A stretch of 64,000 nt of DNA from Pseudanabaena sp. PCC 7367 (GTDB lineage Bacteria > Cyanobacteriota > Cyanobacteriia > Pseudanabaenales > Pseudanabaenaceae), in contig NC_019701.1 in NCBI RefSeq assembly GCF_000317065.1, positions 1,765,001 to 1,829,000 of the forward strand, written 5' to 3'. Position numbers and translations under genes: made by a program. The notes beneath the pieces were generated by a model, which worked only from the letters and a program-made list of their open reading frames with translations, searched no databases and had not been told where the DNA came from. Positions 1-64,000 of this stretch are shown here, in pieces; position 1 is the stretch's first letter; each line of letters starts with the position of its first letter.

Positions 1-685
1 GAAGTTGAATTGGCGATCGCATGCGCCGCAAATTTCTACTGCATTGGCGAATTTATTCGATCAAATGATGGCGTTTGCACCGAGTAAGCGGCCAATCAAT
101 GCGGATCAGATTCTGCTGAGAATCCATGACATCAATCCGGCATTTACAGCAACCACGCCGACTGTCCCCCCCACGATCGATGCTCTGCCTGCTACTGTGA
201 TCAACCAGGAACCAGATCGATCGCCCAGCCCAACCACCAACCCGCCAGGTTATATTCCCTATAATCCACCACCGCAATCCGTCGAACCTGCGCCACCCTC
301 AAATCCACCGGATATGCTGATTAATCGAGCCAGGAGGAAGATGAAAAGCGCCTGGATCACCAGTGTTATATTTGGTTTGTTTCAGGTATTGTTTGCCTTC
401 ACAGCACCGGACACACTTACGGCAGGGGTTTTTGGGTTCTTAGCTTTGTTATTCTTTGGCTTGGCATTTGGGATCGCCAAGGGCAATCGAGTCTGTGCCG
501 TGATTCAATTACTGCTATTTGGTTTAAATTTTGGCTTGGCAGTATTTGATCCGGAGGCGGCAGATGCTTTGGAAATAACGATCGCGTTCATTGTGGCTGG
601 CCTTCTTTGCTATTTTGCCTATCGTGGCGTGGTGGGTACGTTTGATTATCAGAAGTTAATTAAGGCGCAACGTAATAATCAATAA
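1..685 (+). CDS. Serine/threonine protein kinase, C-terminal part (5' truncated by window)
   Basis: Only the 3' end is inside the window; the frame is open through base 1. The first 45 or so residues look like the last helices of a eukaryotic-type Ser/Thr kinase domain (a Leu-rich helix, then PSKRPINADQIL, the conserved Arg of subdomain XI). A Pro/Thr-rich linker of about 60 residues follows, then four hydrophobic segments and a short basic end (CYFAYRGVVGTFDYQKLIK). The tail is therefore probably a membrane anchor or sensor. The next two genes repeat the same tail without a kinase domain, so all three probably arose by duplication. The kinase assignment rests on the short C-terminal fragment; the catalytic loops are outside the window. 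Confidence 0.7.
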   Translation, partial: KLNWRSHAPQISTALANLFDQMMAFAPSKRPINADQILLRIHDINPAFTATTPTVPPTIDALPATVINQEPDRSPSPTTNPPGYIPYNPPPQSVEPAPPSNPPDMLINRARRKMKSAWITSVIFGLFQVLFAFTAPDTLTAGVFGFLALLFFGLAFGIAKGNRVCAVIQLLLFGLNFGLAVFDPEAADALEITIAFIVAGLLCYFAYRGVVGTFDYQKLIKAQRNNQ

Positions 686-711
686 GTTTTTCCTAGACTT
701 GAGCAAGCGTT

Positions 712-1215
712 ATGACAAATCCTACGCCACAATCGAATCCAGCCATTAGCTTACCCTTGCGGCAGGCCAAACGAAAAATGAGAAACGCTGCGATCGCTAG
801 CCTAATTTTTGCGATCGCCCATTTAGCCTATGCTCAATTCATGAAATACTCTGAATCATGTCAGGCAAATATGCGCTCACAGGAGTTTTGTGAGATTGCG
901 ATCCAGGTTTTAGTTATCCTTGCGGTTTTTTTACTTGTGACTGGCTTAGGAGTGATTCTACGCAGCGAGATAGCTGCAAGGTTACTCCCCCTCTACCCTG
1001 CACTTGTCCTATTCTTTTTAGTACCGGCATCAATTGTGGCATTACTAGGAAACTGGACATTAGACGCTAACCAGTCAGGTCTTATCATTGTTGTTCTAGC
1101 CTATGGCTTACATCTCTATTTTGCTTATCAAGGTCTAGAAGGCATGTTTGCTTATCAGGATTTAATTAAAGAGAATAAATGCAACCAGCAATCCCTTGAT
1201 CAAGGAGCAATATGA
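712..1215 (+). CDS. Small membrane protein, paralogue of the upstream kinase tail
   Basis: 167 residues with four hydrophobic segments. It opens with a basic motif (RQAKRKMRNAA) and closes with YFAYQGLEGMFAYQDLIKE, matching the kinase tail (RARRKMKSAW and YFAYRGVVGTFDYQKLIK). It lies 26 bp after the kinase stop, and its own stop overlaps the next start as ATGA, so the three genes are probably co-transcribed. No domain family is recognised. By descent it looks like a free-standing copy of the kinase membrane domain; a role as kinase partner is inference only. Confidence 0.7.
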   Translation: MTNPTPQSNPAISLPLRQAKRKMRNAAIASLIFAIAHLAYAQFMKYSESCQANMRSQEFCEIAIQVLVILAVFLLVTGLGVILRSEIAARLLPLYPALVLFFLVPASIVALLGNWTLDANQSGLIIVVLAYGLHLYFAYQGLEGMFAYQDLIKENKCNQQSLDQGAI

Positions 1216-1640
1216 CAGCCCCCACCGATCGATCGAATCCACCGATTGCCCTCCAGATGCGCTGGGCAAAACGCCAAATTCGTAGTGCCGTATTTATTTG
1301 CGTAATATTTGGTTTATTACAAACAGCCTATGCTTTCGTTGATTATATTAACTTTGGCGAGCTTTTCTACCCTAGAGTAGTATGCATCTTAATGGGTTTT
1401 AACGGTGCGATCGGCATTGCTTTAGGTAGCCGCATAGTTGCAGTCCTAGCCTTAGCATTTTTTGGATATTACGGTTTGCCCAATATCTTATCTAGTTTTG
1501 ACTTATTTCCGCAAAATTTAGCAAAATCAGTAGTGACAATTTTCTTTTGTTACTGCGCCTATCGTGGTGTGAGGGGTACATTTGCCTACCAAAGGCTAAA
1601 GCAAACGATTCGATCGCAACGCGACAATCCAGCAGAATAA
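1212..1640 (+). CDS. Small membrane protein, second paralogue of the kinase tail
   Basis: 142 residues, about four hydrophobic segments, starting inside the preceding gene (ATGA overlap), with an AGGAG-like ribosome site a few bases upstream (CAAGGAGCAATATG). The same signature is present: RWAKRQIRSA near the N-terminus and CYCAYRGVRGTFAYQRLKQ near the C-terminus. Overlap and shared architecture indicate translational coupling in one operon with the kinase. The function is unknown. The gene ends 6 bp before the convergent GvpL/F gene. Confidence 0.7.
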   Translation: MTAPTDRSNPPIALQMRWAKRQIRSAVFICVIFGLLQTAYAFVDYINFGELFYPRVVCILMGFNGAIGIALGSRIVAVLALAFFGYYGLPNILSSFDLFPQNLAKSVVTIFFCYCAYRGVRGTFAYQRLKQTIRSQRDNPAE

Positions 1641-1646
1641 GCAACT

Positions 1647-2330
1647 TTAAATTTCTGCAAAATGATAAGGCGGTAACAGGGAGCCAAGCTCCAATCGCCA
1701 CGATCGATAATCCCCCTGCCATTGCGCTATTACCTGATTCAGTTGCTCTGCCTGAGCGCTGGTTAACAATAAAAATATGCGCAGATCCTCGGCTTCCTGG
1801 GGCGTAGCGATCTGTATATGGTTTTGATCCGTGTGCGATCGTAATAATTCAACTAGCTGCGCCTGCTGTTGTTTTTGATCCTGCTGAGCTTGTTGCAAAT
1901 CTGCATATTGCTGCTTTTTGGCCAGCAAATAATCCCGCCCCTTTAAATTAGGATCGGGTTTGATTTCTGGTTGGGCTACCTGCCCCTTGAGTAAATATTC
2001 GCCATAGCCAGATATTTGATTCAGGCGATCGCTGAGCTTAGCTTGATTAGCCTGCAAATATTCCTTTAGGGCAGCCTCAGACACAAAGGCAGTACCAAAC
2101 CGCAACGGCAACAGGGTTTGCTGGGTGAATAATTCACAGATGACACGATCGTGCTGGACGATCGCCGCGATCAATTCCGCTTCGCCGCTTTGCTTGAGCA
2201 TTTCTATGTCTAGCTCTGGCTCATAGGCAGCAACCAGATTATCCACCTGAATATAGGCGATCGGTTGGTTGATACCGATTATTTCCTGCTCTGGTGCAGG
2301 GGCAGTCAGAATGGAAAAGACATAGAGCAT
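1647..2330 (-). CDS. GvpL/GvpF-family gas vesicle protein
   Basis: 227 residues. Family hallmarks are the central LLPLRFGTAFVSEAALKEYL segment and the C-terminal LELGSLLPPYHFAEI. GvpF/GvpL proteins are minor gas-vesicle structural or assembly proteins. The insertion around residues 105-150 is Gln/Lys-rich and probably coiled coil. The start is 9 bp after the stop of the upstream DUF1997 gene, so the two form an operon. No gvpA, gvpC, gvpN or gvpJ is in the window, so this copy is separated from any main gas-vesicle cluster, or acts elsewhere. The family call is fairly secure; the gene letter (F or L) cannot be decided from sequence. Confidence 0.8.
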   Translation of the reverse strand: MLYVFSILTAPAPEQEIIGINQPIAYIQVDNLVAAYEPELDIEMLKQSGEAELIAAIVQHDRVICELFTQQTLLPLRFGTAFVSEAALKEYLQANQAKLSDRLNQISGYGEYLLKGQVAQPEIKPDPNLKGRDYLLAKKQQYADLQQAQQDQKQQQAQLVELLRSHTDQNHIQIATPQEAEDLRIFLLLTSAQAEQLNQVIAQWQGDYRSWRLELGSLLPPYHFAEI

Positions 2331-2339
2331 TAGTACAGT

Positions 2340-3146
2340 CTAACTAACAGGAGCAGTAGCCAAAGAAACTGGCTTGCGGGCACGGAGGCGATGCTTACGC
2401 GGAATCTTTACATCCATCGTCTTATGGAAATCAGCTTCCACCTTCGCAGTCAGGCTTTGGGAAACCTTTTTGACAATATAAGCCAGCACCTTATCCCCCG
2501 TTGCCTGGATCGCCCCATTCGACAACCGATGGATAAATTTGGGAAACTGCATACTCACGGTTAGTTCCAGTTGCCATTCCACCGCCGTCATCACCTGCCA
2601 GCTAGCCGATTGCTCCTGGTTAGGTTGACGTTCTTCTAGTTGCATTTCAGCGCTGAAATCCACATCATATTGCTGTGGCTCTTGGCCAGGGATCGGAATT
2701 GTTACGATCCGATATATGCCCTGGTCCTGGGGCAACAAATTCAAACCAACTCTGGCATCCACATTAAAACCCAATGCACCGACACAACCCACACCGATCG
2801 CATAGCCATTTTTAGCGATCGAATCGGCCTTAAAGGGATGAGCGCAGCGCTTAAACCAACCTTCGTGGGCATCGAGATAATCCATCACCGTCTGGCGATC
2901 GCCATAGAGATCCATGTAGCCCACATAATAATTCCGAAAAGTAGTGAGCGGCAACTCTGCGGTACTTTCGATATCTTGCTCTACTGGCCTATTTACTGAG
3001 CTATTTACTGGCCTATTACATTGCTCAGTAAGATGATCAGGCGCAGCGACAACCCCATCTGTAACTAAATCATTAACCAAGCTTAATTCCTGCGGCGATT
3101 CCGAGACCATACCTGCTTCAATCTCGTTTGATGATTCGGTGAACAT
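2340..3146 (-). CDS. DUF1997 family protein
   Basis: 268 residues, soluble, without signal peptide. After an acidic, low-complexity N-terminus of about 65 residues comes a domain with YYVGYMDLYGDRQ, HEGWFKRCAHPF and VGCVGALGFNVDARVGLNLL, ending in a basic tail (KIPRKHRLRARK). This matches the DUF1997 family shared by cyanobacteria and plastid-bearing eukaryotes, whose biochemical role is unknown to me. It is the first gene of a two-gene unit with the GvpL/F gene. The ATG start is unambiguous, with the long divergent intergenic region behind it. Confidence 0.75.
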   Translation of the reverse strand: MFTESSNEIEAGMVSESPQELSLVNDLVTDGVVAAPDHLTEQCNRPVNSSVNRPVEQDIESTAELPLTTFRNYYVGYMDLYGDRQTVMDYLDAHEGWFKRCAHPFKADSIAKNGYAIGVGCVGALGFNVDARVGLNLLPQDQGIYRIVTIPIPGQEPQQYDVDFSAEMQLEERQPNQEQSASWQVMTAVEWQLELTVSMQFPKFIHRLSNGAIQATGDKVLAYIVKKVSQSLTAKVEADFHKTMDVKIPRKHRLRARKPVSLATAPVS

Positions 3147-4083
3147 AGCTGAACTTAATCTCTATATATATAGTTATTTGCTCTCTGGCGATCGCCCTCC
3201 TGCTAACGTTCCGTTTGGCAAACTAACGTTGACAGAGTCTAAACAGCTAACCAGTGCTAGTTTAGGCGATCGCTCCCCCCAGTGGCTAAAAATATTTAAT
3301 GATTTCAAGACATCTAATAATAACTAAAGTAACAGTTACTTACTCCAGCTACCGTGATCCAAGTCTTAAGAACTTAATGCAATTAATTGGTGCGATCGGG
3401 TTGCTTCGTTTTTACTTAGCTCCCAGATCCGCTCACAACCTTAATTTTTCAGATCGCGTCCTTAGCGGTAATAAAAAAAGTCAGACCCATAATTTAATTT
3501 GGGCAACTAAATTCGACGATCCTTAATCATGAATTGATGATTAAAGGCATGATTCATATTCAATCGCAGTAACTAGGGCAAAATCTGTCCATTTTTAACA
3601 GATTTAAACCCATATCTACCGCATTAACTGAATATTTCAACTAATTACGAAGCTTTGAGCCAATTTGAATCAAGCGATATAACAAAGCCCGATCCAATAA
3701 AATTCCAGTCTTTCCCCCGTTCGCAATCAACCTGGACCAGTAGCAGCTCGGTGTATATAACGTATATAACACCAACAAAATATTAAACTGCCCAGGCTAT
3801 ACATATATATCTATTATGTCTATATATTTAGGCTTGTCCATTGCCGTAAATTATCGCCATAAATTATTGATTGCTAAGATAGAGTTTACCCACAATCACT
3901 AATTTTAATAACGCGATCGCCATATTTATCACTATTGCTGCAATATATAGCTGCAATATATATCTGACTCAGCAATTTCGGTTTTCCCTACTAAATGGTG
4001 CGATCGGGGGATTAACGGCTTTTAATAAATGTTTCATAATGTAAGAAGGATATAGATACGCAAGAAAGAAGCTATAAAGCCCT
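3147..4083. other. 937-bp divergent intergenic region, no convincing gene
   Basis: AT-rich stretch between two divergent genes. Small open frames here (3139-3327, 3299-3526) have no recognisable motif and poor composition, so I do not call them. Two clear inverted repeats are present: 3521-3547 (10-bp stem, 6-nt loop GAATTG, one bulge) and 3750-3773 (10-bp stem with a bulged A and loop ACG). Neither has a T-run, so they are not ordinary terminators. TATATA-rich tracts at 3750-3830 and 3945-3965 probably include promoter sequence. Confidence 0.5.
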
Positions 4084-5385
4084 ATGAATCCACGTCAAGC
4101 CACCATGCAGGCGATCGAAAAGCTAGATTATCGGGTCACTCCCGGTGATATTGCGGCTCAATCGGGTCTGAATCTGGAGATCGCCAATTCCCAACTGCTA
4201 AGCCTCGCCTCTGATACCAGCGCGCACATGCAAGTTTCCGAGGCCGGCGATCTGGCCTTTGAGTTCGATCGCAGTTTCAAAAATACGCTCCTGGCGCGAT
4301 CGTTCAAATTGCGCTTGCAGGAATGGCTGAGCAAAGTTTGGAAATGGCTGTTTTATTTATTTCGGGTTTCGTTCGGCATTTTGCTAATTGTGGCGATCGT
4401 AATTGTGGTGTTGGCGATCATAGTGGCCTGGCAGGTACTCAGCCGAAGTGGGGACAACAACAATGGTGGTGGTCGTCGCCGCAGCAGTCGTGGTGGCGGT
4501 ATGAATTTCTTTTTCTTCCCCCGCTTCTACCCCTGGGACTTCTGGGCAGTTTTTGATCCTAACTACTACCGCCCCTCCCGTCGTCGTGTCCGATCTGCTG
4601 AACAAGACGAAATGGGCTACCTGGAAAGTGTTTATTCATTCTTATTTGGCGATGGCGATCCGAACTATGACCTCGAAGAACGCAAGTGGCAATCGATCGC
4701 CTCGATCATTCGCAAACATGATGGCGTGGTTACGGCAGAGCAAATCACCCCTTTTCTAGGTGATATTGGCTTCAATGCTGAGGGTTATGAAGACTACATG
4801 GTACCAGTGTTAGCCAGGTTTAATGGTCAGCCCCATGTCAGTGATGAAGGTACTCTGGTCTATAGCTTCCCGGAATTGCAAACCGTGGCTTCGGAGCGGA
4901 AAAGCAACTCCAACCCAAAATATTTACAGGAAGAAAAGTGGCAGTTTAGTCAAGCTAGTTCTGGCAAAATCACCCTGATTGTGGTGATGGGTATTGCTTA
5001 TCTAATTGGCACAGTTTATTTGGGTGTGCTGTTAGGCAATCCCGCCCTAGCAGGTGAACTAGCTGGCTATCTTGGATTTGTAGAAAGTATTTATGGCTTG
5101 CTGTTGGGCTATGCGGTGTTGTTCGTTAGTATCCCGGCAGTGCGCTATGTGGTGCTGCAATTCGTGAATAAACCGATCGAAAAACGTAATAATCTCCGCT
5201 ATGCCAGATATCAGAAATTAATTGATCCGGCTCCAGAAGTGCAGCAAAAACTCGAATTCGCGCAGCAGTTTGCCAAGCAACAGCAGATTGTTGGTGCAGA
5301 GGGGATCGCCTACGATACCAAGCAGGAATTGCTAGCGCAGGAGTTTAATCAATTGCTCAATGGTTCTGGCACCACAGAGGACTAG
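4084..5385 (+). CDS. Conserved membrane protein with two winged-helix-like domains
   Basis: 433 residues. Residues 1-75 resemble a small winged-helix fold (ATMQAIEKLDYRVTPGDIAA); a strong transmembrane segment follows at about 95-118; then a Gly/Arg-rich loop and a DFWAVFDPNYYRPSRRR motif; then a second domain similar to the first at about 180-275 (HDGVVTAEQITPFL, GQPHVSDEGTLVYSFPEL); then two more transmembrane segments at about 297-357 and a charged tail. The N-terminal and middle domains look like an internal duplication. I believe similar proteins occur across cyanobacteria, but I do not know a function. The start is supported by a clean ATG without an upstream in-frame alternative. Confidence 0.65.
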   Translation: MNPRQATMQAIEKLDYRVTPGDIAAQSGLNLEIANSQLLSLASDTSAHMQVSEAGDLAFEFDRSFKNTLLARSFKLRLQEWLSKVWKWLFYLFRVSFGILLIVAIVIVVLAIIVAWQVLSRSGDNNNGGGRRRSSRGGGMNFFFFPRFYPWDFWAVFDPNYYRPSRRRVRSAEQDEMGYLESVYSFLFGDGDPNYDLEERKWQSIASIIRKHDGVVTAEQITPFLGDIGFNAEGYEDYMVPVLARFNGQPHVSDEGTLVYSFPELQTVASERKSNSNPKYLQEEKWQFSQASSGKITLIVVMGIAYLIGTVYLGVLLGNPALAGELAGYLGFVESIYGLLLGYAVLFVSIPAVRYVVLQFVNKPIEKRNNLRYARYQKLIDPAPEVQQKLEFAQQFAKQQQIVGAEGIAYDTKQELLAQEFNQLLNGSGTTED

Positions 5386-5580
5386 TTTAGTTTGGCCAAG
5401 CGAAATCACCATTACGATCAGATCAACATAATTGAGATCAATATAATTATGATTAGCTCAATAGATTCGATCTAGTGCGAGATCCCCAACCAGTAAAGCG
5501 ATCGCCCTTGCCTAACTAAAGTCATTCAGTCACCAATCAACCAGATAAGTCAAGCAATAATCATGCTAATATTCGGGAAA

Positions 5581-5605
5581 CAGGTTAAACGAGAATAAAA
5601 ACCTG
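5581..5605 (+). promoter_or_regulatory. Hairpin abutting a start codon
   Basis: CAGGTT and AACCTG form a 6-bp stem around a 13-nt A-rich loop that contains the only GAGA-like ribosome-site candidate. The second arm ends directly at the ATG of the next gene, so the structure could modulate its translation. This is seen in sequence; the role is inferred. Confidence 0.3.
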
Positions 5606-5947
5606 ATGATAACATTCCTGAGTAAATTGCTTGGCCTGGGGCTGCTGATTGTCGGCATGTATTTCCTGAGCAGGAATATAATTTTTACGATCGGCTATGG
5701 CCAATACTGGTGGGTCGATCTTTCTGCCGCATTTTCTGTCATAACCGCCATCATTGGGGTTACATGTATATTTTTCCTCAAGGGCCTAGCGGATTTTGGT
5801 TGGTGGCTGATTGGTTTGAGTATTATTTTTGTGTATTTCAGTAGTGGCGTGATATTGCGACCAACAAGCCTGTGGACTTTCCTGGTGGCGTTTGCCTGCT
5901 TTATGGCTGGGTTTAAGTTGTTGTTTTTGCCGAAAAGTTATTTTTAA
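5606..5947 (+). CDS. Small four-helix membrane protein, hypothetical
   Basis: 113 residues, almost entirely hydrophobic, with four predicted membrane spans (about 7-25, 33-54, 58-78, 84-105). No family is recognised. It is monocistronic by spacing, 220 bp after the preceding gene. The ATG is directly preceded by a short hairpin. GATCG-type words of the host genome occur inside it, which argues for a resident gene rather than recent import. Confidence 0.5.
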   Translation: MITFLSKLLGLGLLIVGMYFLSRNIIFTIGYGQYWWVDLSAAFSVITAIIGVTCIFFLKGLADFGWWLIGLSIIFVYFSSGVILRPTSLWTFLVAFACFMAGFKLLFLPKSYF

Positions 5948-6089
5948 ATCACTAGGATATACAAAAACAATCGCAAGCCAAATTAATTCAGCATTTAGCA
6001 ATTTTTTGATAAATTTAAGCTTCTCAAAATCTTATTACCTGGCCGGACTTAAGCCTTAGTTGCATAGCCAGGAATGTCACAATATAGAC

Positions 6090-6392
6090 ATGGGAAGAAT
6101 CGATGCCTGTAGCTATTGTCAGTTTTTTGCCCGATCGCAACATCTGGTCTGTGCGCTCCACCCCAGCGGACCAGATGGCATAAGTTGTGCTGACTTTTCA
6201 CCCACCGAGGCCGAACAGCAAATGCGCGAGCCAATTAAAAATCTCTTCGATCGCGGTGAACTCCAAAATCGTCCAGTCACCTCCCAGGACAAAGCCTACA
6301 TTGATATTAAAAAACTAAATCAATTGCCCCTCGATCTCAGGATTAGAGTCTTGCGATGGGGGGTGAGGGTACGACGACCCTGGCGGATGTAG
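6090..6392 (+). CDS. Small Cys-containing protein, hypothetical
   Basis: About 100 residues from ATG 6090; a TTG at 6060 is in frame but less likely. The N-terminal half has ACSYCQFF, LVCALHPSGP and ISCADFSP, four Cys arranged as CxxC plus two single Cys, which suggests a zinc- or metal-binding knuckle. The C-terminus is basic (RIRVLRWGVRVRRPWRM). I do not know a function; nucleic-acid binding is only a guess from charge. It is isolated from its neighbours. Confidence 0.55.
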   Translation: MGRIDACSYCQFFARSQHLVCALHPSGPDGISCADFSPTEAEQQMREPIKNLFDRGELQNRPVTSQDKAYIDIKKLNQLPLDLRIRVLRWGVRVRRPWRM

Positions 6393-6648
6393 GGCAATCG
6401 CTGTTCATAGATCCGTAAAGCTGTCAAAGATCGGCCTGATTCAAGCGGGTCAAAATCTTGATCAACCATCAGCATCTTCTTTTACTTCTTTACAAGGCTA
6501 ACTGGATCTAGAGACAATCTATATATAGTGCGATCGCCCGTGACTATTTATCATAATCCCCCTATAATTAGTGCTCATTAGTGCTTAATAAGTAACAAAG
6601 TAACAGCAAACTCAGCCAGCAAACGAGAATTAAAGTGAGGGGTGGCAA

Positions 6649-7797
6649 ATGACCGATGGTTCAGTTAATCCTAATCCCGAAGAGGCCGTAACCAATAGCG
6701 AGAATGTATTGGCATTTCGTGGCGGCGATCGTAAATTTGATCAGGTTGATCCGGTCACGGGTGAGGTTTCGATCCCTGATATCTCTAATCAGCTTAACGA
6801 TTTTAATGATCTTAATTTGCATGTCCCCAACCCAGAGGACGATCGGATCTCGGAGCATGATTTCAATACCTCGATCGAACTGGCCTGGCAGATCTGCGAT
6901 CGCTTTGATCTACAAACTGACATCTGGCGGGGGCGAGTGCTCAAAGCAATGCGCGATCGGGAAAAAGTGGGTGGCGATGGGCGCGGTACCGGCTTTTTGA
7001 ATTGGCTAAAGGATCACGAAATCACCAAAAGCCAGGCCTATGCGCTGATCACCCTAGCCAACAGTGCGGACTCCTTGCTAGAGGCCGGCAGCATCGAACC
7101 AGAGTCGGTGAATAACTTCAGCAAACGCGCCTTTGTGGAAACCGCCCAGGCATCGCCCGAGGTGCAGCAAATGGTCGGTGAGGCAGCCCGCAGTGGCGAT
7201 CGGATTACCCGCCGCGAGGTCAAGCAATTAGCCGATGAATGGACAGCCATGACCTCGGAGCTGTTGCCAGAAAATTTGCGCCAAAAAGCCGCCGAAAACA
7301 TTATCCCCACCCGCTATCTTGCGCCACTGGCTAAGGAAATGGCAAAATTGCCAGAAATTCATCGCACTTATTTACAAGAAGCGATCAGCGAAGATCCCGA
7401 CATCGACAACCTCAAGCAGGTTACTGCCGAGGCCAAACGCTTAGCCAAATACCTCAGCGCCACCGCCGAACTCCAGGCGATCGCCGATGCTGATTTTGAT
7501 CTCGAAGTTGCCCTGGATGAATCGTTGCGGTTGGGTTATTTAAAATCCACCGCCGATCTGGTTTCCCTGGCTGCCCAGGTAGAACAAACCGTGGCCAAGC
7601 TCTATACAATCTGGAAGCGGGTAAATAGCCTTAGCGATCAGCTTTATGTGGAAAGTGGCGCTAGTACGCCCCATTTGCGATCGTTACTCAAAGCGATCGA
7701 AGGCTTGTCGAGTAATCAAATTGCGGTGCGATTGGGGGCTGCGGATGCGGCTCGCACGATTAATATGCAAATCAGCGATGATGAAGGGGTAATTTAG
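6649..7797 (+). CDS. Conserved hypothetical soluble protein
   Basis: 382 residues, mostly helical, no signal peptide or membrane span. The N-terminal 60 residues are acidic and low in complexity; the middle contains TGFLNWLKDHEITKSQAYALI, which resembles a helix-turn-helix-like recognition segment, and GDRITRREVKQLADEW; the C-terminus is a long helical region. The start is fixed by a GAGGGG ribosome site 8 bp upstream. A DNA-binding role is suggested by the helix-turn-helix-like part but not established. Codon use and frequent GATCG words fit a resident gene. Confidence 0.55.
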   Translation: MTDGSVNPNPEEAVTNSENVLAFRGGDRKFDQVDPVTGEVSIPDISNQLNDFNDLNLHVPNPEDDRISEHDFNTSIELAWQICDRFDLQTDIWRGRVLKAMRDREKVGGDGRGTGFLNWLKDHEITKSQAYALITLANSADSLLEAGSIEPESVNNFSKRAFVETAQASPEVQQMVGEAARSGDRITRREVKQLADEWTAMTSELLPENLRQKAAENIIPTRYLAPLAKEMAKLPEIHRTYLQEAISEDPDIDNLKQVTAEAKRLAKYLSATAELQAIADADFDLEVALDESLRLGYLKSTADLVSLAAQVEQTVAKLYTIWKRVNSLSDQLYVESGASTPHLRSLLKAIEGLSSNQIAVRLGAADAARTINMQISDDEGVI

Positions 7798-7960
7798 AAT
7801 TAAGAGGAGTTCTATAGAATTAAGGATCTTCAGAATTTCACAATCAGTAACAGCGTTTGCATCATCCTCGATTTGATCGCTGAAGCTTTCTATCCGTTCT
7901 GAACTATAGACTATAGATAGAATGATCGCATTCAGTTAACAATTACTGCCAATCATCACC

Positions 7961-9856
7961 ATGACCACCGGGAATTTCGATCGCACGCAAGTTGAGCAGC
8001 TAGAGCAGTTTGCCCAGCAAAACCCTTCCGGCTATAAGCTGCGGGTAGCGTTGTTGGCAGTCCTGGGCTATGCCTACATCGCCACGATCGCGGTTCTGTT
8101 GCTGAGTTTGCTCTGGTTTTTACGCAATCTAATAGTAGGGCCAGGTGCTTCCGTCTCCAGCGATATCACCCTGATGATCTTTTTGATTGTGGTAGTGGTG
8201 CTGGGCATTGCTGGGGTTGGCATCTACAATCCCACCGGGGTAGAGATCAAACGTGATCAAGCACCCCAGTTGTTCATCGCGATCGATGAAATTTGTAGCA
8301 AGCTGAATACGCCCCCAGTCCACCGCGTAATCCTGGAAGATAATCTCAATGCTGGCATGTTGCAATTTCCGCGCCTGGGTGTGCTGGGCTGGGAAGAGAA
8401 TTTCTTATTTATTGGCTTGCCATTGATGCAGGTCAATTCAGTGGATCAACTGCGATCGGTTTTAGCCCATGAGATCGCCCACCTGGCGGGCAGTCATTCT
8501 CGCTTTTCTAACTGGATTCACCACTTGCGCACGATCTGGTCGGAACATAATAAAAAAAGCCGATCGCCTTTGCTGACTCCTTTTTTTAAATGGTATTTGC
8601 CATTTTTTAATGCCTATACCTATGTACTCTCCCGCGCCAATGAATACGAAGCCGATCGCCATGCTGGCCAAATCACGGGCAGCGAGCATGATGCTCAATC
8701 ATTGGTAAACCTCTACCTTTACACCTATCATTTACAGCGCATTTTCTGGCGCAACATCTACGCACAGGCCAAGGACTGGCGCGAACCACCCAAAGATCTG
8801 TTTACGCGGATGTTGCAATCGTTACGGCAACCGCTGCCAACCGAAAAAGCGCAGATATGGCTGGATCTCGCCCTGACTGGGCAAACCGATGCAGATGACA
8901 CTCACCCCGCCCTGGCCGAGCGATTGGCCGCCCACAACTATATCCCCCAGATACCTGAACCATTAACCACCACAGCAGCAGAATATTATCTGGGTAGCGA
9001 ATTACCAGCGATCGCCGCCAAGTTTGATCAGCGCTTCCAGAAATCGACCATTCCCCTGTGGCAGCAATTACACGCCACCGCCAAACAGCGCGCGAGTCGG
9101 TTAGAGCGATTTAAAACCAAAGCAGAAACTAATTCATTTTCGATCGATGAGTTGTGGTTATATGCCGAACTGGTGGGTAAATTGCACCAGGAAAAACAAG
9201 CATTGCAATTATGGCAAAACCTGCTGGAACGGCAACCTAATCATGCCCATGCCAATTATCATGTGGGCAAAATCTTGCTAGAGCAGGGCGATGAAGCGGG
9301 GGTGGCGCTCATGGAACAGGCGATCGCCCTGAGCTATCACTATGCCGTGAGTGGCAGTGAATTGTTACTTAAGTTCTATCGTCAGCTTGAACAGAGCGAT
9401 CGCGCTACCTATTACTTGCAACAATACAAAGAGCAATGCCAGAAATTTGAGATTACAGCTAAAGCAAGACTAACGATCAAAGAAGAGGATCAATTTTTAC
9501 CTCACCAACTCTCTGAGTTTATGCAGCGGCAACTCCACGAGCATCTAGCCCTCTATCCAGAAATAGCCAGAGCCTATTTAGTTCAAAAGCAGCCACAGCT
9601 CCTACCGGAACAGCCTTTATATCTATTAGTTCTGGTGCGCAGAATTGCCCGATCGTTGCAATCGCCCCAATCAACTGATCTACAAAGTAGCGATCCACGG
9701 GTCAGTTTCGATCGCTATGACCAACTTGTGGCAATCCTGAGCCAGACGATCGATTTTCCAGCGGAGCTTAAGATCGAAGTCCTGGCAGAAACCCAATCGC
9801 AAAAGTTGTGGCAAATGATTAAACGGGTTGATCAATCTTTGCTCTACCGAGTCTAG
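7961..9856 (+). CDS. M48-family metallopeptidase with TPR-like C-terminus
   Basis: 631 residues. Two membrane segments (about 28-50 and 64-84) precede an M48 peptidase domain with the zinc motif HEIAH at 170-174 and a third-ligand region NEYEADRHAG near 228-237, as in HtpX/Ste24 peptidases. From about residue 370 on the protein is helical with TPR-type repeats (LWLYAELVGKLHQEKQALQLW, NHAHANYHVGKILLEQGDEA). Expected role: a membrane-anchored zinc protease with a protein-binding module, probably in membrane protein quality control. It appears monocistronic. The length exceeds HtpX (about 290) because of the C-terminal repeats. Confidence 0.85.
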   Translation: MTTGNFDRTQVEQLEQFAQQNPSGYKLRVALLAVLGYAYIATIAVLLLSLLWFLRNLIVGPGASVSSDITLMIFLIVVVVLGIAGVGIYNPTGVEIKRDQAPQLFIAIDEICSKLNTPPVHRVILEDNLNAGMLQFPRLGVLGWEENFLFIGLPLMQVNSVDQLRSVLAHEIAHLAGSHSRFSNWIHHLRTIWSEHNKKSRSPLLTPFFKWYLPFFNAYTYVLSRANEYEADRHAGQITGSEHDAQSLVNLYLYTYHLQRIFWRNIYAQAKDWREPPKDLFTRMLQSLRQPLPTEKAQIWLDLALTGQTDADDTHPALAERLAAHNYIPQIPEPLTTTAAEYYLGSELPAIAAKFDQRFQKSTIPLWQQLHATAKQRASRLERFKTKAETNSFSIDELWLYAELVGKLHQEKQALQLWQNLLERQPNHAHANYHVGKILLEQGDEAGVALMEQAIALSYHYAVSGSELLLKFYRQLEQSDRATYYLQQYKEQCQKFEITAKARLTIKEEDQFLPHQLSEFMQRQLHEHLALYPEIARAYLVQKQPQLLPEQPLYLLVLVRRIARSLQSPQSTDLQSSDPRVSFDRYDQLVAILSQTIDFPAELKIEVLAETQSQKLWQMIKRVDQSLLYRV

Positions 9857-10196
9857 TGTTTGTTTGGGCAGGACATTGGGCAGAATCGATCAATGCCCTA
9901 ATCTGGATTATCACTAGCGATACTAGCGACAATAGCGACACCAGCGAGAGGTTATCAAAACCTGACTTAATTAGACTGATGAAGACTGATAAAGGCTGAT
10001 AAATATTACGACTAGTTAATTAGATCCAGGTTAATTAGTTAGAGTAAGAAGAAAGATAATTCGATCGCGTTCTGATTAGCCTTAACCGGCTTTTATAGGT
10101 AAGTCGATCGACTTTTCAGCGATCGCCACAACAGTAGAGTTTGGCAATCTGCTTGAGCCCACCATTAGATTTAGCCGCTGCCCTTGCATAAAAGAC
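9857..10196. repeat. 340-bp intergenic region with two short tandem-repeat arrays
   Basis: No gene seen. At 9913-9948 there are four 9-bp units (ACTAGCGAT, ACTAGCGAC, AATAGCGAC, ACCAGCGAG). At 9973-10002 there are three 10-bp units of AGACTGATGA type. Both arrays are non-coding and lie upstream of the hybrid kinase gene. Confidence 0.7.
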
Positions 10197-13100
10197 ATGA
10201 AACCGCCAGTCGTCAAATGGTATCGCAGCTTAAGCTTCCAGGGAATATTAGGCTTGGTGTTGATCGCCATGTGGTTAGTGGGCGGGATTGTTCTGGTCAT
10301 GCATACCAGGGGCAAAAAGCTAGTTTCAGGCGAGGCAGTCAAGCTAATCGAACAAACTGGCAATAATGCTGTAGCTGAGCTGCATGGTCGTGCCCTGGAG
10401 ATCGAGGCACTAGCCCGCAGTCTCGCCGCAACCACCGAGGGATTGCCCCGGGAGCCCAGTCAATTCAAAAACATAGTGCCCCAACTACTTGATTTTCAGG
10501 GCGATCTGGATATTGCTGGCGGGGGAGTGTGGCCAGAGCCAGGCAAGTTTGCTGCCAATGTTGAAAGGCATAGCTTCTTTTGGGGCAGAAACAAAGATGG
10601 CAAGCTGCAATATTACGATGACTACAATCAACCAGGTCCCGGCTACCACCATGAAGAATGGTATGTGGCAGTTCGGCATAGCAATCCTGGCAATTGTGTC
10701 TGGAGCCGCTCCTATATGGACCCCTATTCCTATCAACCGATGGTGACCTGCACCGTGGCCACCTTCGATCGCCAGCAGCAATTTTCTGGCACAGTAACGG
10801 TTGATCTCAAACTAGAGGGCTTGCAGGCATTTGCAGCAGCAATTAGCCAAAAAACCGGTGGCTATGTGTTCATTCTCGATCGGGATAACAAATTTATTAC
10901 CTTTCCGCAACTTGAACAGGTTAAGCGGTTTAATCCAGGCACCCAGGGCAATCACACCGAAGAATTTATTCTGGCCGCTGAATTTGCGAGCCGTGAGCCA
11001 TTATTTGCCCCTCTCGCCCAGGCCGTTGAGCAGGTAAATCAAGAAATTATCGATCGGGCACAACAAATGCCTGAATATGAACCCACTGTAGCCCAGCAAA
11101 TCGATCAAGATAGCTATCAAATTAATGCGGCCGAAGCGAAATTATTGGCAGCCACATTAATCGACCCATTGAACCTGAATTACAGCGATACCAAGCTCTA
11201 TCGATCGCAAATCAACCTGGATCAAGATTTGTTGCTAGATGAACCAGCCAGAGCATTTATTTTTACAGTGCCTTCTTCTTACTGGAAGCTAGTTGTGGTC
11301 AAGCCGATCGCAGAGATCGATGCGGTGGCAAACGACATTATTGAGTTATTAATTTTATATGTAGTAGCCACAATCCTATTGGTTTTGTTTTTTGTTTATA
11401 TTGCCCTCAATCGTTTCTTGATTTCGCCCCTATCTCATACCACTGATGCGGTAAGGCAGATGGGTGAGCTGGTGGCAAAAAAAGATTTCTCCCGAATTCA
11501 AGATGTCCAGATTGAATCCCCCGGCAAAGATGAGATCGGTCTATTAGCCAGGGTCTTTAACTTTCTCAGCACCCAGGTAGTGACCCAGCATAATCAACTC
11601 AAGCAAACTAATATTGAACTAGAATCGAGGGTAGCTCGGCGCACCAACGAATATCGGCAGGCATCGGAGGCAGCCGAATCTGCGAATTTAGCCAAAAGCG
11701 AATTTCTGGCCAACATGAGCCACGAATTGCGAACCCCCCTCAATGGCATCTTGGGCTATACCCAGATTTTGCAGCGATCGCAAACCATGACCGATAAAGA
11801 GCAGCATGGCATTAATGTGATCCACCATTGCGGTAATCATCTGCTCACCTTGATCAACGATGTGCTCGATCTGTCTAAAATTGAAGCCCGACGGATGGAG
11901 CTATTCCCCAAGCATTTTAATTTTCGATCTTTTCTACAAGGAGTAGTGGAAATATCGATGGTGCGGGCTGAGCAAAAGGGAATTAAATTGGTTTATGCTC
12001 CAGCACCAGACCTGCCGATCGCAGTGGTTGCCGATGAGAAACGCCTGCGGCAGGTATTGCTCAACCTGCTAGGCAACGCAATTAAATTCACCGATCAAGG
12101 AACAGTCACACTCACGGTTAGGCGGGTTGAACCTGATCATAAAAAGGGGCATCCCCCCGCCAACCAACAGCAGCAGGTTGACAATTTAAGCAGCGACCCG
12201 CCACCGATCGAATCTTACAAAGGTAATAGTAATAATACAGACCCGTTACCTGATAACGGCGATCGCCCTATTGTCAGCCAACTCCGCTTCCAAATCGAAG
12301 ATACGGGCGTGGGCATGGGGACAGAGCAGCTAGAGACGATCTTTCTGCCCTTTGAGCAAGTTGGGGAATCAACACGCAAAGCAGAGGGAACAGGCCTAGG
12401 TCTTTCGATCAGCCTCAAAATTGTGGAAATGATGGGTAGCACAATTCAGGTTGCCAGCCAGATCGGCAAAGGCAGTCAGTTTTGGTTTGATTTAGATTTG
12501 GTCGAATTGCCAGGAGGACACAGTGAAATGAGCCTTAGTCAGCATGGCCTCATTTCCGGCTATGTCGGCCATAAACTCAAAATTATGGTGGTAGATGACA
12601 AGTGGGAAAATCGATCGGTAGTGACCAGTATGTTGGCACCGATTGGCTTTGAGATGCTAGAAGCGGAGAATGGTGAACAGGCCTTAGCGATCGCTTTGGC
12701 CAATAAACCAGATCTAATTATTACTGACTTAATGATGCCAGTGATGGACGGTTTTCAGCTCTTGAGCGCAGTGCGTCAATCTGAGCAACTAAGTTCGATT
12801 CAAGTGATTGTTTCTTCGGCCAGTGTGTTTGATGCCGATCAACAAAAAAGTCTTGATGCTGGAGCCGATGATTTTATCCCCAAACCAGTGCAATCAACCG
12901 AATTGCTTCAACAATTGCAATCCCATTTAGCCATTACATGGACATATACAGGATCTGGCGATCGTCAAGAGACAATAAAATTACAGCAACCGGACGGCTC
13001 ATTCATAATTACAAATCTTGATAACTCTGACAATCTGGATATGATTGCACCTCAAGCCGAAGTGCTCGATCGCCTCTTTGAACTATCAGTACGAGGCAAC

Positions 13101-13250
13101 TTTAAGGAAATCCAAAGAGAAGCCAGCAAAATTGAGCTGCTCAATCCCAGCTATGCCAATTTTTCGGCTCATCTAAACCATCTAGCGCAGAGCTTTAATC
13201 AAAAACAGATCCTTAAGTTCATCAGTTGGTATCGCAATCAAACCATGTGA
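10197..13250 (+). CDS. Hybrid sensor histidine kinase (Cache-HAMP-HisKA-HATPase-REC)
   Basis: 1017 residues. Membrane segment at 13-33; large extracytoplasmic Cache-like sensor to about 375, including a [19 protein letters not shown] segment; second membrane segment about 380-402; HAMP; coiled coil; HisKA with SHELRTP and phosphoacceptor His509; HATPase with the N box [23 protein letters not shown] and GTGLGLSIS; then a receiver domain with VVDD, Asp844 ([11 protein letters not shown]) and the conserved Lys (IPKPV). About 50 low-complexity residues are inserted between the N and G1 boxes. A single-domain response regulator follows 47 bp downstream and is the likely partner; it is now broken by an IS element. 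Confidence 0.92.
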
Positions 13251-13741
13251 TCACTTGTTGAGCCCTTTGAGATACTAGGATTGCTAGGATTAGGAATATG
13301 CCCCAACCAAGGAAAGACATCATTCTGGCGATCGATGACAATACTATGAATATTGATGACAATACCACGAATATAGAAGTGCTGTCAGACTTCCTGGATG
13401 GCTTGGGCTATGAGGTATGGATATCCCTGGATGGCGAAGGAGCGCTCAAAATTCTGGCACATGATCAACCGGATCTGATTTTGCTAGACGTGTTAATGCC
13501 CCATGGCATAGATGGATTTGAGACTTGTTTACAGATCAAGACCAATCCACTCACCAAGCACATGCCGATCGTATTCATGACTGCGATGGCTGTTAAATGT
13601 CAATTACCAATTTCGACGGCGTCAATTACTTGGCAAATAGCGGATGTAAATGACGTGTGCAAATGACAACTAAAACTAAGCTGAAAGGAACTGCATATGT
13701 TGAACCTCAAGGAGCAGTAAGATTCGGATTGATAGCGATTA

Positions 13742-14512
13742 TTATTTTTGCGAGCGCTCAACAGCGTTGCGTTTACGGAAACTATCAGCATGAATTTCAA
13801 CAATGAGAGCATGATGAATGAGGCGGTCAACGGCAGCAACAGTCATCATGTCATCGGCAAAGATGTGATCCCATTGCGAGAAAGGCTGATTAGCAGTAAT
13901 GATGAGGCTTTTGCGTTCATAACGATGAGCAATCAGCTCAAACAGGACGGAAGTTTCAGCCTCAGATTTTTTGACATAGCCAAGATCATCAATAATGAGT
14001 AAATCAAAGCGGTCAAGTTTGGCAAGGATAGAGGCAAGCTGAAGTTGTAGTTTGGCTTGCTGTAGATGTTGTAGCAAAGCATAGGCCGAGAAGAACTTAA
14101 CCCGTTTGCCCATTTCAATCATCGAGCGCCCGAGCGCAGCAGCAAGATGAGTTTTACCGACCCCGGAAGGTCCAAATAGCAAGCAGTTTTCGGCCCTATC
14201 CAACCAGGCCGTATCTTGTGCCAGTTGGATCAGTGGCGCTGATTTGAAACTAGGGCAATGTTCAAAATCGAAAGAGGTAAAGCTTTTACCAGTAGGTAAT
14301 TTAGCCTCAGCGAGAGCTCGTTTGATCCGATTCTGTTGGCGATAATCCAGTTCCAATTCGCACAGAGCGAGCAAGAACCGGTCGTAAGCCCAATGCTGTT
14401 GGGTGGCCTTCTGCTCGATAGTCTGCCAATGTTGGAGCATGTGCGAGAGTCGTAGCTGTTTGAGTATCAGGCTCAGAGTATTGTTCGGGTTTGGTTTCGA
14501 GGAGTTGGTCAT
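13742..14512 (-). CDS. istB: IS21-family helper ATPase IstB
   Basis: 256 residues, AAA+ type. Walker A is GPSGVGKT, Walker B is LLIIDDLG, and the N-terminal family signature is LKQLRLSHML...RIKRALAEAKLP with FDFEHCP. IstB is the DnaA/DnaC-like ATPase that assists the IstA transposase in target selection and strand transfer. The start lies inside the 3' end of istA (about 206 bp overlap in another frame), more than the few bases usual for IS21 elements. No truncation is seen. Confidence 0.92.
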   Translation of the reverse strand: MTNSSKPNPNNTLSLILKQLRLSHMLQHWQTIEQKATQQHWAYDRFLLALCELELDYRQQNRIKRALAEAKLPTGKSFTSFDFEHCPSFKSAPLIQLAQDTAWLDRAENCLLFGPSGVGKTHLAAALGRSMIEMGKRVKFFSAYALLQHLQQAKLQLQLASILAKLDRFDLLIIDDLGYVKKSEAETSVLFELIAHRYERKSLIITANQPFSQWDHIFADDMMTVAAVDRLIHHALIVEIHADSFRKRNAVERSQK

Positions 14513-15995
14513 AGGCTGAAAGCGAATGTTGTTGTACGTTTAGTTGAGGTACGCTCAATTGCTGCTGGGGTAGTAGGAACTGTTGCTGTAGAGCCTTCAG
14601 GCTGAGAGTGCCCTGCTGCAGTTGGGTTTCAAGATAGTCGGCCACTGTAGTTTCTCTATCGTGCTTGGCAGCAATATAGAGGGCTTCAACCATGATGCGC
14701 GCTGCATTATCGATTTCAAAATCAGCCTGTAACCTCTGCCACAGCTGCCGCCATTGTTGATTAGGCAATAGGTCTTGCTGCCAGGTGCAGTAAATAAAGG
14801 CACGGGGTTTACGCCTGAGGCTATCAATTACATGGCGGTAGTTAATACAGCGAGCACGGCGGATTTTGGCTGACCCATGTACTCGCAAACGGGGTAGTTC
14901 CACCACTTGTTGCTGCCCCAAATAACCGACCAGGCGGTTGTGATAGATATGAATATTCAGCTGCCTGCCAATCAGTCTTGATGGCACCGTGTAAAGAATG
15001 CAGCGCACCGAAATGGTGCTGTGGCAGGTCACCCGCACCGTCAATTCTTCGTAATCGGCACAGCGATATCTCGGTAGTGGTTGTAGGGTTACTTTTTCCT
15101 CGGCAAACTTGGCGCTGCATTTACAATTGAGCTTGGCAACCACCTGCTCGATAAATTCTTGATATGCACTCACTGACTCAAACTCAAAGCTGCCACGCAA
15201 ATACAGAGCTTGGCGCAACCGGCGCTTGAAATGTCCATGGGGAGATTCGATGGAGCCATTTTCATGAGCCACGCCTGGGTTATTGCGACTTGGACTCATG
15301 CCATAGTGTTCACATAGCTCGGCATAGAATTGGGTTAGTGGTTTATGCCGTTTGCCCGCCATATTCCGATAGGCAGCACTCAAATTATCGGTGCGATGCT
15401 GCTTTGGTACACCACCACAGGCATGCAGCGCATTCTGTAATCCTTCAGACAAGCCGATAAAGCTCTCGCCACCCTCGATTACCTGCACATATTGCCAGCC
15501 ACTGTAGGCCAGACGGTAGTGGTACAGCAGGTGCTCATATTGTTTCCCTTTGATGGTAACTTCCACCTGTTTGAGCTCGGTAAAATCTGATAGACCCATT
15601 TCGCCGGGCTGATGGCGGATCTCAAACATTACCTCCTGCGGTTTGCCATGGATACTTTTCCATACCTGCACTCGCCTTTGTAAGGTACGCAATTGTTGCT
15701 CATATTGGCCTGGATAATGCTCGGCTAGATATTCATACAATGTCATCGCCTCTAGACGAGGCTCACGTCGAAGCATTGGCTCTAGCTCTTCCTCCCACAC
15801 TCCTGATAGCGGATCTCGGCGGGTGCGCCAATCTCGCTCACCTTTACTCTTGGGCTGGTGTTTGCCTTGCTCAATACGGCTGCCGCTACGGACTGATATG
15901 CCGGCAATCTCGGCTGACTCATTTTGATTGCAGCCGACCTCTCGTGCTTTCTTGTACACTTGCACTTGATATTGTTTTATATATTGACCTGACAC
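14307..15995 (-). CDS. istA: IS21-family transposase IstA
   Basis: 562 residues. An N-terminal helix-turn-helix region (CNQNESAEIAGISVRSGSRI) is followed by the DDE integrase core: Asp in GLSDFTEL, Asp in HRTDNLSAAY, Glu in VAHENGSIESPHGHFKRRL. A beta-barrel-like and basic C-terminal region follows. It performs the cut-and-paste chemistry together with IstB. The last 65 or so residues overlap istB in another frame and have shadow-like composition, so the natural C-terminus may have been extended by a late frame change, though activity could be retained. Confidence 0.9.
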   Translation of the reverse strand: MSGQYIKQYQVQVYKKAREVGCNQNESAEIAGISVRSGSRIEQGKHQPKSKGERDWRTRRDPLSGVWEEELEPMLRREPRLEAMTLYEYLAEHYPGQYEQQLRTLQRRVQVWKSIHGKPQEVMFEIRHQPGEMGLSDFTELKQVEVTIKGKQYEHLLYHYRLAYSGWQYVQVIEGGESFIGLSEGLQNALHACGGVPKQHRTDNLSAAYRNMAGKRHKPLTQFYAELCEHYGMSPSRNNPGVAHENGSIESPHGHFKRRLRQALYLRGSFEFESVSAYQEFIEQVVAKLNCKCSAKFAEEKVTLQPLPRYRCADYEELTVRVTCHSTISVRCILYTVPSRLIGRQLNIHIYHNRLVGYLGQQQVVELPRLRVHGSAKIRRARCINYRHVIDSLRRKPRAFIYCTWQQDLLPNQQWRQLWQRLQADFEIDNAARIMVEALYIAAKHDRETTVADYLETQLQQGTLSLKALQQQFLLPQQQLSVPQLNVQQHSLSAYDQLLETKPEQYSEPDTQTATTLAHAPTLADYRAEGHPTALGLRPVLARSVRIGTGLSPTESDQTSSR

Positions 15996-16285
15996 TGCTG
16001 ACGTTCCACTTTCCTGTTTGAACGTCTTTAGTGTCTTTCTTTTTTCCCGTTTTGATCTCTTTTTTTCTAGTTGACGCCTACCTCCACTTGCGATCTCATA
16101 TCCTTGCTGGCGATCATCTTTTTATGCCAAGTAATCGTCATCCAGACGCCAAGGTAATTGTCGCCTAACAGCGATGGCAGATATCGCCGATCAACACAAA
16201 GACATAGAGTTTGGTGCTTCTGACTACATTGTTAAACCATTTAGACAACAAGAAGTGCTCACTAAGATCAAGACCCAACTCCAAA

Positions 16286-17389
16286 TTAGCCGTTTGCCGC
16301 ACTGAAGCCAGGGATTTGCTTGAGTTTGGCTAAAATCCTGGATTTACCTTGACCATCAATTAGCCTCTGGCCATTCTTACTCATTACCAATCGCTGTTGT
16401 GGATCACGCCAAAGCCGATCGATCGCCATCGCTATCTGTGCAGGCGTAATTTGTTGATGCCAACCCAAATTAATGCTAACGCCAAGTTCAGCTAGTTTAG
16501 CTGCGATCAACCGCTGATTTTCTGCCGTTACGATCAAAATTGCCGGCAACCCCATAAACGCCAACTCCCAGCAAGTTGAACCAGCCGCCGCGATTGCCAG
16601 ATCGGCATTAGCAATCAAGTGGGCCATTTGGGTAGCATTCTGAATCAATTCAATCTTGAGATTTTTATGGCTGGGGGCGGAGGTTAACTGGGCGATCGCA
16701 TGTTTGAGTTGCTCTGCATAGCGATAACCGGCTCCTATCACTACGGTTACTTTAAGCACCGATGCTACCGATGCTGCCAATGATTGAGTTTGCCTAACCA
16801 TTGCCAATGCTTGTACCACTTTCAAGGTCACATTATCTGGATCAGAGCCGCCCAGGGTAATTAGCAGTTGGGAAATATTTAGATCCAGCGATCGCTGCCA
16901 ATATTGCCAGGTCGCAAACTCTTGCCGCAGCAATGCATAATTACTACCCAATAGCAGTTTAGTATCTGGGTGGCGATCGCTATACCAGGCAGGCTCCGCC
17001 GACACATTCTGATTCAGCACCAGATCCGCCCAATAGTAGGATAAATGGCCATAGTCATCAAAGTACAAAAACCTGATTGCAGCACTTTTGATCGCCCTTT
17101 GGTAGGTGGGCTTAAAATCATAGCCATCCAGAATTAACCAATCGATTTGGAGTTGTTGAGCCAAGTCGATCGTTTGCTTGCTATCTTCTAAATCGCCAAT
17201 CGTAGCCCGCAAGTGCTTTACTTGAAAATTTTGGTCTAGCAAGCGCTGTTCCAGAGCTGGAAGCAGTTCCACCACCACAAAAACAATCAGATCGGCGATC
17301 GGCTGGAGCGCTTGCACCAATGCCAAAGTACGCATCAGATGCCCGGTGCCAATTGTTTGACTCGCATCCACCCGCACTAAGAAACGCAT
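16286..17389 (-). CDS. pseG: PseG-like UDP-sugar hydrolase
   Basis: 367 residues. GxGHxxR at the N-terminus (GTGHLMRTLAL) with the catalytic His, a GT28/MurG-like C-terminal domain (LITLGGSDPDN, VVIGAGYRY, AAAGSTCWELAFMGLPAILI). PseG removes UDP from UDP-2,4-diacetamido-2,4,6-trideoxy-beta-L-altrose in pseudaminic acid synthesis; related enzymes serve other diamino sugars, so the substrate is inferred. It lies 41 bp downstream of the PIG-L deacetylase on the same strand and probably forms an operon with it. Its 3' end overlaps the remnant of the broken response regulator. The other pse genes are not in the window. Confidence 0.8.
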   Translation of the reverse strand: MRFLVRVDASQTIGTGHLMRTLALVQALQPIADLIVFVVVELLPALEQRLLDQNFQVKHLRATIGDLEDSKQTIDLAQQLQIDWLILDGYDFKPTYQRAIKSAAIRFLYFDDYGHLSYYWADLVLNQNVSAEPAWYSDRHPDTKLLLGSNYALLRQEFATWQYWQRSLDLNISQLLITLGGSDPDNVTLKVVQALAMVRQTQSLAASVASVLKVTVVIGAGYRYAEQLKHAIAQLTSAPSHKNLKIELIQNATQMAHLIANADLAIAAAGSTCWELAFMGLPAILIVTAENQRLIAAKLAELGVSINLGWHQQITPAQIAMAIDRLWRDPQQRLVMSKNGQRLIDGQGKSRILAKLKQIPGFSAANG

Positions 17390-17430
17390 TTACAGCTTTC
17401 TCTCACCTCATTGCTCACTAAGCCCAACAA

Positions 17431-18105
17431 CTAAATAATATGCCTAGCCAACATAAATGCTTCTGCCGCTGCCACCCCAACATTCGCACCACGCCAGCGT
17501 GCTAAATGCTCAATCGTATCAATCGATCGCGCATGGGGAAACTCTCGCATTTCCATATGATAAGCCACCAGAGCAGCTAATTTAGTATCCAGCGTCTCGG
17601 TAATATCCACATACCAATTGGGCAGAAAACTTGGTGGTACTTGCCACTCAGTGCTAGAAGCTACTTCAAAACAAAGGATTGTTTTCACCACCCCACGGGG
17701 CAATGGCCGAGCCGCCGTGATTACGGCTTGATAAGCATACTGATGGTCAATATTGAGATCGCCGCCGTGATGGGTATAAATCAGTTCTGGTTGGATTTGA
17801 TCAATTTTTTGCTCTACCACCTTCACTACATCTAAGCGATCGCAATGATCAAGGCGGTTATCGGGGAAATCATGGAGTTGCGTAGAATGGGCCCCAACAA
17901 TCTGACGGGCTTGCTGGGCAGCGGTCGCTAAGGCCGACATTTCTTCCTGACGCTTAGCAACAAACCGCTGCGGATCTCGACTGGTCGCACCCTCTGCCAA
18001 AATTAGGATATGTACCTGGTCACCGACCCGGGTGTGTCTAGCGATCGTGCCGCCACAACCAAGCATCTCATCATCAGGATGTGCCGCTACTACTAGTATA
18101 TTCAT
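17431..18105 (-). CDS. PIG-L family deacetylase
   Basis: 224 residues. The zinc-binding motif AHPDDEMLGCGG at 8-19 and HHGGDLNIDHQYAY near 116-129 are the family hallmarks (PIG-L/LmbE N-acetylglucosaminyl deacetylases). Expected reaction: removal of an N-acyl group from an amino sugar or sugar conjugate. It is first in a two-gene unit with the PseG-like gene, and divergent from two formyltransferase-fold genes across a 133-bp promoter region. A deacylate-then-formylate route for one amino sugar would be consistent but is inference. Confidence 0.85.
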   Translation of the reverse strand: MNILVVAAHPDDEMLGCGGTIARHTRVGDQVHILILAEGATSRDPQRFVAKRQEEMSALATAAQQARQIVGAHSTQLHDFPDNRLDHCDRLDVVKVVEQKIDQIQPELIYTHHGGDLNIDHQYAYQAVITAARPLPRGVVKTILCFEVASSTEWQVPPSFLPNWYVDITETLDTKLAALVAYHMEMREFPHARSIDTIEHLARWRGANVGVAAAEAFMLARHII

Positions 18106-18238
18106 CGGTTAATTGATATATCTGCATCCAGACTTGACTATACTGGGCAAAATTTGAGGTTGCGATCAATTATGTTGCCAAGCTCTACCTAAATATCGAC
18201 CTAAATTAAACCATACCCTAAAAACAACAACCATCATT

Positions 18239-18886
18239 ATGCCCTTTACGATCACCATAATCTCTGATCAAAATAGCTGGATCAATGACTATATCCCTGA
18301 ATTAGTAGCATCTCTAATCCAATCAGGGCACAATCTAGAGTGGCTACATGAAATGACCACAATTCCCAAGGGCGATTTTTTATTTTGCCTTAGTTTTAGC
18401 AAAATAATTCCTGAGGCAATTTTGGCTAGAAATAAGCATAATTTGGTAGTACATGAAAGCAATTTACCAGAAGGTAAGGGCTGGTCACCTTTGACCTGGC
18501 AAATTCTGGCTGGTAAATCAACAATTCCGATCACTCTTTTTGAAGCAGGTGCACAGGTAGATAGTGGCAAGATTTATTCACAAGAATCGCTCGAATTAAA
18601 GGGCACAGAATTGATCGATGAATTACGTCAGGCTCAAGCTATGGTCTCAATTAGATTATGCAAAAAGTGGATCCAGCAATATCCCGAGATATTGGCTCAA
18701 GGTAGGAAACAAAATGGCAGATCAACTTTTTATGCAAGGCGTACCCCCCAAGATAGTCAACTAGATCCCAATCAAACAATCAGAGCACAGTTCAACCTTT
18801 TGAGAGTAGTAGATAACGATCGCTATCCAGCATTTTTTGAAATCGACGGCGAAGTCTATATTCTTAAAATACAGAAACAGGAATAA
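18239..18886 (+). CDS. Formyltransferase-fold protein (sugar N-formyltransferase-like)
   Basis: 215 residues. The core motif VVHESNLPEGKGWSPLTWQI and VDSGKI match the formyl transferase family (methionyl-tRNA and sugar N-formyltransferases), including the catalytic His and Asp. The Asn that normally sits two residues before the His is replaced by Val (VVH). A C-terminal strand-rich domain (YPAFFEIDGEVYILKI) resembles the extension found in sugar or flavin-linked members. The stop is 4 bp before the next, homologous gene. Substrate unknown; a nucleotide-activated amino sugar is likely from the neighbours. Confidence 0.72.
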   Translation: MPFTITIISDQNSWINDYIPELVASLIQSGHNLEWLHEMTTIPKGDFLFCLSFSKIIPEAILARNKHNLVVHESNLPEGKGWSPLTWQILAGKSTIPITLFEAGAQVDSGKIYSQESLELKGTELIDELRQAQAMVSIRLCKKWIQQYPEILAQGRKQNGRSTFYARRTPQDSQLDPNQTIRAQFNLLRVVDNDRYPAFFEIDGEVYILKIQKQE

Positions 18887-18890
18887 ATCT

Positions 18891-19583
18891 ATGGCTCCGA
18901 ACAGCATTAATTATTTAGTGGCAGGGAGCAAACCCTGGAATCGCCAGGTATTTGATCAAGTAATTACTAAACTCCCTGGTAATTGGCACTTTCTTAGTGA
19001 TTCAGCAGAACTAACTCCTGCAATGGTGAGCACTTTAGCGCCTAGATATATTTTCTTTCTACATTGGTCGTGGTTGGTTCCTAGCGAAATAGTTAACCAA
19101 TATGAATGTGTTTGTTTTCATATGACCGATGTACCCTATGGCAGGGGAGGCAGCCCACTCCAGAACCTGATTGTGCGCGGTCATCAAACCACTAAAATGA
19201 CAGCGCTTCGGATGACCAAAGAACTAGATGCAGGACCAGTTTATTTTAAAACCGAACTATCTTTAGCTGGAAATGCAGAAGAGATTTATATTCGCGCTAC
19301 CTATCTTTGCGCAGACATGATCGAGCGCCTGATCAAAGAGAAACCGCAACCCTTGTCTCAACAGGGTGAAGCAGTAATATTCAAACGTCGTCAACCAGCA
19401 GACAGTGAAATTCCTGAGTTAAAGAACTTAGCCGCAGTGCATGACTTTATCCGGATGTTAGACGCCCAGGGATACCCAAAAGCATTCATTGAAAGTCAAG
19501 GATTCCGATATGAATTTAGCCAAGCCACAATCTATGATGGTAGGGTAGTTGCCCATGTGGTGATTACACCAGTAAATAGCTGA
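18891..19583 (+). CDS. Formyltransferase-fold protein, second of a tandem pair
   Basis: 230 residues from ATG 18891; an earlier in-frame start would overlap the upstream gene by about 50 bp. Signature: CFHMTDVPYGRGGSPLQNLI with the catalytic His, and KELDAGPVYF with the Asp. The residue two before the His is Cys instead of the usual Asn. C-terminal domain YPKAFIESQGFRYEFSQA resembles that of the first member, so the pair shares architecture. It is probably a sugar N-formyltransferase acting with its neighbour; whether they form a heterodimer or use different substrates is unknown. Confidence 0.72.
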   Translation: MAPNSINYLVAGSKPWNRQVFDQVITKLPGNWHFLSDSAELTPAMVSTLAPRYIFFLHWSWLVPSEIVNQYECVCFHMTDVPYGRGGSPLQNLIVRGHQTTKMTALRMTKELDAGPVYFKTELSLAGNAEEIYIRATYLCADMIERLIKEKPQPLSQQGEAVIFKRRQPADSEIPELKNLAAVHDFIRMLDAQGYPKAFIESQGFRYEFSQATIYDGRVVAHVVITPVNS

Positions 19584-19625
19584 AAACTAAAGCAGTAGTA
19601 GGGACAAAATAAATATAACAGGTAA

Positions 19626-19649
19626 CTTGCTAGAGATTCTGCTAGCAAG
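19626..19649. terminator. Convergent hairpin between formyltransferase gene and pstB
   Basis: CTTGCTAG and CTAGCAAG form a perfect 8-bp stem with an 8-nt loop, midway between two convergent stop codons. No clear T-run follows on either strand, so a Rho-independent function is plausible but not certain. Confidence 0.45.
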
Positions 19650-19764
19650 ATATATGTTGGACAATATTGCAACAAAAAAATATCAGGTGATGATCACAAG
19701 CCACTAAAGCATGCTTGAGCGATCGTTAAGTCTGCAGACTAGCAGTAATTTGACTAATTTAAAT

Positions 19765-20592
19765 TTAACCAAATCTACCGCTGATATATTCTTCAGTGGC
19801 AGTTTGGGATGGCGAGCTAAAAATTTTCGCAGTGCGATCGAACTCTACCAATGTGCCAGTCCGACCACCACGCTCGTTCAGCTCCGTATTGTAAAACGCA
19901 GTCATATCAGAAACCCGTGAGGCTTGCTGCATATTGTGGGTAACAATAATAATCGTAAATTGCTGCTTGAGATCCTGCATCAATTCTTCGATCCGCAGGG
20001 TTGAGATCGGATCCAGCGCCGAGCAAGGTTCATCCATCAAGATTACTTCTGGCTCAACGGCGATCGCCCTGGCAATACAAAGTCGCTGCTGCTGACCACC
20101 GGAAAGAGCCAGCCCACTTTCGTTCAGCTTATCTTTGACCTCATCCCACAGAGCTGCCTGCTTTATCGATCGCTCCACCAATTCATCCATATTCCCTTTA
20201 TAGCCATTGATACGTGGGCCAAAGGCAATATTTTCATAAATTGACTTGGGAAAAGGATTAGGGCGTTGAAACACTATGCCAATATAGCGACGCACTGCTA
20301 CAGGGTCGATACTATCAGAGTAAAGATCCTGACCTTCAAATTCAATTCGACCCGACACACTAGCCCCAGGGATCAGGTCATTCAGGCGATTGAAACAACG
20401 CAAAATTGTACTTTTGCCACAACCAGATGGACCAATAAAGGCAGTAATCTGATTGCGATAAATATCTAGATCAACGTTATAAACCGCTGGCACCTTGGTC
20501 TGACCGCCGTAAAAGACCGCCACATCTTTGGTGGTGATGACCGCAGTTTGTACATCTGAGCCTTTTGATTGGATATCTTGCATCACGTCCAT
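19765..20592 (-). CDS. pstB: Phosphate ABC transporter ATP-binding protein PstB
   Basis: 275 residues. Walker [11 protein letters not shown]-loop [16 protein letters not shown] (the PNPFP segment is diagnostic for PstB), signature LSGGQQQR, Walker B VILMDEP and switch His ITHN-like VTHN. It hydrolyses ATP for the high-affinity phosphate importer on the inner face of the cytoplasmic membrane. Last gene of pstS-pstC-pstA-pstB, 39 bp after pstA. The length and motifs are typical; no defect is seen. Confidence 0.96.
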
Positions 20593-20631
20593 GTTAATTA
20601 CTTAAAACCGTAAATTTAGGAAACTGCTAAA

Positions 20632-21591
20632 CTACTTAACTCTGCTCCGCAGAAAAATGGCGATCGAGTTGAGCCCCAACACCAACACCAGCAACAGGAC
20701 AATACCAGCGGAAGCCAAGATCTTAAATTCTTCCTTGGGATAACCCACCCATTCATATACCTGGTAAGGGAGAACAGAGAAGAAATTATTATTTGACCAA
20801 ATTGTATCCTTAAATGCATCGCCCCACTGACCAGTGAAAAGCGCCCCAAAGTTGAGTGGTGAAACATAAGGATCGGACTGCACTGCACCAATCCCCAGCA
20901 CCACGATCGGCGCAGTTTCACCCACACCACGCGACACCGAAATAATCACACCGGTCAAGATACCAGGCAAAGCAGAGGGCAAAACATGATGCCAGATGGT
21001 CTGCAATTTGGTTGCGCCCACACCATAGGAAGCCAAACGAATCGAATTTGGTACCGCCCTGATCGATTCGCGCGCTACTACAATAATCGGCGAGAGAACT
21101 AATAACCCCAGGGTAAAAATCGCCGTCACCATGACCGGCCTGCCATCATACAAAGCCCGCACAAACAAACCCAGACCCAGCAAACCATAGACAATCGAAG
21201 GGACTGCAGCCAGGTTATAAATATTCAGCTCAATAAAGCTAGTTAGCCAATTCTTGGGCGCATATTCTTCTAGATAGACAGCCGAACAAACTCCGATCGG
21301 CACAGTTACCAGGATCATCGCCACCATCATTGTGATGGAGCCAATGATCGCATTGCGAAAACCAGCATTTGCAGGTCGAAAGGAAGGCTGTTGCGTAAAT
21401 AAACGCAGATCTAACCGAGGTAGTGCGTCAATCAACACATCTACCACAAGAACCAACAGCAGCAACAGTCCAGTCATGGTTGCGGCTAGGCAGATATATT
21501 TAAAAATCTTGCCCCAACGCTGCCTAGCACCAAGCTTAGGCTCAAAATTTGTTTCCGTAATGCTGGAAAATGGATCAGTAGTAGTTGCCAT
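20632..21591 (-). CDS. pstA: Phosphate ABC transporter permease PstA
   Basis: 319 residues with about six membrane spans and the permease EAA loop (RESIRAVPNSIRLASYGVGATKLQTIW). It partners PstC to form the phosphate channel. It starts one base after the pstC stop (TAAGATG), implying coupled translation. Order in the operon and homology to PstC distinguish it from other ABC permeases. Confidence 0.93.
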   Translation of the reverse strand: MATTTDPFSSITETNFEPKLGARQRWGKIFKYICLAATMTGLLLLLVLVVDVLIDALPRLDLRLFTQQPSFRPANAGFRNAIIGSITMMVAMILVTVPIGVCSAVYLEEYAPKNWLTSFIELNIYNLAAVPSIVYGLLGLGLFVRALYDGRPVMVTAIFTLGLLVLSPIIVVARESIRAVPNSIRLASYGVGATKLQTIWHHVLPSALPGILTGVIISVSRGVGETAPIVVLGIGAVQSDPYVSPLNFGALFTGQWGDAFKDTIWSNNNFFSVLPYQVYEWVGYPKEEFKILASAGIVLLLVLVLGLNSIAIFLRSRVK

Positions 21592-21592
21592 C

Positions 21593-22570
21593 TTAATCGT
21601 ATTTCTCCTGCAGACGCGAACTTACCACCTTGCTAATTAAATTCAAGCCCAAGGTGATCAAAAATAGAGTCATGCCTACCGCAAACAATGCTTGGTACTC
21701 AACACTACCAACCCTGGCATCACCCTTAGTCACCTGGGTAATGTAGGCGGTCATAGTGCCGATCGTTTCCAATGGATTGAGCGTGAGGGTGGGTTTTTGG
21801 CCAGCAGCGATCGAGACAATCATTGTTTCACCTACGGCCCTGGAGATACCCAGAATAATTGCTGCCGCGATCCCCGACAGGGCTGCCGGGAAAACCACCT
21901 TAGTGGTTACCTCTTGCTTGGTTGCTCCTATGCCATAGGCGGCATCACGAAGCGCTTGAGGCACAGAACGCATTGCATCGGTACTGATTGAAGCAACGGT
22001 GGGCACAATCATGAAACCCATCACCAACCCAGCACTGAGCGCATTAAATTGCTGAGCACCAGGAATCACCGCTCTCAAAATAGGCGTGATAAATAATAGG
22101 GCAAAGTAACCATATACAACCGTGGGCACACCAGCTAGCAACTCCACCAGCGGACGCAAGATCTTGCCCACTTTGGGAGTAGCATATTCACTCAAATAAG
22201 CAGACGTAGCCAGACCAATCGGGATTGCTACAAACATCGCAATGACGGAAACCAGAAAAGTACCAGCGATCGTCGGCCAGATACAAAAATGCTTTTGAGC
22301 ACCAGAGAATTGCGGTGTCCATGAGCAGGTATATTCTCCGGCTGAGTTGGTTGCACCGAAGAGATATTCACCCAGACTGACGATCGGCTGGCTGAAAAAT
22401 TGAATTGTTTCACTGGCCAGAATCACCACAATAAAAATGGTAGTAAAAACCGAAATTGAGGCGCAAGTAAATAAGATGACAGTGACAATTCGTTCTGGCA
22501 AGTTGCGATTGCTGCGCTTTTTTAAATTTTCAGGATCAATATTGCGAGGGGCTGCTGATGCGATCGCCAT
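21593..22570 (-). CDS. pstC: Phosphate ABC transporter permease PstC
   Basis: 325 residues, about six membrane spans, with an extracytoplasmic loop at about 75-100 containing two Cys (YTCSW, KHFCIW), and the EAA loop (DAMRSVPQALRDAAYGIGATKQEV). Forms the membrane channel together with PstA. It is separated from pstS by 304 bp that hold a hairpin, so pstS is probably expressed at a higher level than the channel genes. Confidence 0.93.
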   Translation of the reverse strand: MAIASAAPRNIDPENLKKRSNRNLPERIVTVILFTCASISVFTTIFIVVILASETIQFFSQPIVSLGEYLFGATNSAGEYTCSWTPQFSGAQKHFCIWPTIAGTFLVSVIAMFVAIPIGLATSAYLSEYATPKVGKILRPLVELLAGVPTVVYGYFALLFITPILRAVIPGAQQFNALSAGLVMGFMIVPTVASISTDAMRSVPQALRDAAYGIGATKQEVTTKVVFPAALSGIAAAIILGISRAVGETMIVSIAAGQKPTLTLNPLETIGTMTAYITQVTKGDARVGSVEYQALFAVGMTLFLITLGLNLISKVVSSRLQEKYD

Positions 22571-22778
22571 ATCCTAGTAAATCTCCAATTGGTTACTAGC
22601 TCTGCTTAAAAAAAAATAAAAATAATAGATTGTTTGATGATTGAGATCCGGCCGATCGCCTCAAGCAAAAGTATGACGAATTTGGTGAATCTCAATTAAC
22701 TATTCTGACCTGATTAATTAGGTTAGTTAAATAAGTTAAATAAATGAAGTGCGTATCCTTAAGCATTGAATAACGATC

Positions 22779-22804
22779 GTGGGGGAGCAAGAAACTCACC
22801 CCAC
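22779..22804 (-). terminator. Intercistronic hairpin between pstS and pstC
   Basis: On the minus strand GTGGGGTGAG pairs with CTCCCCCAC (nine pairs, one bulged T, 7-nt loop) downstream of pstS. It lacks a long T-run, so it may act as a partial terminator or a 3'-end stabiliser that raises pstS mRNA above pstCAB. The structure is seen; the role is inferred from binding-protein operons in general. Confidence 0.45.
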
Positions 22805-22874
22805 TTTATGATTCAACCTATTGACCGAATAAGCAAGACAATAGCTCGATAAATCTAAATCCCTATAGATATGC

Positions 22875-23951
22875 CTATAGATCCTGATCTAGCAACTCAT
22901 CGATCGAAACACCGGTTTCCGCACCAGAGAAAGTGCTACCAGTTTTACCTTCATTAACGCGGGCTTTGATCTTGGCCACAGTAGCTTCAGGCATGTCTAC
23001 ATAGCCAACTTCGCGCACCAGGTCAGACTTGTTCTCGATATAGAAATCAACAAAAGCCTTAACTTCTGGTTTCTCCAAAGAAGCCTTGTTCACGTAAACA
23101 AACAAAGGACGAGACAAGGGCGCATACTTACCGGTATTGATATTTTCGGCGGTAGGCGCTACACAACCACTACCATTATCGATCGCAACGGCCTTGAGGG
23201 AGTCAGCATTTTCTTCGTAGTAGGCAACGCCGAAGTAGCCCATTGCACCAGTATCACCTAGCACACCCTGAACGATGATGTTGTCATCTTCACTGGGTTG
23301 GTAATCGGTGCGGCTAGCGTCCTCTTCGCCCACGATCGCTTCGGTGAAGTAATCAAACGTACCTGAATCAGCACCAGGTGCATATAGAATGAGCGGCTCG
23401 TCAGGGAAACCATCGCGGACATCTGCCCAGGTAGTTACCGTTCCGTCTGCATCAGGCTCCCAAATTTTCTTCAAGTCATCTGGGGTCAGGCAAGAAGCCC
23501 ATTCATTTTCCTGGTTGACTACAACTGTCAAACCATCGATCGCCACTGGCAATTCAATAAACTCTATTCCAGCTTGATTGCAAACTTCAATTTCTTTATC
23601 TTTAATTGGTCGAGAAGCATTGGAGATATCGGTATCACCAGCGCAGAACTTCTTGAAGCCACCACCAGAACCACTGGTACCAACCGGAACCTTTACACCA
23701 GGATTAACCGCCGCAAATTCTTCGGCTACGGCTTTACTAATTGGCGCTACGGTGCTGGAACCATCAATGATTACTTCACCACTTAGCTCGGAGCCAGAGG
23801 TAGTGTCAGCAGCGGTATCCGCAGTTGGGGCGGTAGATGTGTCGGCAGTAGTATCCGCAGTTGGAGTGCCACCACCGCAAGAAGCGATCACTAAGGCTGT
23901 TGCTGCTAGACCTAGCAAACCAGCGCGGTACTTAGAAATTCTAGAAATCAT
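22875..23951 (-). CDS. pstS: Phosphate-binding lipoprotein PstS/SphX
   Basis: 358 residues. Lipoprotein signal with the lipobox IASC near residue 25, a Thr/Ala/Asp-rich linker, then the phosphate-binding core: [41 protein letters not shown] and [11 protein letters not shown], which supply phosphate ligands in this family. It delivers periplasmic phosphate to PstC/PstA. The sequence resembles the cyanobacterial SphX branch of the family; I cannot separate PstS from SphX with confidence. It heads the operon, with a Pho box about 60 bp before the ATG. Confidence 0.9.
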
Positions 23952-24010
23952 GAGGTATCCGTTATAGATTGACAGAATTTTGCAATTGTCGATCTGATAC
24001 TAGAACCCCT

Positions 24011-24039
24011 GAGTTAAGAGCAGGTTAAGAAAAGTTAAA
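24011..24039 (-). promoter_or_regulatory. Pho box (SphR/PhoB-type) upstream of pstS
   Basis: Read on the minus strand there are three direct repeats TTTAACTT, CTTAACCT and CTTAACTC with spacers of 2 and 3 bp. This matches the cyanobacterial Pho box of PyTTAAPyPy(T/A) repeats bound by phosphorylated SphR. It lies 60-88 bp before the pstS ATG. Expected effect: induction under phosphate limitation. Confidence 0.85.
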
Positions 24040-24522
24040 CCTGCCATTAAGTTTATGATTGCAACACAAATTGGTAGCTATTGTAACCACCAAAAGTAGA
24101 TAAATTTGCTGATCGTGCTTAGCTAATTGGGCTTATTTAAAGCAAGTCAGACTTTTTCTAGCTTATGGCTATGGTCGATCAATTCAGATTACCCAGATCG
24201 TCCTACCTAAAGATTAGCTAATCTGAGCCTGGAAATATTATTTCCGCTATTCCTCTGGGATCATAACTGCAACAGATATTATCAGTTTTGTCAACGCTAA
24301 GCTTTAACAAACATGACAAGCTGATTCTATGCTGCGATCCCAGCATTATTTTGCACAGCGATCGCCATCACCAGGCTTAGTGATCTAGATCACATGTGTT
24401 GATTGGCATCCAGTCGCAAGCAAAATTTTAGATTGATCTTGCCCATTAACTAGAATTAATAGATCAGAAAATATTAGATGTCAGCAATCAAATCTAAATA
24501 CGTTGGCCAGATTCGATCGGAT
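24040..24522. other. Gene-free stretch between pstS promoter and hydrolase terminator
   Basis: No open frame worth calling. The only distinct element is a 14-bp palindrome described separately. The rest is AT-rich and may contain a distal pstS promoter. Confidence 0.4.
24379..24394. promoter_or_regulatory. CRP/SyCRP1-like operator
   Basis: AGTGATCTAGATCACA contains the perfect palindrome GTGATCTAGATCAC, the core of the ideal CRP-family operator TGTGA-N6-TCACA; only the first T differs (A). Cyanobacteria encode cAMP receptor proteins (SyCRP1) with the same specificity. It lies about 430 bp before pstS and 165 bp after the hydrolase stop, with no nearer gene start. Binding is inferred. Confidence 0.5.
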
Positions 24523-24558
24523 TTTTTTATGTGATCAGATGTGATCAGATATAAAAAA
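24523..24558 (-). terminator. Terminator-like inverted repeat after the alpha/beta hydrolase
   Basis: TTTTTTAT and ATAAAAAA arms enclose two TGATCA boxes that pair with each other, giving about 14 pairs with a small internal loop. It starts right after the hydrolase stop codon. The two boxes belong to a perfect 10-bp tandem duplicate (GTGATCAGAT twice, 24531-24550). The T-rich arms allow termination on either strand. Confidence 0.5.
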
Positions 24559-24559
24559 G

Positions 24560-25588
24560 CTAGACCGACTCGATCGCAATCCGCTGCAAAATTGGATTTA
24601 CTAACTCAGGCGCTTCATCCTGCGGGCAATGCCCCACCCCCGGCAGGGTGATAAATTCCTGCACACAGTCAAAATCTTGAAATTCCCGCCCCAACTCGAT
24701 CGGCTCCCAGGGGTCTTGCTCCCCCCACAACACGATCGCTTCACAGGGTAATTTGGCCAGCAATTCTTCAGGGGTTGGCCCTTGGGAATAGTTCACAAAT
24801 GCCATAAACACATCTACCGCGTTGGGGTCTTGGGCTGGGGCAAGCAGAATATCAAGTAGTTCTTGATCGACTGCCGCTGGATTGATATAGGCCTGGAGTA
24901 AAATTTTGCGCACTGTTTGTGGCCTACGCACTAGATCAAAGAAGAGTTTAGCGATCGCACGATTGCTAAGCACTCGCTGCATCAACCTAGCACCAGTCCG
25001 GCGATACCAGGGCAAGCTAAGTTGTTTGCTTTCTTGCAACAATCGCAACGAGCAATTCAGCAATACGGTCTTTTTAACCATTTCTGGAGCCAGGATCGCC
25101 GCCTGCATCGCTACCACCGCACCGATCGAATTACCAACTAAGATCGCCTCATTACCAATATCAGCACCAACCACTTCACGGCAAAAATCAACGATCTGTG
25201 CGCCCCAGGTTTCAAAGGTATATTCAATTTGCTGCGGTGGAACTGGCTTATCGGAAGCACCAAAACCAACCAGGTCGATCGCATAAACATTGCTCACTGC
25301 CGACAACTCAGGCATATTCTTGCGCCAGTGCCCCGACGAAGCACCGAAACCATGAATCAAAACCAAGGCTGGTTTATTTGGCGAGTTGCCCTGCTCGGTT
25401 GGATTAATTGCAGATTGATAGAAAATATTATGGCCACGCCATTGCCAGGTATGCGATCGCACTGATTGCAATGACTGCGCTGATTGCATCAATTGCCCAG
25501 GGTTTTCATTATTTAATTTATTGCTATTTAATGTGTCGCTAGGATCGATGAGGCCACTAGTCGATCGATTTTCCTGCTTATCTGTCAT
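24560..25588 (-). CDS. Alpha/beta hydrolase fold protein
   Basis: About 342 residues from ATG 25588; a TTG at 25627 adds 13 residues. The oxyanion motif VLIHGFGASSGHW, nucleophile elbow GNSIGAVVA (Ser), acid in VLWGEQDPWEP and catalytic His in GVGHCPQDEAP give a complete triad. The N-terminal 60 residues are Asn/Ser-rich and disordered. The family includes esterases, haloperoxidase-like and chlorophyll-dephytylating enzymes; the substrate cannot be fixed. It is monocistronic with a terminator-like hairpin after it. Confidence 0.85.
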   Translation of the reverse strand: MTDKQENRSTSGLIDPSDTLNSNKLNNENPGQLMQSAQSLQSVRSHTWQWRGHNIFYQSAINPTEQGNSPNKPALVLIHGFGASSGHWRKNMPELSAVSNVYAIDLVGFGASDKPVPPQQIEYTFETWGAQIVDFCREVVGADIGNEAILVGNSIGAVVAMQAAILAPEMVKKTVLLNCSLRLLQESKQLSLPWYRRTGARLMQRVLSNRAIAKLFFDLVRRPQTVRKILLQAYINPAAVDQELLDILLAPAQDPNAVDVFMAFVNYSQGPTPEELLAKLPCEAIVLWGEQDPWEPIELGREFQDFDCVQEFITLPGVGHCPQDEAPELVNPILQRIAIESV

Positions 25589-25627
25589 CGCTTTTGATCG
25601 GCAACTGCTGGTAACGAATTTATTCAA

Positions 25628-25818
25628 GAATCAATAGCCATTAAATAGCAGTTTGATAGGTTAGGCATCTAGCTAAAATAGCATTGTGGCGATCGATCGG
25701 CTATCCAATTAGGATTAACTGTTTTAGAACTGCATCAGTCTTTTATGGAAATAATGGAAATAATGGAAATAAAAGAAAGAAAGATCGAACCCTCTGCTAA
25801 TTAGCGGGTTATTTTTTT
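25628..25818 (+). ncRNA. Candidate small RNA ending at an orphan terminator
   Basis: A clear intrinsic terminator lies at 25788-25818 (AACCC and GGGTT arms around the palindrome GCTAATTAGC, then A and seven T) on the plus strand. No plus-strand gene precedes it; the hydrolase upstream is on the other strand. A TTGATA and TAAAAT pair near 25650-25680 (15-bp spacing) could be a promoter. Three copies of ATGGAAATA (25745-25771) lie in the body. Transcript limits are uncertain. Confidence 0.35.
25788..25818 (+). terminator. Rho-independent terminator without an upstream gene
   Basis: Stem AACCC/GGGTT with a nested GCTA/TAGC hairpin, directly followed by ATTTTTTT. This is the strongest plus-strand terminator seen in this part of the window. 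It would end a short transcript arising between 25628 and 25788. Confidence 0.65.
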
Positions 25819-26049
25819 ACTCTTACTTAACACGATCACTAAAATAGGAAACTAAATTTGCTTAGTATGTCTCAGCCATGGAAATCAATTGGTGTGAAGT
25901 AGGGATAACTACCAACCACCACCAGCCAACAGATCAGCTAAATTCGCTAGACTAGATCAACAAGGTTAATAATTCATGACTAATTAGTTAGTTGTTAATT
26001 CCTGTACCACCCAAAGATTCGATTCCTCAGCGATCCTGAACAAAAATCC
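25819..26049. other. Upstream region of the lipase-like gene
   Basis: AT-rich, no gene; presumably contains the promoter of the gene starting at 26050. With the preceding region it completes a gap of more than 400 bp between two divergent hydrolase genes. Confidence 0.4.
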
Positions 26050-26724
26050 ATGTGTTTGCCCAACATCATCATCCCTGGCTATATGGCTGGAGCCGAGCCC
26101 TACCGAGGCTTAGAACAGCTCTTGAATCAACAAGGATTCAAAACGATCGTGGTGCCCCTGAAATGGTGGGAATGGCTACCTACAATCGGTGGGCGATCGG
26201 TTGCGCCAATTTTGCAGCGGATTGACGACACAATTAAACAAGCCATGTCACAATTCCAAACCGAACAAGTAAACCTGATTGGACATTCCGCCGGGGGCTG
26301 GCTGGCTCGGATCTATTTAGGCGAAAAACCCTACAAGGAGAAAGTCTGGGATGGCAAACCATTGGTAAAAAAGCTAGTTACCCTGGGCACCCCTCACCTG
26401 AGCCAGGAAAAATGGACCCGCAGCAATCTGGATTTTGTGAACAATAACTATCCCGGTGCCCACTATGGCGAGATTGAATATATTTGTGTGGCGGGGAAAG
26501 CGATCTATGGCGAGAAAAAACTAGCCACCTGGATTCCTTATAATAGTTATGAGCTAACCTGCGGTGAGGGTAACACGTGGGGTGATGGCATTACGCCAAT
26601 TCTGGCAGCACATCTGGAAGGTGCAGAAAACATTACGATCGATGGGGTGATTCATTCCCCCAAGCCCAATCAAATCTGGTATGGCTCGCCCGAAATTCTG
26701 CCCACCTGGACTAAATATTTGTAG
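26050..26724 (+). CDS. Lipase-like alpha/beta hydrolase
   Basis: 224 residues. N-terminal MCLPNIIIPGYMAGAEPYRG strand-loop, nucleophile elbow LIGHSAGGWLARIYLG with Ser, and LVTLGTPHLSQEK typical of triacylglycerol-lipase-like proteins (PGAP1/LipA-like). An Asp in WGDGITPI and a His in VIHSPKP are candidates for the triad. No signal peptide, so probably cytosolic or membrane-associated. Substrate unknown; a membrane lipid or ester is likely. Confidence 0.8.
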   Translation: MCLPNIIIPGYMAGAEPYRGLEQLLNQQGFKTIVVPLKWWEWLPTIGGRSVAPILQRIDDTIKQAMSQFQTEQVNLIGHSAGGWLARIYLGEKPYKEKVWDGKPLVKKLVTLGTPHLSQEKWTRSNLDFVNNNYPGAHYGEIEYICVAGKAIYGEKKLATWIPYNSYELTCGEGNTWGDGITPILAAHLEGAENITIDGVIHSPKPNQIWYGSPEILPTWTKYL

Positions 26725-27046
26725 TGTATTTGCAGTGTTTGGATGTTTGGATGTTTGGATGTTTGGAGCATTGGTAGCCATAGCGATTTTGGGAATGATC
26801 AGAAATAATCACTACTAGCCCTGGGCACAACTAGCTAATAATCCTGAGGCGATCGCGTTAATTATTCACTAATCTGGCAACAAATTAGGCCATTTTTTAG
26901 TCTCTACTTTGTCAGCCCTTGGTCGTTCATCCCAAACGATCGCCCAAATCAGCCAGCCAAATATAGTTTAGGGATCAGCTTGAATGCCCTAATCCTCAAC
27001 AAACAACCCAGCGATCGAACTTGCCCATAACCATTGCTTAACTAGA
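26725..27046. repeat. 322-bp intergenic region with 8-bp tandem repeat
   Basis: No gene seen. GTTTGGAT is repeated almost four times at 26737-26767, beginning 13 bp after the lipase-like gene. The rest is unremarkable and probably holds the promoter of the next gene. Confidence 0.65.
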
Positions 27047-28039
27047 ATGCCAAACCGCGCCGCCACCATACTTTGCCTATTGCCACCGATCGCTGCCCTG
27101 GCGATTAGCTGCACCACCGATCAATCGAATCCCAGTAACACCAGTGCAAATGATGCCCAACAATCGATCGAGGTTGCCACCGATGCCACACCAACACCAG
27201 CACAATCAGCATCAGGCAACCAGCCAGAAACCCTCACCCCAGGCCAATATTGCTTTGGGGCGGAAAATGAGAACCTGTCTGCTACGGCCCAAATTGATCT
27301 GATGGCCGACAATTTTGTCAGTGGAACAGTCAATGCAACTGTCCACAATGAAGAACTGGGCTATTACACTGCCTATGAACAAATTCTCAACGGTAAGTTA
27401 GATGGTAATCAGCTACCCCTGGACATTACCACCAACATTGAACTAGATACCCAAAACAGTCAGGAAACCTGGACGATTTCTACTGAATCGTTGAGCACAG
27501 GGCGACAAATTTTCGATCGGATCGATTGTGAGCAATTGGCCGAGATCACTAAATCCCCTGAGGATTTCAATGTGCTGACCGCTTCAGCTCAGCTAGCTGC
27601 CGATCGGATTGGCAATGTACAAATCGGCATGACCTTGCCCGAAGCAGAAGCTGCTGCCAAAACTACTTTACTAAAAGCAGTCAATGATCCTAATCAGGAT
27701 TGCTATTTTGTAATTGCCCAAACCTTGCCCACCGAAGTATTATTCATGGTGGTAGACGATCGCATTGCCAGAATTGATATTCCCCGTGGTAGCAAGATTA
27801 AAACTACTCGCGGCATTGGCATCAACAGCACCGAAGAAGCAGTTAAACTGGCTTATTCAGATATTGCCGTGGAACCCCACAAATATACAGCTAGCACTGG
27901 TGGTAAATATATGACCTGGCAACCTCAGGCGGCCAGCAAGCAGAATTATCGACTTGAGTTTGAAACCGATGGCCTGGGCGTTACAGCAATGCGGGCGGGG
28001 CGATTGCCAGAAGTTGGCTATGTGGAGGGTTGCTCTTAG
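27047..28039 (+). CDS. Putative lipoprotein, hypothetical
   Basis: 330 residues. Hydrophobic N-terminus with the lipobox LAISC (Cys at about residue 24), then a Ser/Thr/Ala-rich linker to about residue 65. Two parts follow: a strand-rich domain (YCFGAENENLSATAQIDLM) and, from about residue 185, a domain with IGNVQIGMTLPEAEAAAKTT, reminiscent of small periplasmic domains in which IGMT begins a helix. No function known. Probably anchored in the periplasm. Monocistronic, convergent with the next gene 3 bp away. Confidence 0.6.
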   Translation: MPNRAATILCLLPPIAALAISCTTDQSNPSNTSANDAQQSIEVATDATPTPAQSASGNQPETLTPGQYCFGAENENLSATAQIDLMADNFVSGTVNATVHNEELGYYTAYEQILNGKLDGNQLPLDITTNIELDTQNSQETWTISTESLSTGRQIFDRIDCEQLAEITKSPEDFNVLTASAQLAADRIGNVQIGMTLPEAEAAAKTTLLKAVNDPNQDCYFVIAQTLPTEVLFMVVDDRIARIDIPRGSKIKTTRGIGINSTEEAVKLAYSDIAVEPHKYTASTGGKYMTWQPQAASKQNYRLEFETDGLGVTAMRAGRLPEVGYVEGCS

Positions 28040-28042
28040 GCT

Positions 28043-28474
28043 TTACCAGTAAGCTACCTCGCGCAGAATTTCACGACCACCCTGGGTAACAGTCAAATAA
28101 TCACCCCTGATTGTACGGGACAGAATATAGACCACATCGCCATTAACAGCTTCAAAGTAATCGCCATTCATTTGATAATCACTTAATGGCACCCGAATAC
28201 TATTGCGGGTATTGCTTTTCTGCACACCAACATAATGACTGGGCAGATCGCCACCGCAAATATTTATAAAATAGTTATCGGTCTCAGCCGCCACAAACAT
28301 ACTCTCGCTACTACGGCAGTAGTTATGGCCGAGCTGGGCAATTAATTCAGGTTGGGCGGGGCGATCGCCTATATTTTGTCTCTCAATCTCTCTGGCGATC
28401 GCGGCGTTGCTGAGGTTCAAAGTGGCGATCGTGCTGACTAATGCTATGGCTAAACTCTGCTGAAAGGCTGGCAT
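28043..28474 (-). CDS. Secreted small protein, hypothetical
   Basis: 143 residues with a typical Sec signal peptide ending near NAAIA (about residue 27). The mature part contains LGHNYCRSSESMFVAAETDNYFINICGGD, two Cys that could form a disulfide, and a beta-rich C-terminus (GDYLTVTQGGREILREVAY). Expected to act in the periplasm or outside. Family not recognised. Convergent with the lipoprotein gene. Confidence 0.6.
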   Translation of the reverse strand: MPAFQQSLAIALVSTIATLNLSNAAIAREIERQNIGDRPAQPELIAQLGHNYCRSSESMFVAAETDNYFINICGGDLPSHYVGVQKSNTRNSIRVPLSDYQMNGDYFEAVNGDVVYILSRTIRGDYLTVTQGGREILREVAYW

Positions 28475-28642
28475 TGACTTATTTCCTGATTGATTTTCTT
28501 TCTCGACAATACTTAAATTAGGGCGCTATTTCAAGTTCCCGCTAATATAAAATATATCTAAAATCAAGTATAATGTTTTTAAAGATAAATTGCTATTAAC
28601 CTATAAGTTTATTTATCCTAGTAATATTTGGCCTTGTTGATT

Positions 28643-28972
28643 ATGGCTGAGGAAAACACTGTGATTCCTAAACAAACTACTTCTAATACTTTAAAAGAGA
28701 TAGTTTTGAATATGGCTTTGAAGAAGGCCTATGCTCAGAAATATTCGTATTTGAAGCCCTACGAAAATACAAAGTTTGCAAAACTAGATACGAAAAACTT
28801 ACGTGCCACTTTAGACTACTTTTCTCACTTATATGCAGAAGGGGAGATTAGCCAGAGTGCCCTAGAAGAACTAATAGCATACGCATGTTCTATTTTTATC
28901 GAGACCGAAGTAGAAAGAAGGTTAAACAAAGAAATCAACAAAAGGTTTAAGGACGTACTTGGAGATTTTTAA
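28643..28972 (+). CDS. Small soluble protein in an AT-rich cassette
   Basis: 109 residues from ATG 28643. Helical and charged (ALKKAYAQKYSYL, then LEELIAYACSIFIETEVERRLNKEINKRF). No family recognised. It is the first of three tightly packed small genes. The region is AT-rich, without GCGATCGC words, with many AAA/GAA codons, unlike its neighbours, which suggests import. Its TAA stop shares one base with the ATG of the next gene (TAATG), so translation is probably coupled. Confidence 0.55.
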   Translation: MAEENTVIPKQTTSNTLKEIVLNMALKKAYAQKYSYLKPYENTKFAKLDTKNLRATLDYFSHLYAEGEISQSALEELIAYACSIFIETEVERRLNKEINKRFKDVLGDF

Positions 28973-29160
28973 TGTCTGATAAATCAGAAGAACAGGAAAC
29001 TAACCCAAATAAAGATTCGAGCGATGAAGAGAACGAAGTAGTAGCTGTACCCGAAGTAATTCAGAGACAAGTAGAGAGTGAGTTACCTAAAAAGTTAGAC
29101 AGCTTATGGGGCTTACAATTTCAAATCAGCCTTATGAGTCACCTATTGCTCGTAAAGTAG
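28972..29160 (+). CDS. Small acidic protein, or N-terminal half of a frameshifted gene
   Basis: 62 residues, very acidic at the start (EEQETNPNKDSSDEENE), then VPEVIQRQVESELPKKLDSLWG. It overlaps the next frame (29106-29414) by 55 bp, and a -1 change after position 29090 would join the two into one membrane protein of about 145 residues. It could be a real overlapping gene or the first half of a frame-shifted one. Function unknown. Confidence 0.4.
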   Translation: MSDKSEEQETNPNKDSSDEENEVVAVPEVIQRQVESELPKKLDSLWGLQFQISLMSHLLLVK

Positions 29161-29414
29161 ACAAAGAGCACATTAGTCAGATTATTAACAATGGTGCAAA
29201 AGAAGTAGAATTGCAGGCGGAAACGGATAAAAGGGGTGAGAACACTAAAAGACTTACCATAGGTGCTGTGATTGTGCTTATTGCTATGACCTTCGGGTAT
29301 GCAGGGATTACCAAAGATAAGGAGCTTTCTGCCAAAATTATTGATGTCGGCATAGGCGCTATTGGTGGCTTTGGTGCTGGTTATGCAGTGAGCAAGCAAA
29401 AAGATCAGAAATGA
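29106..29414 (+). CDS. Small membrane protein, possibly C-terminal half of the preceding gene
   Basis: 102 residues: a charged N-terminal helix (VELQAETDKRGENTKR) and two membrane segments (about 50-66 and 76-95, with a GIGAIGGFGAGYAV glycine zipper). The layout of charged helix plus two spans vaguely recalls DUF2335-type small membrane proteins, but I cannot claim membership. The ATG at 29106 has no good ribosome site, which favours coupling to or fusion with the preceding frame. AT-rich, foreign-looking. Confidence 0.45.
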   Translation: MGLTISNQPYESPIARKVDKEHISQIINNGAKEVELQAETDKRGENTKRLTIGAVIVLIAMTFGYAGITKDKELSAKIIDVGIGAIGGFGAGYAVSKQKDQK

Positions 29415-29460
29415 TCTAGCTTTGCAAATCTCCCAGATTTACGATCGCACTTAATCACAA

Positions 29461-32139
29461 TTAAACAGTAGTAAAAGGCTGCTTATAGCGGCTGGGCAAC
29501 TCCACCGTAAACGTCGATCCCTGGCCAGGAGTGCTAGCTAAGCTAATCTCGCCGCCCATCATATGTACCAGTTGTTCAGTAATCGCCAAGCCCAGACCAG
29601 TACCGCCGTGCCTGCGAGTGGAGGATTGATCAACCTGGCGGAACTGTTCAAAAATAGTGCGTTGGTGTTCAGCATCAATACCAATCCCCGTATCACACAC
29701 ATCAATGATCACAGGCGGTTGCCGATCGAGCTTATTACTATCAGCCTGGTTCAAATGTTCGATATGGTCTAACTCAACCGAGCTTTGGTGAATGAATTGG
29801 CCATCCCGATCGTCTTCACTATTGGCGATCGGCTCCGGTTGGCTATAGTGCAAAACCACCTTCACATCACCGTGATCGGTAAATTTAATTGCATTGGAAA
29901 CCAGATTAGTGATCACCTGCCGCACCCGCACCGGATCATGGTAAATGGTGCAGCGACCAATTTGATTATTAAAAAAGAAGTTTAGCCCCTTATTACTGGC
30001 CAATGGCTGCAAGCTATCGCAGGTATGTTGAATCAGTTCGTCAAGGTGGAAAAACTCCGGACTGGCCTCCATTCGTCCAGCCTCAATCTTAGATAGATCA
30101 AGAATATCGTTAATCAGTTCTAGCAAGCTTTTGCCATTACGCAAAATCCGCTCCAGCATATCCTGTTGATTCTCGGACAGGGAATCGCGGCGCTGGCGCA
30201 GTAACACCTGGGAAAAACCAATGATCGCATTCATCGGCGTGCGTAGCTCATGGCTCATATTGGCCAAGAACTGACTTTTGAGCTGGGTAGCTTCGAGCAA
30301 TTGGGCATTTTGGGCTTCAATTTGATTGATCAACTGGGCATTACCGATCGCAATTGCCGCCTGTACCCCAAACGAAGCCAACAGATTAATATCTTCCCGT
30401 GAGATCGCATCGGCAATTTCCGTATTGGCGATCGCCAGCACCCCTAGTCGTCCCGATCGGCTCGATTCGATTGGCACACACAACGCACTCTTGACCGCTA
30501 GATTATCCACGAGGCTAGCTTCTCCGGATCTAATTTCTTCGGGGATGCCTTCTTTGAAGACCCTGAGCAATAAATTATCTTGCTCCAGGCTGAAGTTAGC
30601 ATCGGTAGCAAACTGATCTGGCAAACCTTTGGTGGCTGAAAACACCAGCCGATCGTCTTCGTAGAGTGCCAGGATGCATAGTTCTGCCCAGGCGATCGCA
30701 TCACAGGTAGCTTCAACGGTCGATTCTAGTAAAATGTTGAGATCCTGCAATTGCTGGTTAATCAAATTGGTCAACCGCTGCAAGATGCTCATGCGTTTTT
30801 GCTGCTCGATCATGATCCGGTTTGTTTCCTGGATCACCTTCTCGCGGTAGCGTTCGGAAGTGACATCGCGCAGAATCATCACACTACCAATTAGCTCAGC
30901 ACCCATCCCCACCAGGGGTGCTGCTTTGGTGCTAAGAATTACTTCGCTACCATCGGGCTGTCTGAGCACAATTTGATCCTCGGTTACTTCACCCGTGGCC
31001 ATGGCTCGAAAAATGACCAGATCAGATAAGTCCAAGGGATTAGCCTCTGGATCGCGGATGTCAAATTGTTCAATAATTTCGGCCATTGATTTCGCCACCA
31101 CCGGCGACGATTGGCCACTGCTACTAGCTTCTCCTTCGGCTGTTGCTATAACTGAGAGCATGGCGCGGCCGGCTGAATTAATTTTTAAGATCCGCCCCGC
31201 CGGATCACTGAGCACAATCCCATCGGCTAATTGCTCAAACAAAGTGGTCAGTTCTTCGCGCTGCATGGCGATCGTCTGCACACTCTGGGCATTGCTCACT
31301 GCTGTGGCCAAGCGGCGATCGACGGATTTTAGAAAGTTGCGATTTTGAGCCGTAAGGGGTGTGAGGCTACCTAAAAACAGCACCCCGACGAGATTTTTTT
31401 TGAGTACCAGCGGCCAAGCGGAAAGACTTTGCGGCAGCAGATCGCCAGCGGGCGTTTTATATACCAAGGGTTGGCCGGTTAGCTCATTACCTTCCCAGAT
31501 AATAGTCTCACCGGATTTCGCTGCCTGCCCCACCAAGCCTTCACCCAAATGGATCGTGGTGGGGGTTTGTTTAGGATTACTGCCCCATTCAGCACTCAGC
31601 AACAGGCGATCGCCATGCCACAAATAAATACTACCGAGTTGGGCATGGGTTAGCTGACAAACCTTTTCTAAGCTGCCACGAATCAATTTCGTAATATCAG
31701 TAGTGTTGACCAGAACTTCATCCAATGATTGCAAACCAAACTGAATATCACGCGCTTCTAGTTTGGCAGTCTTAGCCTCTAATTGGGTGGCCATGCGGTT
31801 AAAGACCGTGGCAAACTCACCCAGTTCGTCATTACGTTCAACGGTGGAGCGCACTGACAAATCACCCGCAGTCAAAGCTTCTGCCACCCGTGACAACTCC
31901 GCCAGAGTAGGTTGAATACTCCGCACGATCGACAAACCCACAAATATACCTGCTCCCAACCCCATTAATAGGGCTGCCACAGCGATCCAGGTGGCCACCT
32001 GCTGAAACTCCGGTGTGCCCTGATGCACATGAAACAGCAGTAACACTGCCGCCGTGGTCAGTAAAATAATGCTGGTAAAAAGACCTGCTAATACTCGCCT
32101 GACTAGGCTTTGCCTTCTTGGTAATGCCACATTGGCCAT
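29461..32139 (-). CDS. Sensor histidine kinase (HAMP-GAF-PAS-GAF-HisKA-HATPase)
   Basis: 892 residues. Two membrane segments (about 17-36 and 47-70), HAMP (about 72-123, VERNDELGEFATVFNRMA), GAF (about 145-290), PAS (about 300-435, DGIVLSDPAGRILKINSAGRAML), second GAF (about 455-600), HisKA with [20 protein letters not shown] and phosphoacceptor His630, and HATPase with LVSNAIKFTDHG, DTGIGID and GTGLGLAI. Orthodox architecture without a receiver, so it must signal to a separate regulator, which is not adjacent. The signal sensed is unknown. The periplasmic loop is very short, so sensing is probably cytosolic through the GAF/PAS domains. Confidence 0.92.
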   Translation of the reverse strand: MANVALPRRQSLVRRVLAGLFTSIILLTTAAVLLLFHVHQGTPEFQQVATWIAVAALLMGLGAGIFVGLSIVRSIQPTLAELSRVAEALTAGDLSVRSTVERNDELGEFATVFNRMATQLEAKTAKLEARDIQFGLQSLDEVLVNTTDITKLIRGSLEKVCQLTHAQLGSIYLWHGDRLLLSAEWGSNPKQTPTTIHLGEGLVGQAAKSGETIIWEGNELTGQPLVYKTPAGDLLPQSLSAWPLVLKKNLVGVLFLGSLTPLTAQNRNFLKSVDRRLATAVSNAQSVQTIAMQREELTTLFEQLADGIVLSDPAGRILKINSAGRAMLSVIATAEGEASSSGQSSPVVAKSMAEIIEQFDIRDPEANPLDLSDLVIFRAMATGEVTEDQIVLRQPDGSEVILSTKAAPLVGMGAELIGSVMILRDVTSERYREKVIQETNRIMIEQQKRMSILQRLTNLINQQLQDLNILLESTVEATCDAIAWAELCILALYEDDRLVFSATKGLPDQFATDANFSLEQDNLLLRVFKEGIPEEIRSGEASLVDNLAVKSALCVPIESSRSGRLGVLAIANTEIADAISREDINLLASFGVQAAIAIGNAQLINQIEAQNAQLLEATQLKSQFLANMSHELRTPMNAIIGFSQVLLRQRRDSLSENQQDMLERILRNGKSLLELINDILDLSKIEAGRMEASPEFFHLDELIQHTCDSLQPLASNKGLNFFFNNQIGRCTIYHDPVRVRQVITNLVSNAIKFTDHGDVKVVLHYSQPEPIANSEDDRDGQFIHQSSVELDHIEHLNQADSNKLDRQPPVIIDVCDTGIGIDAEHQRTIFEQFRQVDQSSTRRHGGTGLGLAITEQLVHMMGGEISLASTPGQGSTFTVELPSRYKQPFTTV

Positions 32140-32334
32140 AGTCGATAAATTAATAATTGATCCGATGGACTAGATATTTGACAAATTCGGCGATCGTCAC
32201 CATTGCGTAGCATCAACTAGCCCATATATATAAATACTTACAATTTGCACTTCTGATTAAAAGATTACTATTGATTAAAAATTTGCACTTCTACCCTAAG
32301 TTGCCAATTATGGGCTAGCTCTAATATGAACCAG

Positions 32335-32360
32335 TTCTGATTAAGTATTCTGATTAAGTA
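32335..32360. repeat. 13-bp perfect tandem duplicate abutting a stop codon
   Basis: TTCTGATTAAGTA occurs twice in a row and ends exactly where the CopD-like gene's stop codon begins (minus strand). A second pair of ATTTGCACTTCT copies lies about 60-100 bp further downstream of the gene. Confidence 0.75.
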
Positions 32361-32807
32361 TTAAGTCAACCCACCCAATCGAATACCAGCCCCCACAATT
32401 ACAAACGCAACGGCCAGGGTAGCCACGGCAGCGATATGTAAACCTAAAGCAGTCAGATTCTGTTTGGATAATCTGGGCATAATCCAGAAACGAGCATGGA
32501 CAGCCAGGGCGATCGTGGCAAGTAGTAGCCCCAATTTAATTGCTATGTATGTAGATAAAAAAGACTCGAATTTCAATAAATCCTGAACACCAGGTAAGTA
32601 GATCCAAGCTAAACCAATGCCTGTAAGTACCTGGATCGCCAATGCCACCAATCCCATCGTTTCAAAATTCTCTTCAAAGTTTTTAATTAGATCGGGGTCT
32701 TGTTGGTTCAAGGCTTTTGGTAAGACGGCGATCGCTAACACTAAATGCCCACCAGCCCAAACTGTGGCTCCAAGGGCATGTAAAACAACCAAAATTTTGA
32801 ATATCAT
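32361..32807 (-). CDS. CopD-family membrane protein
   Basis: 148 residues from ATG 32807; a TTG at 32849 would add 14 polar residues. Four membrane spans. HALGATVWAGGHLVLAIAVLP near the N-terminus and a His in LAVHARFWIMPRL are typical of the CopD (copper resistance D)/YqjN-like membrane family, with His in helices as possible metal or heme ligands. Copper transport is a family-level guess. Monocistronic. Confidence 0.7.
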   Translation of the reverse strand: MIFKILVVLHALGATVWAGGHLVLAIAVLPKALNQQDPDLIKNFEENFETMGLVALAIQVLTGIGLAWIYLPGVQDLLKFESFLSTYIAIKLGLLLATIALAVHARFWIMPRLSKQNLTALGLHIAAVATLAVAFVIVGAGIRLGGLT

Positions 32808-32849
32808 TACGCTGATAATTTTTCCGTACTTGTTTTTATTTTTGATCAA

Positions 32850-33230
32850 AAAGTTAAAGCTTAAACCCAGTCCCTCAGCAAATTCTCTGAGCTTTTAAGT
32901 TCATTAGTTCATTGACGATGTAAGCATAATCCCGGCCTCAATCTACCGCGATTGCACACAAATTCATTAAAGTTCCTTTAAGGAGCTTGACAAAGCGATT
33001 ACAATACAACACCGATAGCAATATTAAATTGCGATCGCCCTGGGCTTGACTTAATCGATCGATTCAATAATTAGGCCTTACCTGATTCAGGGCAGTTAAT
33101 CTTAGATTTGATTTGAGACGCAACGCCAATATTTAACCTCCTGATTCAAGTTTTTTTGTTTTTACTTTCGTTCAATTATTCAATCAATTTATTTAGATCC
33201 TAGAATTATTGGTGCAATCACAAACTAGCA
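32850..33230. other. 381-bp divergent intergenic region
   Basis: No gene or strong structure seen. AT-rich with T-tracts at 33151-33162; presumably holds divergent promoters for the CopD-like and SH3 genes. Confidence 0.4.
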
Positions 33231-33671
33231 ATGAGAATCCCCGAAGTTGCCAAATCTGGTATTAGCCTAGCCTTCAGCATTGGTGTCATCGCCGCGATCG
33301 GCATGGCTACTTGGCGTTATGTGGTCATTCCCTATCGCGCTATTCCCGCAAAACCTGTTTTTTCCAATGACAATGCCCCAGCACCAACAGTTGAAAGCCC
33401 GATCGTAGAAATTGTTAGCCCCGACCCACCACAGCCCCAAGCATCTGCCACGCCAGAGGAAAAAGTCCTGTATCAGGGCACCGTCAATGCTGGTATTGGA
33501 TTGGTATTACGAGCAGAGCCAACCCAGGGCAGCGGGCGTGTTGGTGGCGCTGATTACAATGCCACGGTGTCAATTTTAAAAGAAAGTGACGATCTCGAAT
33601 GGATTTATATTCGCCAGGACAGCACCAGCGAAGAAGGCTGGGTTAGATCTGGCAATATCACGCCATTATAG
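33231..33671 (+). CDS. Membrane-anchored SH3-domain protein
   Basis: 146 residues. One N-terminal membrane segment or uncleaved signal (about 10-30), a Pro/Ala-rich linker (about 40-80) and a bacterial SH3-like domain in the last 65 residues (GLVLRAEPTQGSGRVGGADYNATV, WVRSGNITPL). Such SH3b domains often bind cell-wall peptides. It lies 104 bp before obg on the same strand but is probably separate in function. Periplasmic orientation is inferred. Confidence 0.7.
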   Translation: MRIPEVAKSGISLAFSIGVIAAIGMATWRYVVIPYRAIPAKPVFSNDNAPAPTVESPIVEIVSPDPPQPQASATPEEKVLYQGTVNAGIGLVLRAEPTQGSGRVGGADYNATVSILKESDDLEWIYIRQDSTSEEGWVRSGNITPL

Positions 33672-33775
33672 AAAGCTTAAATTGGGGTTAGGATGGAAGT
33701 TGAGAAACTAATCTTAATCATCCATATCATCCATCTTAGCCACAAGGGCAAAGCGCAGGGCGCTAGTTAGAGCAA

Positions 33776-34984
33776 ATGCAATTTATCGATCGGGTTGAAA
33801 TTAACGTTGTAGCAGGCAAAGGCGGTGATGGCATTGTCGCTTTCCGCCGCGAAAAGTTTGTGCCCGCCGGTGGCCCTGCTGGGGGAAATGGTGGGGATGG
33901 CGGCTCGGTGATTCTGGAGGCCACTGACGACCTGCAAACCCTGCTCGATCTGAAATTTGAGCATGTGTTCAAGGCCGATAATGGCAAACGGGGTGGGCGT
34001 AAAAATATGACCGGGGCAAGGGGCAGCGATCGGCTGATCAAAGTACCCTGCGGCACGATCGTGATTAATACTGAAACTGAGGCGATCGTGGGTGATCTGG
34101 TTGAGCCACGCCAGCAATTAGTGGTTGCCAAAGGTGGTAAGGGTGGCCTTGGCAATCGTTTTTTCCTCAGCAATCGCAATCGCGCTCCCGAACACTCGCT
34201 GCCAGGTCTGGAGGGGGAAGAGTTTAGCCTCCGCCTGGAATTAAAGCTGATCGCCGCCGTAGGTATTATTGGCCTCCCCAATGCGGGTAAATCTACTTTG
34301 ATTTCGGTGTTGTCCTCCGCTCGTCCCAAGGTGGCCAATTATCCCTTTACTACCCTGGTGCCCAACCTCGGTGTAGTGGCCAAGCCTTCCGGCGATGGGG
34401 TCGTATTTGCGGATATTCCGGGCCTGATTGAAGGCGCGCACATGGGGATTGGGTTGGGTCATGATTTCCTGCGCCATGTGGAACGTACCAGGCTGTTAAT
34501 TCATCTGGTGGATATTACCAGCGAGCAACCATTGGTGGACTATGAAACAATCCAAGCAGAGCTGAATGCCTATGGCCATAGTTTGCCGAACAAGCCGCAG
34601 ATTTTGGTATTAAATAAGCTAGATGCGGTTGATGATGACTACGTTGCCGAAATTACTAATCAATTCAAACAAGCCATAAACATTGAGCCAATCTTGATCT
34701 CTGCTGTCACTAAGCAAGGTCTCGATCGACTATTGCAACAGGTGTGGCCGCAGTTGGCAGAGTTAGAGGAGGCAGCACGACTAGAAAAACTCGATCCCAG
34801 CAAAGCATTAAATCCAGCATTAAATCCAGAAGCATCAAGTAATATATCGGATTTTGATTTGGGAGCTGATAACGAATTATCTGGCAATGAATTAAATGAT
34901 GGATCAAGCAATCGCCCTGATCACAGTGATCACATTGATCAATCAGAGCTAGAAAATTCTGCCTTAGAAAACGCTGGTTTGTAG
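33776..34984 (+). CDS. obg: GTPase Obg/CgtA
   Basis: 402 residues. The N-terminal glycine-rich Obg fold (GKGGDGIVAFRREKFVPAGGP, GGNGGDGGSV) is followed by the G domain: G1 GLPNAGKS (about 165-172), switch II DIPGLIEGAHMGIGLGHDFL, G4 NKLD and G5 SAV. The C-terminal 70 residues are acidic, low-complexity, variable in this family. Obg binds the large ribosomal subunit and links GTP levels to ribosome maturation and stress response. It is an essential, resident gene. The long antisense frame is an artefact of its GC-rich N-terminus. Confidence 0.96.
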   Translation: MQFIDRVEINVVAGKGGDGIVAFRREKFVPAGGPAGGNGGDGGSVILEATDDLQTLLDLKFEHVFKADNGKRGGRKNMTGARGSDRLIKVPCGTIVINTETEAIVGDLVEPRQQLVVAKGGKGGLGNRFFLSNRNRAPEHSLPGLEGEEFSLRLELKLIAAVGIIGLPNAGKSTLISVLSSARPKVANYPFTTLVPNLGVVAKPSGDGVVFADIPGLIEGAHMGIGLGHDFLRHVERTRLLIHLVDITSEQPLVDYETIQAELNAYGHSLPNKPQILVLNKLDAVDDDYVAEITNQFKQAINIEPILISAVTKQGLDRLLQQVWPQLAELEEAARLEKLDPSKALNPALNPEASSNISDFDLGADNELSGNELNDGSSNRPDHSDHIDQSELENSALENAGL

Positions 34985-35197
34985 AGCGTCTTGCCCACTT
35001 TAGGCTAAGCTGTTCACCTACTACCAAGTACAATTACTCATCAAGTAGTTTTGTTTTGTTTTCTTTGATCAAGCCCAGCCTAATCACCACAAACTATATA
35101 ATTCATGCTAAGGGGAACTAAAGATGATTGCGGATTAATTAGTATCAGAGTCGGGAAGTATTTTGGCATTTAGTCATAGCGGAGAGACGTTTTTGCA

Positions 35198-35632
35198 ATG
35201 AAAACCAAGATCGGACTTAATTCCTTTAAATCACTACTGTTGGCCGGGGATATGCAAGCAGCAATCACGGCATTGGAGGACAGCGATCGCCTTTGCTCAG
35301 GTAAGTATAAGCGCAGCGATTGCATTGAAATTGTGAGCAGTTATGGCCTCATTTTGCTGTTGCAGCTAGTTTTGCAAATTGCGACCGAAAAGGTGAGCTG
35401 TGCTGGTGAAGTCAACCTGAGAATTGCCACGCTGGCGATTCAGCGCAAAATGGTAGAGGCAGAACTATTAGATCGCAAAAAACTCAAGGCCGCACTCGCC
35501 AGTGTTTATACTGAGGCGCTAGCCCTGGCCAAGCGGGAACTAGAGCAGGATGGCTATGATACAGCGCAGCTAATCCCCAATCTCGATCGAGAAGCAATTT
35601 TACTCCAGGCGATCGCTTTAGTCTTTGCCTAA
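35198..35632 (+). CDS. Conserved hypothetical helical protein
   Basis: 144 residues, soluble and entirely helical (SFKSLLLAGDMQAAITALE, SYGLILLLQLVLQIA, DRKKLKAALASVYTEALALAKREL). A GGAGAG ribosome site lies 12 bp upstream of the ATG. No family recognised. HIP1 words in and around the gene fit a resident gene. Confidence 0.55.
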   Translation: MKTKIGLNSFKSLLLAGDMQAAITALEDSDRLCSGKYKRSDCIEIVSSYGLILLLQLVLQIATEKVSCAGEVNLRIATLAIQRKMVEAELLDRKKLKAALASVYTEALALAKRELEQDGYDTAQLIPNLDREAILLQAIALVFA

Positions 35633-35666
35633 TTAATACAACTAGTTATCCATACCTGAGATCGGG

Positions 35667-36353
35667 CTAGGTAGCCGCAATTAACGCCACCGCCTCCGCC
35701 AAGTTATTAACAATCTTTTCCGGTTGATTCAGCTCCAAGCGCTCCTGACTGCGAATACCACTGAGCACACCGATCGTATAGATACCGTGGGTTTTACCGG
35801 CAATGATATCCGCCTCTGTATCACCCACCATCCACTGCGATGTGGCCTGGGGCAAAGTTTTTAGAGCATTGGCCATCGATCGGGTTTTGTCCTGCACATC
35901 CTGGGTTTTGACATAATCATTGGCCAGACAAAATCGCCGCTCTGGTGGGAAAAACCGCCCCAAATCATAGGCTTCGATCGCTGGATCTAACTCACATACC
36001 CGCCGCATCGTCATTACGGCTAGTTCTAACCCCTCTGCCTGGGCTTGTTCCAGGGCAGCGATCGCCATTTCATTGAGCCGATCGTATTTGAAATAGGGCT
36101 CAGTATGTACGGTATTGCGGCGCAGCTTGGCAAAGCGTTCCGGCTGACTATACTCAGTCAAACCAGATTTGAGCGCGATCTCAGTTTCGGGAATTTGCGA
36201 TCGCTTGCAATGCCAAAACTCCGCTTTGGTTAGGGTATTTACAAGCTGGTTGGGTAACTTAATCCGCGCCAAACAATACAAATACACCTGATAATAACGC
36301 TCCGACACATCCATAATCGGCCCGTCGAAATCGGTAAACAATCGCCTAATCAT
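35667..36353 (-). CDS. HAD-superfamily hydrolase
   Basis: About 228 residues. Motif I FTDFDGPIMDV (nucleophile Asp), motif II LAVMTMRR (Thr), motif III Lys near NDYVKTQDV, motif IV MVGDTEADIIAGKTHG. A helical cap sits between motifs I and II, as in subclass I phosphatases such as phosphoglycolate phosphatase. Substrate unknown. ATG 36353 is chosen over a TTG one codon upstream. Downstream of recA on the same strand but separated by about 105 bp. Confidence 0.8.
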   Translation of the reverse strand: MIRRLFTDFDGPIMDVSERYYQVYLYCLARIKLPNQLVNTLTKAEFWHCKRSQIPETEIALKSGLTEYSQPERFAKLRRNTVHTEPYFKYDRLNEMAIAALEQAQAEGLELAVMTMRRVCELDPAIEAYDLGRFFPPERRFCLANDYVKTQDVQDKTRSMANALKTLPQATSQWMVGDTEADIIAGKTHGIYTIGVLSGIRSQERLELNQPEKIVNNLAEAVALIAAT

Positions 36354-36458
36354 CAATTAACCTAATCGCCACTCGCTAATTTAAATTTAATTAATTTCCA
36401 GTGTAGGCTTGAACGTCACAGATTGGCGCGATGATGCTTTTTCAAAAGATCTGTTTGC

Positions 36459-37604
36459 TTAGAATTCCTCCGCAGTCTCTTCATCGGCATCGGGCGCACC
36501 GGGAACCATCGCCGAGACCTGGGTACCCAAAGCCAGTTTTTCCCGCACCTGCTTTTCAACGGTTTGGGCAAACTCCAAATTCTCTTCCATATGCTTGATC
36601 GTGTTATCGCGTCCCTGCGCCAGATTGTCGCCATTGTAGCTATACCAAGCACCACGCCGCGTCACAATATCCATCTCCTCGGCCAGGTCGAGCAAACAAC
36701 CCATGCGGGAAATACCCTTACCAAAAATAATATCGAACTCAGCGATCCGGAATGGCGGCGCAACCTTATTCTTGGCCACCTTCACCTTGGCACGAATGCC
36801 ATATTCTTCTGCACCTTTTTTGAGGGTTTGAATGCGGCGGATATCCAACCGCACCGAGGCATAGAACTTCAGCGCCGTCCCACCGGTGGTTACCTCTGGC
36901 GATCCGTAGGAAATACCAATTTTCTGGCGCAATTGATTCAAAAACACTACCGTGCAATTGGAGCGACCAATATTCCCAGTGATTTTACGCAAAGCCTGGC
37001 TCATCAATCGGGCTTGCAATCCCATGTGGGAATCGCCCATTTCCCCTTCGATCTCAGCACGGGGAACCAGCGCCGCCACCGAGTCGATCGCCACAATGTC
37101 CACCGCCATCGATCGCACCAGTTGATCGACTATTTCCAGCGCCATTTCGCCTGTATCCGGCTGCGACACCAGCAAATTATCAATATCTACACCGACCCTG
37201 GCCGCATAGGTGGGATCGAGGGCATGTTCAGCATCCACAAACGCAGCGATCCCGCCCTGTTTTTGCACCTCGGCAATCGCATGGAGCACCAGCGTGGTTT
37301 TACCGGAACTTTCTGGGCCATAGACCTCGATGACACGGCCACGGGGCAGACCACCACCAAGGGCTAGATCCAACGTCAGCGCGCCACTGGGGATCGTGGC
37401 TACCCGCATTGCCGCCGCATCACCCAAACGCATGATCGAGCCTTTGCCGTGATCCTTTTCGATCTTTTGTAAGACCACGTCTAAAGCGCGTTTCTTTTCG
37501 GGATCTAGCTTTTTGTCGATCGCCGCCGCGTTGGACTTGCTGGCCTTAGAAGAATTAGACGAATTATTAGAAGCTGCCGAAGTGCTGGATTTTGCAGGTG
37601 CCAT
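36459..37604 (-). CDS. recA: Recombinase RecA
   Basis: 381 residues, near the usual length plus a Ser/Ala/Lys-rich N-terminal extension of about 25. Walker [10 protein letters not shown] (about 94-102), DAEHALDP, Walker [15 protein letters not shown], and the L2-like region [21 protein letters not shown] are intact. Catalyses strand exchange and promotes LexA autocleavage in organisms that have the SOS system. No convincing cyanobacterial LexA box was found in the 150 bp upstream. Confidence 0.97.
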
Positions 37605-38429
37605 GGTCTATCTATATTTACCCAATTAATGACGACTTAAACGATTGATGGAACGAGAAAATAGAATCAAATCTAGCCCGTTATTTGTACTAAATCAAAT
37701 ACCTACTTAACAAATGCCCTTGCGAATAAAAGATTATGCCTAACCAGCCAAATATTAACAGGGTATTCAAGTAACAATGGCGATCGCCCCTTAGATCTCC
37801 TCGATCGAACCACGCAACTAGCTTGAAACAACTCAGCCAAACAAGCATTTAGCATAATTGCAGCAGGGCTGACACTAGATAGGTAATTGATCTAGTTGAT
37901 CAAAGCAAACTGTTTGTCTATTATGCCTGATATGTATGATTTTTGGATCTATTTTCAAAATAATCTTAACTAGAATTATACAAGCAAATTTATTTATATG
38001 AATTTAAGTTTTTATTAATGAACTTATCTGATTCGGCGATTATCGCTTTATGTAAAGATTTGAGTGCTTTGACCACGCCAATGCAACATATCCATGCCCG
38101 AAGCAGTCATAACCATTAGCGATCGTTTATTACCCTAGCTCCAAATTCGAGTGATAGTCATACATGAGTTGGCAAAATTATTCCCTAGATCAGTCCAGAT
38201 TAGGTATTAAACCGCTAGCCAAAAGAGCGCTTTTCCAGCCACAATTAATATAAGTTGGCCGCAGCACAAGATTAATCCCTCAGCTCGATCGCTGATCTGG
38301 CTGCCCCAAACAAATTACTTCAACCAAGCATTAGCTAAATTAGGCTCCACAATTGATTTAGCCCAAATATTAACAACAAAATTATTAACAAATTATTTAA
38401 CAACTTACCAACAATCTAAACGTGTAATC
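37605..38429. other. 825-bp divergent intergenic region upstream of recA
   Basis: No convincing gene. One 33-codon open frame starts at ATG 38019 but has no recognisable motif. The stretch contains AT-rich blocks (37930-38020) likely to hold promoters, and ATTAACA/AATTATTAACA repeats just before 38400. No T-run terminator or structured RNA stands out. Confidence 0.4.
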
Positions 38430-38903
38430 ATGGGGCAAGAGCGCGGCGAAAAGGCATTAAAAAGTTCAATCCAGACCGATCGACAGGAGCAAGATCAGCA
38501 TCGCAGTCACCAGCAGATGACGATCGAATTCGATCCCAAGAGCGTGCGGCGGGCAGAACGGGCGATCCGTTGTGGCCCATTTACGCCCAAGTTGTTTTGT
38601 CAGCTTTCCTTTCGGGGAGTAGGTCTGAGCGAAATCACCGGTAATGAAGGGGTGAGCAATGCCTATACCAAGAAGTTTATGGGCCTGATTCCAGGCGAAA
38701 CAGCACTTTTATGGCTAGTAAACGTGGGGGTGTTGCGCCGTGAGGTGGATGGTCAGGGCATCACCGACAGTTTTCGGCTCACGCCAATGGGTTTTTATAT
38801 TACCCAGCAGCAATGGCAGGATTTAGAGGCATATCCTGAACCCAGTCTGGGCGATCGCCTCCAAAATTTCCTGGCGCAATGGCAACCAACTAGATTTATC
38901 TAG
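38430..38903 (+). CDS. Npun_F0494-like cyanobacterial protein
   Basis: 157 residues; an internal ATG at 38517 would give a 128-residue version starting just before the conserved part. Core: KSVRRAERAIRCGPFTPKLF, GETALLWLVNVGVLRREVDGQG and SFRLTPMGF, which resembles a small winged-helix protein family seen in cyanobacteria (named after Npun_F0494). Function unknown. The Gln/Ser-rich first 29 residues are probably untranslated or disordered. Confidence 0.6.
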   Translation: MGQERGEKALKSSIQTDRQEQDQHRSHQQMTIEFDPKSVRRAERAIRCGPFTPKLFCQLSFRGVGLSEITGNEGVSNAYTKKFMGLIPGETALLWLVNVGVLRREVDGQGITDSFRLTPMGFYITQQQWQDLEAYPEPSLGDRLQNFLAQWQPTRFI

Positions 38904-38918
38904 ACTGATTAGCCATAG

Positions 38919-39989
38919 CTAGCGCACCTGGATCGATCGCTCAACATCAATCACCGTCTCGCCGTTGCGGATCAACTCATACTCGCCCCGCCAGGTGCCC
39001 TTACTAAATGGCTGCCCAGACTTACCGCGCTTACCCGTAAAGCTGAGCCAGATCCGATTAGACTTTTTGATCGGCGTTTCTGAATCGGTCACCACCGTGC
39101 CATCGGGGGCGATCAGGCGAATTTGTTCGATGTCGCTTTCCAAGACACCATAGGCTCTTGCCCAAAATACCAGGGCTGGGGCATTTGCGGCGATCGCCGG
39201 ATCAGAAATTGTGCCCTGTTCGGCATCTCTCATGGTGGGTGCTTTGGTCGTAAATCCAGCCTGCATAATCCCAGTGGGATCATAGGCGATCGGTTCTTGC
39301 CACATGGATTGACGGCTCACCTGACAGCCCTGAGCCGCATTTGGCCCCAGGAAAGGATCAACGATCGCGCCATTGTAATTAACTTGAAAATGGACATGGG
39401 GAAAAGAAGCCGCCCCCGATTGCCCCACCAGACCTAGCTTAGTACCAGTTTTCACTCGATCGCCAGGATCGACCTGCAATGAATTCTGGCGCAGATGGCA
39501 ATATTGGGTCTGCCAGCCATTACCATGATCGATCACCAAACCATTACCGCACTCGATCCCCTCGGTGCGTGGGTCTTCGGGATTGGTGCTCTTGCGATCG
39601 ATCACACCATCCCTAACCCGCAACACCACCCCATCGGCTGCCGCCAGCACCGGTACTCCCCTTGCCATCGCACTTTCATCGGGGATGGCGAAATCCGTAC
39701 CACTATGGCCATCATAGGTCATCCGACCACAGCCAAAGTCGGTAAATCTGGGACTAGGGTCACGATCGCTATAGAGCAACACAAAGCAATCCTGACCAAA
39801 ATTACAATCGATCGGCAGGCTAAATTTGGGTAGGGCATTAATTACTTTTTGCGCCTGAGCAACAAGCTGGGTGCGATCGGTTAATGCCTCTGGTTGGTCG
39901 ATCACCACCTGGTTAACTAGATGCGGAGGGGCGATCGGATTGAACACCAGCCCCAATGAGGCGATCAATTGAATTAGGGATTGTTCCAT
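38919..39989 (-). CDS. M23-family metallopeptidase
   Basis: 356 residues. A LytM/M23 domain with HSGTDFAI (His and Asp zinc ligands) and SFPHVHFQV (HxH) is present, together with HGNGWQTQYCHL. A short hydrophobic N-terminus (residues 5-17) may target export. Several Cys (DCNFGQDCF, FGCGRM, GIECGNG) suggest disulfides, fitting a periplasmic location. A C-terminal beta-rich domain (about 250-356) follows. Expected to cleave peptidoglycan cross-bridges or act as a regulator of amidases. Confidence 0.85.
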   Translation of the reverse strand: MEQSLIQLIASLGLVFNPIAPPHLVNQVVIDQPEALTDRTQLVAQAQKVINALPKFSLPIDCNFGQDCFVLLYSDRDPSPRFTDFGCGRMTYDGHSGTDFAIPDESAMARGVPVLAAADGVVLRVRDGVIDRKSTNPEDPRTEGIECGNGLVIDHGNGWQTQYCHLRQNSLQVDPGDRVKTGTKLGLVGQSGAASFPHVHFQVNYNGAIVDPFLGPNAAQGCQVSRQSMWQEPIAYDPTGIMQAGFTTKAPTMRDAEQGTISDPAIAANAPALVFWARAYGVLESDIEQIRLIAPDGTVVTDSETPIKKSNRIWLSFTGKRGKSGQPFSKGTWRGEYELIRNGETVIDVERSIQVR

Positions 39990-40434
39990 TGCATTGATGA
40001 ATTAAGGTAAGGCATAACGACAGGCGGTTGTGATTAGCATTCTAGCGATCTGACAAAAGTGCCAAGGTCTGCTTACTGATGCTTACTGATATTTTCAACC
40101 CTAGGGCAAAATATTCAGATCAGCGATCGACACGACACACATACCATCACCAGATCTAATAGACCTAGTCGCCACCAAAGGGCGAATTGTTCCCATTTAC
40201 TCCCATTGGCGATAAATAGAGAGACTATGTGGGATCTTCTAATTTGAAATAACGGGAGTGGTGCTAGATCAGCGAAATTTTGATTTAGGGTTGCGATCAA
40301 TCCAGTCAACCTCAGTTCTAGTTCAATCTAGTTTAATAACAAACGAACTTGCCATAGGATTCCCAGGCGATCGCTTGTCAAAACAATTGTAGGTTTAGGA
40401 ATTGAATTACTGGATTATTGAATTACTTACTAAA
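39990..40434. other. 445-bp intergenic region
   Basis: No convincing gene; a 64-codon minus-strand frame at 40115-40309 has no motif and no good ribosome site. An imperfect repeat of about 15 bp (GAATTGAATTACT / GATTATTGAATTACT, around 40397-40430) lies directly after the TolC gene. Confidence 0.4.
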
Positions 40435-43152
40435 TTACAGGCCATTGATCGCCCGTTGCAAATTAGCCAAAGACTGATTAAACCCAATTACCGCCAGCAA
40501 TTGATTTACCTCAGCCCGCACCAGATCATCTTCAGCACGAATTACCTGCAATTGGGTATCAACCCCAGCGCTTAGACGCAGCCTGGCCAATCGCAGCGCC
40601 TCGGTCGCACTTTCCACCGCCAAACTCGATGTACTAATTTGCTCTCGCCTAGATTCAAGGTTGATGTATGCCTGCTCAACATCAAAGCGAATTTGGTCGG
40701 AGTCTTGATCAAAGCGGCTCTCTGCCAATGCTTCATCAGCGGCTCTTTGTTTGGCTCTGGCTCTGGCCACCCCACCATCAAATAGGTTCATGGTCACCAC
40801 TGCACCAAAGCGATAGCCCATCGCCACCCCACCAGTGGCTGTGAGATCGTCAAACAAGTCATAGTTGGCAAATACGCGCACTTGAGGGCCCAAATTGGCT
40901 AACTCAGCCCTGGCCTGATCGCGGGCAACTTCGCGCTGTAGTTTACGAATATCCAGCTCCGATCGATTCCGCAGCGCCATCAGGATCGATTCTTCAATGC
41001 TCTTGCCCCAATCCGGTGCTGGTTGAATCGGATCAGCAGCAGCCAAATCCACCGTATCCGAGAGATTAAGCTGGCGTGCTAGTTCGCGGCGGGTAATCCG
41101 CTGGTTTGCTTCCGCGTCGAGGAGGTCTTGTTGAGCGTTGGCAAGTTGCACCTCAGCTTGCAATACATCAAACTTGGTACCAACTCCAGCCCGTTCCAAT
41201 GCGGAAGTATCCTGCAAACTGCGCTGGTTATTTTCTACGGATTTTTGCTGAATGCGCACCTGTTCATCGGCACTTTGGACGTTGTAATAAGCGGTGACAG
41301 CATCGAGAATCACTGCCTGCACAGTGCGATCTAAATCAGCCTCAACAATCCGCAATTGGTTCTCGGCTACTCTGACATTGGCGGAACGACGACCGGAGGT
41401 AAAGACGTTGTAGTTTACGCCGATCGTACCGTTGAGGTCATGGCTCACGGTTTCCTGACTCAGTTGCACCCCAAAAGCCGAGGCCACATTGCTAGCCCTA
41501 ATCCGCGCCGAATCATTAATGGTGTAGTCAACTTGGGCATCTACAGTCGGCTTAAATGCAGCTAGGGCTTCTTCTAGAACTGCCCTTGATTGTTCCACCG
41601 AAATTCTGGCCTGGGTAATTGTTTCGCTGTTTTGGATCGCAATCTCGATCGCTTCGGTCAGGGTGATTTCTTGCACCTTTTCGATTTGCACCTGGGTCGG
41701 GCTGGTGGGCACAATCAATGGTTTAGCGGTGGCGATCGATGCGATTACTTCTGTTTCAGCGATCGGATCTGGCTGGGCAATCGCTTCGGTTTTGTCCTTA
41801 TTTTGATTTTGATCGGACTCCAGCTCACCTGATAATTTATGCTCTAGGTTCTGGCTAGCGGCAACAGGCGCAGAATCAAGCTCAACTTCCGACTTTGACT
41901 CAACCGCAACAGCATCAGCTTCAAGATCGCCGATCGTGGCCACCTTTTCTACCTGGGCTAATGGCGTAACTGGTGTAACGGTAGTATCGCTAAGTTCTTC
42001 AGAATCAGCTATTTGATCTGGCACAGCATCGATCGCTTCAATTGATTGGGTATCCGGATCGGCAACGGCCACTAATTCGGCTTCAACCTCAGCAGGATTA
42101 TTTACTAATTCCGGATCAAGCTGATTCCCATTAACTTCAGGTTCATTTGTTTGTTCTACAGGAGCGATCGCTAAATCAGCAACTTCACTATGCTCAATGG
42201 TTTCTGTGATTTCTGCGATCGACTGCGGTGCAGAAGCATTGTCAGGCTCCAATTGCAGAGCATCGGGTTGCTCGATCTCGATCGCAGGGGAATCGATTAC
42301 TTCTGTCAGCTCGTTGATCAGCCCATTACCATTGTCAGTATCAGTATCAGTGGAATTATGCTCAGCCTCAATAGTTTCTAACTCAATTGATCCATCGACT
42401 GCAGCTAATTCAGTTAGCTCTGATTGCTTTTCTTGTCCATCTTGAGATCGGGTTGGCAAAATGCGATCGGCAAATTCCACGGCTGAGTCTTCAACCAATA
42501 CGATCGTTGGTTCTGGGCTATCAACGGTCTGGGCAGTCTCGGCTAGCTCGATCGGTTCTGCTAGTTCTAATCGCACAATGGCATCCTCTGAATGCTCTGA
42601 ATCCTCTGAATACTTTGAATTAGCATCAAGAGAATCCGATTGCTCTGGCTCAGTTTGAGTAACTGCTGGATTTACTGAATTTAATTGACTTTGAGCATCG
42701 AGAGAGGAAGATGGCTCAAGATCTCGGCTCTCTTTAGCAACCACCTCAGCGGCAACAACTTCAACTCCAACCGCATCACTGGCTTTAATCCCCACCAAAC
42801 CGGAAGCCACCTGCTCGCTGGACTGAGACTGATCATTATTACTTAGCCACGACAAAGCTAATTCTACCGCTGCTGGCCCGTTTTCATGCTCAGCCCGATC
42901 GATATCTCTGGAGAGGGCAGCTTGGGTTGGGGCGGGCATTTCTGGCTCAATCTGCTCAGGCTCAAGGCCACTTACCTCAGCAACAGTTACAGAATTATCG
43001 ATCGGATCGATCGGCTGGCTCACCACGCTGGCATGGCGATCGCCATCTCTAGTTTTGGGATCAATTTCCGTAGTTTGGGCACTAGCGGCGATCGTGGTCG
43101 TCAGTACGGATATAAAAGCACCCCATACGATCCAGTTAGGCGAAATTCGCAT
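40435..43152 (-). CDS. TolC-family outer membrane efflux protein with long acidic N-terminus
   Basis: 905 residues from ATG 43152 (GTG 43170 adds six). Signal peptide ending near TIAASAQ, then about 470 residues of Glu/Asp/Ala/Ser/Gln-rich low complexity, then the TolC domain from about residue 497 (ITLTEAIEIAIQNSE) to the end: coiled-coil helices, strand regions (DAQVDYTINDSARI, VRVFANYDLFDDL) and the second repeat. TolC trimers form the outer-membrane duct of type I secretion and RND/ABC efflux. The domain itself has normal length; the acidic extension is unusually long. No inner-membrane partner is adjacent. Confidence 0.87.
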   Translation of the reverse strand: MRISPNWIVWGAFISVLTTTIAASAQTTEIDPKTRDGDRHASVVSQPIDPIDNSVTVAEVSGLEPEQIEPEMPAPTQAALSRDIDRAEHENGPAAVELALSWLSNNDQSQSSEQVASGLVGIKASDAVGVEVVAAEVVAKESRDLEPSSSLDAQSQLNSVNPAVTQTEPEQSDSLDANSKYSEDSEHSEDAIVRLELAEPIELAETAQTVDSPEPTIVLVEDSAVEFADRILPTRSQDGQEKQSELTELAAVDGSIELETIEAEHNSTDTDTDNGNGLINELTEVIDSPAIEIEQPDALQLEPDNASAPQSIAEITETIEHSEVADLAIAPVEQTNEPEVNGNQLDPELVNNPAEVEAELVAVADPDTQSIEAIDAVPDQIADSEELSDTTVTPVTPLAQVEKVATIGDLEADAVAVESKSEVELDSAPVAASQNLEHKLSGELESDQNQNKDKTEAIAQPDPIAETEVIASIATAKPLIVPTSPTQVQIEKVQEITLTEAIEIAIQNSETITQARISVEQSRAVLEEALAAFKPTVDAQVDYTINDSARIRASNVASAFGVQLSQETVSHDLNGTIGVNYNVFTSGRRSANVRVAENQLRIVEADLDRTVQAVILDAVTAYYNVQSADEQVRIQQKSVENNQRSLQDTSALERAGVGTKFDVLQAEVQLANAQQDLLDAEANQRITRRELARQLNLSDTVDLAAADPIQPAPDWGKSIEESILMALRNRSELDIRKLQREVARDQARAELANLGPQVRVFANYDLFDDLTATGGVAMGYRFGAVVTMNLFDGGVARARAKQRAADEALAESRFDQDSDQIRFDVEQAYINLESRREQISTSSLAVESATEALRLARLRLSAGVDTQLQVIRAEDDLVRAEVNQLLAVIGFNQSLANLQRAINGL

Positions 43153-43705
43153 AAGCTTAAATTCTGTCACTCCTCAATTACTCAAAAATGCCAACTTGAT
43201 GCTTGGCGATGACCAAATCAATCAGGTTTGGGCGCTGCTCTAAAGCCAGAATGCGGCCTATGTATTTAATACTTAATTAATTTATTACCTACAAGCACCC
43301 TATGGGCTCATACACTTGGAGGATTTTTGTCCATTGGCATTGCGATCGGGTAGTTAATTACCTTTGATTAACACCGAATTGACATTGAATTAACACCACT
43401 AAATTTAGACTTTCTCTGTCTAACTCTGTCTAAGTCTAAGTATCGAACTCCACCTGGAAAAATCGCCCATTAGACAATAACCACTAATTAAGTTTTATCA
43501 GGACTAGGCTGGTTTTCGCCAGTGAGTCATATACATATATGTAATTAATTTATGTAATTAATTAGCCGATTGCCTTTAACTTGCTATCTTAGTCTAGAGC
43601 TAATGAATGCAGTTAATCTATCTAAGCCCCAGTAAACTAAAAAGCCCTAAGAGAACCTGAGTCGGAGAATCAGTGGTTTAGCCGAGGTTTAAAACATGAC
43701 TGTAT
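43153..43705. other. Intergenic region between tolC and GAPDH genes
   Basis: No gene seen; tolC promoter presumably near 43180-43320. Just before the GAPDH 3' end, a weak hairpin (AACC...GGTT, 43635-43662) could contribute to termination but lacks a proper T-run. Confidence 0.35.
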
Positions 43706-43741
43706 AACTAACTATTAAGTTAAAACTAACTATTAAGTTAA
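43706..43741. repeat. 18-bp perfect tandem duplicate overlapping the GAPDH stop codon
   Basis: AACTAACTATTAAGTTAA occurs twice without gap. The second copy includes the TAA stop (minus strand) of the GAPDH gene. Confidence 0.8.
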
Positions 43742-44751
43742 CCAAGTTTGTCAGCTACATACTTAGTCAGATCGCAAATCCGCGAAGCATAGCCATACTC
43801 ATTGTCATACCAGGATAAAACCTTGACGGTGCGATCGCCCAGGGTCATGGTGGCATTGGTTTCTACGATCGAAGACAGCGGATTGCCCACAATATCGCTG
43901 GAGACCAAATTAGGAGCAGCAATCCCCAAGAACCCCTGCATTCTACCTGCTGCCGCCTGGGCAAAAGCTGCATTCACAGCCTCTTTGGTAACCGGCTTTT
44001 CAGTGCGCACCACAAAGTCCACGATCGAACCAGTAATCGTAGGCACCCGCAACGCCAGACCATCCATTTTGCCCTTCAGTTCTGGAATTACTACCGCAAC
44101 CGCAGTAGCAGCACCAGTAGAAGAAGGCACGATCGATTGTGCGGCAGCCCGACCGCGACGGAAGTCCTTATGATCGGGTTTGTCCACCAAGCCCTGAGTA
44201 GCTGTGTAGGCATGACAGGTGGTCAAGAAACCGGTTTCGATCCCAAACGTGTCGAGCAAAACCTTGGCCACTGGCGCAAGGCAATTAGTGGTGCAAGAAG
44301 CATTGGAAATAATCTGGTGCTGGGCTGGATCATATTGATCTTCATTTACACCCATTACCACTGTAAGATCCGGCTGCTTGGCTGGGGCAGAAACAATTAC
44401 TTTCTTGGCACCTGCCGTTAGATGTTTGCTAGATCCATCACGGGCGGTAAAAAAGCCAGTGGCTTCGATTACAATGTCCACGCCCATTTCCTGCCAGGGT
44501 AAATTAGCAGGGTCACGCTCCGCCGTCACCTTCACCTTGGCACCTTTAACCTTAATGGAATCGCCTTCAACAGTTACTTCTTCACCCAATGGGCCATAGG
44601 GGGTGTCATAGGCGAGTAGATAGGCCAGGTTATCGGTAGGGACAAGGTCATTAATTGCCACGATCTCAAGATCGCTTGCCTGTTGGTTTAGCAAAATCCG
44701 CATCACGGCACGACCGATTCGCCCAAAACCGTTGATTGCAATTTTAGTCAT
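43738..44751 (-). CDS. gap: Glyceraldehyde-3-phosphate dehydrogenase, type I
   Basis: 337 residues. Rossmann motif INGFGRIGR, catalytic Cys in SNASCTTNCLAP (about 153), His in TCHAYTATQ, and SSTGAA. Leu after the Asp that ends strand beta-2 (INDL) and a Pro just before HKDFRRGR (DKPDHKD) are features of NAD-preferring enzymes, whereas the photosynthetic Gap2 type has Thr and Ser in these places. It is probably the glycolytic or a third isozyme. Cofactor preference is inferred from two positions. Confidence 0.93.
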   Translation of the reverse strand: MTKIAINGFGRIGRAVMRILLNQQASDLEIVAINDLVPTDNLAYLLAYDTPYGPLGEEVTVEGDSIKVKGAKVKVTAERDPANLPWQEMGVDIVIEATGFFTARDGSSKHLTAGAKKVIVSAPAKQPDLTVVMGVNEDQYDPAQHQIISNASCTTNCLAPVAKVLLDTFGIETGFLTTCHAYTATQGLVDKPDHKDFRRGRAAAQSIVPSSTGAATAVAVVIPELKGKMDGLALRVPTITGSIVDFVVRTEKPVTKEAVNAAFAQAAAGRMQGFLGIAAPNLVSSDIVGNPLSSIVETNATMTLGDRTVKVLSWYDNEYGYASRICDLTKYVADKLG

Positions 44752-45131
44752 ATGTGAATTACCTTGCCAGAACGTCCTAAATAGTAAAGTTTATGGTTGA
44801 TGATTATTGCCTAGATTGATTAGACCTAGCTACTCTAGCTACTACGATCGCAGGTGTTACCAGATTTCTAAGCTCAAAACTAAACTTAGAAGCCTGAATA
44901 TGCCATTGGTCGATTGAAATTGAGCCAATAGCTCTCGATCGGCAGTTTAATCATGAGTCATGCTAATAATCCTGGTAAATGCCTACTATGCCTAAGCCTG
45001 TAATTTGGCGGCTAGAATTAATCTGCAAGTGGATTCGAGATTACTAGTTCAGTTACGCCACAATCAGCTTGAACAAGCTCAGCAGGTCTGAGTAATTATT
45101 ACCAAAGTCATAGCAGATCACCATAAGCATA
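44752..45131. other. 380-bp intergenic region upstream of GAPDH gene
   Basis: No gene. It contains a 9-bp tandem duplicate CTAGCTACT (44826-44843) and presumably the GAPDH promoter. Confidence 0.4.
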
Positions 45132-45509
45132 TTACGACTTGGGCTCTGGTTCGAGAAATACTTTATAAAGGATATAGATCACAGCGGCCATGATCGCCAG
45201 GGAGATCGCAGCGGTAACCAACCTGAACACAAAGCTCAGGAGCCCAAAGGCAACGACCCCCACCACCACGATCGCCACAATTTTGGTCACCCCAGTCAGG
45301 TCATTGATCCAACTCACCAAATCAGACATCCATGACTTAGCCGTGGTCACGCCAGTTTCAAAGCCACTACCCGCACCAGTTGAATTATCATTGCTTTTCC
45401 GGCCTGGTTCAGCACGTTTGATCGGCTCATTGGCTTTGGGGCGGCCAGCCGCATAAACCTCTTGTTCGAGTTTGCGAAACCTGGCTTCTAAATCGTCTGG
45501 GTTACTCAT
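45132..45509 (-). CDS. Small membrane protein, hypothetical
   Basis: 125 residues: a polar helical N-terminus (DDLEARFRKLEQEVYAAG), a Gly/Ser linker, then two hydrophobic segments (about 73-95 and 98-117) and a short acidic end. The first helix may self-associate. No function known. ATG start without competing alternatives; monocistronic. Confidence 0.5.
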   Translation of the reverse strand: MSNPDDLEARFRKLEQEVYAAGRPKANEPIKRAEPGRKSNDNSTGAGSGFETGVTTAKSWMSDLVSWINDLTGVTKIVAIVVVGVVAFGLLSFVFRLVTAAISLAIMAAVIYILYKVFLEPEPKS

Positions 45510-45713
45510 AATAAAAATCTTCCCTGAAAATCTGTTTCAAAAATAGCATGTATACCTATTGCCTGCGCCAGTGCTCATAACCGTACTGGATATTATATTC
45601 ACCCGATCGCGCTACCCCACCCCCTCCGATCGTGGGAACTGATCGCAGGAAGTCAAAACCCAGTCTGGTCATTGATTATAGAAACAGTATTGAGATCAGG
45701 AGATCGCCAATCT

Positions 45714-46136
45714 ATGCACAGGCTAAATTTAACCAAACGCATCGCCACCGGCTTAGTTGCTTCCATTGCTTCCATTGCTTCAATTGGAGCCGCGATCGCC
45801 TTTGCCACTCCTGCAATTGCCGATACTCGAATTGCCAACTTGAATCTGGATCAAAGCCCAAATAATCAAAATAATCAAAGCGCCACGGTTACCTGTTTAA
45901 ACGATGGTGAGTTTTATAGCGGCATGGTGGATGCTTGCGAAACCCTGTCGGAAATAGAAATCAACAATCCAACCCTGATTAGCTTCGCCGTAGATAGCGA
46001 TCGCGTCACCACACCACCAGCGATCCAGGCCGATAAAATCATCACGATCGATCCTGCGGGTCAGGTAGCCTGCTTCATCCCTGCCAATGGTTCTGTGGAT
46101 GGGACGGTTTCCTGTGGGTTGATTGGTTTGGATTAA
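45714..46136 (+). CDS. Secreted small protein, hypothetical
   Basis: About 140 residues from ATG 45714. A signal peptide with the cleavage site near FATPAIADT; its hydrophobic core is encoded by three near-perfect copies of TTGCTTCCA (45757-45783), giving SIASIASIG. The mature part has three Cys (VTCLNDGEF, VDACETL, VACFIPANG and VSCG) that may be disulfide bonded. Family not recognised. Confidence 0.5.
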   Translation: MHRLNLTKRIATGLVASIASIASIGAAIAFATPAIADTRIANLNLDQSPNNQNNQSATVTCLNDGEFYSGMVDACETLSEIEINNPTLISFAVDSDRVTTPPAIQADKIITIDPAGQVACFIPANGSVDGTVSCGLIGLD

Positions 46137-46267
46137 TTTGGGGATTAATCAAGTTTAATTAATCAAGTCTATTCTATAGTGACTGTTCGAGGTTCGAGAT
46201 ATTTGAAATACTTTGCAATAGCTTGTAATAGCTCTACTTTGCCAGATTTAAAGCTTGTAGAAGAGAT

Positions 46268-47158
46268 TCAAGGATCTAGAGTCTCGATCAACGTATCGAG
46301 TAATGGCGATCCACACATTTTACAGAATTTAGCGTCAGGATCATGCTCGGCAAAACCACAGCTAATACATCTGTCTAGTTGGTTTTGAGGATGCTCGGAG
46401 TTAAGTGAGCTAAGGCGATCGCTTTGATAACTTGAGTAACTTGAGTAACTTTGCTCCCCCTGGCCATCCGCATCCCGAATCAAGCGCTTGATCAACTCGC
46501 CCAATTGCACCGGAATCAGGGCAATCCCTGTCAGCACCATCAGCACCGCCATCAGCTTACCTGCCTCGGTTACGGGCGTTACGTTACTAAACCCAACCGT
46601 GGTCATGGTGAAAATGGCGAAATAAAAGGCATCCAGAAAATTAGGAAATGAATCGGGGTTGGCGTAATGCTCCACTTGATAGATTAAGCCAGAGAAAATA
46701 AACACGATCGCCGCCAGGGTAAATAGAATCCTTAAAAAGATCGCAATATCATTATTGTTATTGGTCAATCGCCCCAACAGCGCACTGTTACCCATAAATC
46801 TGGCCAACCTCAAAAACCTGAACCAACGCAACAATCGCAAAAAGCCAAACCCCACCGCCCCCAAAAAGAAGGGCAGGATCGCCAGCAAATCAATCAACGC
46901 ATAGACATTAAAAAAATAGGCAACCCGCTGTTCGGCACTCCACAACCGCAACACATATTCGATCGCAAAGACAACCAGGATCGCCGTGTCCAGATAACTC
47001 AGCCATAGACTTATTGAGCCTGGTAAGTCATAGGTCTGCGCTACAAAAATACCCGACGAGATCAATACCAAAACCGCGATCGCCATATGGATCGATTTAC
47101 CCAGTGGCGTTCTGATGTCTTCTAAATAAAAGCTAAGCTGCTTACGCAGTGAACTCAT
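46268..47158 (-). CDS. Voltage-gated-like cation channel with zinc-ribbon tail
   Basis: 296 residues. Six-transmembrane potassium-channel architecture: S1-S4 within about 20-140, with Arg-rich S4-like stretch RLLRWFRFLRLARF, pore helix and filter FTMTTVGFSNVTPV, and the S6 helix. A basic cytosolic segment and a C-terminal zinc ribbon CISCG...FCKMCG follow. The filter differs from the TVGYGD of potassium channels (Phe and Ser instead of Tyr and Gly), so selectivity is uncertain. Orthologues with the same changes, if any, would show whether it is functional. Monocistronic. Confidence 0.82.
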   Translation of the reverse strand: MSSLRKQLSFYLEDIRTPLGKSIHMAIAVLVLISSGIFVAQTYDLPGSISLWLSYLDTAILVVFAIEYVLRLWSAEQRVAYFFNVYALIDLLAILPFFLGAVGFGFLRLLRWFRFLRLARFMGNSALLGRLTNNNNDIAIFLRILFTLAAIVFIFSGLIYQVEHYANPDSFPNFLDAFYFAIFTMTTVGFSNVTPVTEAGKLMAVLMVLTGIALIPVQLGELIKRLIRDADGQGEQSYSSYSSYQSDRLSSLNSEHPQNQLDRCISCGFAEHDPDAKFCKMCGSPLLDTLIETLDP

Positions 47159-47369
47159 GGGCGTGATCTGTTGCGACTGTGCTAACTAATTCGACCTTCG
47201 ATCGCTGCAAGTAAGATAACTTGGCCTGCCAGACGATCATAACTATTGCAGCTTAATCGCAAAAACTTAATCGCTTTAGCTATCCTACGCATAATTTTAG
47301 ATCTCATCTCACTCTGAATCACATCCTAATAATCACAATGATCACATGCTTCTGGGGGAACCAATCAAG

Positions 47370-48251
47370 CTATTGCGATCGCATCCAGTTTAAACAAGTT
47401 TGCATCGCCTCTTTCATTGTGGCCTTGTCAGCATGATAGCGCCGCCCATGCCCTGGCAATACCCATTCAAAGTCATAGGTTGCCAATTTTTCCATTGATT
47501 TAAGCGTTTCCGGCCAGGAATACCAGCAATAGTTACGAAATGCTACCAATTGCTGCAATCGCCCCGACCAGGCCAGGTGATCGCCCGTGAACAGGAACTT
47601 ATTCTTATATAGCAAGACTAGATGCCCCTTGGTATGTCCTGGCACTGGAATAATCAGGGTATCTTGACCCAGTTGCTGCAGCGCGATCGGTTCAGTACGA
47701 TCCAGCTTAATTTCCACATCCTGGGTACTAGCACCAATTTCATCACGATGCAAAATGCGATCGCAACCAAAGTGATCGTGGAATTTTTGATGGTCGGCAA
47801 TGTCATCGCGGTGCGACAGAAACATATAATCCACTCCACCCATTGCTTCCAGTTGCTTTACTAATGGCGGTGCAAACCTTGGTGAATCGATCAGAATATT
47901 CCCTTCTGGTCTTTGGATCAAATAACTACCTGCACCATAGGATCGCGGCGAATGATAGCCACAGTGATATACGTTTTCGGCGATCGGAATTGGGAAGGTT
48001 TGCTGAATCTGCTTTACGTCCGTGGGTTTGCCTACCGTACCGATCGAGGCGGTCGGGCAGGATAACAATGCCTGGATCGCAAATTCCCGCTGCTGCTTGG
48101 TTTCCGGTTGATGATGCACCACTGACATGCCGCCCTCACGCTGGAATATTTCTGGAGCCATCCACCGACAGGTATCACAGTCTATGCAGGTGCTATCGAC
48201 ATAAAAATCGCCTGATACGTTTTGCGATCGCCGCCGCTTAAGTTTTGCCAC
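47370..48251 (-). CDS. Ferredoxin-metallo-beta-lactamase fusion protein
   Basis: 293 residues, GTG start with GAGGG about 9 bp upstream. The N-terminal 75 residues contain CIDCDTCRWMAPEIF and a distal LLSCPTASIG, a single-cluster ferredoxin motif (three plus one Cys). The remainder is a metallo-beta-lactamase fold: LSHRDDIADHQKF, IPVPGHTKGH, FTGDHLAW and VLPGHG. The usual HxHxDH motif is altered (HRDDIADH), as in some non-hydrolytic or glyoxalase-II-like relatives. Probably a redox-linked hydrolase or detoxification enzyme; the substrate is unknown. Confidence 0.82.
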   Translation of the reverse strand: MAKLKRRRSQNVSGDFYVDSTCIDCDTCRWMAPEIFQREGGMSVVHHQPETKQQREFAIQALLSCPTASIGTVGKPTDVKQIQQTFPIPIAENVYHCGYHSPRSYGAGSYLIQRPEGNILIDSPRFAPPLVKQLEAMGGVDYMFLSHRDDIADHQKFHDHFGCDRILHRDEIGASTQDVEIKLDRTEPIALQQLGQDTLIIPVPGHTKGHLVLLYKNKFLFTGDHLAWSGRLQQLVAFRNYCWYSWPETLKSMEKLATYDFEWVLPGHGRRYHADKATMKEAMQTCLNWMRSQ

Positions 48252-48377
48252 CGTCTTTGTCCCTCTTCAAATTAATAACTGCCAGGTAATCAATTAAATG
48301 CTGGTCTGGTTTAGTTATGAGTAGCTAAAGCAATTAGATCGGCAATCAAACTCCAAGGGATCTTGTAAATCAAAATA

Positions 48378-49456
48378 TAGCAATTCCAGATGATTATAGA
48401 GAATAATAGAGGGTAGTATATGTTGAGAAGATATGCCCCTAGAAGAATTTATCGCCAGTAACCCAGACCCGCGCGAGATGAAACGCGCATTAGCAGTACA
48501 AATGCGTCTTAAGGAGATGAAACACCATGAAATTCAACCAATCCTAGGCGTGAGTTCAAACTATATCAGCCGCTGGGAGAGAAAGTATAGAGAGCAAGGC
48601 ATAGCAGGTTTGAGGCTAGGCCATAAAGGCAGTGCGGGCTTTTTGAGTAAGGTAGAGCGTCAGGCGGTAGTTGAATGGATCGCTCAAGAAAGGCAACGTA
48701 CAGTATCTGAAGTAGTTGAACATATAGCCCAGAACTATGGAGTGATATACCGTTCGGTGCAAAGCTATTACGATTTGCTCAAAAGTGCTGGCATGAGTTG
48801 GCATAAGGGGAGAAAAAAAGCCCCAGGTATGATGCATCTGTGGTGCACGAGCATAACCAAATGATTAACAATTGGCTTAAGTCTCATCAACCAGAGATTC
48901 AAAACGGACAGATAAGGGTATTTGCACTAGATGAGTGCCATACTCGAGCAGGTGATATTTGTGGGTATGGCTGGGGAGACCGTCAACAGCGGCTGGAGGT
49001 CAAAGTTGATAACTACCGAGATAGCCAGACTTATTTTGGCGCCTTAGATTGTCTGAATGGAGATTTAATCTTACAGTCCTATCAAAGTGCTAATAGCTCC
49101 TCGACAATTGAATTTGTAAAGCATTTGCACGATATCAGTGCTGGTGCCAAGATATTGCTAGTGTGGGATGGCGCTAGTTATCACCGCTCCCAAGCGTTTC
49201 GTGATTTCCTGACCCAAATCAATCAAGGACAGGACTGGCAAATACATTGTCTGCGCTTTGCTCCTTATGCACCGGCAGAGAACCCGATTGAAAATATCTG
49301 GGGACAAGCCAAACAGGTGTTACGCCAGATGCATCAATTTTGTCGTTCCTTCAAGCTAACCAAGAAACTATTTGAGCTATTTTTGAGGTACAGATTATTT
49401 ACATTGCCTGATTTAAGTACCTATAGCGCTTTCTCTAATATCATTTAAGATTGCTA
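48378..49456 (+). mobile_element. IS630-type insertion sequence
   Basis: About 1079 bp, flanked by TA (48376-48377 and 49457-49458), the target duplication typical of IS630/Tc1 elements. Inverted ends: the left reads TAGCAATTCCAGATGATTAT and the right, on the other strand, TAGCAATCTTAAATGATATT, both followed by TAGAGAA. One transposase is encoded in two frames. Inserted between the metallo-beta-lactamase gene and an oxidoreductase gene; no gene is disrupted. Confidence 0.85.
48433..49448 (+). CDS. IS630-family transposase, requires -1 frameshift
   Basis: The first frame (48433-48864, 143 aa) has a helix-turn-helix domain (RLKEMKHHEIQPILGVSSNY). The second (open to 49448) has the DDE core: ALDECHTR, LLVWDGASYHRS, ENPIENIW. 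At 48813-48819 seven A form an A AAA AAA heptamer in the first frame; a -1 slip joins RKK to SPRYDASVVHEHNQM, giving about 338 residues, normal for the family. Programmed frameshifting at A-runs is known in several IS families and is the likely mode here; a sequencing or natural indel is the alternative. Confidence 0.82.
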
Positions 49457-49776
49457 TAACTGTACCAATGCCTAGAAAACATCTCCCTTGAAATAACACT
49501 TGTAACTACTAGCGACTCTAACCAAGATTCAGATGCTTGACTCTTGATTACTAAAATACATATTTATGAATATTTAAACAAAGTCATAACCACTTCGCTT
49601 TATAGATCCATTCTAATCATTTTCCAACTGACCTGGGAAAAGTGGCGATCGCCCACAAACAGAGCAAATATACTCTTTAAAATTTTTTTTACTACCCCCA
49701 AGTCACAGATCACGATTAACAGGTTCACGATCTTTGTTAAGTTATTGATCTAGCTGGATTGAGAGGATTTAAACAA
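49457..49776. other. 320-bp intergenic region after the IS element
   Basis: AT-rich with a T-tract near 49681-49691; no gene seen. It presumably holds the promoter of the downstream oxidoreductase gene. Confidence 0.4.
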
Positions 49777-50772
49777 ATGCGTGCGATCGTGATGACTGCC
49801 CCTGGTGCGCCAGAAGTATTGCAACTGGCGGAAGTGCCCCAGCCAACGATCGAGAGCGATCGCCAGATCCTGGTACAGCTCAAGGCGGCGGGCGTAAATC
49901 CGATCGATACCAAGCTCAGGAGTAGAGGCACTTTTTATGGCGATCGATTCCCTGCTGTGTTGGGTTGCGATGGCGCGGGAATTGTAGCTGAAGTGGGGGC
50001 GGCGGTAACGAAATTTCAGGTAGGCGATCGGGTTTACTTTTGTAATGCTGGTTTGGGCGGGCATCCCGGCAACTATGCCGAGTTTGCCACCGTGGATGAA
50101 CGGTTTGTGGCTCATAAACCCAAAACCCTTTCCTTTGCTGAGGCGGCAGCGGCTCCATTGGTCTTAATTACGGCCTGGGAAGCCCTGTGCGATCGCGGTA
50201 GGATCTCATCTGGCATGAAAACCCTGATCCATGCTGGCGCTGGTGGGGTGGGGCATGTGGCGATCCAGATCGCTAAGCTCAAAGGGGCGAAGGTTTGTAC
50301 CACGGTGAGCACCACGGAAAAGGCTGATTTTGTAACAAGCTTGGGCGCAGACCAGGTGATTTTCTATCCCCAAACTGATTTTGTCAAAAAAGTGCTGGAT
50401 TGGACTGATAGCCAGGGCGTAGATCTGGCCTTCGATACGGTGGGTGGCAAAAACTTTGCGCAAACTTTTGCGGCGGTGAAAATCTATGGCGATCTGGTCA
50501 CGATCCTTTCGCCCAGTGCCGACACCAACTGGAAAATTGCCCGCGATCGCAACCTCCGCATCAGCCTGGAATTGATGCTCACACCCATGCTTCAGGGCTT
50601 AAACAAATTGCAACAACATCAAGCGCAAATCCTGGCAGAATGTGCCCAGCACATCGATCGCGGCGATCTCAAAATTCATCTTGCCCAAACTTTGCCATTG
50701 GCAGCAGCAGCCGACGCACACCGTCTGATCGAGGCTGGTTCAATGATCGGCAAGATTGCCTTAGAAATCTAG
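49777..50772 (+). CDS. MDR-family quinone oxidoreductase/zinc-type alcohol dehydrogenase-like
   Basis: 331 residues from ATG 49777, which has a GAGAGGA ribosome site upstream; a longer start at 49759 is less likely. Medium-chain dehydrogenase fold: substrate domain with VLGCDGAGIVAEVG, NADPH-binding loop HAGAGGVGHVAIQIAKLKGA, and a catalytic-domain C-terminus. The catalytic zinc ligands of alcohol dehydrogenases (Cys and His) are missing, so it belongs to the zinc-independent quinone oxidoreductase branch. Reduction of quinones or enones with NADPH is expected. Confidence 0.85.
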   Translation: MRAIVMTAPGAPEVLQLAEVPQPTIESDRQILVQLKAAGVNPIDTKLRSRGTFYGDRFPAVLGCDGAGIVAEVGAAVTKFQVGDRVYFCNAGLGGHPGNYAEFATVDERFVAHKPKTLSFAEAAAAPLVLITAWEALCDRGRISSGMKTLIHAGAGGVGHVAIQIAKLKGAKVCTTVSTTEKADFVTSLGADQVIFYPQTDFVKKVLDWTDSQGVDLAFDTVGGKNFAQTFAAVKIYGDLVTILSPSADTNWKIARDRNLRISLELMLTPMLQGLNKLQQHQAQILAECAQHIDRGDLKIHLAQTLPLAAAADAHRLIEAGSMIGKIALEI

Positions 50773-50880
50773 TTAGAGCTCTAATTAGAGATTTAGAAAT
50801 TCAGCGATTGAGGAACATGCAAACCCAGTTCAGGCATTTGGTTGCAATCGATCTGGCAAAATATCTAGCCCGCAAGAAAG

Positions 50881-51111
50881 CTACTGAGCCTGTCGGGACA
50901 GTTTTTTGGCAACGAAATCCAAAAAAGCATAGGTGCGGTCTTTTGAATAGCGAAACGAGAGTCCTTCATATTCAATCAAATAATCCCCGGTCTGATCGCC
51001 ACAAGCAGTACAGGTAAAAGCACCTGAATTAACCAGGGCATCGGTAGATAGCTTGTGAATTTGTTGATCAATCCATGCCTGGAATTGTTCTTCAACTTGG
51101 CTTTTATCCAA
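50881..51111 (-). CDS. Small zinc-knuckle-like protein, hypothetical
   Basis: 76 residues with a TTG start, supported by GGGGAG 8 bp upstream and no alternative. CTACG (CxxC) in the middle and a beta-rich C-terminus (DYLIEYEGLSFRYSKDRTYAF). Only one CxxC pair is present, so metal binding would need dimerisation. Convergent with the oxidoreductase gene. No function known. Confidence 0.5.
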   Translation of the reverse strand: MDKSQVEEQFQAWIDQQIHKLSTDALVNSGAFTCTACGDQTGDYLIEYEGLSFRYSKDRTYAFLDFVAKKLSRQAQ

Positions 51112-51378
51112 TTTTTACACTCCCCGCTCAAAAAGTTAATCAATCCAAATTCTATTTACCATAGCAATGCTGATGCCGATACCACCGAATCTAGCAAATT
51201 GTGAGCCAAAGGTAGTGAGGTTATTTCCCCCATGAACCAAATTTACGATCATGTATTGGCCGATCGATGTTTACCCCTATTGGTAGGATCTCTGGAGCTA
51301 CTAAACATACTAGTGGTTGAAGCTACCAGGTTGTGTACTGATCCAGACATAGTTAGGCATTATTAGTAAACAATCGGC

Positions 51379-52830
51379 TCAATCATTTTGATCGCTCTCG
51401 GCCTTTTGCTTCAAATTGCGGGTTTGCGCCAAAATCTCTTCAAAGTCCTGCTTTGTCAATCGCTTGACGTAATTGAGCTTCAGTTCCTCCAGGAAATCTG
51501 CCGTCAGATTTTGCAACTCATCCAGGGTTTGCTTTTGTTGAATCTGCGCCCGCAAAGATCGGCTAAATCGCTTTACCAGACGGGCAATAATTTCTTCAGC
51601 GATCGGATCAGGTGCAGTAATAACCTGGTAAGCCGATTGGGGCGCGGCGATCGCTAGCTTAGAAATTTCCGCCGCAATTTGTTCGCTAATTTGTTGCGGC
51701 ACCCTAGAAAAACCAGGCACCTTTTTAATTGTTTCCACCGCAGGCGATCGCTGGATCGCTTGATTCAAAAAATGCAACAACAGCGCTTCGATCTCAATCC
51801 GCACATGGGGCAACGATTCATAGATCGTAAGTTGAATTAGCTTATTGGCGATCGCCTCAACTTCGTTTGTTTCATTAATATCAATATAATCACGACCTTG
51901 ATTATCGTCAGGAAAGATCCGCTTAATCAATTCACCACTGCGCACCAAATTTTGAGCCTGGGAGATCGCCTGGATCGCAATTACTTCGGTTAGCTCCTCG
52001 GCAAAACTGGCCACAAAGCGGCGACTAGACTGGGCGCGCAGATTTTCCATATCCATAATGCCAGTTTGATGCAAGCGCACTGTCACCGGCACGATCCGCG
52101 CCCACTTCCAAATCGGCGTGAGCAAAATCAAGTCATACCAACGATCGAGAATGGCCTCCGTCCAGGGCATATTTTTGAATTGTCGTCGCTTGGCCCAGGC
52201 TCTGACTATAATTTCCAGCCCAAAGATACCCATAAACCAGATATCGATTGCCCAGAAGTAATCGATCGGGTTGCCATCCTCACCAATGCCGCGAAAATAA
52301 TTAGTCCGCAGCAACGGCATTATCTTTTGATCAAAGAACTCCAGCTCTTGGGCTGCCCCCTGCTCCGCCAGATATGCTTCACTCCAGAAAATCTGGAAAG
52401 CCTGCCGCGAGGATTCCCGATCGACGCGATCGCGCATGTTATTTTTGATTTTCTCCAGGGTGCCGCTTTTATTGGCCACCTGAAAAGGGTTTTCGTCTAC
52501 CATTTCCAGGCTGAGTTGGCGCAAATCCGCAATTACTGCTCTGGTGGTGGGCGATCGCAGGTCTTCAGTGGCGATCGTTTGCTTTAGCTCGGTTAACTTT
52601 TGCTCATAGCGCAGATTAAACCGATGGGGCTCAATTCCCTTAACCGGGTCATACTTAGTTAAAACGGGCAAAAACTTAAGGTAAAGATCGCGCGAAGTTA
52701 CATAGCTCAGGTCAAACAGAACTAATAGCAAATTGAGCAATGATAGTAGGGCTAACCCTTTGCTCAGCCAACGCCAAAAACCACTTTGATGTTCAGATTT
52801 ATGAATATAATTACTCACCGATTTAGTCAT
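51379..52830 (-). CDS. Conserved cyanobacterial membrane protein, hypothetical
   Basis: 483 residues. N-terminal membrane segment (about 25-45), an amphipathic cytosolic or periplasmic part, two hydrophobic stretches near 195-215 and 235-260 (DIWFMGIFGLEIIVRAWAKRR, LDRWYDLILLTPIWKWARIVPV) that recall the S3-S4 region of ion-channel-like proteins, and a long helical C-terminus (about 280-483). The linker contains an S4-like arrangement of Arg, but there is no pore or filter, so I do not call a channel. Function unknown. Confidence 0.6.
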   Translation of the reverse strand: MTKSVSNYIHKSEHQSGFWRWLSKGLALLSLLNLLLVLFDLSYVTSRDLYLKFLPVLTKYDPVKGIEPHRFNLRYEQKLTELKQTIATEDLRSPTTRAVIADLRQLSLEMVDENPFQVANKSGTLEKIKNNMRDRVDRESSRQAFQIFWSEAYLAEQGAAQELEFFDQKIMPLLRTNYFRGIGEDGNPIDYFWAIDIWFMGIFGLEIIVRAWAKRRQFKNMPWTEAILDRWYDLILLTPIWKWARIVPVTVRLHQTGIMDMENLRAQSSRRFVASFAEELTEVIAIQAISQAQNLVRSGELIKRIFPDDNQGRDYIDINETNEVEAIANKLIQLTIYESLPHVRIEIEALLLHFLNQAIQRSPAVETIKKVPGFSRVPQQISEQIAAEISKLAIAAPQSAYQVITAPDPIAEEIIARLVKRFSRSLRAQIQQKQTLDELQNLTADFLEELKLNYVKRLTKQDFEEILAQTRNLKQKAESDQND

Positions 52831-53139
52831 ATATTATGAGAAGTGGCGATCGAGTTAAGAGATCTTTCCAAGCGAACTAGCACCAATCATTGTTTGCTTA
52901 ACTAACCACTTAATTAGTCCCTAACTCATTAACCATAGCTAACCATAACAGTGCCAATCCTGGTTAGCGATCGCCTGAACTAATTCCACATGATTTTTTA
53001 TCCCATAATCAAGCTGGGCAAGCGATCATTAGACCATATATTGTTTTCGAGTAATCCTGTGAATCCGATGAATCCGATCGCTACTCCAATCGTCCCAGCA
53101 CTACCGGCCAATACCCTGGTAAATAACTGTAAATAACTA
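52831..53139. other. 309-bp intergenic region, divergent promoters
   Basis: No gene. A 9-bp tandem duplicate GAATCCGAT (53061-53078) and a pair of GTAAATAACT copies directly before 53140 are the only distinct elements. Confidence 0.4.
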
Positions 53140-53511
53140 ATGAAGCCAAGCATAGACAACGATTGGATCTCCATTTACCCTCACCAATGGGATGGTTTAG
53201 AGGGGAATATTATGGCGCTGCGGGGCAGGATCGATGTGCTCAAGGCGAGCAAGTTACGCCAGCAAATTATCAACACCACTGCCGATCGACCGATGTTAGT
53301 GCTGTTCGACATGCAAGATGTGATGTTCCTCGACAGTGCGGGGCTGGGCTCACTTATTTTTGGGGTGAAGCATATCACTGGCTTGGGGGGTGAAGTAGCG
53401 TTTTGCTCCCTCCATGATCAACCAAGAGCTTTGTTTGGCCTCGCTAATGTGGAAAAGTTATTTCCAATTTACGAAAACCGCGAGAGCTTTAATCAGGCCA
53501 AGAGAACCTGA
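53140..53511 (+). CDS. STAS-domain protein (anti-sigma factor antagonist-like)
   Basis: 123 residues, a single STAS domain: MALRGRIDVLKASKLRQQI, LVLFDMQDVMFLDSAGLGSLIFGVK (the conserved Asp-Ser, with the phosphorylatable Ser in DSAG) and GGEVAFCSLHDQPRALF. Such proteins bind anti-sigma kinases in partner-switching systems. No kinase (RsbW-like) or phosphatase gene is adjacent, so the partner is elsewhere. Gene-free region of 824 bp follows. Confidence 0.82.
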   Translation: MKPSIDNDWISIYPHQWDGLEGNIMALRGRIDVLKASKLRQQIINTTADRPMLVLFDMQDVMFLDSAGLGSLIFGVKHITGLGGEVAFCSLHDQPRALFGLANVEKLFPIYENRESFNQAKRT

Positions 53512-53884
53512 GTTTGCCAGCTTCTCAATACCCTAGTGCATCTTCAAAAGACTTCTTTTGCATTGGTATCTTGTGACTCTTAGCATTCGGGTTACTCCTT
53601 GCACAACATCTCGATTGAAACAGCACTAGCAACTTAAACAAATATTTGGGCTCTAACATATTGATCTTTCCTCAAGAATCCAATATGCTCGTTTTTAATA
53701 ATTTTCTATGTTCAAGCAAAGCCAGCCTTGAGAGCCAAAGCAATTGGTTTTGATCTCGATCGGGCTATATGAATCTTAGCTTTTGCCCATGTTAAACGCT
53801 CAAGCCAAGCGATCGGGCAAACTAATCAATCAAAGACCCAAAAGACGCAATTGGTTATGGGCTAGTTAGTCTAAATAGCCATAA
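53512..53884. other. Gene-free stretch after the STAS gene
   Basis: No open frame worth calling. A perfect 6-bp hairpin CAAAAG/CTTTTG with loop ACTT is at 53545-53560, 34 bp after the STAS stop; no T-run. The remainder is AT-rich. Confidence 0.4.
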
Positions 53885-53925
53885 AAAATAAAAAACCCAC
53901 CCTAAGCCAAGGATGGGGTTCACAA
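53885..53925 (-). terminator. Strong Rho-independent terminator on the minus strand
   Basis: Minus-strand reading: AACCCCATCC and GGGTGGGTT arms around TTGGCTTA, then TTTTATTTTTT. This is the best terminator in the window. The nearest minus-strand gene ends at 54336, more than 400 bp upstream, so it may close a separate transcript. Confidence 0.85.
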
Positions 53926-54330
53926 CCATTTCTGGTGTGGAGTTGTAGGAATCTTAAGCTAAGCATACCTTTATCACTTGCCTGAAGGCATTAACTATTT
54001 GTGCCATTCGGGCTGCGTTCATCTGGCATTGTTTCTGCACAAATGTGCGTTAATCAATCGCAACTTTGGCTAAAATTCACTCACATGCAAGCGCTGCTGA
54101 CATACACATAATTATGTGGCCAAGTCTTTGCTGGCTTGAGTTGTACGGCGTTAGTTCGATCGAAAACGATGCACAAACATCGCTAACCAAGCAATAATTA
54201 TTTCAGGCGATCTATTAAGTTAAGAAGCAAGTAGCGAAAAGTTAGGGAGTTGAACAAATCAACCCAACTCAAATTGCTTTAAATTTGCCGGCTTGGTCAG
54301 GGCTTGTGCCTAGTTGTTTTATTTTTATGC
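53885..54330 (-). ncRNA. Candidate structured non-coding RNA region
   Basis: Gene-free and hairpin-rich in front of the terminator. On the minus strand: CACATAATTATGTG (perfect palindrome, 54105-54118), GCACATTTGTGC, TGCCTTCAGGCA (GCCT/AGGC stem), and CACACCAGAAATGGTTGTG (seven pairs around a GAAA loop) just before the terminator. The density of hairpins and the T-run indicate transcription. Not recognised as 6S, tmRNA, SRP or RNase P RNA. Limits and promoter are unknown; it could instead be a long 3' UTR. Confidence 0.4.
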
Positions 54331-54335
54331 AATAA

Positions 54336-55775
54336 CTAATAAGCGCCTTTACCAAACAAAACAATCCTGAGGGTTTCCACCAACACTTCTAGATCCAGAT
54401 TCAGCGACCAATGATCGATATAAAACAGGTCTAGTCTGGCCGCATCATCGATCGTGTCAATGTCCGATCGCCCCGAAATTTGCCACAGCCCAGTCATACC
54501 CGGTACCACCAGATGCCTGGTATGGTGCCAGGGGTCAAATTTTGAGACATCGCGCAAGGGCAATGGTCTTGGCCCAACCATACTCATTTGGCCAAGCAAC
54601 ACATTAATTAGCTGGGGCAACTCATCAATACTGGTGCGGCGGATAAAGCGACCGATCGCGGTGGTGCGGGGATCATGCTTGAGCTTGAACATCACCCCAT
54701 CCTGGCTTTGATTATGTTTTTCCAGGCTGGCCTGTTGCTGCTCCGCATTGGCATACATGCTGCGAAATTTCCACATTCTAAATACCTTGCCATGCAAGCC
54801 AATTCGTTCCTGGGCATAAAAGACATGGCCAGGGGAGTCCAATTTAATCACGATCGCCACCACCACAAACAATGGCGCTAGCACCACCAAACCAAACAAA
54901 GCCCCCAGAAAGTCCACCAAGCGCTTGAATCGATAATCCCAAATCCCCCAGAATCTGGTTTCAATTCTAATTGTGGGCACCCCAGCAAAAATTTCTGGCG
55001 ATCCCCGTCGGTGCAGCATCACCAGACTAGAAGGCACCAGGCGTAAATTAATCTGCGCGTTGCGCAATTGCCAGTAGAGATTAGAAGCAAGTTCCGTTTC
55101 TGGCAAGTTCTCCGCCAGCACTTCCCTGGCACCGGAATCGAGAATTAAGCGCATTGCCGAATCAGTATGGGCGATCGATGCCACCACTGACCCCACCACT
55201 TTGCATTTGGTGCGCCGTTCGATCAAATCCGCCAACACCGCAATCCGCTCTGCTGGGGCAATAATAAATACTTTGGTTTCCAGGTGGGTCAGAAAAAACT
55301 GATTGAGCAAAATGGTCAAAAACAAGCGCAAGCCAATCACAAACAAAATACTGGCTGCCCAGGCCGAGAAAAATAACGATCGTGGGGCATCTAGCTTCGG
55401 GTCATAAAAATAGGCGATCACCAGCGAGAACAAATAAATCGTGCTGATCACCTGCGCCTGTTTGACATAATTACGCCATTGAGAATTGGCGGAATAAAAG
55501 TTATGATAAATGAACAGAAATACCGTGGCGATCGCCATCAACCAGAAAATGCCCGAAATTCCCAGCCAATGCCCCCAATCCAGTTTTTCTGGCAACGGCG
55601 CAAAGGCATTATTAATTGTTTCGGCCACATAACCCGCTAGCACCAAGCCTAATATATCGCCCAAGCCCAGCACCAAAGCACCATACCAGCCAATTTCTGG
55701 TGGTTGGATGATTTGCAAGCTCTGGCAGGCGCGGATATCTCGTTTGGGTAGTTGAGGGGGGCGATCGCTAATCAA
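54336..55775 (-). CDS. Undecaprenyl-phosphate sugar phosphotransferase (exopolysaccharide priming)
   Basis: 479 residues, TTG start supported by GGAG 10 bp upstream. Four to five N-terminal membrane spans, a CoA-binding-like domain (about 165-255), then the catalytic bacterial sugar transferase domain: FKRLVDFLGALFGLVVLAPLFVVVAI, FYAQERIGLHGKVFRMWKFRSM, RTSIDELPQLINVLLGQMSMVGPRP and PGMTGLWQISGRSD. It transfers a sugar-1-phosphate to undecaprenyl phosphate, the first step of exopolysaccharide repeat-unit assembly. The matching WecG/CpsF gene is 2.6 kb away on the same strand. Confidence 0.92.
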   Translation of the reverse strand: MISDRPPQLPKRDIRACQSLQIIQPPEIGWYGALVLGLGDILGLVLAGYVAETINNAFAPLPEKLDWGHWLGISGIFWLMAIATVFLFIYHNFYSANSQWRNYVKQAQVISTIYLFSLVIAYFYDPKLDAPRSLFFSAWAASILFVIGLRLFLTILLNQFFLTHLETKVFIIAPAERIAVLADLIERRTKCKVVGSVVASIAHTDSAMRLILDSGAREVLAENLPETELASNLYWQLRNAQINLRLVPSSLVMLHRRGSPEIFAGVPTIRIETRFWGIWDYRFKRLVDFLGALFGLVVLAPLFVVVAIVIKLDSPGHVFYAQERIGLHGKVFRMWKFRSMYANAEQQQASLEKHNQSQDGVMFKLKHDPRTTAIGRFIRRTSIDELPQLINVLLGQMSMVGPRPLPLRDVSKFDPWHHTRHLVVPGMTGLWQISGRSDIDTIDDAARLDLFYIDHWSLNLDLEVLVETLRIVLFGKGAY

Positions 55776-56075
55776 GGCTAGTTGCTCCAGTAGTTTCCCT
55801 AGGGATTGACTATTTATAGATATTAACTATCTAAATGTATTAACTAAATAGTAATGCCCGATCTAGAATCTAGTTTGCCCACCATTTCCTAACAATCATG
55901 CGTCGGCAGCCAGAACTTGTAGCCTAGATCACATCTGATCCATAATTTAGCCCTAGAGTGAAATAATTAAGTGTAATAATTATTGGCCAATTTAATTGGG
56001 CTTAATTGCTTTTAATTGATACATAACTTAACCATTGACCGATTCACTAAAATTGTTGAAGTAACGATTGCTGAA
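55776..56075. other. 300-bp intergenic region
   Basis: AT-rich with the repeated word TAACTA (55826-55850) near the start of the sugar transferase gene; nothing else seen. Confidence 0.35.
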
Positions 56076-56384
56076 TCAATGTCTAAGGCTCTCCCAAACT
56101 GCATAGGCAACCAGCAGGCAAAAGCTGCACACAAACCAACGCCAGGAGATCGAATAAGCCGCCTGAAACCAGCCTTTCCAATCAAGCGCTAAATTAAAGG
56201 CCAGGGCTACTAAGTAAGCAATTACCACCAATACAACAAAAAATCCTAAGCAGCGCAGCGACCATAAGCTAAAGATCAAAAACGGGTGGTATTGCCGCCT
56301 GCGTCGTGGCTCAATCATTCGTCTGGAACGGCGATCGCTACCTGTGATCACCAACGATTGATATCCGCGTCTTCTGTTTCTCAT
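56076..56384 (-). CDS. Small basic membrane protein, hypothetical
   Basis: 102 residues. Very basic N-terminus (RNRRRGYQ, DRRSRRMIEPRRRRQYH) and two membrane segments (about 37-67 and 77-98). AAGGAG lies 9 bp before the ATG. No known family. The Arg-rich segment may face the cytosol. Confidence 0.55.
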   Translation of the reverse strand: MRNRRRGYQSLVITGSDRRSRRMIEPRRRRQYHPFLIFSLWSLRCLGFFVVLVVIAYLVALAFNLALDWKGWFQAAYSISWRWFVCSFCLLVAYAVWESLRH

Positions 56385-56900
56385 AGCAATACTCCTTTTT
56401 TTGAATCAAGAGCAGTTAGCTTGCATACAGAACATCCTGAGGTAGATAAATAGGGGAGTAATGGCGATCGCTCAATTTTCAGCCAGACTATGCATATTAG
56501 CCAAATCATCTGACTAGCAAAGGGCAAAAACTACAGCGCCATAGATTAGATCCACTTGGTTTTAAACTAAGAACTAGTCTCAAAGAACAACTGCTGGTCA
56601 GACCATGTCCAAGCATCAATCATATTCGCCTGATTACTCCTGATTACTATTGATGTTGCGCATGATGTTGCGCAGGTTTTCACTAATCTACTAATCAACT
56701 TATTTTGTTTAACCCACTTAGTCACATTTATGCTCTGTAATAGCTATAATGTGAAATTATGCTAGCACAAATTTATTGGGGTAATCAAATTTACACAAGT
56801 TCAGTTCGCCAATTTAATTTGTTTTAACTCAAACTACATATTTGTTAACCAAAAACATTTAGGCAAACCACTATACTTAAACATATCTGGGGAAATCGAT
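56385..56900. repeat. 516-bp intergenic region with tandem duplicates
   Basis: No gene. Perfect pairs: CCTGATTACT (56629-56648) and TGATGTTGCGCA (56651-56674). Promoter of the XRE gene expected near 56740-56890. Confidence 0.6.
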
Positions 56901-57260
56901 ATGGAACCACTAAAACCAGTCACACGGATCGCCAAGCTCAGAGAAGATATGGGCCTAACCCAACGGGAACTATCTCAGCTACTCCAAGTAACTGAGAACA
57001 CGGTTGCTAATTGGGAAAATAATCGCACCGGGCTGGAATGGATCGAGAGAGTAATTAAATTATGTCGGCTGTTTGAATGCTCTCCCGAAGATCTAATCGA
57101 GTATGTCCCCGATGAAAATCCTACAGAACCCAAACTAGAAAAGAAAGGTCGTCGTTCTTTGGCCGAACTCCAAAGGATGCTCAATACTCATCCACCAGCT
57201 CTTGGTGTACCAGGCGATCGTGACTATTTGGGGGAATCAGGAAACCGCGCTATGGGTTAG
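56901..57260 (+). CDS. XRE-family transcriptional regulator
   Basis: 119 residues. HTH domain in the first 65: RIAKLREDMGLTQRELSQLLQVTENTVANWENNR, the typical Cro/CI arrangement with a glutamine-rich second helix and Trp in the recognition helix end. A Lys/Pro-rich linker and a short C-terminus (LGVPGDRDYLGESGNRAMG) follow. It precedes a PIN-like gene on the same strand by 312 bp; they do not overlap as toxin-antitoxin pairs usually do. Confidence 0.83.
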   Translation: MEPLKPVTRIAKLREDMGLTQRELSQLLQVTENTVANWENNRTGLEWIERVIKLCRLFECSPEDLIEYVPDENPTEPKLEKKGRRSLAELQRMLNTHPPALGVPGDRDYLGESGNRAMG

Positions 57261-57572
57261 CTAACCATCAAGTTTTGATTTAATTTGATTTTATGTAATT
57301 TCATGTAATTCAAGTGGATCTCGATTAAGGTTAGATAGCACTAGTTAATAGCCATTAATAACTCACTGATTGAATTAACTCAGCCAGCTATTGTGCGAAT
57401 TTAAATATATAAAAATAGCTCACTAAATTATCCAATCACCTGTTTTAAGTGTTTTATTTAAGTACCGAAGTTCCCCTCTTGCGACCTAGATTTCTAGTTT
57501 GCTAGCCGATTTAAAAGAATTCAAGTTGACCTAGTTTTTAGGGTCAATTATTTCTTCGAAGAGGTAGAGGTA
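57261..57572. other. 312-bp intergenic region
   Basis: AT-rich, with a 10-bp near-duplicate (ATTTTATGTA/ATTTCATGTA, 57289-57308); no gene seen. Promoter of the PIN-like gene expected close to 57540. Confidence 0.35.
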
Positions 57573-58358
57573 ATGAAAGAATTTAGCCCAACTCGAATAA
57601 TGCTGGATGCAGATACGATTCTGTCTGCGTTGGAAGATCCTGAGCTATTTGAAACCTATGATGAATTTATTGGTTCTCCCCACATCGAGCCATGCATCAC
57701 CAGGATGGGTCTATTTAAGATTTGCAATCATTTTCGGAAAACAACCTCTAGGGAAGAATTCTCCAATTGCTTAGATGAAATTAAGTCCCTCTTTCGAATT
57801 TGTGAGTTTGATGAAAACTGGCTACCGGATTTAGAACCATTAACTAATGGGATCGCTGATTTAAAAGCTGCCATCCATGTCCTGACTGCCCAGAAGTTAA
57901 AGGCAACGGCAATAGTTACTCACCAGCCAGCTAAATTCAATCGGCAAGAAAGTGTGCCAGTAATCTCGATCGAAAACTTGAAAGTAAGTTATCGATTTAG
58001 AAAGACTTTACTTGACCTTAGGAACCTGCTGACCTGTTGCTCAGCGATCGAGCTATCCCTTAAACCAAGCTTGAGAACAAAAAACCATCAATCTAGACGC
58101 AAGCACAAAGCAGTAAAAGCCAAGAAACCCAAAATTGGGATTGACTATAGCCATCCATCCAAAAGTCATGTCAACCAATGGTGGACGATCGCTTCTAGTC
58201 GCAGCGACTTCATGCGCAAGATGTCGGGGCCACGATCGCTAGAGGCAAATGGCCATATTACCAATACCCTGATCACCCATCCGATGATGTCGTTTCAACT
58301 AGAAACAGCCTACGAACCAGGGCGCAGTATGCGTGAATATTGGCGGCGGTTTGAGTAG
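57573..58358 (+). CDS. PIN-like protein with basic C-terminal region
   Basis: 261 residues; AGAGGT 8 bp upstream of the ATG. The first 140 residues look like a PIN nuclease fold: MLDADTILSAL (first acidic site), an E in the second helix, and IADLKAAIHVLTAQKL with Asp, then AIVTHQPAKF where PIN domains normally have TxDxxF; the third acid is His or Gln here. The second half is Lys/Arg/His-rich (RRKHKAVKAKKPK), fitting nucleic-acid binding. Possibly an inactive or altered nuclease; a toxin role is not shown. Confidence 0.6.
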   Translation: MKEFSPTRIMLDADTILSALEDPELFETYDEFIGSPHIEPCITRMGLFKICNHFRKTTSREEFSNCLDEIKSLFRICEFDENWLPDLEPLTNGIADLKAAIHVLTAQKLKATAIVTHQPAKFNRQESVPVISIENLKVSYRFRKTLLDLRNLLTCCSAIELSLKPSLRTKNHQSRRKHKAVKAKKPKIGIDYSHPSKSHVNQWWTIASSRSDFMRKMSGPRSLEANGHITNTLITHPMMSFQLETAYEPGRSMREYWRRFE

Positions 58359-58408
58359 AAATTGTAGAAATTAAAGCGATCGGTAAGCCATCTTGAGCAA
58401 CAGACGAG

Positions 58409-59188
58409 TTATCGATCGGTTTGGCGATTACCCTGCTTGGCAAAACCCAACTTGCGCCGCAACAGTTGCCAGCCAAACAGCACCACAAACATCGGATTAT
58501 TAATTAAATAGCGCCGCCATAATCTACCGGGCTCTTGCATGAATCGATAGCACCACTCTAGCCCCAGGTTCATCATCCAGCGGGGCGATTGCGACACCGT
58601 GCCAGCATGAAAGTCAAACGCCGCACCGACACCAATGGCGATCGCCTCCAGCTTCATCTCCGCCGCCACCATCCAGTATTCCTGCTTTGGGCAACCCAAA
58701 CCCACAAACACCACCGCTGGCTTAGTGGCATTAATCCTGGCCACATCTGCGGTCACCTCTGCCAGGCTAATTGCCGATCGATAGGGTGGTGCATAGCTGC
58801 CTGCGATCGTCAAACCGGGAAATTGTAATCTGAGGTTTTGCTCTAGCTTAGTTAGGGTTTCCGTCGTAGCGCCATATAAATAAATTGGCAAATTCGCCTG
58901 AGCCGCGCGATCGCACCAGGCCAGCATTAAATCTGGGCCATAAACACGCGATTGTTTTTTGATCCCCAACAGCCGTAATCCCCACACCAACGGCATTCCA
59001 TCCGGTGTAACGATCATGGCATTATTCACTATCCGTTGATATTGCCGCTGCCAAAACGCAGTCATCACCACATGCACATTGGCCGCAACCACATAGCCAT
59101 ACTGACCCGCTGCCAAACATGCCACCAGTCGATCGCAAACTTGGGCATAGCTAGTGGCATCAATCCGACTACCGAGGATATAGGGCAT
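58409..59188 (-). CDS. WecG/TagA/CpsF-family glycosyltransferase
   Basis: About 259 residues from ATG 59188 (TTG 59197 adds three). Family motifs: ANVHVVMTAFW, TPDGMPLVWGLRLLG, RVYGPDLMLAWC, IYLYGATTETL, FVGLGCPKQEYWM and AIGVGAAFDFHAGTV. Such enzymes add N-acetylmannosaminuronate or a similar sugar to the priming lipid-linked sugar in cell-surface polymers. Likely partner of the priming transferase 2.6 kb downstream on the same strand, although three other genes lie between them. Confidence 0.9.
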   Translation of the reverse strand: MPYILGSRIDATSYAQVCDRLVACLAAGQYGYVVAANVHVVMTAFWQRQYQRIVNNAMIVTPDGMPLVWGLRLLGIKKQSRVYGPDLMLAWCDRAAQANLPIYLYGATTETLTKLEQNLRLQFPGLTIAGSYAPPYRSAISLAEVTADVARINATKPAVVFVGLGCPKQEYWMVAAEMKLEAIAIGVGAAFDFHAGTVSQSPRWMMNLGLEWCYRFMQEPGRLWRRYLINNPMFVVLFGWQLLRRKLGFAKQGNRQTDR

Positions 59189-59197
59189 GGCAAACAA

Positions 59198-59673
59198 TAA
59201 ATGGGCAATTGTAATTACCTAAACACAAAAATGATTTAACAATAGGGCTTTGCATCATCCAGGCATGAAAATGTCGCCCAAAAATCAAACACCTGCCTGA
59301 TATCAGCTTGACCGATCACTTAGTCATTAAATCATCCCAACCACATGTAATGCCAAAACTAGATCTAAGCTTTGATGTTAGATACTAAGCACTACCAAAA
59401 ATTAGACATTTAGCAAGATTGAAACCATTGCTAATATTACGATGCAATTGAATTAATCAAGCTGGGTTAAGCAAATCTAATTTGTAATTAACCTGACTTT
59501 TGGTAGACTACTAAACCATTAAGTTCCGTTTCTAATAGTTACAGACAGCTTTAAGCTTTACACAGCTCAGCCCAGGTTGGCTCTGCCTGCTCATCATACA
59601 TATTTTCTGATTCAACTATTCGATCGATCGCCGTGTGATTATCCCGATCGCTACGATCATTACCAAATTAATT
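59198..59673. other. Intergenic region before the MscS gene
   Basis: No gene seen. AT-rich; contains divergent promoters. A GTG at 59635 could start the MscS gene 13 codons earlier. Confidence 0.35.
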
Positions 59674-60792
59674 ATGCTGCACGAAATACTCCAACAAGAA
59701 TTTCTCGGTAATCCTGTTTCCAATTATGCACTGGCAATGGCCACAGTTGCGATTGGTTTGGCTGCGGTGCAAATCATCGAAACGATCATTATCCGGCGCT
59801 TGAAAAAGTGGACTGAGCATACTGAAAATGACTTGGACGATCGCCTCATCTCCCTGGTCGATCGCTCCTTGATCCCGATCCTCTATGTCACTGTTTTTTA
59901 TCTGGCCTTCCAGGACTTGATTTTCAGTGAAACGATCGATGAAGTGATCCGCGTGGTGGGGACAGTTGCCCTAACGGTTTTTATTATTCGCTTCGTCAAT
60001 GCCCTAATTGCTTCTGTATTAGAATTTTATTGGCTCACTAAGCGGGATGAAATTACCCGCACCAAGAGCTTGTCCCTGTTGTTACCAGCGATCAGAATCA
60101 TAATCTGGGCGATCGGCATGGTCTTTTTGCTCGACAACCTGGGCTTCCAGATCTCCGCCGTATTGACCAGTTTGGGGATTGGTGGTGTAGCGATCGGTCT
60201 TGCTTCCCAGGGCTTGTTTGAGGATGTATTTAGTTATTTTGCAATCCTGCTGGATAGCCCCTTTGAAATCAGTGATTTCCTGGTAATCGGCGATTTTGCT
60301 GGCACAGTCGAACACATTGGCGTAAAAACTACCCGCATTCGTAGTCTGGAAGGTGAGCAGGTCATTTTCTCGAATAAGGCACTTACCAACTCACGCATCC
60401 AAAACTACAAGCGCATGTATCGCCGTCGGATTGCGTTCCAAATTGGCATTACCTACGACACACCCCTGGAAAAATTGCGCCAGATTCCTAACCTGATCAA
60501 AGACACGATCGTCAATACCCAAAGTGCCACCTTCGATCGCGCCCATTTCTTTGCCTATGGTGATTTCAGTTTGATCTATGAAATTGTTTATTACGTCAAC
60601 AGCAACGATTACAACATCTATATGGACGTGCAACAACAGATTAACTTCACGATCAAGCAAGAATTTGAGCAAAGGGCGATCGAGTTTGCCTTCCCCACCC
60701 AGACTTTGCATGTCAGCAATAATGGTGGTGAAAGTAATGGCAACAATTCAAATAATCACAAGGCACAAAATTTTGCTGCGGTTAAGCAGTAG
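59674..60792 (+). CDS. MscS-family mechanosensitive channel
   Basis: About 372 residues (385 from GTG 59635). Three or more membrane spans, the TM3-like pore helix (GIGGVAIGLASQGLFEDVFSYFAILLDSPF) and beta domain DFLVIGDFAGTVEHIGVKTTRIRSLEGEQVIFSNKALTNSRIQNY, typical of MscS. The last 25 residues are Asn/Ser-rich. Releases solutes upon osmotic down-shock; the conserved Gly-rich packing of TM3 is present. Monocistronic. Confidence 0.9.
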   Translation: MLHEILQQEFLGNPVSNYALAMATVAIGLAAVQIIETIIIRRLKKWTEHTENDLDDRLISLVDRSLIPILYVTVFYLAFQDLIFSETIDEVIRVVGTVALTVFIIRFVNALIASVLEFYWLTKRDEITRTKSLSLLLPAIRIIIWAIGMVFLLDNLGFQISAVLTSLGIGGVAIGLASQGLFEDVFSYFAILLDSPFEISDFLVIGDFAGTVEHIGVKTTRIRSLEGEQVIFSNKALTNSRIQNYKRMYRRRIAFQIGITYDTPLEKLRQIPNLIKDTIVNTQSATFDRAHFFAYGDFSLIYEIVYYVNSNDYNIYMDVQQQINFTIKQEFEQRAIEFAFPTQTLHVSNNGGESNGNNSNNHKAQNFAAVKQ

Positions 60793-60826
60793 CTATTAGA
60801 TATTTCAAAGTAAAGTTTCTAGATTA

Positions 60827-60898
60827 AGCCGATGAGGGGATTTGAACCCCTGACCTGCTGATTACGAATCAGCTGCACTACCACTGTGCTACATCGGC
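60827..60898 (-). tRNA. tRNA-Thr (anticodon CGU)
   Basis: 72 nt; cloverleaf read on the minus strand: acceptor GCCGATG/CATCGGC, D arm GCAC...GTGC, anticodon arm GCTGA-TTCGTAA-TCAGC (anticodon CGT), TpsiC arm AGGGG-TTCAAAT-CCCCT, discriminator T. CCA is not encoded. Confidence 0.95.
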
Positions 60899-61158
60899 AG
60901 TTGGAATTAATCCTTAATTTCTAGCATAGAGCATTTAGATTAAGTGTCACATCATTAAATCGCAATTGGCTTTGACGTGACAAGCTCTAGGCAGCAGTCG
61001 ATCGATTATATTCGACAATAATCGAATATTTAAATTAGCACAGAAGTCCGATCGGTTCCAGGCGATCGCATTACTTTTATTGCTTTGGTATGTTCTTAGC
61101 TATTGTGGGGATGATTAGCAAGGGCGATCTGGATTGGATTATATTCCACTTCAAAAAG

Positions 61159-61370
61159 TTTTCGAAATTCGGGTTAAATTTAAATTCATCTAGATTCAAT
61201 TTTCGAAATTCGGGTTAAATTTAAATTCACCTAGATTCAATTTTCGAAATTCGGGTTAAATTTAAATTCATCTAGATTCAATTTTCGAAATTCGGGTTAA
61301 ATTTAAATTCACCTAGATTCAATTTTCGAAATTCGGGTTAAATTTAAATTCATCTAGATTCAATTTTCGA
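61159..61370. repeat. Array of five 41-bp direct repeats upstream of the Fic gene
   Basis: Units start at 61159, 61200, 61241, 61282 and 61323, each beginning TTTTCGAAATTCGGGTTAAA; a sixth partial copy starts at 61364. They are identical except for one position (CATC/CACC), which alternates T, C, T, C, T, implying an 82-bp higher-order unit. No spacers, so not CRISPR. The array ends about 35 bp before the Fic start codon. Confidence 0.93.
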
Positions 61371-61403
61371 GAGAGAATCTCTATCAAGTAGGGCAAAAGG
61401 TGA

Positions 61404-62585
61404 GTGGTTGATAAATCTTTATTTAAGTCGAATAAATTGGGCTTTCTTAGAGAAGTCACAATCCACGGAATAAATGATTGGGCTTTTATTCCAGCACCTT
61501 TACCACAGACATGGAAAATACCCACCGACATTTTACCTCTTCTAATTGAAGCTCATAGAGAGCTTGGCAGACTAGACGGGGTTGGCAGGCACTTGCCATC
61601 ATTTGACCTACTCTTAAAACCTCTACAAAAGCGCGAAGCCTTAAGATCTTCAAGCCTAGAAGGAACTTATGCCACGCCCGAACAATTATTACTGTTTGAG
61701 TTAGACCCTAGAGAACCAAAGTCTGTCCAAGACTCAGTTAATGCGTGGAAAGAAGTTGCAAACTATAGTGCTGCGCTTTCACTAGGAATTAACTTGTTAA
61801 ATGAAGTAGGTATTTCATTACGGTTAATTAGAGAGCTACATAACACTTTATTAGACGGGGTAAGAGGAGCAAATAGAGATCCAGGTAATTTTCGGCGCAC
61901 TCAAGTTCACATTGGTTCTGCTTCTTATCGCAGATTTATTCCACCACCACCAAATGAATTAATGAATTGCCTTTATGACTTAGAAAAGTCAGCAAATCAA
62001 GGCATATCGATCGATCCATTGATATTTTGCTTTATGGTGCATTATCAGTTTGAGACCATCCATCCATTCCTTGATGGTAATGGCAGAGTCGGCCGACTAT
62101 TAATGTCGCTAATGATATATGAATACTGCAAACTCCAGCAGCCCTGGCTATACTTAAGCGCTTACTTTGATAAATATAAAGATGATTACACAAACAATTT
62201 ATTCAAAGTCAGCACCACAGGTGATTTCCATGATTGGATTGTCTATTGCTTAAAGGGCACAATTGAACAATCAAAAGATGCAATATTGCGATCTGATCGT
62301 TTAGTTGCGCTTCGAGAACAATATCGAGAATTATTATCTCAGACAGGTGTGCCATTTAGATTGAATGCAATTATTGATCAGCTATTCAAATCCCCTGTTA
62401 TAACAATACCTAAAATGGCAGAATTGAGCGATGTAGCATACACGACTGCTAAAAGAGACTTGGAAAGATTAATACAGGCAGGAATTGTTATAGATTCTGA
62501 CATTCAATCTCGATCCAAAATATACTTTGCGCCAGAAATTATTGAAATAGTTTTTGGTGAAATTGATACTATATCTGATAGCTGA
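61404..62585 (+). CDS. Fic-domain protein (adenylyltransferase-like), class II
   Basis: 393 residues, GTG start with AGGTGA just upstream. Fic motif HPFLDGNGRVGR with catalytic His220; the N-terminal inhibitory helix SSSLEG (Ser82-Glu86-Gly87) marks class II, self-inhibited enzymes. A C-terminal winged helix (about 310-390, SPVITIPKMAELSDVAYTTAKRDLERLIQAGIV) suggests DNA binding or autoregulation. Likely reaction: AMP transfer to a Ser/Thr/Tyr hydroxyl of a target protein. The gene is AT-rich with few GCGATCGC words, unlike the following gene, suggesting horizontal origin. Confidence 0.92.
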   Translation: MVDKSLFKSNKLGFLREVTIHGINDWAFIPAPLPQTWKIPTDILPLLIEAHRELGRLDGVGRHLPSFDLLLKPLQKREALRSSSLEGTYATPEQLLLFELDPREPKSVQDSVNAWKEVANYSAALSLGINLLNEVGISLRLIRELHNTLLDGVRGANRDPGNFRRTQVHIGSASYRRFIPPPPNELMNCLYDLEKSANQGISIDPLIFCFMVHYQFETIHPFLDGNGRVGRLLMSLMIYEYCKLQQPWLYLSAYFDKYKDDYTNNLFKVSTTGDFHDWIVYCLKGTIEQSKDAILRSDRLVALREQYRELLSQTGVPFRLNAIIDQLFKSPVITIPKMAELSDVAYTTAKRDLERLIQAGIVIDSDIQSRSKIYFAPEIIEIVFGEIDTISDS

Positions 62586-62587
62586 TT

Positions 62588-63655
62588 ATGTTCAATCATC
62601 AATCCAACCGCTTCAACCCGATCGGCTATACTCCCTTCACCATTGACTATCAACCCCTCACTGATGATTGGCGGCGTTGGATTGCGGAAAATAAATTACT
62701 GGGCAATTCCGATGAATCGATTCTGGCGGCGGCAGCTAAGCACAACCTCAATCCGATCGAGGTTAGGCAAGAAATCGCTACTCTCGCCAATCATCCCTAT
62801 TTTCAAGCCGGGCAATATTGTGCCCAAATGCTGGGTAAGTTGCAATCGCACCTGGGGATTTATGCCAAGCTGGCGCAGCTATCACCGCAACCACAACAAA
62901 TCGATTGCCGCGATCGCCTGAGCACCCAGGAATTCCTAGAAAATTACTATGCCACAAATACGCCGGTAATCCTGACCAAGATGATGGATGACTGGCCAGC
63001 GATGCAGTTGTGGACGATCGACTATCTCAAAACCACCTACGGCCAAGTAGAAGTAGAAGTACAAACCAATCGCCAAACCGATCGAGACTATGAAATTAAT
63101 GTCGATGAACATCGGCAAACAGTTTTATTTGCAGAATATATCGATCGGGTTTGTGGTCAGGGCACCAGCAATGACTATTACATGACGGCGATCAATAACA
63201 ATCTAGAAAAAACTAAGCTTAGAAAACTACTAGCAGACATTGAAATTTTTCCCGACTTCCTCGATCCTGGCGATGGTGATGGCAAAGTATATTTTTGGCT
63301 AGGGCCCGCAGGCACGATCACACCGCTGCATCATGATCCAGGCAATTTGATCATGGCGCAGGTAATGGGGCGCAAGCTGTGGCGCTTAATTCCGCCCTAT
63401 CAAACCCAATGGCTGTATAACTACCAGGAATATTACAGCGAGGTGGATTGCGAGAATCCCGACTACGATCGCTACCCGCTCTACCGCAACGTCGAACCGA
63501 TCGAGGTAATCCTGGAACCGGGCGAGGCAATTTTCGTCCCAGTAGGTTGGTGGCATCATGTCCGCGCGATCGATATTACTATTTCGGTTTCGTTTACTAA
63601 TTTCCGCTTCGACAACGAGTTTAATTGGCAGTTTCCGTTTCTGCCCCGTCGTTAG
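62588..63655 (+). CDS. Cupin-like (JmjC-type) oxygenase family protein
   Basis: 355 residues. The cupin_8/JmjC domain: NTPVILTKMMDDWPAM, facial triad PLHHDPGN (His and Asp) and a distal His in VGWWHHV, plus WRLIPPYQT. Expected to be an Fe(II)/2-oxoglutarate hydroxylase. The N-terminal 110 residues (helical) are not part of the fold. It starts 2 bp after the Fic stop, so the two are probably co-transcribed, although base composition differs. Substrate unknown. Confidence 0.85.
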   Translation: MFNHQSNRFNPIGYTPFTIDYQPLTDDWRRWIAENKLLGNSDESILAAAAKHNLNPIEVRQEIATLANHPYFQAGQYCAQMLGKLQSHLGIYAKLAQLSPQPQQIDCRDRLSTQEFLENYYATNTPVILTKMMDDWPAMQLWTIDYLKTTYGQVEVEVQTNRQTDRDYEINVDEHRQTVLFAEYIDRVCGQGTSNDYYMTAINNNLEKTKLRKLLADIEIFPDFLDPGDGDGKVYFWLGPAGTITPLHHDPGNLIMAQVMGRKLWRLIPPYQTQWLYNYQEYYSEVDCENPDYDRYPLYRNVEPIEVILEPGEAIFVPVGWWHHVRAIDITISVSFTNFRFDNEFNWQFPFLPRR

Positions 63656-63690
63656 CTGGTCAGGCTTCCCAGAAATCGAGTATTTCATCC

Positions 63691-64000
63691 ATGCGCAAGC
63701 TTAAGAGACGCATCAGGGTCAAAAAACTAATCAAGGCCACGATCGCAGTAATCGTGATCTTCGGGTTGTTAGTTTATTTAAACAATGCCTCTTTCCTGGC
63801 GAGGCCGATCGACGATCGCCCAGTTTTAGCTGCCCACCGCGGACTCAGCCAGGACTATAGCCGGGAGGGGCTAAATAACGAAACCTGCACCGCCGCCCAG
63901 ATGCTCCCCACGCCCCATGATTACCTCGAAAACACTATCCCATCTATGCAAGCAGCATTCGCAGCCGGAGCCGATCTGGTGGAATTTGATGTACATCGCA
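63691..64000 (+). CDS. Glycerophosphodiester phosphodiesterase-family protein, 5' part
   Basis: Truncated by the window end after about 103 codons. Basic N-terminus, a membrane segment (about 11-32), then LAAHRGLSQ with the catalytic HRG motif and ENTIPSMQAAFAAGADLVEFDVH with the Glu-Asn and Glu/Asp ligands. These are GDPD family hallmarks: hydrolysis of glycerophosphodiesters, membrane-anchored toward the periplasm. It starts 35 bp after the cupin stop and may continue that operon. Confidence 0.85.
   Translation, partial: MRKLKRRIRVKKLIKATIAVIVIFGLLVYLNNASFLARPIDDRPVLAAHRGLSQDYSREGLNNETCTAAQMLPTPHDYLENTIPSMQAAFAAGADLVEFDVHR

Follow-up and report, generated by a model that had tools for sequence, protein, structure and literature searches.

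A putative fic operator-promoter multiplied in tandem before a SoFic-type gene of Pseudanabaena sp. PCC 7367

Directly upstream of a gene for a SoFic-type Fic AMP-transferase, Pseudanabaena sp. PCC 7367 carries a non-coding array of five near-identical 41-bp units, and these units resemble a conserved promoter element of orthologous fic genes. We consider it probable that the array arose by tandem expansion of the fic operator-promoter, to which Fic dimers would bind and thereby repress fic. The array lies in a stretch of 64,000 nucleotides, here called the window, to which all coordinates refer.

Extent and surroundings of the array

TRF delimited the array at 61159–61370 on the + strand, with a period of 41 bp (5.2 copies, 97% matches, score 410). 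Its five units occupy 61159–61199, 61200–61240, 61241–61281, 61282–61322 and 61323–61363 and are followed by 7 nt of a partial sixth unit (61364–61370). The units differ solely at unit position 31, with T in units 1, 3 and 5 (the T variant) and C in units 2 and 4 (the C variant), and the strict alternation described in the initial annotation was thus borne out. That annotation had extended the array to 61403, whereas it ends at 61370 and the final 33 nt ahead of the GTG at 61404 are unique sequence. We treat the array as non-coding because stops are present in all six frames.

The initial annotation had proposed looking for the unit elsewhere in the genome. This search found no second locus with up to three mismatches in the 4.89-Mb genome, and BLAST likewise found none; the array was also absent from relatives, from the genus, from the other 37 genomes of the family and from viral contigs. 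Within the 1.24 Mb of the genome that was sampled, it was the longest and top-scoring non-coding tandem array, the remaining 23 non-coding rows with scores of at least 80 having units of 8–28 bp and scores of at most 191. The array is far beyond chance, since its unit occupies a single locus and it scores highest among the non-coding arrays sampled.

The simplest reading of the single variable site, and one that fits the alternating variants, is a single change to C that was then duplicated as part of a two-unit block. Expansion in 82-bp steps, as had been suggested, is a possible reading whose whole basis is one polymorphic site among five units. The sole variable position falls in the putative operator spacer defined below, a stretch that likewise lacks conservation between orthologs. 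In AA/TT phasing the array was average compared with the genome and with shuffled units, leaving a bent-DNA role unsupported, and as a structured RNA leader the array was not unusual (z = −1.2). Around the array, Rfam recovered the tRNA alone: a divergent tRNA-Thr (cgt) gene on the opposite side of the array from fic (60827–60898, − strand). Between this gene and the array, GATTATATTC[G/C]AC occurs twice, 133 bp apart (61004–61016 and 61137–61149).

The fic gene (61404–62585, + strand) has a GTG start, and its 393-aa product is a class II Fic AMP-transferase of the SoFic type; the closest orthologs back the start at 61404, as their protein alignments begin at residue 1 or 2. The Fic_N (PF13784) and Fic (PF02661) domains both scored above the Pfam cut-off, and the protein has the catalytic motif HPFLDGNGR at residues 220–228, which conforms to HPFx[D/E]GNGR, and the inhibitory motif SSSLEG, which conforms to the N-terminal pattern [S/T]xxxE[G/N] and contains Glu86, invariant in the alignment. 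AlphaFold predicted a C-terminal winged helix in the SoFic arrangement (pLDDT 76–91 across residues 321–380), with the recognition helix at residues 346–358 and residue 347 at the helix start. The model matched the fold of SoFic from S. oneidensis (SO_4266; PDB 3eqx/3zcn) over its whole length at ~25% identity (Z 37.8, rmsd 2.8, 356 residues and model range 10–389 against 3zcn). The PADLOC SoFic defence model matched as well (E = 2.8e-101), placing the protein in that group of predicted anti-phage defence proteins, and the protein scored 149.6 bits against the 550-bit cut-off of the NCBIfam SoFic equivalog NF046030. The window Fic is a relative of SoFic, not an equivalog. No close fic relatives were found in plasmid and viral collections.

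Early in the fic coding region, two copies of ATTGGGCTTT stand exactly 41 bp from each other (61436–61445 and 61477–61486), probably by chance. A Cupin_8/JmjC-like protein gene (62588–63655, + strand) begins 2 nt past fic and is probably co-transcribed with it, and would therefore also be under array control; at the loci compared from relatives, its copies sit elsewhere with no fic nearby.

The fic promoter element in orthologs and in the window

For comparison we used 11 distinct cyanobacterial orthologs, 54–64% identical; extra searches at family, class and order level yielded almost no additional distinct orthologs. Directly 5' of the ortholog start codons we found an inverted repeat of the form TTGAAATTC-N8-GAATTTCAA or TTTTAATTC-N8-GAATTAAAA, usually in two copies ~40 bp apart and overlapping the −35/−10 region. 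Examples are TTTTAATTC-gcgtgaat-GAATTAAAA at locus L097, TTGAAATTC-gtgatcac-GAATTTCAA at L098 and TTGAAATTC-aattaaga-GAGTTTCAA at L103. Reading by eye, we saw −10-like hexamers (TAAAAT, TAAATT or TATAAT) in the gap between the ortholog copies and, in some orthologs such as L104, TTGACA-like −35 elements 17 bp upstream of the −10. A palindrome over the gene's own core promoter, the layout published for the Fic protein CccR, was thus found in the 11 orthologs, and in the window there are five diverged copies.

When 12 genomes were searched with a degenerate palindrome allowing at most one mismatch, it lay within ~100 bp upstream of fic in nine of the 11 ortholog genomes. Elsewhere in the 12 genomes there were 33 sites, compared with 24 for a reversed control pattern, and we regard the palindrome site as specific to fic because these other sites were about as frequent as the control. 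By generic inverted-repeat scores, the repeats were no better than shuffles in several single ortholog promoters; the argument for a functional element is carried by conservation across orthologs, not by such scores. Tandem arrays before the fic orthologs were absent beyond short chance repeats.

Two ortholog loci deserve separate mention. In Phormidium sp. FACHB-1136 (L018, 802–8518), the fic ortholog is flanked by a DUF1156 methyltransferase on one side and a PLD-helicase on the other, each matching a PADLOC defence model. At L019/L121 (L019 being Adonisia turfae), the ortholog is in frame only from about residue 33, with the usual N-terminus in another frame, and may carry a frameshift.

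In the orthologs, the 32 bp that run from the right half-site of the first copy to the left half-site of the second aligned ungapped to the window unit; for L102, 23 of 32 positions were identical (AAATTTCAAAAATGAGCGTTAAATTGAAATTG versus window CAATTTTCGAAATTCGGGTTAAATTTAAATTC, counted by eye). In a scan of 2,487,814 positions of this genome with a 32-bp profile made from the 11 orthologs, the window being excluded, just four positions reached the score of the window unit. Each of these was an array unit, and no other position came within 2 bits. Four array units were also placed at the top by nhmmer, with weak E-values (0.21–0.65), probably because of AT-richness. Because only array units reach the profile score, we take the unit, on these alignments, to be a diverged copy of the conserved fic operator-promoter module, multiplied about fivefold.

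In the register given by the 11 ortholog promoters, the last complete putative operator lies at 61343–61370 (+ strand) and consists of a left half-site, TTTAAATTC (61343–61351), a 9-nt spacer, ATCTAGATT, and a right half-site, CAATTTTCGA (61361–61370). The same layout repeats every 41 bp upstream, with further left half-sites at 61179, 61220, 61261 and 61302. Once per unit, TTAAAT occupies the place of the ortholog −10 (61338–61343 on the + strand in the last case), as a putative promoter element. The window has a 9-nt spacer and a 41-bp period, compared with 8 nt and ~40 bp in the orthologs, and its right half-site CAATTTTCG is a poor mirror of the left TTTAAATTC; owing to the diverged right half-site and the longer spacer, the ortholog pattern in its strict form does not match the sites in the window. 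TTCGAA, which the initial annotation had named among elements that could bind a regulator, gave way in the ortholog comparison to two half-sites, AAATTC and CAATTT, separated by about one helical turn.

The Fic winged helix and rival explanations

The type of half-site followed the recognition helix of the Fic protein. All seven orthologs with TTGAAATTC/TTGCAATTC-type half-sites have Asn347, in a helix start of Tyr-Asn-Thr-Ala, and all four with TTTTAATTC half-sites have Pro347, in Ser-Tyr-Pro-Thr-Ala. Among 358 gap-free columns, 347 alone distinguished the two groups with no variation inside either. The window Fic has Thr347 (Ala-Tyr-Thr-Thr-Ala) and a third half-site type, TTTAAATTC, and the Verrucomicrobial relative L020 (Tyr-Phe-Thr-Ala) has a ATTTAAAT-like repeat (read by eye). 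In a tree built without the winged helix, the Pro347 orthologs did not form a single clade, two changes being required (AU p = 0.042), and with only two changes on the tree the pairing of helix and half-site is not significant after phylogenetic correction. No neighbouring gene was common to more than three of the 11 loci, which leaves Fic as the only constant candidate regulator. It is likely, judging from this pattern, that Fic itself binds the palindromes. The earlier proposal of a regulatory array in the fic promoter, bound by the Fic winged helix, thus draws strong, if indirect, support from the homology of the unit to the ortholog promoter palindrome, from the tracking of half-site type by the recognition helix and from the CccR precedent (PMC9755527); the elements it named were not supported as key elements, and its ongoing expansion by 82-bp steps is no more than possible.

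We propose that Fic dimers would occupy pairs of half-sites through their C-terminal winged helices and, once bound, would block the core promoter and repress fic transcription, as published for CccR. A period of 41 bp is close to four helical turns, which would place successive dimers on about one face of the DNA and allow them to cooperate; with five operators, a toxic AMP-transferase would then repress its own gene more tightly than with the one or two that are usual. Slippage or unequal recombination between repeated half-sites probably produced the expansion, and one spacer mutation would later have been copied within a two-unit block.

The main rival, which we judge somewhat unlikely, is that slippage multiplied a promoter fragment into a neutral minisatellite, in which the units added to the first have no effect. 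This genome commonly carries non-coding tandem arrays (24 rows scoring at least 80 in 1.24 Mb), and because the array is confined to one genome, selection on its copy number cannot be shown. Against this reading, the array is the longest and strongest of the non-coding arrays sampled, sits exactly on a conserved promoter element, roughly keeps the helical spacing between the two ortholog copies (41 bp, against ~40 bp) and terminates at the end of a half-site, although each of these features is compatible with neutrality. The array might alternatively act as multiplied promoters that raise fic transcription instead of repressing it, a proposal that draws on the −10-like TTAAAT in each unit at the ortholog −10 place. 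We find it quite improbable: the window unit lacks a good −35, a promoter consensus scan of the array gave no excess over shuffles and no + strand promoter, and a Sofic-type toxin made in large amounts would come at a cost (PMC12249575).

Half-site symmetry does not by itself name the binder, and the array could derive from the fic operator-promoter and yet serve another, global or distant, regulator. This we regard as improbable, as the sites are not enriched elsewhere in the genomes, unlike those of a global regulon, a conserved neighbour regulator is absent at the 11 loci, half-site type follows Fic residue 347, and CccR offers a precedent for self-binding (PMC9755527). Intergenic tandem repeats are well known in cyanobacteria, and a dispersed LTRR-like repeat, or the remnant of a mobile element, could have come to lie before fic by accident. 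This is almost certainly not the case: the unit is unique in the genome, is absent from other genomes of the family and from viral contigs, and is homologous to the fic promoter of orthologs. An LTRR-like dispersed repeat would occupy many loci, and its occurrence at a single locus refutes that origin for this genome.

Related systems and implications

The closest precedent for repression of fic by its own product is CccR, a Fic-HTH protein of Yersinia pseudotuberculosis that represses its own promoter via inverted repeats near −35/−10 (PMC9755527). Like the window Fic, CccR combines a Fic domain with a C-terminal HTH, a SoFic-like fold and a class II inhibitory motif. Its operator, however, is a single pair, AGATAATCAT-N26-ATGATAATCT, in place of a tandem array, with unrelated half-site sequences, and CccR, unlike the window Fic, is secreted by a type VI system (PMC9755527). 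Because CccR has been published as repressing itself through promoter palindromes, self-repression of this kind is a known principle; the tandem multiplication and the pairing of operator with helix are new here. Coxiella burnetii CbFic2 is likewise a class II Fic protein with a C-terminal winged HTH, which binds DNA, and DNA binding promotes its dimerisation and activity; it differs in having no known specific site, a proposed action on host histones and another N-terminal domain (PMC10628234).

E. coli Sofic was cloned under three lac operators because leaky expression was toxic (PMC12249575), which makes a multi-operator promoter a plausible natural answer to the same problem. In the literature found, an operator array is undescribed for SoFic or Sofic, whereas the window fic has a putative one. 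In phd-doc and other autorepressed toxin-antitoxin operons, the promoter of a Fido-type toxin carries several operator palindromes, and a module-encoded repressor binds them. Autorepression of such operons is cited in PMC2686095. There the antitoxin binds DNA, whereas the window Fic unites toxin and DNA-binding domain in one protein.

Conserved palindromes or repeated boxes were also seen ahead of the fic start codon in other Fic-winged-helix clades (L009, L010, L011, L115, L012 and L109–L116). At L009, L011 and L115, a palindrome of their own, TAGTAAAGT-N12-ACTTTACTA, stands at the same place before fic, and at L012 it is ATTAAACGA-N10-TCGTTTAAT. On L118 (reverse complement, 486–560), AAACTAAAATAG...GTTATTTTA occurs twice exactly 41 bp apart before a Fic-winged-helix gene, a two-operator layout of unrelated sequence. 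The palindromes of these clades, together with a 2009 proposal that HTH tails may regulate fic expression (PMC2686095), point to self-regulation as a common feature of Fic-winged-helix proteins.

What keeps Sofic-type toxins silent before a phage infects the cell is a question that the field has yet to answer (PMC12249575). Across the clade, the promoters compared here suggest a testable answer: each Fic protein has its predicted operator, residue 347 is predicted to set specificity, and one natural strain carries the putative operator five times in tandem. A further idea, which we hold to be rather doubtful, is that operator copy number acts as an evolvable dial, in which slippage between half-sites would add or remove 41-bp operators and so set the tightness of toxin repression and the ease of its release by phage infection. 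More broadly, the HTH tails of Fic proteins may often be self-regulators.
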